Below, in pieces: positions 1-32,367 of a stretch of 32,367 nucleotides of DNA (its first letter is position 1; each line of letters begins with the position of its first letter). This DNA is from an uncultured Prochlorococcus sp. GTDB lineage: Bacteria > Cyanobacteriota > Cyanobacteriia > PCC-6307 > Cyanobiaceae. The notes under the pieces were generated by a model, which ran no database searches, was not told the origin of the DNA, and saw only the letters and a program-made list of their open reading frames with translations. The stretch covers positions 1-32,367 of the forward strand of contig CACNAI010000010.1 of assembly GCA_902618335.1 (NCBI GenBank). Direction: 5' to 3'. A program made the translations under genes and the position numbers.

Positions 1-1346
1 GCAAAGTAGGAAGTTGGGAAGATGAGGATGGCAACCACATTGAAATGGGTTTACATGTATTTTTTTACAATTATGCAAATTTATTCAAATTAATGAAAAA
101 AGTGGGAGCTTTAGATAATTTACTCCCAAAAGAGCATACTCATCTATTCATCAATAATGGTGGGGAATTGAAATCGTTAGATTTTAGATTCCCTTTGGGT
201 GCTCCATTTAATGGACTAAAAGCTTTTTTTACCACCGAACAACTTACTTGGGTTGATAAGTTTAGAAATGCCTTAGCTCTTGGAACAAGCCCAATAGTTA
301 GAGGATTGATAGACTATGAAGGAGCAATGAAAATAATTAGAGATCTAGATAGAATTAGTTTTAAAGAATGGTTTTTAAACCATGGTGGAAGTGAAAAAAG
401 TTTAGAAAGAATGTGGGATCCTATTGCATATGCTTTAGGTTTTATTAATTGCAAAGATATTTCAGCAAGATGCATGTTAACTATCTTCATGATGTTTGCT
501 TCAAAAACAGAAGCCTCAAAACTAAATCTTTTAAAAGGTTCTCCACATAAGTGGTTAACTCAACCTATTGTCGACTACATCACAAAAAAAGGGGCAAAAA
601 TCCACCTTAACCATAAGGTAGAAGAAATTATTTATGAAAAGGAATCCTCCTCTTATTCAGTTAATCAGTTGAAAATATCTTCTCCTGAAGGAACTAAGGC
701 AGTTTTTGCAGATAAATTTCTTGCTGCCTGTGATGTTCCTGGAATAAAAAAAATAATTCCAAAAGAATGGTATCAATTTAAAGAATTTGAAGGTTTAAAA
801 AAACTTAGAGCAGTTGCTGTTGCCACAATCCAATTGAGATACGACGGTTGGGTTACCGAATTAGAAAAAGTTAATACTGGAAACACACCAACTGGACTAG
901 ATAATCTTCTTTATTCTGCTGATGCCTCTTTCAGTTGTTTTGCAGATTTAGCACTAGCAAGTCCAGCAGACTACAGAAAAAAAGATATGGGATCACTCCT
1001 CCAATGTGTTTTAACTCCCGGGGATAGATGGATGGGAAGATCTACAGAAAGAATTACAAAAGAAATAGATAGAGAGGTTCGCCGTCTATTCCCATCCTCA
1101 AAAAACCTTAAATTACTTTGGAGTAACGTAGTGCAAGTTCCACAATCACTCTATAGAGAATCTCCCGGTATGGAACCTTTCAGACCCGATCAAAAAACAT
1201 CTATATCTAATTTCTTTATGGCTGGTAGTTATACAAAACAAGATTACATAGACTCTATGGAGGGAGCTACAATGAGTGGTCATTTAGCTGCTGCTGCAAT
1301 TTTAGATAAGAAAGCAGAACTAGCCAAAAATCTTGCAGTAAGTTAA
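1..1346 (+). CDS. crtQ: Zeta-carotene desaturase (5'-truncated by window edge)
   Basis: This enzyme would desaturate zeta-carotene toward lycopene in carotenoid synthesis at the photosynthetic membrane. The open frame runs back to base 3, in frame with KVGSWEDEDGNHIEMGLHVF, a segment typical of plant-type zeta-carotene desaturases just after the N-terminal FAD-binding GG motif. Roughly the first 40 residues, including the dinucleotide fold, therefore lie before the window. The C-terminus carries the FAD-contact region FFMAGSYTKQDYIDSMEGA, close to the end as expected for the phytoene-desaturase/amine-oxidase family. The ATG at 45 is internal, not the start. The next gene begins after only 3 bp, so the two are probably co-transcribed. 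PDS (crtP) is the main alternative, but the VGSW..DGNHIEMGLH segment favours ZDS. Confidence 0.93.
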   Translation, partial: KVGSWEDEDGNHIEMGLHVFFYNYANLFKLMKKVGALDNLLPKEHTHLFINNGGELKSLDFRFPLGAPFNGLKAFFTTEQLTWVDKFRNALALGTSPIVRGLIDYEGAMKIIRDLDRISFKEWFLNHGGSEKSLERMWDPIAYALGFINCKDISARCMLTIFMMFASKTEASKLNLLKGSPHKWLTQPIVDYITKKGAKIHLNHKVEEIIYEKESSSYSVNQLKISSPEGTKAVFADKFLAACDVPGIKKIIPKEWYQFKEFEGLKKLRAVAVATIQLRYDGWVTELEKVNTGNTPTGLDNLLYSADASFSCFADLALASPADYRKKDMGSLLQCVLTPGDRWMGRSTERITKEIDREVRRLFPSSKNLKLLWSNVVQVPQSLYRESPGMEPFRPDQKTSISNFFMAGSYTKQDYIDSMEGATMSGHLAAAAILDKKAELAKNLAVS

Positions 1347-1349
1347 TTG

Positions 1350-1820
1350 ATGGGTACTTGGCTAAAACATGACGTAATAACAGTTGTTAATGCGCCTCTT
1401 GAAAATGTTTGGAATACATGGAGCGATTTAGACTCAATGTCACTTTGGATGAGCTGGATTGAATCTGTAAAAACAATTGATGAGGAGACTAATACATTAC
1501 CAGATTTAACAGAATGGACTTTAGCTGCAAATGGCTTTAGGTTTAAATGGAAAGCTCAAATTACTGAAAGAGTCGATAAAAGCAAACTTAAATGGAAATC
1601 TATAGGAGGTTTACCAACTGAGGGATCAGTGGTTTTCGAAAGTAAAAGTGATCAAATCACCACGGTAAATTTAGCAATAACTTATGAGCTACCTAAAATG
1701 ATTGCGCGATTAATGAAAGAAAATATTTTAGGCAAAATGGTTACAAACGAATTACAGGCCAATATTGATAGGTTCAAAGATTTAGTTGAAAAGAACTATA
1801 GAAAAAATTTTTCTAACTAA
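1350..1820 (+). CDS. SRPBCC (START-like/polyketide cyclase) family protein
   Basis: This is a protein of about 156 residues with a helix-grip fold signature. It opens with HDVITVVNAPLENVWNTWSD, the usual first strand and 'APxExVW' helix of SRPBCC ligand-binding proteins, followed by alternating strands (FRFKWKAQITE, LKWKSIGG) and a long C-terminal helix. A TTG lies at 1347 directly after the crtQ stop, but the ATG at 1350 is the more likely start. Tight linkage to crtQ suggests a hydrophobic-ligand role near carotenoid synthesis; that is inference from position only. Its 3' end overlaps the convergent hemD gene by 8 bp. The family is confident; the ligand is unknown. Confidence 0.8.
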   Translation: MGTWLKHDVITVVNAPLENVWNTWSDLDSMSLWMSWIESVKTIDEETNTLPDLTEWTLAANGFRFKWKAQITERVDKSKLKWKSIGGLPTEGSVVFESKSDQITTVNLAITYELPKMIARLMKENILGKMVTNELQANIDRFKDLVEKNYRKNFSN

Positions 1821-2625
1821 AAATATTAATTGCTACATCAAGTAGTCCTTCAAAAGTATATTTTTGTGCCTGACTATCAACTCTTCCAAAAATCTTGTTA
1901 CATATTTTTGTTGTCTGAGGTCCAATAGTTAAAAGCTTAATTTGATCAAAATATTCTAACCATTTTTTACCAAGTTTTTTTTCTAGTAAAAAAGCAGAAT
2001 TTGATACGGTTTTACCGCTTGAGAAAATAATTGCATCGACTTTTCTATTAGAAATAATATCAATTGTTTCTTGTGGAATTGAGTCAGGACATCTTGTTTC
2101 ATACGCAGCAACCTCAAATACACGGGAACCAGCCTTTCTAAATTGATCTGCAATTATATCCCTACCACCTGTTTGAACTCTTGGTACAAAGACTCGAAGT
2201 CCATAACCAGATACTGGGAAATTATCAATTAAACTTTCAGCAACAAATTCTGGAGGTATAAAATCAGCCTTAATCCCAAAATCATCAAGCGTTTTTGAGG
2301 TTTTTTCTCCGACTACAGCGATTTTTGTTTTTTTAGAACACTCTTTTAATGAACTATTAAAATATTTAAGTCTTTTATCCACAAATTTGATTCCATTACT
2401 ACTGGAAAAAATAATCCAATGAAAATCATTTATTTGATTTAGTGCTTCGTCAAGAGGATTCAAATCATCAGGATCACCAATACTTATTGCAGGTAGATCA
2501 AATATATTGGCGCCCTTGCTTATAAATATCTTTTTTATATCCAATATCCCTTCTTTTGATCTAGTGAAAATTATATTTCTTTGATAGAGGGGTAGATCAA
2601 CTATTTGCATCCTTATCCTCGTCAT
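1813..2625 (-). CDS. hemD: Uroporphyrinogen-III synthase
   Basis: HemD closes and isomerises hydroxymethylbilane to uroporphyrinogen III, the branch point for heme, chlorophyll and siroheme. The 270-residue protein has the two-domain HemD pattern: NIIFTRSKEG at the start of domain 1, HWIIFSSSNGIKF, IAVVGEKTSKTL, then VDAIIFSSGKTVSNSAFLL and LLTIGPQTTKIC in domain 2. The family is poorly conserved, but these S/T-rich loops are characteristic. Its start overlaps the end of rbfA. ATG at 2625 has an AAGGGA-like ribosome site; ATG at 2610 (MQIVDLPL) is a plausible alternative with smaller overlap. It is probably translated from the DUF751-rbfA-hemD transcript. Confidence 0.88.
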   Translation of the reverse strand: MTRIRMQIVDLPLYQRNIIFTRSKEGILDIKKIFISKGANIFDLPAISIGDPDDLNPLDEALNQINDFHWIIFSSSNGIKFVDKRLKYFNSSLKECSKKTKIAVVGEKTSKTLDDFGIKADFIPPEFVAESLIDNFPVSGYGLRVFVPRVQTGGRDIIADQFRKAGSRVFEVAAYETRCPDSIPQETIDIISNRKVDAIIFSSGKTVSNSAFLLEKKLGKKWLEYFDQIKLLTIGPQTTKICNKIFGRVDSQAQKYTFEGLLDVAINIFS

Positions 2626-2989
2626 TATTCCCTTGATTTTTATTTTTTAGTTCATCGAGGAGTTTCAAGACTGATAATCCTTTATCAAGAACAACATCGT
2701 CTTTAAAAATTATCTCTGGAACTCTTCTCATCTCTATTCTTTTTCCTAAAGTATGCCTTATTGAGCTTTTAGCAGTATTTAAATTTGCCACAATCTCTTT
2801 CCTCACTTTTTCCTCAGCAGTTGAAGTTATATAAATTTTACAATGTTGCAAATCACCTGATAAATCAATCTTAGAAATATTGACGAAATAATCCCTAATA
2901 AGATCATTTTCCAAATCATTTTGCAAAATAAGGGTTATTTCTTTCTTCAAAAGAGAAGAAACTTTTGCAATACGGTAATTATTTGGCAT
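2597..2989 (-). CDS. rbfA: 30S ribosome-binding factor A
   Basis: RbfA is a KH-like 16S rRNA-binding factor needed for late 30S subunit maturation and cold growth. At 130 residues it has the usual family length. The N-terminus NYRIAKVSSLLKKEITLIL matches the family opening ('R..rv...l..eis.il'), then ISKIDLSGDLQHCKIYI and the late RRVPEIIFKDDVVLDKG, the most conserved RbfA segment. Its ATG overlaps the DUF751 stop by one base (TAATG), and its own stop lies inside the start region of hemD. The three genes therefore look translationally coupled. Confidence 0.93.
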   Translation of the reverse strand: MPNNYRIAKVSSLLKKEITLILQNDLENDLIRDYFVNISKIDLSGDLQHCKIYITSTAEEKVRKEIVANLNTAKSSIRHTLGKRIEMRRVPEIIFKDDVVLDKGLSVLKLLDELKNKNQGNNDEDKDANS

Positions 2990-3198
2990 TATGGTTGTAA
3001 ATTTATTGGATTTGTCATCGCTTGCAAGACAAAATAAACAGTTATGAAAGCACTTAAGACAGAAGATATCAAACCTACTATTGTAAGTGGATTTGATCTA
3101 TTCTTGAATAAAGGTTCAAGCAATGCAGCAAGTCCCCCAATAATGATGGATATTAAATACTTGGGATATCTTGCAACATTAGAAAAAAATTCGCCCAT
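2989..3198 (-). CDS. Ycf33/DUF751 family small membrane protein
   Basis: This is a small, two-helix membrane protein of about 69 residues. The segment FFSNVARYPKYLISIIIGG followed by a second hydrophobic helix (IVGLISSVLSAFITVYFVLQA) matches the DUF751/Ycf33 family, found in cyanobacteria and some plastids, whose function is not established. I chose ATG at 3198, preceded by GGAG, because family members begin close to the FF.NV.RYP motif; a GTG at 3207 would add three residues. It is the first gene of the DUF751-rbfA-hemD run. Thylakoid or plasma-membrane location is inferred from the helices only. Confidence 0.75.
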   Translation of the reverse strand: MGEFFSNVARYPKYLISIIIGGLAALLEPLFKNRSNPLTIVGLISSVLSAFITVYFVLQAMTNPINLQP

Positions 3199-3252
3199 CA
3201 GCTCCACAAATAGATTACTTTTTTAGCTAAGTTTTAACAAACATTAAACAGC

Positions 3253-3978
3253 ATGATTACATTATATCAATTTAGGCATAGTGCTTTTTGTTTAAAAACA
3301 AGAATGGCTCTTCATGCAAAAAAACTACAATATCGAGTTGAAGAAGTAACACCTGGAATAGGTCAATTTGAAATCTTTAAATTATCAGGTCAAAAACAAG
3401 TCCCTGTAATAGTTGATAGTAATGATCAAGTTATTAATGACTCTTCAAATATTTGTGCATACATAGATAAAAAAAATGATAAAAATCCACTTTTTCCTGA
3501 AGACCCAATATTATTTGCACAATGCAAACTAATTGAAGACTGGGCAGATACTACAATGGCTACAAGTTGTAGAAAAGCTTTAATAAAATCTGCAATAGAA
3601 AACCCACAGCTAAGAACAGCATTACTTCCAGATGAAATACCTTCTTCAGTTAAAAGGATTGTTGATAAATTACCTTTTGAAAATCTAAGTAAAATCTCTA
3701 ATGCAGTTTTGTCTTCTAAAGATAATTTAGAACTCCAAAAATTACTGGAAGCTTTATCAAAATCCTTAATCAATAAAAAATATTTAGTTGGTGATAGTTT
3801 ATCAATTGCAGACATTTCAATTGCAGCTCAATTATCCCTTCTTAAATTTCCAAAGTCTGCAGGACCAATACTTTCAGGAGAGGGAAGTCAAGAATACATA
3901 AATAACCCTTATCTAGAAAATCTTTTCATATGGAGAAATAATTTAGAAGAATATCTTTTTAGTGCTAACTTTCAATAA
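3253..3978 (+). CDS. Glutathione S-transferase family protein
   Basis: The 241-residue protein starts with a thioredoxin-fold GST N-domain: MITLYQFRHSAFCLKTRMAL (S/C active-site region), then the cis-proline loop KQVPVIVD and the glutathione-contact NDSSNICAYI. The C-terminal helical domain includes YLVGDSLSIADISIAAQL, the conserved N-capping motif (G/D-x-S-x-A-D). Members typically use glutathione for detoxification or act as stress proteins; the substrate cannot be told from sequence. It stands alone on this strand and overlaps the convergent DUF6816 gene by 14 bp. The long spacer between the two domains is somewhat divergent from classic GSTs. Confidence 0.85.
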   Translation: MITLYQFRHSAFCLKTRMALHAKKLQYRVEEVTPGIGQFEIFKLSGQKQVPVIVDSNDQVINDSSNICAYIDKKNDKNPLFPEDPILFAQCKLIEDWADTTMATSCRKALIKSAIENPQLRTALLPDEIPSSVKRIVDKLPFENLSKISNAVLSSKDNLELQKLLEALSKSLINKKYLVGDSLSIADISIAAQLSLLKFPKSAGPILSGEGSQEYINNPYLENLFIWRNNLEEYLFSANFQ

Positions 3979-4672
3979 ATTCAAAAGTTAATTTATATTT
4001 ATTTGTTTTCACAGCATGAATAGAAGGATCACCAACTTTTGAACCATAAGAAGCAACATATTGAACTCCGCAAATTGATGGTTTGTTTGAATTATTAACT
4101 TCCAATATTTCTTCGGAACATTTTTGAAATTTACTAATTGTCTCTACTTGATTAATCCTTGAAGCACCTGGCTTATGGGCTGTTTGTATAACTAGCTCAT
4201 CTGCGAAAAAAATATCATCATCTTGAATCTGATTTCTCCCTGTAATTCTTGAATCAATATAAAAATCATCTTTCAAATAGGTAACTTGATTATTAATTGA
4301 TTGAGGATCATTTACAACCTTAATTAAGTTTTCACCAAATATTGCTTTTCCAATAGACTCAGAATTTTTTGCGCGATTACCAACAATCAAATCTGAATCA
4401 TTCTTAAAGAAATTGACTTTATAAATAACTGGTTCTTCTAAATCATTAATCATATCTTGAGAAGTAACAAGCCAACTCCCCTCAAACCATTTAGGATAAA
4501 TTAAATCTTTAGAGGTATCTGATAATTTAAAATTTGGCAAAAATAATTCTGGCCATTGATTTACGCGATTTTCCAAGAACTCTCTTGCGCTAGAATCTAA
4601 TAGAGCAAAAGAACTTTCTAAAAAAATTACTTGAAAAGTCAAGCAGAGAATTAATCCAAAAAGAATTTTCAT
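3965..4672 (-). CDS. DUF6816-type secreted/exported cyanobacterial protein
   Basis: The 235-residue protein starts with a signal-peptide-like segment (hydrophobic LFGLILCLTFQVIFL, then SSFALLD), suggesting export to the lumen or periplasm. Downstream it has W-P-E-L (residues 40-43) and PKWFEGSWLVTS, reminiscent of lipocalin-like GxW folds, followed by beta-rich sequence. I recognise it as the cyanobacterial family recently called DUF6816; function is unknown. Its ATG is separated from the divergent CRR7-like ATG by a single base, so its promoter must lie inside that neighbour's coding sequence. The signal peptide is seen; the family name is from memory. Confidence 0.65.
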   Translation of the reverse strand: MKILFGLILCLTFQVIFLESSFALLDSSAREFLENRVNQWPELFLPNFKLSDTSKDLIYPKWFEGSWLVTSQDMINDLEEPVIYKVNFFKNDSDLIVGNRAKNSESIGKAIFGENLIKVVNDPQSINNQVTYLKDDFYIDSRITGRNQIQDDDIFFADELVIQTAHKPGASRINQVETISKFQKCSEEILEVNNSNKPSICGVQYVASYGSKVGDPSIHAVKTNKYKLTFEFIES

Positions 4673-4673
4673 T

Positions 4674-4931
4674 ATGTCAAATCCACTAATAAGAGCATCA
4701 GATCATTATGTATTATTAGAACCAGATTCAAAAGAGAAAATTGTATCAAAACAAGAAGCAATTTTATGGTTAAAGAATTGGCTTACTAAGACAGAAACAC
4801 AAACAATATATCAAACTATAGAGGATCCTGATCAAGAATTTTTTGAAGAATTATTGGAAAGCACTTATGAATTAGAAATAAAATTAGGATACGTTATCAA
4901 ATGGTTTGCAGTAAGAATTGAACCAGATTAA
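4674..4931 (+). CDS. CRR7-like (chlororespiratory reduction 7) small protein
   Basis: This is an 85-residue acidic soluble protein. The opening (MSNPLIRASDHYVLLE) and the C-terminal block TYELEIKLGYVIKWFAVRIE resemble the CRR7/DUF3571 family ('..ELdvgpGe.lqWyAVRLEk'). In plants CRR7 is required for the chloroplast NDH complex; a role with cyanobacterial NDH-1 is inference. The start is supported by alignment of the N-terminus to that family. It begins 1 bp from the divergent DUF6816 start, and its end overlaps the convergent aroK by 4 bp, so it is boxed in on both sides with no untranslated space. Confidence 0.65.
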   Translation: MSNPLIRASDHYVLLEPDSKEKIVSKQEAILWLKNWLTKTETQTIYQTIEDPDQEFFEELLESTYELEIKLGYVIKWFAVRIEPD

Positions 4932-5485
4932 CTGATTATTTCTTTATGAATTGCATTGATTATTTTCATAGCAACTTCTTCTATAGTTTCCCTTTTTACC
5001 TGAATTCTTAAATCTGCTTGAGAATACAAATTTTCTCTAGATTCAAGAATTTTCATATATAAATCATTTAGATTCTTTCCCTGAAGTAGTGGCCTATTTT
5101 CAATTTCATTTTTCAATCTTTCAATTGCTATGTCTTTTTCAAGATCTATCCAAGCAATTATTCCCTGTCTTAAGATGCCCCAGTTTTCCGATTTTGTAAC
5201 TATTCCTCCCCCCGTTGAGATTACTAATGAAGGAATTTTAATAGCTTCTTTAAGGCAGTTTGCTTCTAATTCACGAAAATTATCTTCTCCTTCATCATTA
5301 AAAATTTGATTGATAGATTTTTTTGCTAACTTCTCTATTAATGAATCTAAATCAATATATTTATACTTCAATAATTCAGCCAACTTCAAACCAGTTTGTG
5401 ACTTGCCAGAACCCATCATTCCTATTAAAAATATACTTCTTCCCTTAATAATATGAACTGTTTTTTCGATAATAGATTGTTCCAT
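4928..5485 (-). CDS. aroK: Shikimate kinase
   Basis: AroK phosphorylates shikimate at the 3-OH in the aromatic amino acid pathway. The 185-residue protein has the P-loop GMMGSGKS at residues 22-29, the shikimate-binding DLDSLIE (Asp46/Asp48), the FRELE motif with Arg71, the glycine-rich STGGGIV at about 90-96, and the lid region NRPLLQG. These together distinguish it from gluconate or adenylate kinases. It has a short N-terminal extension of about 15 residues relative to compact AroK. It is transcribed alone, divergent from the PTPS gene across a 50-bp gap that must hold both promoters. Confidence 0.95.
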   Translation of the reverse strand: MEQSIIEKTVHIIKGRSIFLIGMMGSGKSQTGLKLAELLKYKYIDLDSLIEKLAKKSINQIFNDEGEDNFRELEANCLKEAIKIPSLVISTGGGIVTKSENWGILRQGIIAWIDLEKDIAIERLKNEIENRPLLQGKNLNDLYMKILESRENLYSQADLRIQVKRETIEEVAMKIINAIHKEIIS

Positions 5486-5535
5486 AAAGACAAAAGCGTA
5501 TTTAAAACCTTAAGATAGTATTATCGCAGACAGGT

Positions 5536-6462
5536 ATGACTTCTACACAATCCAAACCATTACATGGAAAAGGACGTGAGTGCGTCATAACTCGACGTGC
5601 GTGCTTTAGTTCTAGTCACCGTTATTGGCTTCCTGAAAAAAGCCCTGAAGAAAATTTATCTCTTTTTGGCAAGTGCAGTATTGCACCAGGTCATGGTCAT
5701 AATTATGAACTTATTGTTTCAATGGGTGGAGAACTAGACTCTGATGGAATGGTACTTAATCTCTCTGAGGTAAAACACTCTATTAAAGATAAAGTTACTG
5801 GACAATTAGATTTTCGTTTTTTAAATGATGTCTGGCCCGAATTTAATGTTAATAATCAAGAGGGTATACTTCCCACAACTGAAGCATTAATAAAGGTCAT
5901 TTGGAGTCGTCTAAAGGATGATTTACCTCTTACAAGTCTAAGGCTTTATGAAAACCCAAATTTATGGGCAGATTATTTTGGAAAAAACATGGAAGCATTT
6001 TTAACAGTACAAACACATTTTGCAGCCGCTCATAGACTTGCAAAAGAAGAAATATCCTTCGATGAAAATAAAAAAATCTATGGGAAATGTGCCAGAGTTA
6101 ATGGACATGGTCATAACTATCTCGTGGATATAACTGTAAAAGGAGAAATTGATAAAAGAACTGGAATGGTTTGCGATTTATCTGCCCTCCAAGAGATAAT
6201 TAATGATTTAGTTGTTGAACAACTAGATCATACTTTTCTAAATAAAGACATCGAATTTTTCCATAATTGTGTTCCAACTGCTGAAAATATAGCTTTATAT
6301 ATTTCTGACATTCTTAAAAAGCCAATACATAACCTTGACGCAAAATTACACAAAATAAGACTCCAAGAGAGCCCAAATAACGCTGCAGAAATTTATGTTG
6401 ATCAAAAGTTAACCAATTCATTAAATTTGAAATTTGAAAATAGTTTAATCACACAAACTTGA
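5536..6462 (+). CDS. Tandem 6-pyruvoyl-tetrahydropterin synthase / QueD-like protein
   Basis: Two PTPS/QueD domains are fused in 308 residues. PTPS-family enzymes are zinc lyases acting on 7,8-dihydroneopterin triphosphate, giving pterins or, for QueD, the queuosine precursor. Domain 1 (about 15-150) shows His28, Cys47 and HGH 53-55. Domain 2 (about 155-295) shows His166, Cys185 and HGH 191-193, plus LDHTFLN (Asp231-His232) and Glu278. In domain 1 the corresponding motif is LDFRFLN: Asp92 is kept but the catalytic-type His is Phe93, so domain 1 may be inactive or changed. Start ATG at 5536 keeps the whole first domain. The downstream reductase overlaps it by 4 bp (TTGA). Confidence 0.88.
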   Translation: MTSTQSKPLHGKGRECVITRRACFSSSHRYWLPEKSPEENLSLFGKCSIAPGHGHNYELIVSMGGELDSDGMVLNLSEVKHSIKDKVTGQLDFRFLNDVWPEFNVNNQEGILPTTEALIKVIWSRLKDDLPLTSLRLYENPNLWADYFGKNMEAFLTVQTHFAAAHRLAKEEISFDENKKIYGKCARVNGHGHNYLVDITVKGEIDKRTGMVCDLSALQEIINDLVVEQLDHTFLNKDIEFFHNCVPTAENIALYISDILKKPIHNLDAKLHKIRLQESPNNAAEIYVDQKLTNSLNLKFENSLITQT

Positions 6463-7109
6463 GTATCCCAAGAGTAATACTTCTTATAGCATCTAGTCTC
6501 GATGGGAGAATTGCATTTCCTGGAGGTGGAGAATCGCATCTTGGAAGCGAAGAAGATACAAAAATGTTAAATCAAAACTTATCAATGGTTGATGCCACCA
6601 TTTTTGGTTTAGGTACTTTAATAGCTCATCAATCAACTTACCTGATTAAAAATCTCAATCATGATGACGAAGTAAATATATCAAAAAGACAACCAATTTC
6701 TATAGTTGCCTCCAATAGCAAAAAATTTGACAGTAATTGGAAATACTTTCGTCAACCAATTAGAAGATGGCTAATAAGCGCAAGTAAAGTTGATAATTCA
6801 TCAAATGATGACTTCGAGAAAAAACTCTTTTTTGAAGATTCATGGGGAAAAACTTTAATTTCACTCAAAAAACAAGGTATAAATGATCTAGCTCTTTTAG
6901 GAGGTGCAAAACTTATAAATTCATTTATAAAAGAGGATGTAATAACAGATATAAAAATTACAATTATTCCACGAATTATTGGAGGTAGATATACATGGAT
7001 CCCACCAGAACAAACAAATGAGATTTTTAATCTCAAAAGACTATGGGAAATTAAATCAATTAAAAATTTAATGAATAATGAAATCCATATTCATTACAAA
7101 AAAATTTGA
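6459..7109 (+). CDS. RibD C-terminal-type pyrimidine/pterin reductase
   Basis: The 216-residue protein is a stand-alone RibD_C (DHFR-like) reductase with no deaminase domain. It begins IPRVILLIASSLDGRIAFPG, the family's conserved first strand and 'S-x-DG-x-I/A' motif, followed by DATIFGLGTLIAHQSTY, and later LALLGGAKLINSFI (GG-x-x-L) and IKITIIPRIIGGRY. RibD reductases reduce the ribosyl side chain in riboflavin synthesis; related proteins reduce dihydropterins. The only start preserving strand 1 is TTG at 6459, sharing TTGA with the PTPS stop. That coupling, with a GTP-derived pterin enzyme next door, makes a pterin reductase a real alternative to a riboflavin role. Confidence 0.82.
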   Translation: MSIPRVILLIASSLDGRIAFPGGGESHLGSEEDTKMLNQNLSMVDATIFGLGTLIAHQSTYLIKNLNHDDEVNISKRQPISIVASNSKKFDSNWKYFRQPIRRWLISASKVDNSSNDDFEKKLFFEDSWGKTLISLKKQGINDLALLGGAKLINSFIKEDVITDIKITIIPRIIGGRYTWIPPEQTNEIFNLKRLWEIKSIKNLMNNEIHIHYKKI

Positions 7110-7126
7110 AATAGATTCAATAATAA

Positions 7127-8281
7127 ATGAGCCAAAACATACATAAAGTTGAAGTCAAATTGTCAATTAAGGAAATCTCTAAGGAGATATGGAATGAATT
7201 AGCAAATGAAATTAATAATCCATTTTATGAATGGACTTGGCTTAAAAACCTTGAAATATCAAAAAGTGTTTCAAGAGAAACTGGTTGGCAACCTCTATAT
7301 TTTATTGCTTATAAAAATGACGAAATATTAGGAATAGCTCCACTTTTTTTAAAAAATCATAGCTATGGGGAATTCATTTTTGACCAATCATTTGCAAGAT
7401 TAGCGCAAGAGCTGAATTTAAATTACTACCCCAAATTAATTGGAATGAGTCCTTATAGTCCTGTAAATGGATATCAATTTCTTTATAAAAAGAATAAAAA
7501 TAAGAAAGAAATTACAAATTTACTTATAAACCATATCGAAAGCTTTGCGATTACAAACAAAATTTTAAGTTGTAATTTTTTATATATTGATGAAAGCTGG
7601 GGCAAGCATCTTAAATCTTTGGGATACCATGAATGGATAAATTCCAGCAGTGAATGGAGGAGTAATGGAGAAAAAACGTTTGATGATTTTCTTTCTAGAT
7701 TTAATTCTAATCAGAGAAAAAATATAAAAAAAGAGAGGAAATCAATTACCAAACAAGATATTAAAGTAGAAATTTTTAATGAAAATGATATCAACCAAGA
7801 AATCCTCAAAAAAATGCATAATTTTTATGAACAGCATTGTTTGAGGTGGGGAGTTTGGGGAAGTAAATATCTAACATCTACATTTTTCGAAAAAATTGTT
7901 GATAATAAAAAAAATCTTTTACTTTTTAGCGCATCAAAAAATGATTCAAATGATATTTTTGCTATGTCGATGTGCGTTAAAAATAAAAACAACTTATGGG
8001 GTAGATATTGGGGCAGTCAAGAAGAAATATCTAATTTGCATTTTGAATTATGCTACTACCAGCCAATTGAATGGGCCATAAAAAATAGTATCCATTTATT
8101 TGATCCCGGAGCGGGTGGTAAACATAAAAGGCGGAGGGGGTTTTTTGCAAAAAACACCATTAGCTTGCATAAGTGGTTTGACAAAAATATGGAAAATATA
8201 ATTTATCCTTGGCTAAATGAAGTTAATAAACAAATCGAGATGGAAATTGATTTTGAAAATAAATCTATACCCTTTAAATAA
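7127..8281 (+). CDS. FemAB-like / GNAT-type acyltransferase (PF04339, formerly DUF482)
   Basis: The 384-residue protein looks like the 'peptidogalycan biosynthesis/recognition' FemAB-like family. N-terminal NPFYEWTWLKNLEIS and LYFIAYKNDEILGIAPLFLK are typical acyl-acceptor segments; the middle FLSRFNSNQRKNIKKERKSI contains the conserved 'R..rk.i.rE' run; the C-terminal FDPGAGGKHKRRRGF with SLHKWF matches the family's 'E.GAQGEHK..RGF.P...S.H' end. Members are predicted GNAT-fold acyl or aminoacyl transferases; the acceptor is unknown. It follows the reductase by 17 bp and is probably in the same transcript. The Asp-Pro in place of the common Glu before GAGG is a small deviation. Confidence 0.78.
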   Translation: MSQNIHKVEVKLSIKEISKEIWNELANEINNPFYEWTWLKNLEISKSVSRETGWQPLYFIAYKNDEILGIAPLFLKNHSYGEFIFDQSFARLAQELNLNYYPKLIGMSPYSPVNGYQFLYKKNKNKKEITNLLINHIESFAITNKILSCNFLYIDESWGKHLKSLGYHEWINSSSEWRSNGEKTFDDFLSRFNSNQRKNIKKERKSITKQDIKVEIFNENDINQEILKKMHNFYEQHCLRWGVWGSKYLTSTFFEKIVDNKKNLLLFSASKNDSNDIFAMSMCVKNKNNLWGRYWGSQEEISNLHFELCYYQPIEWAIKNSIHLFDPGAGGKHKRRRGFFAKNTISLHKWFDKNMENIIYPWLNEVNKQIEMEIDFENKSIPFK

Positions 8282-8342
8282 AAAATTATTTGGCTTTACC
8301 AATGATTATATTATTAATATAGTTTTTTATTAACTTCTTAGA

Positions 8343-8729
8343 ATGGATTCTAGTAAAATTTTAGATGAAAAAATAAAGATTGATAATAATCTATCCAACC
8401 GATATATAGACTTAGATCCAAACGGTTATTTTATTATAAAAGTAGATTTAGAAGAAAATAAGATAATTTTAGAGCACTTTCTAAATAATATTAATGATGA
8501 AGGATATGCGCTTGACCCAGAAACAAATGAACAAATTAAATGCGACTCTCAAAATAAAAGAGCTAGTAATGAAGTTTTTGAAGGTATCAGTGCAAAACAA
8601 CTTGGAATATTGATAACTGAAGAAAGAAATAATTTAATAACGAGACTTGATCATGCTTTATATTTAGGCCGAGAATTACAAAAAGCAGAAGAATGTTTAT
8701 ATAAAAAATTACCTTATATTCAAGATTAA
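8343..8729 (+). CDS. DUF4346 domain protein
   Basis: The 128-residue soluble protein has the DUF4346 pattern: DPNGYFIIKVDLEENKIILE, then GYALDPETNEQIKCDS, FEGISAKQLGILITE and a late RLDHALYLGRELQKAEECL. As I recall, this domain also occurs at the C-terminus of dihydropteroate-synthase-related proteins, which would sit well near the pterin genes upstream. That functional link is inference; no catalytic role is shown. It is 61 bp after the FemAB-like gene and upstream of petL, on the same strand. The domain match is confident, the role is not. Confidence 0.75.
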   Translation: MDSSKILDEKIKIDNNLSNRYIDLDPNGYFIIKVDLEENKIILEHFLNNINDEGYALDPETNEQIKCDSQNKRASNEVFEGISAKQLGILITEERNNLITRLDHALYLGRELQKAEECLYKKLPYIQD

Positions 8730-8793
8730 GAAATTAAACGAAAAAATCTAATTTTTTTTTCTGATGGTAAATTAAGTAAAATAAAAAAAATTA

Positions 8794-8886
8794 ATGAACA
8801 TCATTTTCTATTTTGCATTTATAGGTTTTGGGTTTGGAGCTGCTTACGCATTGGATAAACTATTAAGAGCAGTAAAATTAATCTAA
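8794..8886 (+). CDS. petL: Cytochrome b6-f complex subunit PetL (30 aa)
   Basis: A tiny gene encodes 30 residues: a single hydrophobic helix (MNIIFYFAFIGFGFGAAYAL) and a short basic tail LLRAVKLI. Length, one-helix topology and the ending 'R/K-x-(V/I)-K/R-L-I' fit PetL, the stabilising small subunit of cytochrome b6-f in the thylakoid membrane; plant PetL likewise ends in KIRLI. The start ATG follows an A-rich leader with no strong ribosome site. It ends 3 bp before the convergent rimO stop, so the space is fully used, which supports it as a real gene. Another one-helix photosystem protein is the alternative. Confidence 0.7.
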   Translation: MNIIFYFAFIGFGFGAAYALDKLLRAVKLI

Positions 8887-8889
8887 AAT

Positions 8890-10254
8890 TTACAAAATTC
8901 TAATAGTCTCTCCATACAAGTCATATTCATCAGCAAAACAAATATTTGCTTCAACGAATTTACCAATATAATTTTTCAAATCATTTTTATCTTTAATAGA
9001 TAAAATTACGTTTCCATCAATTTCAGGTGCAAAATGAAAAGATCGACCTATTAATTCGTTATTATCAGATATTTTTTCTACCAAAATCTTCATTTTTGAA
9101 CCAACATATGTTTGATTTTTATCTTTAGATATATTTTGTTGAACTGAAATAACGTTATCTTTTCTTGCCTCTGCGACCTCTGGAGATACTCTATTTGGCA
9201 AGTCAAAAGCTGAGGTTCCTTCCTCAGGAGAAAAAACAAAAACTCCTACATGATTAAACTTGTGCCTTTTTACAAATTTCAGAAGATGTTCAAAATGCTC
9301 TTTTTTTTCTCCTGGAAAACCAACAATAAGACTGGTTCTTAATACAGCAGATGGTATTTCTTCTCTAATTTTTCCCAAAATTGATTCATTTAAAGCAGCC
9401 TGCCAAGGTCTATTCATACTCTTCAAAACATCTGGATGGCTATGCTGAAGTGGTAAATCAAAATAAGGAACTATATTATTGGAATCTTTGAAAGCTCTAA
9501 TAACTTCCTCAGTTAAACCAGTTGGATAAGCATAATGTATTCTTATCCAAGGAATTGAAACTTTAGAAAGCTCATTCATAAGTTTGGATAAGGAAGGTTT
9601 TCCATATATATCTTGGCCATAATTAGTTGTTATTTGACTGATTAGTATGATTTCTTGAATACCCTGATTTACAAGCCTTTTAGCTTCTGCAACAATAGAT
9701 TCAATTGGTCTACTTCTTTGAGGACCTCTCAACTTTGGAATGATACAAAAAGCGCAGTTATAATCACAGCCCTCGGCAATACGAAGATAAGCAACAAATT
9801 TTTTTTTATCTACAAAACGAGGTATCGCCTCATCTGCAATGAATTCTGGTATTTTTGAAACTTCATTAACGATTTCCCCTTCTTCTACTCTATTCAAAAC
9901 CTTAGCGATCTTTTGATAATCTCCTGTTCCAACCAAACCTTTTATTTCAGGTATTTCTTTTAAAAGTTCCTCTTTAAAATGCTGCGCCATACAACCTGCA
10001 ACAATCACCTCCTTTCCTTGATTTGTATATTCAAGAATTTTCCTAATTGATTCCTCCCTAGCTTGTTTAATAAAACTGCAAGTATTTACAACAACAACAT
10101 TTGCATCATTTATATTGCTGTCAACTTCATAACCCTCCTTATCTAGTAAGCCTTGCATATGTTCAGTATCAACAAGATTCTTCTCACAACCAACATGACT
10201 AAATGCAATCTTAGAAAGTTTTTTATCTTTAACTTTGAGATTATTTTGTTTCAC
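8890..10254 (-). CDS. rimO: Ribosomal protein S12 methylthiotransferase
   Basis: RimO adds a methylthio group to the conserved Asp of ribosomal protein S12. The 454-residue protein has all three parts: an N-terminal UPF0004 domain with cysteines at 23, 59 and 88 ([27 protein letters not shown]) for the auxiliary 4Fe-4S cluster; a radical SAM core with Cys163, Cys167 and Cys170 ([10 protein letters not shown], then IIPKLRG); and a C-terminal TRAM domain. [13 protein letters not shown] separates RimO from the tRNA enzyme MiaB. It is divergent from the VKOR gene over a 94-bp region and convergent with petL. Confidence 0.95.
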
Positions 10255-10348
10255 AGTATTTAAAAAATTAAAGCAGCATTTTTTACAAAACTTTCATGCC
10301 AAGATAATATTAAGATAAATCATGTAAATAACAAACTTTCATCAATCT

Positions 10349-11284
10349 ATGACGCTTAAGACTTTAAAAAGTAGAAATAAAAAAGATCTGAAATGGCCAA
10401 AAATCATAATCGCAATTCTTAGCACAATAGGTTTAGTTGACACTGGTTCAATTACTTTAAAAAACTGGGGAATATTCACTTCTCTCTCATGCCCAGGTTT
10501 AAATAGTGGTTGTGAAAAAGTTATAAATAGTCCTTGGGGTACTTTATTTAAAAATAATCAAATTAATATACCTCTTTCATTTGCAGGATTTATTACGTAT
10601 TTATCAATATTAATTGTCACAATCATACTTTCACTTAATTTAATTTCTCCGAAAGAAAAGCTTAATAAGTTTTTGTGGTGGTTAATATTTATTATCTCTT
10701 GTGCCTCTTCTTCATTTAGCTTTTTGTTAATCAATATAATGTCTTTTAAGATACAAGCATATTGTTTTTTTTGTATACTTTCAGCAATTTTATCTTTTTC
10801 TATATTTATAATTTCTATTATTGGAGCAAAGTTTGAAAGTAGAGAACCCATGATTTTTAGAGGATTTATTGTAGCCATAAGTGTTCTTATAGGCGGCCTT
10901 ATTTGGTCAACTAATGTAGATCCTTCTAATGCTATTAATGTGCCTAGACCTACTGAAAATGTAGCACCGATAATTACCACTTCAAGCTCTCCACAGAAGA
11001 TAAAATTCGCAAAATTTTTAAGAGAAAATAATATTGTTATGTACAGTGCGTATTGGTGCCCGCATTGTCATGATCAAAAACAACTTTTTGGTAAGGAAGC
11101 AGTTAAAGAATTAAAAGTAGTTGAATGTGCTAAGGATGGTAAAAATAATGATTATGAACTATGCCAAGCTAAAAAAATTAGTGGATTTCCATCTTGGGAA
11201 ATAAATGGAGAAATTTTAAGTGGTACCCGTAACTTAAATGAATTATCGTCGCTAACCAACTATAAAGAAGATTCTAATTTTTAA
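10349..11284 (+). CDS. VKOR-thioredoxin fusion (disulfide-forming quinone reductase)
   Basis: The 311-residue membrane protein combines a vitamin K epoxide reductase domain with a C-terminal thioredoxin-like domain. The VKOR part has four to five helices, the loop pair Cys48/Cys55 (SCPGLNSGC) and the active CXXC Cys139-Cys142 (YCFFC). The thioredoxin part has CPHC at 237-240, extra cysteines at 260 and 272, and the cis-Pro in GFPSW. Known cyanobacterial homologues form disulfides in exported proteins and pass electrons to quinone, replacing DsbA/DsbB. The thioredoxin domain should face the lumen or periplasm. Its 3' end overlaps nadB by 11 bp, convergently. Confidence 0.93.
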   Translation: MTLKTLKSRNKKDLKWPKIIIAILSTIGLVDTGSITLKNWGIFTSLSCPGLNSGCEKVINSPWGTLFKNNQINIPLSFAGFITYLSILIVTIILSLNLISPKEKLNKFLWWLIFIISCASSSFSFLLINIMSFKIQAYCFFCILSAILSFSIFIISIIGAKFESREPMIFRGFIVAISVLIGGLIWSTNVDPSNAINVPRPTENVAPIITTSSSPQKIKFAKFLRENNIVMYSAYWCPHCHDQKQLFGKEAVKELKVVECAKDGKNNDYELCQAKKISGFPSWEINGEILSGTRNLNELSSLTNYKEDSNF

Positions 11285-12941
11285 TAAATCTTTTTTGAAT
11301 TTTTTGATCTAATTGCTGTCTAGTATGACATTCCCAATCTTTATCCTTATCTGGGAAATCATGTCTATAATGTCCTCCTCTACTCTCCTCTCTAAATAGA
11401 CAAGCTTTTAATAAAGTTATAGTCGTTATTTGTCTATTTTTTAGGTCCAGTAATAGATTTAGTGCCCTTCTATTTCGTTCAATGAGTTTAATTTTTTGAT
11501 CAAAATTAATTTTTTTAAGACTAATTAATAACGAATCTTTTTGCAAATGAACCATATCATCTTGAATATAATTTAGAAATTTACTCATATTTAACTTATT
11601 TCGAGATACACCCAGATTTAACCAACATAGTTTCCTTAGTTCATCAATTTTTTCTGAAATTTTAGAAATTTGATCTTCCTTGGGATCTTTAATATCAAAA
11701 TCTTGTAATGATCTATGACATTTTATAAGAGCGGGACGATCATTCAAAACAATTGAAGACAATTTTCTCGCAAAAACCAGGCATTCCATCAGTGAATTAC
11801 TAGCCAATCTATTTGCACCATGCACACCGGTTGAAGCAACTTCTCCAACTGCGTATAATCCTTTTCTTGTAGAAGATGCATTTAAATCAGTTTTCACTCC
11901 TCCCATCCAATAATGAGCAGCAGGTGCGACAGGAATAACCTCATTTAGAGGATTAACACCATATTCCTGACATCTACTTAAAATAGTAGGAAATCGTTCT
12001 ACAACTTTCTCTGGATTAATATATCTTAGATCTAGCCCTACATGATCAACACTATTATCATGCATACTCTTCATTATTGCTCTACTCACCTGATCTCTAG
12101 TAGCTAAATCTCGATTTTTAAGATTTTTAACTGGGCTCTCTCCATTTTTGTCGACTAAAATAGCACCTTCTCCTCTAAGTGCCTCTGATATTAAGAAACA
12201 AGGTGCACCATAAAATTTTAAAGCTGTTGGATGAAATTGAACAAACTCTAAATCTTCAATTGCAGCGCCTGCTTGCCATGCAAGAGCAATCCCTTCTCCA
12301 GAAGATTGAGCAGGATTAGTTGTATTAGTGAATAAATGACCACCTCCACCTGTTGCCAAAACAACTGCTCTCGATTGAATCCAATATAAATTCGCTCCAT
12401 CAAGAACCTGAACTCCTCTACATTGGTCATTATCAATGAGAAGTTCGGTTACCCTTACACCCCTGCAGTGAAGAATATTTTTTTTATTTTCAATATGATC
12501 TTCTAGAACTTCAACTAATGCTCTTCCAGTACGATCTTTAACATGTAAAACTCTTCTTCTAGAGTGAGCTGCTTCTAAAGTAGTAGCTAGTTGATCAGAA
12601 CTTTGATCGAAAATCATACCTAAATTCTGTAATCTATTTACACAACCTGGAGCTTCTTTAACAAGCATTTCTACAGCTTGCAAATCACAGAGTCCATCTC
12701 CTGCTTTTAAAGTATCATCTGCATGTAAATCGAATGAATCGTCTTGCCTAACTACAGATGCTATTCCTCCTTGAGCCCACCTACTAGAGGATGCCTTGCT
12801 TGTGTTTCTATTTAAAAGAAGCACTTTTAAATTTGCTGGCAATTCAAGACAAGTCATAAGTCCTGCAGCTCCAGCACCTACAACTATTACATCCCAATTA
12901 TTTACTGGTATGGTTTCTTGCGAAAATGGAGGTCTTAGCAT
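11274..12941 (-). CDS. nadB: L-aspartate oxidase
   Basis: NadB oxidises L-aspartate to iminoaspartate, the first step of de novo NAD synthesis. The 555-residue flavoprotein has the FAD dinucleotide motif GAGAAG at residues 22-27, SSRWAQGGIASV (the AQGG motif), HSRRRVLHVKDRTGRAL, the substrate-loop SEALRGEGAILVD, and RLASNSLMECLVF near the C-terminal FAD contact. The first two and the RLASNSL motif separate NadB from SdhA/FrdA. Its ATG shares one base with the DUF3120 stop, so it is coupled to that membrane gene. Downstream it overlaps the VKOR gene convergently. Confidence 0.95.
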   Translation of the reverse strand: MLRPPFSQETIPVNNWDVIVVGAGAAGLMTCLELPANLKVLLLNRNTSKASSSRWAQGGIASVVRQDDSFDLHADDTLKAGDGLCDLQAVEMLVKEAPGCVNRLQNLGMIFDQSSDQLATTLEAAHSRRRVLHVKDRTGRALVEVLEDHIENKKNILHCRGVRVTELLIDNDQCRGVQVLDGANLYWIQSRAVVLATGGGGHLFTNTTNPAQSSGEGIALAWQAGAAIEDLEFVQFHPTALKFYGAPCFLISEALRGEGAILVDKNGESPVKNLKNRDLATRDQVSRAIMKSMHDNSVDHVGLDLRYINPEKVVERFPTILSRCQEYGVNPLNEVIPVAPAAHYWMGGVKTDLNASSTRKGLYAVGEVASTGVHGANRLASNSLMECLVFARKLSSIVLNDRPALIKCHRSLQDFDIKDPKEDQISKISEKIDELRKLCWLNLGVSRNKLNMSKFLNYIQDDMVHLQKDSLLISLKKINFDQKIKLIERNRRALNLLLDLKNRQITTITLLKACLFREESRGGHYRHDFPDKDKDWECHTRQQLDQKIQKRFIKN

Positions 12942-13708
12942 TAAACCAATCCACTAAAAGTTGGTTGTAGAATTGCTAAAAAGATAAAAATACCATCAAC
13001 AATTAATGTGGTTTGAATTACATAACTGGAAACTAAAAGTGCTTTGCCGTTAGTGGTATTAATAGTCGCAGAATCAAAAATTTCTTTTGAAATAAACCAA
13101 AGAATAAGAGCGACAAAAATAATAATAGATAATGATTTTACTTGAATGAGATTTTCAGAAGTTTTTTGAAGAATTAAAGGTGCAGTTGCAGAATCTGCAG
13201 TTATGACCTGTCTCCATTGATCCATTATTCCAATCAAAAATATTGTAATGTCAGTAATAGCAGTGCCAAACAAAGAAGAGATATAAAAGCTAGAACCAAT
13301 TTTCCAATTAGTACTAAAGCCAATTAACGCTAGGGGTAGAGCTACACTTTCAACAGGAATATGAAGGATAGGAAATGGACTTAACCATCCCCAGAACAAA
13401 CATCCACCAAGCCAACTCCCTGATACACCAAATAATAATGAACTTACTATAAACCATTTGTTTGATTGTTTTTTATATAAAACAAATGCTCCTAGAAGAA
13501 TAATAAAAGTAAAACAAAGGGCACTAATAGGTTCTAATCTAACCCAAGGGGCTTGAACAAATATAGGTAAAATTACAAAGAAAGAAGACCACAATCTTAA
13601 AGAAATTGGCCTTGATAAAAAAGTACTCTCATATGAATCAGCTGTTTGATGCAATTGAAAGTTCAATTTATCTTTCACACCTAAATTTTTTGTGATTAAT
13701 TCTTTCAA
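12941..13708 (-). CDS. DUF3120 membrane protein
   Basis: The 255-residue integral membrane protein has a hydrophilic N-terminus of about 30 residues and six to seven predicted helices. Conserved-looking blocks include SWLGGCLFWGWLSPFPILHI, PVESVALPLAL and GTAITDITIFLIGIMDQWRQV, which I recognise from the cyanobacterial DUF3120 family. Function is unknown. It precedes nadB with a 1-bp overlap. A perfect 18-bp A/T palindrome lies 22 bp upstream of its ATG, within the probable promoter or leader. The N-terminal SYESTFLSRPISLRLWSSF before the first helix suggests a cytoplasmic start. Confidence 0.78.
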   Translation of the reverse strand: MKELITKNLGVKDKLNFQLHQTADSYESTFLSRPISLRLWSSFFVILPIFVQAPWVRLEPISALCFTFIILLGAFVLYKKQSNKWFIVSSLLFGVSGSWLGGCLFWGWLSPFPILHIPVESVALPLALIGFSTNWKIGSSFYISSLFGTAITDITIFLIGIMDQWRQVITADSATAPLILQKTSENLIQVKSLSIIIFVALILWFISKEIFDSATINTTNGKALLVSSYVIQTTLIVDGIFIFLAILQPTFSGLV

Positions 13709-13730
13709 TGAAAAAAATAATTAAGTTAAG

Positions 13731-13748
13731 TTAATTTAATTAAATTAA
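13731..13748. repeat. Perfect 18-bp A/T palindrome upstream of DUF3120-nadB
   Basis: The sequence TTAATTTAATTAAATTAA equals its own reverse complement. It sits 22 bp before the DUF3120 start codon in the 191-bp divergent region shared with the radical SAM gene. It contains only A and T, so chance is a real explanation in this composition; an operator or a leader hairpin is possible. The rest of this gap is A/T-rich with no supportable gene. Confidence 0.45.
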
Positions 13749-13899
13749 ATCGTGTTTCAAAAAACTGCGAATGACATATTTTAATAAATTAAAGGCCATA
13801 TATTTCGCATGTACATTTTGTATTTTAAAAGTATTTAATACACTTTGAGTCATATATGAGTCTAAAATAAAGATAAACAAGAATATTTGGAATTTAATT

Positions 13900-15312
13900 G
13901 TGTGGCAAGAAATTAATTACAAAGAGGATTCTAATGATCTTTTGGTTCCCAATATTTCTTATAAAATAAATCCTGCAGAAATTGAAAGTATTGAAGCTAA
14001 TTCAATTGCTCAAGAAATAGGCTTTGAATCAGGTGATTCTATAATTAGTATTAATGGTAAAAAACCAAGAGATTTAATTGATTATCAGATTCTCATTAGT
14101 GAAGAAATTTTAGATATATCAGTTTTAGATAAAAATCATAAAATTCATAATATAAGTATTGAAAAAGATCAAGACGTCAACTTAGGGATTAATTTTAAAG
14201 ATGCATTATTTGATTCAATCAAGCAATGTAATAATAGATGTCCATTTTGTTTTATAGATCAACAACCAAGTGGCAAAAGAAAAAGCCTTTACATAAAAGA
14301 TGATGACTATAGATTAAGTTTCCTATATGGCTCTTATCTAACTCTTACGAATTTAAAAAAAGAAGACTGGGAGCGAATTTCTAAACAAAAACTATCCCCA
14401 CTCTTTGTTTCTGTTCATGCAACTGATCCTGAAACTCGAGAAAAATTATTAAAAAATAAAAAAGCAAGAGCTATTCTTGATCAAATTTCTTGGTTTGAAA
14501 AAAACTCTATTCAAATACATGCTCAAATTGTTGTATGTCCAGATATAAATGACGGTGTGATTCTTGAAAAATCAATTTTTGAACTTGCAGAATACTACAA
14601 AAAAACTTTTCAAACAGTACTTTCAGTTGCAATAGTTCCTGTAGGACTTACAAAATTTAGGCCTGAAAATGATGGTTTGAAATCAGTAAATTCAGAATAT
14701 GCAATTAAAATCATTGAACAAATAGAAAGAATTCAAGACTCATTGCAATTAAATCTTGGTACACGTTTTTGTTGGCTAGCAGACGAATGGTATTTAATAG
14801 CTGGTAAAAATTTGCCTAATTACAAAACCTACGAAAATATGCCACAAGAATCTAATGGCGTTGGATCAATTAGAAGCTTCCTAAAAACATTAAGTGAAAA
14901 GACTAAAAACCTACCCAAAAAAGTAAGCAGCCCAAAAAAAGTTAGTTGGATTGTTGGCAAATTAGTATATGAAGCACTAATTCCTACCGTTAAAAAATTA
15001 AACTCAATAGATGGATTGACAATTAATTTATATGGTTTACCAAGCATTTATTGGGGTCAAGAACAAGTTGTTACTGGACTTCTAACTGGAGAAGATCTTA
15101 TTTACGGTCTGAAAAATAAGGATTTGGGAGAGGCTATTTACATACCTTCAGTCATGTTAAAACTTAATACTGATTTATTTTTAGATGATAAAAATATCAA
15201 CGCAGTAGAAAATCAATTGAAAACCAAAATTCACGTTCTTGAGGATCCAAATGATATTATTAATACTCTGATTGGAAAATCTAATAAGATAAATACTTTA
15301 AAAAATGTTTAG
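13900..15312 (+). CDS. PDZ/radical SAM protein of the TIGR03279 (DUF512) type
   Basis: The 470-residue protein has an N-terminal PDZ-like domain (about 20-95, with SIAQEIGFESGDSIISINGK), a radical SAM cluster motif Cys110-x3-Cys114-x2-Cys117 (CNNRCPFCFIDQ), and a DUF512 C-terminal part. This is the cyanobacterial TIGR03279 'putative FeS-containing oxidoreductase' family; the substrate is unknown. GTG at 13900 is the chosen start: the next in-frame upstream codons have no ATG before a stop at 13846. The region ahead contains GAGTC-ATATAT-GAGTC at 13847-13862. The tolC-like gene overlaps its end by 8 bp. Confidence 0.88.
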   Translation: MWQEINYKEDSNDLLVPNISYKINPAEIESIEANSIAQEIGFESGDSIISINGKKPRDLIDYQILISEEILDISVLDKNHKIHNISIEKDQDVNLGINFKDALFDSIKQCNNRCPFCFIDQQPSGKRKSLYIKDDDYRLSFLYGSYLTLTNLKKEDWERISKQKLSPLFVSVHATDPETREKLLKNKKARAILDQISWFEKNSIQIHAQIVVCPDINDGVILEKSIFELAEYYKKTFQTVLSVAIVPVGLTKFRPENDGLKSVNSEYAIKIIEQIERIQDSLQLNLGTRFCWLADEWYLIAGKNLPNYKTYENMPQESNGVGSIRSFLKTLSEKTKNLPKKVSSPKKVSWIVGKLVYEALIPTVKKLNSIDGLTINLYGLPSIYWGQEQVVTGLLTGEDLIYGLKNKDLGEAIYIPSVMLKLNTDLFLDDKNINAVENQLKTKIHVLEDPNDIINTLIGKSNKINTLKNV

Positions 15313-16738
15313 AAAAATAATAAACCCCTTTTTAATTTTACCCCTCGCCTTATATATCAACTCATTAAATGCATTTTCGAGCGAAATAAAATCCTCCAAA
15401 AAAGAGTTTTTAGAAGAAAAAGCAAATAATCTTTTTATTAGTTATCAAGATATAGAAAAAATTATCTTAAATAATCCAGAGTTAAAATCTTTACAAGATT
15501 TAACTGCTTCTGCAAGATTTAATCTCGCAAGTAAAGTTTCTAAAAGATACCCATCCTTAGATTTTCAAGCCAACGGGTTACCAAAATATGTCTTGGGCAA
15601 AAAATATGATAGCAACTCAAATACTTTAAAAACGTCACAATTTTCGGCAAATCCTTCTCTAAATCTTAGATGGGATCTAATAGACCCTCTAAGAGGACCA
15701 GAAATTAAAATCGCTAAAGAAAATTTCAAAATTGCAAAAAATAATTATGAGATTAAGAAAAATGATTTGATTCAAGAAGCAAGAATGCGGTATCACAAAT
15801 ACCAAAAATCATCTCAAGAAATAAAAAATAAAAAATTCACTCTTGATTTATCAATTACTAGCTTGGATAATGCGCAGTCAAAATTAGATGCAGGAATTGG
15901 TACAAAATTTGAAGTTCTTGAAGCAGAGGCTCAATTATCTCGAGATAAACTATCTCTTATTGAAAAGAAAGTTGAACATGAAATTAACAAAGTTTCTCTT
16001 AAAGAGATTCTTAATCTAAAGGGCGATTTCAAAACTAATAATAATCAAAATTTAATAGGTTTCTGGAATCATGGATTGAATAAAAATATCAAGGAAGGTT
16101 TAAGTAAAAATCTTTCTCTAAAAAACCTTCTTCTACAAAAATCAATTAAAAAGAATCAAGCCAAAAGTTATTTATCTCAAAATAGGCCCAGTATTTACAT
16201 CAGCAACACATTATCCGGTACTTTTTCTAAAGGTGAATCTCTAAATACTAATATTGACTATGAAAATTCTGAATCTAATTATATAAATACTGTAAGCCTT
16301 AATTTTGCTTGGAATATTTTTAATGGCGGAAAGAATATTAACTCTTACAAATCAAAAATAGCAGATGCAGAATCTGAAGAGTATGCTTATAAAAATCTAG
16401 AAAATATATTAACCTCAAATATAAGTAAAGCTTACTTAAATCTTAAATTAAATGAAGAGAAAATAATTTCGTCTCTTAAAGAAATTGAATCAAGTAAAGA
16501 GTCGGTAAGACTTTCTAGATTAAGATATGATGTTGGAATATCTACTCTCAAAGATGTGCTTGTTAGACAAAGTGAATTAAGTAATGCGAAATCAAAAAAT
16601 ATTAATGCTCTCTATAATTACCACTTGAATTTAGATGAATTAAAAAGATTAACTCATCTTGATATTAGTCAAACTTGTTTGGGTAATAATAGTACTACAA
16701 TTAATGATAAAAAATCTATTTGCGATATTTCAAAATGA
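15305..16738 (+). CDS. TolC-family outer-membrane efflux protein
   Basis: The 477-residue protein begins with a signal peptide (PFLILPLALYINSLNAFSSE). It then shows two long coiled-coil-rich repeats typical of OEP/TolC: ILNNPELKSL...ARFNLASKVSKRYPSL with LDAGIGTKFEVLEAEAQLSR in the first half, and LSLNFAWNIFNGGKN with LRYDVGISTLKDVLVRQSELS in the second. The 'G-x-G/S-T-x-x-(E/D)-V-L' element in both halves is diagnostic. It should form a trimeric outer-membrane channel for type I secretion or efflux; no partner pump lies in the window. Its start overlaps the radical SAM gene by 8 bp and its end overlaps the next gene by 4 bp. Confidence 0.9.
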   Translation: MFRKIINPFLILPLALYINSLNAFSSEIKSSKKEFLEEKANNLFISYQDIEKIILNNPELKSLQDLTASARFNLASKVSKRYPSLDFQANGLPKYVLGKKYDSNSNTLKTSQFSANPSLNLRWDLIDPLRGPEIKIAKENFKIAKNNYEIKKNDLIQEARMRYHKYQKSSQEIKNKKFTLDLSITSLDNAQSKLDAGIGTKFEVLEAEAQLSRDKLSLIEKKVEHEINKVSLKEILNLKGDFKTNNNQNLIGFWNHGLNKNIKEGLSKNLSLKNLLLQKSIKKNQAKSYLSQNRPSIYISNTLSGTFSKGESLNTNIDYENSESNYINTVSLNFAWNIFNGGKNINSYKSKIADAESEEYAYKNLENILTSNISKAYLNLKLNEEKIISSLKEIESSKESVRLSRLRYDVGISTLKDVLVRQSELSNAKSKNINALYNYHLNLDELKRLTHLDISQTCLGNNSTTINDKKSICDISK

Positions 16739-17535
16739 ATCAACCAAACTTAAGTAATAAACAATTAAGTGAATTAGATTCTTTATTTGAATTAGTTAGT
16801 GAACGTCAAATAAAAGATTTTGGAAATATTAGTGCAAGCAATAAAGCAGACGGATCATTAGTAACAAGTTGTGATTTATGGAGTGATAAAACAATAGTTG
16901 ATAGTCTAGCTGAAATTACTCCAGGTGAAGGTGTCCTTAGTGAGGAAGGAGGAAAATCCATTCCTAATACAAAAGCATATTGGGTTGTTGATCCACTCGA
17001 TGGGACAACAAATTTTGCTGCTGGTATTCCCTACTGGTCTATATCAGTTGCAAGATTCGTAGATGGCAAACCTCAATCTTCTTTTTTAATAATCCCTACA
17101 TTAAAAAAAAAGTTTGTATCTATTAAAGGTAAGGGTGTTTGGTTAAACAACCAAAAAATAAATCCTAACAGCAATAATCATCAAAGTGAATGCATATCTT
17201 TGTGTAGTAGATCTATAAAAATTTTGCAAAAAAAACCAAACTCCGCATTTCCTGGCAAGATAAGGCTATTAGGTGTATCAAGTTTAAATTTAACCAGTGT
17301 TGCGATGGGGCAAACTTTTGGTGCAATAGAGTCAACCCCTAAGATATGGGATATCGCTGCTGCTTGGCTATTATTAGAAGAACTCAATTGTTCTATAGAG
17401 TGGTTAGAAAGAGATCCTTTGAATTTAGTTTCAGGGCAAAACTTGAGTGACGTAAATTTTCCATTGATTGCTTGTAGATCATTAAAAAAAATTGAAATCT
17501 TAAAGCCATGGGGCAATTTATTATTAGAAAAATAA
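16735..17535 (+). CDS. Inositol monophosphatase family protein
   Basis: This is a Mg2+-dependent sugar-phosphate phosphatase of 266 residues. The metal-binding motifs are clear: KADGSLVTSCD (37-47), Glu70-Glu71-Gly, and WVVDPLDGTTNF (Asp86, Asp89, Asn93), plus late KIWDIAAAWLLLEE with the third metal Asp. Substrate could be inositol phosphate, histidinol phosphate or 3'-phosphoadenosine 5'-phosphate; sequence does not decide. The ATG at 16735 overlaps the TolC stop as ATGA, so I prefer it over the TTG at 16720. Coupling to a TolC protein and a radical SAM protein has no obvious functional logic. Confidence 0.9.
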   Translation: MNQPNLSNKQLSELDSLFELVSERQIKDFGNISASNKADGSLVTSCDLWSDKTIVDSLAEITPGEGVLSEEGGKSIPNTKAYWVVDPLDGTTNFAAGIPYWSISVARFVDGKPQSSFLIIPTLKKKFVSIKGKGVWLNNQKINPNSNNHQSECISLCSRSIKILQKKPNSAFPGKIRLLGVSSLNLTSVAMGQTFGAIESTPKIWDIAAAWLLLEELNCSIEWLERDPLNLVSGQNLSDVNFPLIACRSLKKIEILKPWGNLLLEK

Positions 17536-17622
17536 TTGCATCACAAGTAAATAATTGCTTGAAAAATTTCTTAATCAGATACAATGAAAAATAAATAAAA
17601 TTTATATTTTAAGAAAATTAAT

Positions 17623-18546
17623 ATGCAGCGTAGTTCAACTTGGATATTGAAAAGTTTGTGGGGAGCTTGTGAGAGATGGAGCAAATCTGATTGTATTGAT
17701 TTGAGTGCAGCATTTGCGTACTACACACTACAGTCATTTTTTCCTATTCTTTTAATTTCTCTTTCAATTGCATCATGGTTTTTAGGAAAACAAGAGGGTT
17801 TAGATCAAGAAATAATTTCTGTTGCAGCCCAAATTTTGCCTCCTTCAGTAGTTGAATTAGTCGAAACAACATTATTTAAATTAATAGATCAAGGTTTTGG
17901 AGCTGGTATTCTAGGGGCTATGTTTTTACTTTTTACAGCAGGAAATGCATACTTATCTCTCCAAAGAGGTTCAGATAGGCTCTGGGAAGATGAACTCCCT
18001 TCTAAAAAAGTAAATGCAGCTTGGAGAGAACAAGCTTCAAGATTTCTCAGAAATAGAGTTGAAGCCTTTTTAATAGTATTTTTTATAGGGTTCTTGATGG
18101 TAATAGATCAAATTAGCGCGAATCTTAGGATGATACCTAGTAACGTCTTAGAAAATCTCTCAAAATCTAATAATCTAATTTCAGAATTATTATTAAAATT
18201 ACCCCTTTTACAAGTTGGTCAATTTGCAATACCGCTAATTGGTTTTTCTTTAATGGCTCTTTTATTACAAGCACTTTTACCTAGTAGAAAAGTTCCTTTA
18301 AGACCACTTTTGCCAGGATCTATTCTTATTGGGATTGGCCTAACTACTTTGAACCTAGCGGTTAGTAAAAGTATTCTTTCCCTGGGCGCAAGATTTCAAG
18401 CATATGGCTTCATTGGAGGTTTTCTTGTACTTACTTTGTGGGTCTGGCTTTTAGGAGTGATTTTATATTTTGGGCAGTGCTGGAGTGTTGCAATTGCTAG
18501 AATGTCTCTAATAAATAAAAGAAGAACGAGACTTAATAATAAATAA
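17623..18546 (+). CDS. YihY/virulence factor BrkB family membrane protein
   Basis: The 307-residue protein has about six membrane helices and the YihY/BrkB layout: KSDCIDLSAAFAYYTLQSFF near the N-terminus (the 'A.yY.l.slfP' element), the long amphipathic stretch LSLQRGSDRLWEDE, and the C-terminal GFIGGFLVLTLWVWLLGVILYFG with a final W/A-rich helix. These proteins sit in the plasma membrane; despite old names (ribonuclease BN, BrkB), the function is not established. An 87-bp gap from the previous gene suggests its own promoter. The zinc-ribbon gene starts 8 bp after it. Confidence 0.88.
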   Translation: MQRSSTWILKSLWGACERWSKSDCIDLSAAFAYYTLQSFFPILLISLSIASWFLGKQEGLDQEIISVAAQILPPSVVELVETTLFKLIDQGFGAGILGAMFLLFTAGNAYLSLQRGSDRLWEDELPSKKVNAAWREQASRFLRNRVEAFLIVFFIGFLMVIDQISANLRMIPSNVLENLSKSNNLISELLLKLPLLQVGQFAIPLIGFSLMALLLQALLPSRKVPLRPLLPGSILIGIGLTTLNLAVSKSILSLGARFQAYGFIGGFLVLTLWVWLLGVILYFGQCWSVAIARMSLINKRRTRLNNK

Positions 18547-18554
18547 TAAATAAT

Positions 18555-18896
18555 ATGATTTATTTTATTAAAGCCAATAAAAATCTATTTAAGTATAGTC
18601 TAATTATTCTCATGGTAATACCTATTTTTGGAATAAATTTTTTAATAAGCTTTCTTGGAAATATCCTAATTCTTTTATTACTAATTCCTGTTTTATTGTT
18701 GTTAGTAGTATTTTTAGGTTTTAATTCTTTCAAGTCAAAAATAAATACATGCAGTAATTGTGGTTCAATATCATTGGGTTTGAGTGATACTTGTGTAAAT
18801 TGCGGTGCAAAACTTACAAAAATAAATGAAAAAAATCAAAATAATCAAAAACCAAGTGAAAAAACTATTGAAATTAAAGCTGAAGAAATAAAATAA
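18555..18896 (+). CDS. Small membrane protein with C-terminal zinc ribbon
   Basis: A 113-residue protein I do not recognise as a named family. Residues 12-57 form two hydrophobic helices, followed by a four-cysteine zinc-ribbon-like element (Cys66, Cys69, Cys80, Cys83; CSNCG ... CVNCGAKL) and a charged tail. A zinc-ribbon attached to a membrane hairpin suggests a metal-binding or scaffold role; this is inference. It follows yihY by 8 bp and ends 4 bp before the convergent hli stop. Confidence 0.7.
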   Translation: MIYFIKANKNLFKYSLIILMVIPIFGINFLISFLGNILILLLLIPVLLLLVVFLGFNSFKSKINTCSNCGSISLGLSDTCVNCGAKLTKINEKNQNNQKPSEKTIEIKAEEIK

Positions 18897-18900
18897 AAAA

Positions 18901-19047
18901 CTAACCTATTCCAATTTGTCTAAGAATACTTTGTCCAGTAATCAATTCAGTACCAAGACCAATTAAAATGCCCATCATTGCCATACGACCATTCCAAGTT
19001 TCGGCAAAATTTACAAAGCCGAATCTCGGTTGATTTTCATCATTCAT
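18901..19047 (-). CDS. High-light-inducible protein (Hli/SCP family)
   Basis: This 48-residue protein has the one-helix chlorophyll a/b-binding signature: FAETWNGRMAMMGILIGLGT, with the Glu16-x2-Asn19-x-Arg21 pigment-binding pattern, then ELITGQSIL as in Hli proteins. Hli proteins bind chlorophyll and carotenoid and protect photosystem II assembly under light stress; marine picocyanobacteria keep many copies. The short N-terminus (14 residues before the helix) is typical of Prochlorococcus forms. An A/T-rich upstream segment with TTAAAATATC gives a possible -10. Its stop lies 4 bp from the convergent zinc-ribbon gene. Confidence 0.93.
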   Translation of the reverse strand: MNDENQPRFGFVNFAETWNGRMAMMGILIGLGTELITGQSILRQIGIG

Positions 19048-19114
19048 AATTAAGTAGATTTCTTATAAGATATTTTAACGTTTTCAGGAAGAATTTATGA
19101 TAATAATAAGTTAA

Positions 19115-19498
19115 TTATTTAACATGTCTAACGCCATCAACAGGCCGATATTCATCTCCAGTTAATTCCTCATAAACAATAGCTGGTAATCCTGTATCAA
19201 ACATTGTTTGCAGTGCTTCCTTTAGCATAGGATTCCATCCTCCAGTGCTCACTTTGCCATGTCTTACTGTCCAATCCCATGTTCCTTGCAAATCTCTGGG
19301 TAATCTTCCTTCTCTATCTCTTCGAGCAACTAAATCTAAAGATTCTACTAACCCAACAATAATAGGATTTTTACCATAAGAAGGGGTTAAGCTTAATTCA
19401 AGTCTAACAGGATCTTCTTTAACCATTTTTAAACGAAACCTTGGAGGTAGCTTGAGAGATCTTATTACCGCTGAGACAATTTTTGTTCTTAATTCCAA
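19115..19498 (-). CDS. Conserved cyanobacterial hypothetical protein (127 aa)
   Basis: I do not recognise a named domain. The protein is basic at its N-terminus (LKLPPRFRLKMVKEDPVRLE) and has a mixed alpha/beta look, with GKNPIIVGLVESLDLV, TWDWTVRHGKVSTGG, and a conserved-looking C-terminus EELTGDEYRPVDGV. Soluble, no signal peptide. The only upstream start in frame is TTG at 19498, with AGGT 6 bp before it and a stop just beyond; an internal ATG would remove about 24 residues. It follows DUF2973 by 19 bp, so the two are likely co-transcribed. Confidence 0.75.
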   Translation of the reverse strand: MELRTKIVSAVIRSLKLPPRFRLKMVKEDPVRLELSLTPSYGKNPIIVGLVESLDLVARRDREGRLPRDLQGTWDWTVRHGKVSTGGWNPMLKEALQTMFDTGLPAIVYEELTGDEYRPVDGVRHVK

Positions 19499-19517
19499 TT
19501 TTTTACCTTAGGTTTAG

Positions 19518-19781
19518 TTAGTCAGTTGTTGAACCCTTTTCTTCAAGAGTAGAATCATTATCGTTTGAAAATCTTACTGTTAATAATTCTTCTTCTGTTA
19601 TGTTTCCTGATTTGTCTAAAAGTTCTGGATGTATGGTGTACTTATTTTGTTTAAAGTTGGGATTGATAGAACGTCTTTTTGGTGTTTCAGAAATTCCCCA
19701 ACCATTTGACATAACTTTAAAAGCTTTCCACACTAGATAAGTTAAAGCCGCAGAATATATTATCGGAAATAGAATGGTCAT
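19518..19781 (-). CDS. DUF2973-type small membrane-anchored protein
   Basis: An 87-residue protein with an N-terminal hydrophobic helix (ILFPIIYSAALTYLVWKAF) and a soluble tail containing YTIHPELLDKSGNITEEELL, the 'vHPELLD..G' block I associate with cyanobacterial DUF2973 proteins. Function is unknown. It begins the two-gene minus-strand unit with the 127-residue gene and is divergent from htrA across a 172-bp A/T-rich region. The single-helix topology is seen; the family name is from memory. Confidence 0.68.
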   Translation of the reverse strand: MTILFPIIYSAALTYLVWKAFKVMSNGWGISETPKRRSINPNFKQNKYTIHPELLDKSGNITEEELLTVRFSNDNDSTLEEKGSTTD

Positions 19782-19817
19782 TAAACTTATAAATTAATTG
19801 TATATATGGTAATCATC

Positions 19818-19845
19818 ATAGCTAGAAAAAAAGAAAATTAGCTAT
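19818..19845. repeat. 7-bp inverted repeat (ATAGCTA/TAGCTAT) in the DUF2973-htrA gap
   Basis: ATAGCTA at 19818-19824 pairs perfectly with TAGCTAT at 19839-19845 across a 14-base A-rich loop. It lies between divergent genes, so it could be an operator or a leader hairpin. There is a short TTTT after the right arm, but no gene ends here on the plus strand to need a terminator. The rest of the 172-bp gap holds no supportable gene. Confidence 0.35.
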
Positions 19846-19953
19846 TTTAGATTAATAATTTATTCTCCTTACTAAATAATTTTTTTTGTAGTTATATTAA
19901 AAATAAAAAGTATTAGCTACTAAATCTAATCAAATAAAATAAGAAAATTAAAA

Positions 19954-21078
19954 TTGAAAAATCTTAATCACAAACAAATATTCCTCTCCTCTGTAATAAC
20001 CATGGGTATTATATGCCCCACAAATGTAATATCCCAACCATCAACTCAACCAAAAATTAATGAATTTAACTTATACTCGAAAAAATCTTTCATAACTGAA
20101 GCTATAGAGAAGACCGGTTCTTCTGTGGTGACAATTGATACTCAAAGATATATTAAACAAAGAAAAATTCCAAGGAATTCTCAAATATTTCTAGACCCAT
20201 ATTTAGAGAGATTTTTTGGTTTAGATTTGTCAGGAGACTATTATCAGCAAAAGATAGAGCAAAGCCAAGGAAGTGGATTTATATTTGCAGATGGACTTGT
20301 TATGACTAATGCTCATGTTGTAAACGGATCGGATAAAGTAATTGTTGGTTTGACTAATGGCAAAAAATTCAAAGCAAAACTAATAGGGCAAGACTTTTTT
20401 ACTGATTTAGCTGTGCTTAAAATTGAAGGCAAAGGACCTTGGCCAAAAGCAAAATTGGGCGATTCAAATGGAATTAAAGTTGGTGATTGGGCAATCGCAG
20501 TTGGCAACCCATTCGGACTAGAAAACACAGTTACCCTAGGTATTATTAGTAATTTAAATAGAAACGTTACTCAATTAGGAATATACGATAAAAAACTTGA
20601 ACTGATACAAACAGATGCTGCTATTAATCCTGGGAATTCTGGAGGTCCACTATTGAATAGCAGTGGAGAAGTAATTGGTATTAATACCTTGATCAGATCA
20701 GGTCCAGGTGCAGGTTTAAGTTTTGCAATTCCAATTAATAAAGCCAAAGAAATTGCCTATCAACTCATAAATAATGGAAAAGTAATACATCCTATGATTG
20801 GTATTAGCTTAATAGATGAAACTAATTCTGAAACAAATAATAATTCCGTAAAAGTTGGTAATGTATTACCGAATAGCCCAGCAGAAAAGAGTGGAATTAT
20901 GATGAACGACGTAATAATAAAAGTTGGAAATTTAGATATCAAAACAGCTTCAGACGTTATAAGTCAAATAACTAAAAATGGTATTAATAAAAAAATAAAT
21001 ATACTATTGAAACGTAAAAATAAATTTATTAAATTAAAAGTAATACCAACTGATATTTCAAATCTAGAAAACAACTAA
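19954..21078 (+). CDS. HtrA/Deg-family serine protease
   Basis: The 374-residue protein is an exported trypsin-like protease with one PDZ domain. An N-terminal hydrophobic segment (IFLSSVITMGIICPTNVISQ) acts as signal or anchor. The catalytic triad is His121 (NAHVV), Asp151 (FFTDLAVLKI) and Ser229 (NPGNSGGPL); the PDZ domain covers about 280-370 (VLPNSPAEKSGIMMNDVIIKV). It would degrade damaged proteins in the periplasm or lumen. TTG at 19954 is chosen because it is the only start that keeps the signal sequence before the upstream stop. Which of HhoA, HhoB or HtrA it corresponds to is unclear. Confidence 0.93.
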   Translation: MKNLNHKQIFLSSVITMGIICPTNVISQPSTQPKINEFNLYSKKSFITEAIEKTGSSVVTIDTQRYIKQRKIPRNSQIFLDPYLERFFGLDLSGDYYQQKIEQSQGSGFIFADGLVMTNAHVVNGSDKVIVGLTNGKKFKAKLIGQDFFTDLAVLKIEGKGPWPKAKLGDSNGIKVGDWAIAVGNPFGLENTVTLGIISNLNRNVTQLGIYDKKLELIQTDAAINPGNSGGPLLNSSGEVIGINTLIRSGPGAGLSFAIPINKAKEIAYQLINNGKVIHPMIGISLIDETNSETNNNSVKVGNVLPNSPAEKSGIMMNDVIIKVGNLDIKTASDVISQITKNGINKKINILLKRKNKFIKLKVIPTDISNLENN

Positions 21079-21083
21079 AAGTT

Positions 21084-21227
21084 TCAACTTTCACTCTCTC
21101 TAAGTATTTCCACACACCTTGAAATACAATTACCATCTTTTAAATCACAGGTTGAAATGCATTCAAAATAACTTTCAACAGGATCAGAAATTTGAAACTT
21201 TTTTTCTTGTAAATCTAAATTTTTCAT
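21084..21227 (-). CDS. Twin CX3C small protein (47 aa)
   Basis: A 47-residue acidic protein with four cysteines in two CX3C motifs: Cys23-x3-Cys27 and Cys34-x3-Cys38 (CISTCDLKDGNCISRC), following DPVESYF. I believe similar 'DPVESYF.C...C....G.C...C' proteins occur across marine picocyanobacteria, from memory. The twin CX3C pattern suggests a disulfide-linked helical hairpin or metal binding; this is inference. The gene lies between htrA (5-bp convergent gap) and ABC-F, and its ATG sits in a sensible frame with no internal stop. Function unknown. Confidence 0.68.
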   Translation of the reverse strand: MKNLDLQEKKFQISDPVESYFECISTCDLKDGNCISRCVEILRESES

Positions 21228-21387
21228 AGAATTATTAAAACTTATTGTGTATTTTTAAGATTAAACAAGAACTGTAAACTATGTAAAGAAAAATAGGTGA
21301 TCTTGCCTATCTAAATGTAAATCTTGTTGTAACTAATCATACTTTTTGAAAAAATAATTTTTTTTGATTACTAGTTTTTCGCGATCT

Positions 21388-22998
21388 TTATTTTTTTTCT
21401 AAGAAATATTCATAATTACCATCATATGAATTTAACTTTGAATCTTTAATTTCAATAATTCTATTTGCAACCTTTGAAATAAAATATCGATCATGAGAAA
21501 TTATTAATAATGAACCTTTATAATTCTTTAGTGCTAATTCTAAATTTTCTTTAGATTGAAGATCTAAATGATTAGTTGGCTCATCTAATAACAAAAAGTT
21601 ACTCGGATTCATTATCATAAGAGCCAATGCCAGTCTTGCTTTTTCCCCTCCACTTAGTTGATTAATATATTTAAAAACAGTTTCATTTTGAAAACCAAAA
21701 CCTCCTAAAAATGTTCTTACTTTTTTTTGTGACCATTCTAGAGATTTATGAGATATTAAATCAATAACTCTCTCCTCTAGAGGAAGTGCTTCAGCCTGAT
21801 TTTGTTCATAATAGCTTGTAATTATATTATGTTTACCAAGATTAATGTCTCCAATTTCAGGTAATATTTTTTTCATAATAATTTTAAGCAATGTGGATTT
21901 ACCACAGCCATTGGGTCCTAATATTGCTATTTTTTCCCCAGAAGAAATCTTTAAATTCACGTCTAAAAAAAGAATTTTATCCTCATAACTATGCGATAAA
22001 TTTTTGATGTTTAGAACTAATTTTCCTGAGCGAGGACAATCTGGAAAATTAAATGCAGGACTTTTTGATTTTGCTTTAGGTGCCTCAATTTTAGAAATCT
22101 TTTTTAATTGTTTTTCTCTACTTTTAGCTTGAGAACTTCTATTTGCACTAGCTCTAAATCTATCTACATACTTCTTCTGGATCTCAATTTCTTTTTGTTG
22201 TAATTGATATGCTTTTTTTTGTGATTCTTCATCTAAAGATTTCTGCTCCACGAAAAAAGAATAGTTGCCGTTATAGATTTCAGATGTTCCTCTATCTACA
22301 AAAATTATTTTTTTACAAATTTTGTCTAAGAAATATCTGTCGTGACTGATTATAATAACAGCAATCTTCAGGGAAGATAAATATTCTTCTAGCCAGAAAA
22401 TAGTATCTAAATCTAAATGATTGGTTGGTTCATCAAGGAGAAGTAAATCAGGTTTTTGTAAGATTATTTTTCCAAGTGCCACTTTCATCTGCCAACCACC
22501 TGAAAAATTAGCAACTAATTTATCAGCATCTTCTTTAGAAAAACCTAATTTTGGTAATATTTTTTCTACATCAGATTGCATTCTATAACCACCTAAAGCT
22601 TCAAATTTTGTTTGATATTTTGCGAGTTCATTTACTAATTTTTCAAGTTCATCGGAATTTTTTTTAATATCCAATGATTTCATTTTATTCTCAATTTCAA
22701 AAAGTTTATTGGAAACAATTTGTATATCTTTAAAAGAACTCTCTAATTCCTGTCTCACTGAAAAATTCAAATTACAATCAAACTCCTGTTTTAAATGTGC
22801 AATTTTAGGATTTCCCTCCTTGATGATCATTCCACTTGTTTGCTCTTCCTCTCCAATTAAAATCTTAAATTGCGTTGATTTACCTGCACCATTAGAACCA
22901 ACTAAACCGATTTTTTCTCCTTTCTTAATCTCCCAATTAATATTTTTTAAGACAACATCTGTAGAATAAATTTTGCTTACATCTTCAAATCTAATCAC
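21388..22998 (-). CDS. ABC-F family ATPase
   Basis: The 536-residue protein has two ABC nucleotide-binding domains and no membrane helices, as in ABC-F translation factors (EttA/Uup/YdiF group). Walker A motifs are GSNGAGKST (34-42) and GPNGCGKST; signatures are FSGGWQMKVAL and LSGGEKARLAL; both Walker B segments read LLLDEPTNHLDL. The linker between them is rich in Lys/Gln (residues about 240-310), the ribosome-contacting P-site tether region. Known members rescue stalled ribosomes or gate elongation. The exact subfamily cannot be fixed by eye; it is not an importer because no permease is present. Confidence 0.93.
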   Translation of the reverse strand: MIRFEDVSKIYSTDVVLKNINWEIKKGEKIGLVGSNGAGKSTQFKILIGEEEQTSGMIIKEGNPKIAHLKQEFDCNLNFSVRQELESSFKDIQIVSNKLFEIENKMKSLDIKKNSDELEKLVNELAKYQTKFEALGGYRMQSDVEKILPKLGFSKEDADKLVANFSGGWQMKVALGKIILQKPDLLLLDEPTNHLDLDTIFWLEEYLSSLKIAVIIISHDRYFLDKICKKIIFVDRGTSEIYNGNYSFFVEQKSLDEESQKKAYQLQQKEIEIQKKYVDRFRASANRSSQAKSREKQLKKISKIEAPKAKSKSPAFNFPDCPRSGKLVLNIKNLSHSYEDKILFLDVNLKISSGEKIAILGPNGCGKSTLLKIIMKKILPEIGDINLGKHNIITSYYEQNQAEALPLEERVIDLISHKSLEWSQKKVRTFLGGFGFQNETVFKYINQLSGGEKARLALALMIMNPSNFLLLDEPTNHLDLQSKENLELALKNYKGSLLIISHDRYFISKVANRIIEIKDSKLNSYDGNYEYFLEKK

Positions 22999-23068
22999 TG
23001 TTTTAAAATAGAATTTACAAAATCTGTGGCTTATTTACTAAAAATATTTTGTGGAATAAAATTAAATT

Positions 23069-23242
23069 ATGAAAAGAATTGAACAAATTGTGGTGATTTT
23101 CATAGCTGCAGCTCTTGCAATTCCAAGTTATTGGTTTTTTTGGACTTTAGCTGGTGGAGGTGGCTATAACAAAAGAATAAAACCTACTAATAATCTAAAT
23201 AATTATTCGAAACCTTTTCCTAAAGACCTCCTCGAGCCTTAA
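23069..23242 (+). CDS. One-helix small membrane protein (57 aa)
   Basis: An open frame of 57 residues starts at ATG 23069: an N-terminal Lys-Arg then one hydrophobic helix (IVVIFIAAALAIPSYWFFWT), a glycine run (AGGGGYNKR) and a polar tail ending in PFPKDLLEP. The glycine-rich turn after the helix looks conserved rather than random, so I consider it real. It is divergent from the ABC-F gene over 70 bp and overlaps the convergent Nif11-like gene by 23 bp, the largest overlap in the window. Function unknown. Confidence 0.6.
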   Translation: MKRIEQIVVIFIAAALAIPSYWFFWTLAGGGGYNKRIKPTNNLNNYSKPFPKDLLEP

Positions 23243-23450
23243 TTAACCACATTTTAGTAGCCTCATCATCAATAGTACTCAAATATTCAATAACCTCTTC
23301 TTTAGTCACAGAAATATTTAACTCGTTGCCGATTTCGCATATTTTATCTAAGGCTTTTTTAGGATTTGTTAAGGCTGTCATAAACAAACTTTGTTTCTTT
23401 TTGGAGTCGTTGGCTATTAACTCATAAAGCTTTTCAGCATTACTAGACAT
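23220..23450 (-). CDS. Nif11-like small protein ending just after Gly-Gly
   Basis: The 76-residue protein resembles the Nif11 domain used as a leader in some peptide natural-product precursors: helical KLYELIANDSKKKQSLFMTA, then NPKKALDKICEIGNELNISV and TKEEVIEYLSTIDDEATK. It ends KARGGL, a double-glycine at residues 74-75 with only Leu following, so there is no core peptide. It may be a stand-alone Nif11-like protein rather than a precursor. It probably shares a transcript with the upstream 112-residue gene, 33 bp away. The family match is by pattern and is moderate. Confidence 0.62.
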   Translation of the reverse strand: MSSNAEKLYELIANDSKKKQSLFMTALTNPKKALDKICEIGNELNISVTKEEVIEYLSTIDDEATKMWLIKARGGL

Positions 23451-23483
23451 GTTTTTAAAATTTATTACTAATAGATTATTACT

Positions 23484-23822
23484 TCAAGCTACATTTTGTT
23501 CATTATATTTATTAATAGATAAATCATTATCGGCATCTTGTATTTCTTTTGCTGAAGCATCTGCCATACTTCTTGCATCTAAACATAAAACTTTTCTTAG
23601 TTTCGCAAAGTTAGCTGCGTGAGATTTTCTACCATCTTTTTGAGCAAAGTACTCAGACTGCTGAAGAATATGGTGAAGATGAGTTAACAAATATGGACTA
23701 ATCACAGCTGATACCAAAACATCACTATTTTCATTATCGTGAGCATCAGAATTAACTAATCTTTTTTTCTTTTTATCAATTATCGACCTTTTAGGAGAAT
23801 CAAGTTTTCTTGAATTTTTCAT
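23484..23822 (-). CDS. Conserved hypothetical protein (112 aa)
   Basis: I do not recognise this 112-residue soluble protein. It has a strongly basic N-terminus (SPKRSIIDKKKKRLV), then a helical, His-rich middle (ISPYLLTHLHHILQQSEYF) and an Ala-rich helix (KVLCLDARSMADASAKEI). No signal peptide or membrane segment. It is divergent from the ribbon-helix-helix gene, and its likely -10 (TATATT on the minus strand at about 23871-23876) overlaps the inverted repeat described below. The Nif11-like gene follows on the same strand. Confidence 0.72.
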   Translation of the reverse strand: MKNSRKLDSPKRSIIDKKKKRLVNSDAHDNENSDVLVSAVISPYLLTHLHHILQQSEYFAQKDGRKSHAANFAKLRKVLCLDARSMADASAKEIQDADNDLSINKYNEQNVA

Positions 23823-23872
23823 GGGGCAATAAAAAAATTAATAAATACGGACATAAATTTCCTTACTAATAA

Positions 23873-23909
23873 TATACACAAAGATAGTATCCTTGACTAA
23901 CTGTGTATA
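23873..23909. promoter_or_regulatory. Inverted repeat over divergent promoters (possible RHH operator)
   Basis: TATACACA at 23873-23880 and TGTGTATA at 23902-23909 are perfect 8-bp inverted arms, centres 29 bp apart. The right arm overlaps a plus-strand -10-like TATACT (23906-23911) for the ribbon-helix-helix gene that starts at 23940; the left arm overlaps a minus-strand TATATT for the gene that starts at 23822. RHH repressors often bind such repeats in their own promoters, so autoregulation is a reasonable inference. The arms and the hexamers are seen; binding is not shown. Confidence 0.5.
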
Positions 23910-23939
23910 CTTATAAGTAACAGTTATCAACTTTTACTC

Positions 23940-24242
23940 ATGGCTACCCGTCAAAACTCAACTAATGGGAAGCCTAAATCACCTAGAATTCAAGTAGTTC
24001 TTCCAGAGTTAATATGCGAGCAACTATCTACTCTAGCTAATAAAGAATCTAGGACAGTTAGTAATATGGCAAAAGTGTTAATACAAGAGGGAATAAAGCA
24101 ATACTTCGAAAATGAAGACAAATCACTCGTCTCAGATAATAATTTAAATACAGATAAATTTAGAAACGAACTTGAAAAACAAAGTGTCAGAAAACTAAAA
24201 AGAGCTCGTCAAAGAATTAGATACTATAAAAAATCTGATTAG
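23940..24242 (+). CDS. Ribbon-helix-helix (CopG-like) DNA-binding protein
   Basis: A 100-residue protein with a ribbon-helix-helix domain at about residues 15-57: strand RIQVVLPEL, helix CEQLSTLANKES, turn RTVSNMAK and helix VLIQEGIKQYF, matching the CopG/MetJ/Arc pattern. RHH proteins bind DNA as dimers through the strand. A basic C-terminal tail (KLKRARQRIRYYKK) may add nonspecific DNA contact. It ends 6 bp from convergent ktrA. The divergent promoter with an inverted repeat 31 bp upstream suggests it controls itself and the 23822 gene; there is no adjacent toxin. Confidence 0.82.
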   Translation: MATRQNSTNGKPKSPRIQVVLPELICEQLSTLANKESRTVSNMAKVLIQEGIKQYFENEDKSLVSDNNLNTDKFRNELEKQSVRKLKRARQRIRYYKKSD

Positions 24243-24248
24243 AAATAA

Positions 24249-24953
24249 TTATTTTTGGGGCAATTTCTGTAAATCTGCTGTTTTCCCCATTACTACCAAA
24301 ATATTTCCTCTTTCCAAAATATATTTTGCAGGAGGATTAACTGTTAACTCTTCTGCAGGCCCTGCTGCAAGAACGTTTACTAAATAATTTTTTCTCAGAT
24401 TTAAATCTCTCAAAGATCTTCCGATAAATTCCTCAGGAATAGTTATTTCATCTATACCAGTTTGATTATCTAGTTCCAATCTCTCAATTAGATTTGGTCT
24501 AACAAGTTCTAAACCTAACCTTTCTCCTTGCATTCTAGAAGGAAAAACAACTTTGTCTGCACCTACTCTTTTCAGCATTTTTTCATGCAAGTCACTTGTG
24601 GCTCTAGCTATAACTCTCTTCACTTTGCTACCTTCACTATCCTTAGCAATGAGTGTTGTAGTAATACTTGCTTCTATTGGCTCACTTATACCAACTACAA
24701 CAGTATTCATTTCAAGTATTCCAGATTCCTTCATAGATTCTTCATCAGTACAATCTACAACCCTAGCTTCTATTGAAGGTTCCAGTTGTCTCAAATCATC
24801 AATAGCTTTTTCTGAATAATCTGCAGCCAAAACATCCACACCATTACTGATAAGTTCTCTACAAACAGCGGTTCCAAATCTTCCAACACCAACAACTGCG
24901 AAAGTAAGGGCTTCTTTTTCACTTTTTTGAGACCACTGCCACCAATCAGCCAT
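24249..24953 (-). CDS. ktrA: Ktr/Trk potassium uptake regulatory subunit (RCK protein)
   Basis: The 234-residue cytoplasmic protein regulates a K+ channel subunit by binding nucleotides. It has an RCK_N Rossmann domain (FAVVGVGRFG, GxGxxG at 22-27; VLAADYSEKAID with an acidic ribose-binding residue; VVDCTDEESM) and an RCK_C domain at about 150-232 (GIDEITIPEEFIGRSLRDLNL ends in ILVVMGK). In KtrAB the ring of RCK subunits gates KtrB in response to ATP/ADP or NAD. It follows ktrB by 18 bp on the same strand, so they form one unit. TrkA-like doubling is absent: it has one RCK pair. Confidence 0.92.
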   Translation of the reverse strand: MADWWQWSQKSEKEALTFAVVGVGRFGTAVCRELISNGVDVLAADYSEKAIDDLRQLEPSIEARVVDCTDEESMKESGILEMNTVVVGISEPIEASITTTLIAKDSEGSKVKRVIARATSDLHEKMLKRVGADKVVFPSRMQGERLGLELVRPNLIERLELDNQTGIDEITIPEEFIGRSLRDLNLRKNYLVNVLAAGPAEELTVNPPAKYILERGNILVVMGKTADLQKLPQK

Positions 24954-24971
24954 AATAAAAGTCAGTAAATA

Positions 24972-26375
24972 CTAAACATAAAGATCAGCCCTAGGATAGC
25001 CAATTCTTTTTTGCCTATCTATTCTACTCTTATAAAGAGCTTGCCAAAGTGCACTTAGTAGCAAAAGAATGCCAAGTCTGCCCACAAACATACCAACAAT
25101 AAGAATAAATTGGCCAAAATGATTCAATTTTGCTGTCAAACCTATATCAAAACCAACAGTGGCAAAAGCAGATATACAAGTAAAAAGAATTTCTAGGAAT
25201 GTGAAAGATTCTTTTTCGACAAACGCATTAGTTGTACTCAGCAGCATTGCCATTAAAAGAACAAAAAGCAAAGATCCAACTGTGATTCCAACTGCCTTTA
25301 GAATAACTTTATCTGAAATTAATCTGTTACTAATAATTACATCTTTCTGACCTCTTAAAGTTGATCTAGTTGCAGCCATTAAAGCAATAAATGTAGTAGT
25401 TTTAATACCTCCACCAGTACCTCCAGTGCTTGCTCCAATAAACATAAGAGTCATTAATAGTAAAAGACCCGTATCTGAAATAGAGTTCAACGAGATCGGG
25501 TAATTTGTAAAACCTGCAGTTCTTGCACTCACTGTTTCAAATATTGATGATAACAACCTTTCAATCAAATTCAAATCATTAAAAAATTGACTATTTAGCA
25601 ATGATTCAGTGATAAATAATCCTAATGATCCGAATAATATTAGAGAAAAACTTGTCCGAATAACTAGTCTGGAATGAAGGCTCAATTTTTTGTATGAAAG
25701 ATTTTTCTTATTAGTCCATATATCATCAATAACCCGCCATCCCAATCCTCCCATAACAATAAGAAAAACAAACACACCGTTAACCAAAAAATTTGTTCTA
25801 TAACCCTGGATACTATTTGACCATAAGGAAAAACCTGCATTGTTATATGCAGATATACTATGAAAAATCGAGGACCAAAGTCTTTCCCAATTATTTTGAA
25901 TATCTACAAATCCAAAAGAATATAAAATAATTGCCCCAAAACATATGATACAAGTTGCAGTAATAGCAATGCTTTTAAAAGTTCGACCAATTCCTCCTAC
26001 TCCAAATTCATCTAAAGTCTTTCCTTTGTCTAATCTTGTTCTAAGCTTTGTACCCTTTACAACGAAACCTTGTAAAAAGGTTGTAATAGCCATTAATCCT
26101 AGACCACCTGATAAAAGCATGAAAGCCAATAAAACTTGGCCAAAGAAATTTAAATCAACACCAATATCTATAATGGTTAGCCCAGTTACGGTTATGGCAG
26201 AAGTAGATGTAAAAAATGCTTCCCATAAACCAACCTTTGAAGATGAACATAATGGAGAACTCAAAATTAAAGTTCCAAGACAAATAATAAACAAGCCTGT
26301 AACAATTGTAAATTGTGGTACAGATAGCTTTTTGTAAGCATCTTTTAACTTATAAACCTTACTTCTGAATTTCAC
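24972..26375 (-). CDS. ktrB: TrkH/KtrB-family potassium uptake channel subunit
   Basis: The 467-residue membrane protein has four M1-P-M2 repeats of the SKT superfamily. The four selectivity-filter glycines are visible: SAITVTGL (residues 59-66), AYNNAGFSLW, SARTAGFTNY and SAFATVGFDIG. An N-terminal cytosolic segment with KVYKLKDAYKKL precedes the first helix. The protein should carry K+ uptake, Na+-dependent in cyanobacterial KtrABE. Length fits KtrB (about 450) rather than full TrkH. It sits between ktrA (18 bp) and the SLC13 permease (4 bp), suggesting co-expression of the three. Confidence 0.92.
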   Translation of the reverse strand: MKFRSKVYKLKDAYKKLSVPQFTIVTGLFIICLGTLILSSPLCSSSKVGLWEAFFTSTSAITVTGLTIIDIGVDLNFFGQVLLAFMLLSGGLGLMAITTFLQGFVVKGTKLRTRLDKGKTLDEFGVGGIGRTFKSIAITATCIICFGAIILYSFGFVDIQNNWERLWSSIFHSISAYNNAGFSLWSNSIQGYRTNFLVNGVFVFLIVMGGLGWRVIDDIWTNKKNLSYKKLSLHSRLVIRTSFSLILFGSLGLFITESLLNSQFFNDLNLIERLLSSIFETVSARTAGFTNYPISLNSISDTGLLLLMTLMFIGASTGGTGGGIKTTTFIALMAATRSTLRGQKDVIISNRLISDKVILKAVGITVGSLLFVLLMAMLLSTTNAFVEKESFTFLEILFTCISAFATVGFDIGLTAKLNHFGQFILIVGMFVGRLGILLLLSALWQALYKSRIDRQKRIGYPRADLYV

Positions 26376-26379
26376 GATA

Positions 26380-28188
26380 TTACCCGTAATTTAAAATTAT
26401 CAATGCTGGCACCATAAATGACATTATAAGTGTTAATCCAGCTCCGTATTTTGCGATATCAAAAAATCTGTATCTTCCAGGACCATAAACCATTAAATTT
26501 GTTTGATAACCCATTGGAGTCAAAAAAGATTGACTAGCACCGAATAAAACAAGCATTATTAAAGCACTAGGTGAAATTCCTAAAACATTTGAAAATTCAA
26601 TAGCAACAGGCAAAATCAAAGCAACCGAAGCAGCATTACTTATAAATTGTGTAAGAATAACTGTCGATACAAAAATTACGACTAGTGCAATATATAGAGG
26701 CATTCCATTAAGGGCAAAGTTTAGATTTACTGCAATTAAATCTGCTAATCCTGTAACTTGCATAGCCACACTAAAGCATGATAAAGATCCCAACAATAAA
26801 ATGACATCTAACCTAATTGATTTTTGTATCTCTGCAGGTCTTAAACATCCACAAGCAACCATGGCAATTACTGCTAAAAGGACTGAACCTACTAATGGAA
26901 TATTAGAAACCGAAGGCAAAATCACCATTCCTATTGCAATTCCAATTGATATAGGTTTTTTTATCAAGAAAGGTAAATCATCTTCGAATTGATCCAAAAT
27001 AAGCAAATCATTACTGGCCTGCAAACCTCTTATTGAATCTAACGGTGCTTGCAACAATAAAACATCACCAGCTCTTAAAACAGCTTGTCCTAACCTCTCC
27101 TGAACGGTTTGTTGACCTCTTCTTAGTGCCAAAACTGTTGCATTGTGACGCTGTCTAAATCTTAATTCTCTCAAACTCGCACCAGCTAGAGTTGAGCCAG
27201 CTGGTAACAGAGCTTCAAAAGTCTTAGTACCTTCATCATCTGAGAAAACATTAACTCCATCGAAAGATGTTTTGTTTTCGCCTAACAGAATAGTATGTTC
27301 CTGCTGTAGCCTAAATAAATCTGCCCTTGTAACACGGATTATTAATCTGTCGTCCGGTTCAATCTTTCTATCAGCCAAAGGAGGAAGAATAACTTTTCCA
27401 TTTCGTTGCAATTCCAAAACATCAACGTCAAATCGTCTTTGCAATCTACTATTCCTGACAGATTGTCCAACTAATTCTGAAGTAGAGGGAATAGTAACTT
27501 CAGTAAAGTATATATTCATATCACCATTTTTAATAAATTCCTTCTCTCTCCCTCTATCTGGCAAAAGCATGTCAGAAACTAGAATCATATAGGCTGTGCC
27601 TATAAGCCATACAGGAATTCCGATTGAAGTCAAACTAAATAATTCCAAAGCACCATAACCTAATTGTTGACTAATATCACTTACAAGAAGATTTACAGAG
27701 CTACCTAATAATGTCAGAGTTCCACCTAGTAAAGTAGCGAAAGAAAGAGGTAATAAAACTTTTGATGGTGATATATTTCTACGCGCGCACCAACCTTCAA
27801 TTAAGGGTAACAAAGATGCTACTACTGGGGTATTAGGTACGATTCCAGATATTGGAGCAATCAAAAAAGTTATTAAAGCAATTAATTTCCTAGGCGTTCT
27901 AATACTTTCAGAAGAAATCAATTCTCTCACTCTATCTAAAGCACCACTTTTAAATAATGCAGAAGAAACTGCAAATAAACCCATAAGGGTAATTAAGGAT
28001 GGGCTACCAAATCCAGCTAAAGCTTTTTCAGGAGAAAGAACTCCTGTAGCTATAAATATTCCAACACATAATAAACCAGTCAATTCTGGCGCAATAGTAT
28101 TTTTAATAAATAAAATTATTGACATTATTAAAACAACTACCGTTATAAACGCATCAAAATTATTACCAACTACTGCAATTAAATTCAT
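26380..28188 (-). CDS. SLC13-family permease with two RCK_C domains
   Basis: A 602-residue transporter of the DASS/SLC13 (sodium-coupled anion) family. N-terminal helices contain GFGSPSLITLMGLFAVSSAL and IAPISGIVPNTPVVASLLPL (the 'S-N-T' ion-site type motif), and the C-terminal half has LTQFISNAASVALILPVAI and LFGASQSFLTPMGYQTN. Between the halves lie two RCK_C/TrkA_C domains at about 215-295 and 325-390 (EVTIPSTSELVGQSV, LLPAGSTLAGASLRE). Substrate may be sulfate or a dicarboxylate; cysH lies nearby but is not in this operon. It starts 49 bp after the NDH-2-like gene and ends 4 bp before ktrB. Confidence 0.9.
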   Translation of the reverse strand: MNLIAVVGNNFDAFITVVVLIMSIILFIKNTIAPELTGLLCVGIFIATGVLSPEKALAGFGSPSLITLMGLFAVSSALFKSGALDRVRELISSESIRTPRKLIALITFLIAPISGIVPNTPVVASLLPLIEGWCARRNISPSKVLLPLSFATLLGGTLTLLGSSVNLLVSDISQQLGYGALELFSLTSIGIPVWLIGTAYMILVSDMLLPDRGREKEFIKNGDMNIYFTEVTIPSTSELVGQSVRNSRLQRRFDVDVLELQRNGKVILPPLADRKIEPDDRLIIRVTRADLFRLQQEHTILLGENKTSFDGVNVFSDDEGTKTFEALLPAGSTLAGASLRELRFRQRHNATVLALRRGQQTVQERLGQAVLRAGDVLLLQAPLDSIRGLQASNDLLILDQFEDDLPFLIKKPISIGIAIGMVILPSVSNIPLVGSVLLAVIAMVACGCLRPAEIQKSIRLDVILLLGSLSCFSVAMQVTGLADLIAVNLNFALNGMPLYIALVVIFVSTVILTQFISNAASVALILPVAIEFSNVLGISPSALIMLVLFGASQSFLTPMGYQTNLMVYGPGRYRFFDIAKYGAGLTLIMSFMVPALIILNYG

Positions 28189-28237
28189 ACGAGACTTATT
28201 TAACTCAATATACCCAAAAACAATATTTCAAAAAAGT

Positions 28238-29431
28238 TTAATTAGAATTATCTTTTTTAAGAAACTTTTTGAAAATAGACTTTTTTTGAAATATCCATGA
28301 AGATGCAGATCTTAAGCTTTCAGTAATATCAGGAAACTTGGAAGCATATATAAGTCTTCTTGCCTCAAAAGCTAATTTCCCAGATAGAGTAACCCCAAGC
28401 CCGGAAATTGAAGCTTCGCCTATTCCTAGGCTTATCATTTCACCATTGTCTTTAAATTTAAAGGGTGAAGGATCCTTTCCTTGAATTAAAAGTTCTAGAT
28501 TATTAGCCAGATGATTTCCTTCCTGCATAGCGACCTGTGCAGTTATGGGTAAATCCTCCATTCCTTCAATGACTGAAATATCGCCAATAGCAAAACAGTT
28601 TTTATAGTTTTCTATTTGCAAATTGTTATTAACTAAAATTCGTCCAAATTTTTTGGGTATTTCATCAGTTTCTAAGTAAGACAAATTAGGTTTAACACCA
28701 GCAGTCCAAATAACAATATCTTTATCTAAAGAGGTTATTCCAACCTCACTTGAAATAGTAATTTTAGTTTCTGAGACTTCTTTTACTGTGGAATTCAAAA
28801 GAACATTGATTTTTCTGATTTGTAATGCCTTCTCTGCTTGTTCTCTATTAAAAATTTTATTTTTATGGAGTATTTCATTTGATTTTTCTATTACATTAAT
28901 TTCAAATTGGTCTGTAAATATATCTTTAATTTTGCATGCCAACTCTACTCCAGAGGGACCACCTCCAACTATGAATAACTTTTTATGGAAAGCAGTTTCT
29001 TGTGACTTTTTTAAATAAGAATTTAATTTATTTAGATCGTGAAAATCATTAAAGAAATAACAATTTTGATCTACACCTTTTATTAAAAAACCATTTGGAA
29101 TAGATCCTGTACAGATAACAAGATACTGATAACTTAATTTTAAATCATCACTAAATTCAAGAAGATTTTCTTTGAAGGAAATCTTGGTTAAACAATTTCT
29201 TAAAAAAGTTATGCCCGCATCAGAAAAAATATTTGCAAATTTTGGGGCAGCTTCCCAACTTCTTATTTCTTTACTTAAAACTTCGTACATTAAAGGTTTA
29301 AATATAAAATTAGTTTCTGAATCCACCACAAGTATCGGTAAAGAAGGATTAAGATTCTTTAAATTCAAAGCAAATGTCATACCGGCAAAACCAGCTCCAA
29401 CTATTACTATTGGTTTTTGTATTGATTTCAT
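28238..29431 (-). CDS. NDH-2-like FAD-dependent pyridine-nucleotide oxidoreductase
   Basis: The 397-residue flavoprotein resembles type II NADH dehydrogenases. It has the FAD motif GAGFAG (12-17), then FKPLMYEVLSKEIRSWEA, a second dinucleotide fold GGGPSGVELA at about 156-165, and the conserved CFAIGDISVIEG FAD contact followed by ITAQVAMQEGNHLANNL. NDH-2 enzymes pass electrons from NAD(P)H to quinones without proton pumping; a demethylphylloquinone reductase (NdbB) role is an alternative. No transmembrane helix, so peripheral membrane location is expected. Divergent from cysH over 95 bp and upstream of the SLC13-ktr genes. Confidence 0.9.
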   Translation of the reverse strand: MKSIQKPIVIVGAGFAGMTFALNLKNLNPSLPILVVDSETNFIFKPLMYEVLSKEIRSWEAAPKFANIFSDAGITFLRNCLTKISFKENLLEFSDDLKLSYQYLVICTGSIPNGFLIKGVDQNCYFFNDFHDLNKLNSYLKKSQETAFHKKLFIVGGGPSGVELACKIKDIFTDQFEINVIEKSNEILHKNKIFNREQAEKALQIRKINVLLNSTVKEVSETKITISSEVGITSLDKDIVIWTAGVKPNLSYLETDEIPKKFGRILVNNNLQIENYKNCFAIGDISVIEGMEDLPITAQVAMQEGNHLANNLELLIQGKDPSPFKFKDNGEMISLGIGEASISGLGVTLSGKLAFEARRLIYASKFPDITESLRSASSWIFQKKSIFKKFLKKDNSN

Positions 29432-29526
29432 TAGAGAAATATTGTTATACGTAAATGTATTATTAAAATATACGAATAATTTTTAAACTGAGCGAAATAA
29501 CATTAAACTCATAACCAAATTAAAGA

Positions 29527-30249
29527 ATGATTGAAAACATCCACAAAGATATTCAAAATAACTTAAGGAAATATAATCAAGAGCTATTAGATATGGATCC
29601 TCAAGAAATGCTTGCATGGGGATATGAAAAGTTTGATAATCAATTTGCTATTACAACAAGTTTTGGTATCCAGTCATCAGTCCTTTTAAATATGGTCAAT
29701 AAATTATGTCTACAAAAAAAAATCAAAATATTTTGGATAGATACAGGTTATCTGCCTCCAGAAACATACCATTACGCTGAAAGGCTTATTGAAAATTTAT
29801 CCTTAAAAGTAGAAGTTCTTCAAAGTGAATTATCTCCAGCAAGAATGGAGGCTAAATACGGAAAACTTTGGGAAACAAATAAAGAGAGTGATTTAGATAA
29901 GTATCATGAGTTAAGAAAGATAAAACCTTTAGAAAATGGTCTAGAAAAAAATAATATTTCCTGCTGGGCAAGTGGTGTTAGATCAAGTCAAACAGAAAAT
30001 AGAAACAAAATGAAATTCCTAGACGTCATTCGTCAAAGACTTTCTTTAAGACCTTTATTAAATTGGACTAATAAAGATATTTTTTATTATATGGAAGAGA
30101 ACAATTTACCTGCTCATCCACTTTTTATCAAAGGTTATTCTTCTGTAGGCGATTGGCATTCAAGCAGTCCCGATGGAATCAAAACTAAAGGCAGAGATAC
30201 AAGATTTGGGGGGATTAAACAAGAATGTGGAATACATACTAATAATTAA
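29527..30249 (+). CDS. cysH: Phosphoadenylyl-sulfate (PAPS) reductase
   Basis: CysH reduces PAPS to sulfite with thioredoxin or glutaredoxin. The 240-residue protein has the P-loop-like AITTSFGIQSSVLL (41-54), WIDTGYLPPETYHYAERL, a WASGVRSSQTENR block, and the catalytic KQECGIH with Cys234 near the C-terminus. The APS-reductase cluster pair CC...CxxC is absent: only Cys146 in ISCW and Cys234 in ECG are seen, so this is the PAPS type without a 4Fe-4S cluster. GDWHSSSPDG is the usual sulfate-binding region. Followed after 15 bp by coaX; probably one transcript. Confidence 0.94.
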   Translation: MIENIHKDIQNNLRKYNQELLDMDPQEMLAWGYEKFDNQFAITTSFGIQSSVLLNMVNKLCLQKKIKIFWIDTGYLPPETYHYAERLIENLSLKVEVLQSELSPARMEAKYGKLWETNKESDLDKYHELRKIKPLENGLEKNNISCWASGVRSSQTENRNKMKFLDVIRQRLSLRPLLNWTNKDIFYYMEENNLPAHPLFIKGYSSVGDWHSSSPDGIKTKGRDTRFGGIKQECGIHTNN

Positions 30250-30264
30250 ATTGATCATAGAATA

Positions 30265-30960
30265 ATGGTCTCAGATATAAATTTTTTATTAGTAGGCAAT
30301 AGTAGACTTCATTGGGCAAAATATTCTAAAAATGAATCTAAATTTTTCCATACCAAAAAAGAGCAAAAAATTCCTGAAAATATAGATCTTGATCAATTAA
30401 TTTGGGCTTCTGTAGGAAAACTACCAAATTTTTTGCTGAAAAAAGAAAATGAAATAAAATCTAAAAATATTCAGTTATCAAATCTTCCTAATTATTTTGG
30501 AGTTGATAGAGCTCTTGCGTGTATCGCAGCTTTAAAAATTATTGAAAACCCTTCCAAAAAAGATTTGCTAATTGCAGATTTTGGAACAATATTATCAATA
30601 ACAAAATTGAATTCAAATGGATCTATTATTGGAGGTCAACTTATTCCAGGTTTTCTAACACAATTAAAATCAATGGAACAAAATACAAAAAATCTTAAAG
30701 TTCCCCAAAAATATGATATTCCGATCAATGATTTTTTAATTAATACAGAAGAAGCAATTTTAAAAGGAGTAATCAACTCTCTTACTGGAGCAGTTAACAG
30801 TTTATTTAATCCGGTAAAGGATATATTAGTAATCTGTGGAGGAGACTCTGAATTTCTTACAAAATCTCTAAAGATTCAAAAAGAAAATATTATCAATGCT
30901 CCTAATTTAGTGATGGAAGGGATGATTATTCACCACCTGTCAGCAAAAAAATTACTTTAA
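30265..30960 (+). CDS. coaX: Type III pantothenate kinase
   Basis: CoaX phosphorylates pantothenate, the first step of CoA synthesis. The 231-residue protein has the actin-like (ASKHA) pattern: LLVGNSRLHWA near the N-terminus, GVDRALACIAA (Asp81), LIADFGTILSIT (Asp105-FGT) and GGQLIPGFLTQL. In well-studied type III enzymes the first motif is D-x-G-N-(T/S); here the Asp position is Leu, so one conserved Asp appears missing while the other two remain. Similar 'LLIGNSR' forms may be common in cyanobacteria, from memory. It overlaps the convergent bcp by 9 bp. Confidence 0.85.
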   Translation: MVSDINFLLVGNSRLHWAKYSKNESKFFHTKKEQKIPENIDLDQLIWASVGKLPNFLLKKENEIKSKNIQLSNLPNYFGVDRALACIAALKIIENPSKKDLLIADFGTILSITKLNSNGSIIGGQLIPGFLTQLKSMEQNTKNLKVPQKYDIPINDFLINTEEAILKGVINSLTGAVNSLFNPVKDILVICGGDSEFLTKSLKIQKENIINAPNLVMEGMIIHHLSAKKLL

Positions 30961-31419
30961 CCCAAGATCTGAAATTATATGATCAGCCATTATTGCTGCT
31001 TTTACCTTTAAGTAAATTTTTTCGATATTACCTTCTGTATCAATCAAAAAAGTATTTCTCATCATTCCCATATATTCTTTTCCCATGAATTTCTTAAGTC
31101 CGTAGCTATCGTAATCGGAAGAAACTTTAAAAGGTTCAGGATCAGTTAAAAGAATAAAAGGTAATTCAAATTTTTCTAAAAACTTCTGATGAGAGGATGC
31201 ATTATCTTTACTAATACCAAGCACAACAATATTATTTTTTTGGAGTAAATCCCAATTCTCTTTAAAATTACATGCTTCTTTAGTACATCCTGGAGTATTA
31301 TCTTTTGGATAAAAATATAGTATTATTCTTTTACCTTTAAAGTCACTAAGAGAAACTTCTTTCTCAAAAGAATCTTTTAATTTAAATTCTGGTGCTTTGT
31401 CGCCAACCTTAAGAGCCAT
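30952..31419 (-). CDS. bcp: Peroxiredoxin Q / BCP (thioredoxin-dependent thiol peroxidase)
   Basis: A 155-residue peroxiredoxin that reduces peroxides using thioredoxin. From ATG 31419 the protein begins MALKVGDKAPEFKL, the usual family opening; upstream codons to 31455 would add twelve non-conserved residues, so I reject them. The peroxidatic Cys45 and resolving Cys50 lie in FYPKDNTPGCTKEACNF, the PrxQ/BCP pattern; then GISKDNASSHQKF, and R-N-T-F-L-I-D late, with the conserved Arg. Its ATG is 12 bp from the plausible start of the decayed gene, so its promoter lies in that remnant; TATATT is a possible -10. Confidence 0.95.
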   Translation of the reverse strand: MALKVGDKAPEFKLKDSFEKEVSLSDFKGKRIILYFYPKDNTPGCTKEACNFKENWDLLQKNNIVVLGISKDNASSHQKFLEKFELPFILLTDPEPFKVSSDYDSYGLKKFMGKEYMGMMRNTFLIDTEGNIEKIYLKVKAAIMADHIISDLGLK

Positions 31420-31431
31420 TGAAATTATTAA

Positions 31432-32063
31432 ATGAGTATGAATATAAAATACCAAAAATTTGGTTTTATGAGATTAAAGGTATGCAAGAAGTTGCAACAA
31501 AAAAAATGAAATTTGCAAAAAATCTGCCAAATTCAAAATAAAGATTTTTTAGAATCAAGTCCTTATTTAGGACAATCACATTAAACACCTTATGGTTTAG
31601 ATCCCATAGAAATTCCAATTAGTGCTCACCCTGGAGAACCACAAGTTTACCCTCTGGCATGGGTAATATTAGTTTAAGTCATTGTAAAGATGCCCTACTA
31701 TAGTCTGGCATAAAAGCAAAATAGGGATTGATATTGAAAGAACAGATAGAGATTTTAACCATATAAAATTTGCAAAAAAATATTTTTTTCTCACCAATAA
31801 ATCAAACCATAATTATTTAACAAAACATATGATATTAAATCAATGGTGTTATTGAAGTTGCTATAAAATGTGATCATGGAAAATTAGCTAAAGACATTAA
31901 CCATTGGCAAATTTTTGAAAAGCCAAAAAAGTTAATTCATAAGAAGAAAAACATACATTTAAATTATTGACAGATTAACTTCCATAATTGGACTATCGCT
32001 TTAGCCTACGAAGAAAAAACTTCTTTTAATCCAGAGATTATTTGTTGTTCGAAAAATTTTTAG
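31432..32063 (+). pseudogene. Decayed Sfp/HetI-type 4'-phosphopantetheinyl transferase
   Basis: Protein segments appear in order but in changing frames: WFYEIKGMQEVATKKMKFAK (from 31461, frame 3), then DPIEIPISAHPGEP (frame 1), GMGNISLSHCKDAL (frame 3), IVWHKSKIGIDIERTDRDF (frame 2), and IEVAIKCDHGKLAKDINHW onward (frame 3). Stops interrupt at 31539, 31582 and 31968, and the frames shift at least four times. The GIDIE metal motif (31724-31738) is intact, but the W-x-x-K-E-A motif reads W-C-x-I-E-V. Intact family members activate acyl carrier protein with coenzyme A. A window-wide sequencing problem is unlikely because neighbouring genes are intact, though a local assembly fault is possible. 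The end overlaps rarA by 4 bp. Confidence 0.85.
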
Positions 32064-32367
32064 TTTTCTTTTCTTCTAAGAAGTTCTTCATATTGGTTTT
32101 TTTCCCATCCATTATTATTTGGTTCCCATATTTTTAAGCCTCCTAAAGGTTTAGGAAGATATTCTTGTGCGACCCAATTACCTGGATAATTATGAGGATT
32201 GACATAACTATTAGAATTATTTTTCAAATGAAGTGGAACATCAATAACATTAGTAGATTTGATTGTTTCAATTGCTTTAAAAATACTTTTCGTGCTATTA
32301 CTTTTTGGAGATATAGCTAAATATAAAGAAGCCTGCGTTAAAAAATATAATCCTTCTGGAAAACCAA
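32060..32367 (-). CDS. RarA/MgsA AAA ATPase, C-terminal part (cut by window edge)
   Basis: An open frame without a start runs off the right edge; about 102 codons are visible. It contains GFPEGLYFLTQASLYLAISP, then PKSNSTKSIFKAI, VPLHLKN and YPGNWVAQEYLP, and W-E-K-N near the end, matching the C-terminal oligomerisation part of RarA/MgsA/WRNIP1 ('PEa.laLaqA..YLA.aPKSNs...', 'VPlhLrn', 'yPg.fv.Q.YLP'). These act at stalled replication forks. The AAA core lies beyond the window. It overlaps the decayed transferase gene's last codons by 4 bp. Confidence 0.85.
   Translation of the reverse strand, partial: GFPEGLYFLTQASLYLAISPKSNSTKSIFKAIETIKSTNVIDVPLHLKNNSNSYVNPHNYPGNWVAQEYLPKPLGGLKIWEPNNNGWEKNQYEELLRRKEN

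Follow-up and report, generated by a model that had tools for sequence, protein, structure and literature searches.

Decay of the core phosphopantetheinyl transferase gene in Prochlorococcus genomes that carry a divergent second copy

The core PPTase locus and its remnant

The stretch of DNA analyzed here (the window) is the entire contig C10, 32367 bases long, of assembly G000, which comprises 1.08 Mb in 51 contigs with reported ratings of 60.6% for completeness and 0.15% for contamination. The kin of G000 appear to be high-light Prochlorococcus; a scan of genome contigs brought up named Prochlorococcus records that carry related phosphopantetheinyl transferases (PPTases). At the right end of the window the remnant of a PPTase gene lies between two conserved neighbors:

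30265..30960, plus strand: type III pantothenate kinase (CoA synthesis), intact
30952..31455, minus strand: peroxiredoxin (AhpC/TSA family, bcp-like), intact; conserved left neighbor
31419..32063, plus strand: remnant of the core Sfp-type PPTase gene; the probable TTG start overlaps the start of bcp, stop TAG 32061-32063; recognized by homology to the intact 220-codon gene in relatives, by frameshifts and by stops
31413..31541, plus strand: open piece 1, N-terminal residues, closed by TAA 31539 (frames, tblastn)
31585..31677, plus strand: open piece 2, central part, 'DPIEIPISAHPGEP', after TAA 31582 (frames)
31688..31855, plus strand: open piece 3 with the GxDxE metal-binding motif (GIDIERTDR) (frames, tblastn, alignment)
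31839..31970, plus strand: open piece 4, closed by the stop at 31968; the WxxxE motif at the border of pieces 3 and 4 is frameshifted
31971..32063, plus strand: open piece 5, C-terminus with the original stop codon (frames)
32060..32367, minus strand: 3' part of a RarA/MgsA-type AAA+ ATPase gene that is truncated where the contig stops; right neighbor, conserved (family from a relative's protein)

The original prediction had placed a heavily decayed PPTase gene of the Sfp/HetI type at 31432-32063, and such a gene was indeed found: the 220-aa protein of a relative with an intact gene aligns over its full length across frames (tblastn, residues 1-220 over 31413-32060, E 2.8e-69), the alignment reading through nine stops (two TGA, three TAG and four TAA) with extra pieces in other frames. 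The three predicted stops are all where they had been claimed, namely TAA 31539-31541, TAA 31582-31584 and 31968-31970, and the predicted end coincides with the gene's own stop at 32061-32063. The start has to be moved: TTG 31419 is the most likely first codon, and the ATG at 31432 lies in another frame. The statement that the neighboring genes are intact holds for the full-length bcp, the pantothenate kinase and a PAPS reductase; it does not hold for the rarA/mgsA-like gene, of which the last 101 codons are visible on C10 and are open.

The remnant occupies the orthologous position between bcp and rarA where relatives hold an open 220-codon gene, and the same neighbors flank the core PPTase in other Prochlorococcus and Synechococcus/Cyanobium records. 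A genome-contig scan with the second PPTase of G067 (see below) yielded 70 loci, and none were obtained with the second enzyme of G000. A bcp or rarA match was present in 63 of the 70; the bcp match in one of them (L300, the second-copy stretch of G094) is distant (35%), which leaves 62 loci with the usual neighbors. Since the PPTase stands beside its usual neighbors in these 62 loci, the order bcp-PPTase-rarA is old in Prochlorococcus and Synechococcus/Cyanobium. Both by position and by sequence the remnant is orthologous to the picocyanobacterial core Sfp/HetI-type PPTase, from which it differs in being broken. The intact core enzyme of the genus (e.g., L032:884-1543, minus strand) has a peculiarity of its own: the lysine before the catalytic glutamate is missing in all 55 scored sequences (V 46, I 8, T 1), whereas it is present in 17 of 18 scored PPTases of other cyanobacteria, a figure obtained with loci picked by the family model PF01648 (AcpS-like proteins included) because motif-picked sequences bias it.

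A clade-wide loss of the core PPTase was considered and rejected, the relatives carrying the full 220-codon gene at the same place. PF01648 had suggested such an absence; this model misses the core PPTase of the genus in most genomes, and a search with the core protein finds the gene. We also note that bcp is flanked by the type III pantothenate kinase of CoA synthesis (30265-30960) and by the CoA-using PPTase (31419-32063), a neighborhood that is conserved among relatives.

The lesions were scored against G122, which is the nearest relative as judged from the flanks (about 96% identical there) and whose own gene stops four codons early, at codon 217. Compared with this reference, seven deletions (five frameshifting, two in frame), no insertion and 34 derived substitutions were counted in the remnant; of the substitutions 26 are nonsynonymous, six synonymous and two nonsense. 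With G001 as reference there are eight indels, seven of them frameshifting and one an insertion; the exact number of indels therefore depends on the reference and on gap placement. The derived substitutions are distributed 12/12/10 over the codon positions with a dN/dS of about 1.03; this distribution differs (p 0.010) from that of the derived changes in 55 intact core genes (519, 327 and 948).

It could be argued that the lesions arose through errors of sequencing, amplification or assembly and that the true gene is intact, the more so as the G000 assembly is fragmentary with its 51 contigs and 60.6% completeness and as artefacts seem to occur in the data set (a palindromic contig in G244 and a fused frame in G086). 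However, substitutions and lesions occur all along the gene, the 34 substitutions accompanying the indels follow a neutral codon-position pattern and the flanks are normal, so that decay is favored over error. Moreover, the same kind of decay is seen in genomes rated 100% complete (G063, G067 and G169), and a broken core gene is strictly associated with a second copy (see below). We consider error to be extremely improbable. What is left of the core PPTase gene in G000 is a genuine pseudogene.

A second PPTase on contig C32

The original prediction took the loss to imply that there is either another intact copy or a replacement enzyme, unless the assembly is in error. Apart from the remnant on C10, the PPTase search of the G000 assembly did bring up an intact, divergent Sfp-type PPTase of 216 aa on contig C32 (8404 bases; L143:1795-2442, minus strand). 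The search for an AcpS, which had also been proposed, gave no such protein: AcpS enzymes are about 120 aa long (PMC5605751), and the sole PF01648 match in the assembled 60.6% is the 216-aa Sfp-type enzyme (E 5e-14). This enzyme is 36% identical to the core type across the aligned part. Its AlphaFold2 model has a mean pLDDT of 92, and the best match in the PDB (Foldseek) is Sfp itself (4mrt, E 1.9e-13, TM-score 0.72). It contains the motifs GIDIER and WVIKESLIK, and the residues of GxDxE and of WxxKE..K, which we take to be a motif of Sfp-type PPTases, are among the 17 invariant columns in an alignment (A3) of 19 of the 22 second copies described below (G063, G074 and G092 left out). The first and third metal-binding residues of an Sfp-type PPTase are described as essential in PMC4103896. 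The second copy of G074, in which the second metal-binding residue is changed from Glu to Gly, had been regarded as dead; this was dropped, as that residue is reported there to be non-essential. By length, PF01648 domain, fold and motifs the C32 enzyme is an Sfp-type (group II) PPTase, predicted to transfer phosphopantetheine from CoA to a carrier protein, and it is a xenologue, neither an AcpS nor a recent duplicate of the core gene.

Eight other proteins of C32 were scanned and five had a Pfam match: a polysaccharide-type nucleotide-sugar dehydratase, a DegT aminotransferase, a cytidylyltransferase, a NeuB-family synthase and a GNAT protein. This is a surface-sugar gene set of the nonulosonic-acid type. 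No physical join connects C32 with the window contig, which counts against the takeover proposed below. C32 could be a contamination from another Prochlorococcus cell, the decay in G000 then being tied to something unseen, and it is indeed a separate short contig with a GC content of 0.285 compared with 0.306 for the window (0.295-0.317 in stretches of 8.4 kb). Against this, the reported contamination is 0.15%, the stretches that hold eight other second copies have similar or even lower GC contents (0.244-0.293), and the same pairing of a broken core gene with a second PPTase gene of its own is found in 11 other genomes, six of which are at least 96% complete. Contamination thus appears highly improbable. 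With respect to viral carriage, the remnant region had no match in the "phages" set, and a single-protein query of viral_contigs, which reaches close relatives only, gave no confirmed relative of the C32 enzyme.

Second copies and core gene breakage across the genus

We searched 266 genomes of the genus with the second-copy protein, the core protein and PF01648 and added follow-up searches; the census of second copies covers the homologues detectable in this way, and more divergent copies would escape. The core protein had a match in 218 of the 266 genomes, and these matches are 200 intact genes, 12 broken genes (G000, G063, G067, G092, G094, G098, G100, G145, G169, G197, G244 and G264), three genes cut by contig ends (G095, G155 and G250), one ambiguous case (G086) and two second copies only (G091 and G102). 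The intact genes were found in 149 of 150 genomes in the main listing, in 50 of 50 in the follow-up and in G135; they include the G122 gene with its stop at codon 217, and at least that of G012 is shorter at one end, probably at a contig edge. The 48 genomes without a core match could not be upheld as losses: together with G091 and G102, bcp is absent from 49 of 50, and rarA from eight of nine tested, so that the core locus is most simply unassembled in these genomes.

A second PPTase is present in 22 of the 266 genomes, and in 20 of them the core copy could be scored. It is broken in 12 and intact in eight (G005, G074, G077, G127, G135, G184, G188 and G227), whereas not one of the 195 genomes without a second copy has a broken core gene (192 intact, three cut by contig ends). 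This association is highly significant (Fisher p = 8e-15; 1e-12 without the light cases G100 and G264), also if G086, which was excluded from the 195 as ambiguous, is scored as broken (p 1e-13). In G086, a genome of 51% completeness, the core copy is broken up although a second copy is missing, which counts against the rule; this is probably an assembly chimera. Its C47 frame (L182), in which half a core PPTase is fused in frame to a protein resembling the DUF4912-type neighbor, was not counted as a second copy and is probably an amplification artefact. On contig C36 of G244 (L156) the same PPTase occurs twice in inverted orientation, making the contig palindromic, which is probably an amplification artefact as well.

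The second copy is an open frame in 11 of the 12 broken-core genomes, that of G098 beginning at a contig edge. The exception is G092, where the core copy is mostly deleted and the second copy is frameshifted once, within or next to eight consecutive C (L146:7264-7930); this may be a homopolymer error or a slippage site. The core copy of G100 (G100:C1, L169) has a single frameshift, which could be an error as it lies in an A-run and the dN/dS of 0.27 is like that of intact genes. In G264 (G264:C4, L174) the core copy has two nonsense codons only. Both are possible cases of early decay, and each genome has an open second copy.

On a tree of bcp and rarA, which includes 69 of the 266 genomes and under-samples those with intact genes only, the label "decayed" requires 10 changes (INDEPENDENCE), at least six of them forced by well-supported branches. 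An independent-pairs sign test on this tree gave no pair in the opposite direction and a median p of 0.0625, a value that counts against the association. For eight of the ten alignable remnants the nearest sequence is an intact gene; the remnants of G098 and G100 are nearest to each other, yet the second PPTases of these two genomes are not sisters in the protein tree. Summed over ten of the 12 remnants (G145 and G092, being mostly deleted, were left out), the derived changes amount to 319 nonsynonymous and stop changes against 141 synonymous ones, compared with 984 to 810 in the 55 intact genes (p 1.4e-8), as under relaxed constraint. With a single reference for all remnants, at least one lesion position is common to both members in 18 of the 66 pairs, which on the face of it speaks against full independence. 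We take these positions to be mostly clade-specific indels and coincidences in A-rich codons; as both inflate sharing, independence was judged from the tree and the closest-sequence comparison and not from lesion positions. Decay of the core PPTase gene recurs in genomes with a divergent second copy and is associated with it. About ten lineages are concerned, with good support for at least six, and the donor copy differs in most of them.

The protein tree comprises 68 sequences, among them 21 of the 22 second copies (G092 left out). All 21 fall into the Prochlorococcus part (100/99), scattered among other Prochlorococcus core copies, and the 12 included core copies of the genus group together in a single clade (99/95), outside of which the C32 enzyme is placed. 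From these positions the second copies, which are diverse, are xenologues from within the Prochlorococcus PPTase radiation. Twenty of 21 second copies have the lysine before the catalytic glutamate; the G063 copy, which branches as the sister of the genus core clade (100/99), lacks it as that clade does. The second copies look constrained, with a dN/dS of 0.26-0.33 in four pairs, three of which are among the same three genomes and hence not independent. PF01648 proteins of a third kind, with lengths of 227-231 aa and 41-89% mutual identity, occur in G004 (L016:1471-2163, adjoining a protein with an AMP-ligase C-terminal domain), G161 (C1, L107) and G275 (C6, L104); the core PPTase is intact in these three genomes.

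The neighbors of all 22 second copies were sampled by Pfam and by clustering, many of them being unscanned or without a Pfam match. In 11 genomes the stretch encodes nucleotide-sugar or related glycan enzymes (G000, G005, G063, G067, G074, G100, G135, G184, G227, G244 and G264; G063 and G227 solely by clustering with G000 proteins), and seven more (G077, G091, G092, G094, G098, G188 and G197) have acyl-carrier genes, i.e., KAS III-like, ACP, AMP-ligase or FkbH-type genes. Neither kind was recognized among the neighbors scanned in G102, G127, G145 and G169. Thus such genes are near the second copy in 18 of the 22 genomes and absent among the recognized neighbors in four, and the view that all second copies reside in glycan islands is refuted by the Pfam scans. 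The KAS III-like family is found by clustering on eight of the 22 stretches, and no multidomain NRPS or PKS was present among the neighbor proteins scanned. A PF00550 search of 23 genomes gave a match in 17 and a second ACP in nine. In eight of them (G063, G077, G094, G100, G184, G188, G197 and G264, with the matches of G100 and G264 below the family cut-off) this ACP is no more than about 10 kb away from the second PPTase, the exception being G135. In the G000 assembly, 60.6% complete, PF00550 found no ACP, which counts against the takeover proposed below. Where such genes are present, the first role of the second PPTase was, we infer, likely the charging of carriers for acyl groups on surface sugars.

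Probable takeover of the core function

The core PPTase charges the fatty-acid acyl carrier protein, a step that is expected to be essential. Synechocystis has a single Sfp-type PPTase (PMC4103896, PMC5605751), and exactly one PPTase homologue is encoded by 149 of 185 cyanobacterial genomes (PMC8600333). We think it very likely that in G000 the function of the core PPTase has been taken over by the second PPTase on C32, whose activity is predicted, and that the gene in the window is the pseudogene left behind. Initially, a cell would acquire a set of genes that includes a PPTase, in many cases as an island for surface glycans or acyl carriers; this is suggested by the neighbors in 18 of the 22 genomes. 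The four genomes without such recognized neighbors count against it, three of them (G102, G145 and G169) having RNR/RF3, SecA and FtsH genes beside the second copy. The acquired enzyme would then also accept the fatty-acid ACP, in line with the known promiscuity of Sfp-type enzymes; cyanobacterial Sfp-type PPTases charged fatty-acid-synthase and other carriers in vitro (PMC5605751). Being redundant once the acquired PPTase also charges this ACP, the core gene would be freed from selection and decay by small deletions and nonsense changes, and such decay is observed in 12 genomes, one of them a single contig. Finally, the cell would depend on the acquired gene.

The single-contig genome is G067 (1,704,447 bp, rated 100% complete). 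Its core copy is broken, and it has a single intact second PPTase and a single PF00550 ACP. The same holds for G169, also rated 100%. In these genomes either the second enzyme or another one charges the fatty-acid ACP. Next to its KAS III-like gene, G067 encodes a protein of 92 aa that may be an ACP which PF00550 fails to recognize, and this counts against the single carrier. Alternatively, the second PPTase could serve its own carriers only, and the fatty-acid ACP could be charged by an unassembled AcpS or third PPTase; the latter may also exist in G000. A dedicated role is likely in the eight genomes with a second ACP near the second PPTase, and the third kind of PF01648 protein in G004, G161 and G275 fits this alternative as well. 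However, searches with PF01648, the core type and the second copy find one intact PPTase each in G067 and G169, beside the one ACP, and in the 12 broken-core genomes PF01648 (E <=0.01) finds only second copies, and none in G063 and G098. We therefore regard service to its own carriers alone as improbable and prefer a takeover, against which it counts that both copies are intact in eight of 20 genomes.

A takeover of this kind resembles xenologous (non-orthologous) gene displacement, in which an acquired homologue takes over and the resident is lost, only that here the resident is caught decaying. The resident is broken, a homologue is present elsewhere in the genome and this copy is not a recent duplicate; that it performs the resident's function is suggested by survival without an intact core copy, best seen in G067. 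Unlike in usual displacements, the enzyme is one expected to be essential, about ten lineages (at least six well supported) are involved with mostly different donors, and the new copy is usually located among variable glycan or acyl-carrier genes and not at the core locus. Like the cluster-associated Sfp-type PPTases of natural-product pathways, a family that was tested in PMC5605751 and can charge carriers of several pathways, the second PPTase would be able to travel with carrier-protein genes; in contrast to them, its recognized neighbors belong for the most part to surface-sugar genes, KAS III-like enzymes, SDRs, single AMP-ligases and small ACPs. The replacement flexible genomic islands of PMC4033161 are the same kind of variable cassette with similar functions from different genes, but some of the cassettes described here would carry an indispensable function. 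Among titles and the beginnings of abstracts, a scope outside of which most subscription journals and bioRxiv preprints fall, we found no earlier report of PPTase decay or of second PPTases in Prochlorococcus.

It is conceivable, though rather unlikely, that acquired PPTases make surface-glycan cassettes self-entrenching, such that after decay of the core gene the cassette could no longer be dropped or could be swapped only for another one bearing a PPTase. If true, an essential function would pass from cassette to cassette and constrain the surface (and phage-receptor) types open to a lineage. The sister genomes G098 and G100, with broken core genes and non-sister second PPTases, would be an example of such a hand-over; G145 and G169, with broken core genes and second copies without recognized glycan neighbors, make this reading less probable.

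Prochlorococcus is among the most abundant phototrophs of the ocean. The repeated breakage of the core gene only in the presence of a divergent second copy amounts to a natural experiment in which an essential function would move from the core locus to an acquired gene. This gene often resides in a variable island, and the pattern predicts strains that would be unable to lose or swap the acquired gene set.
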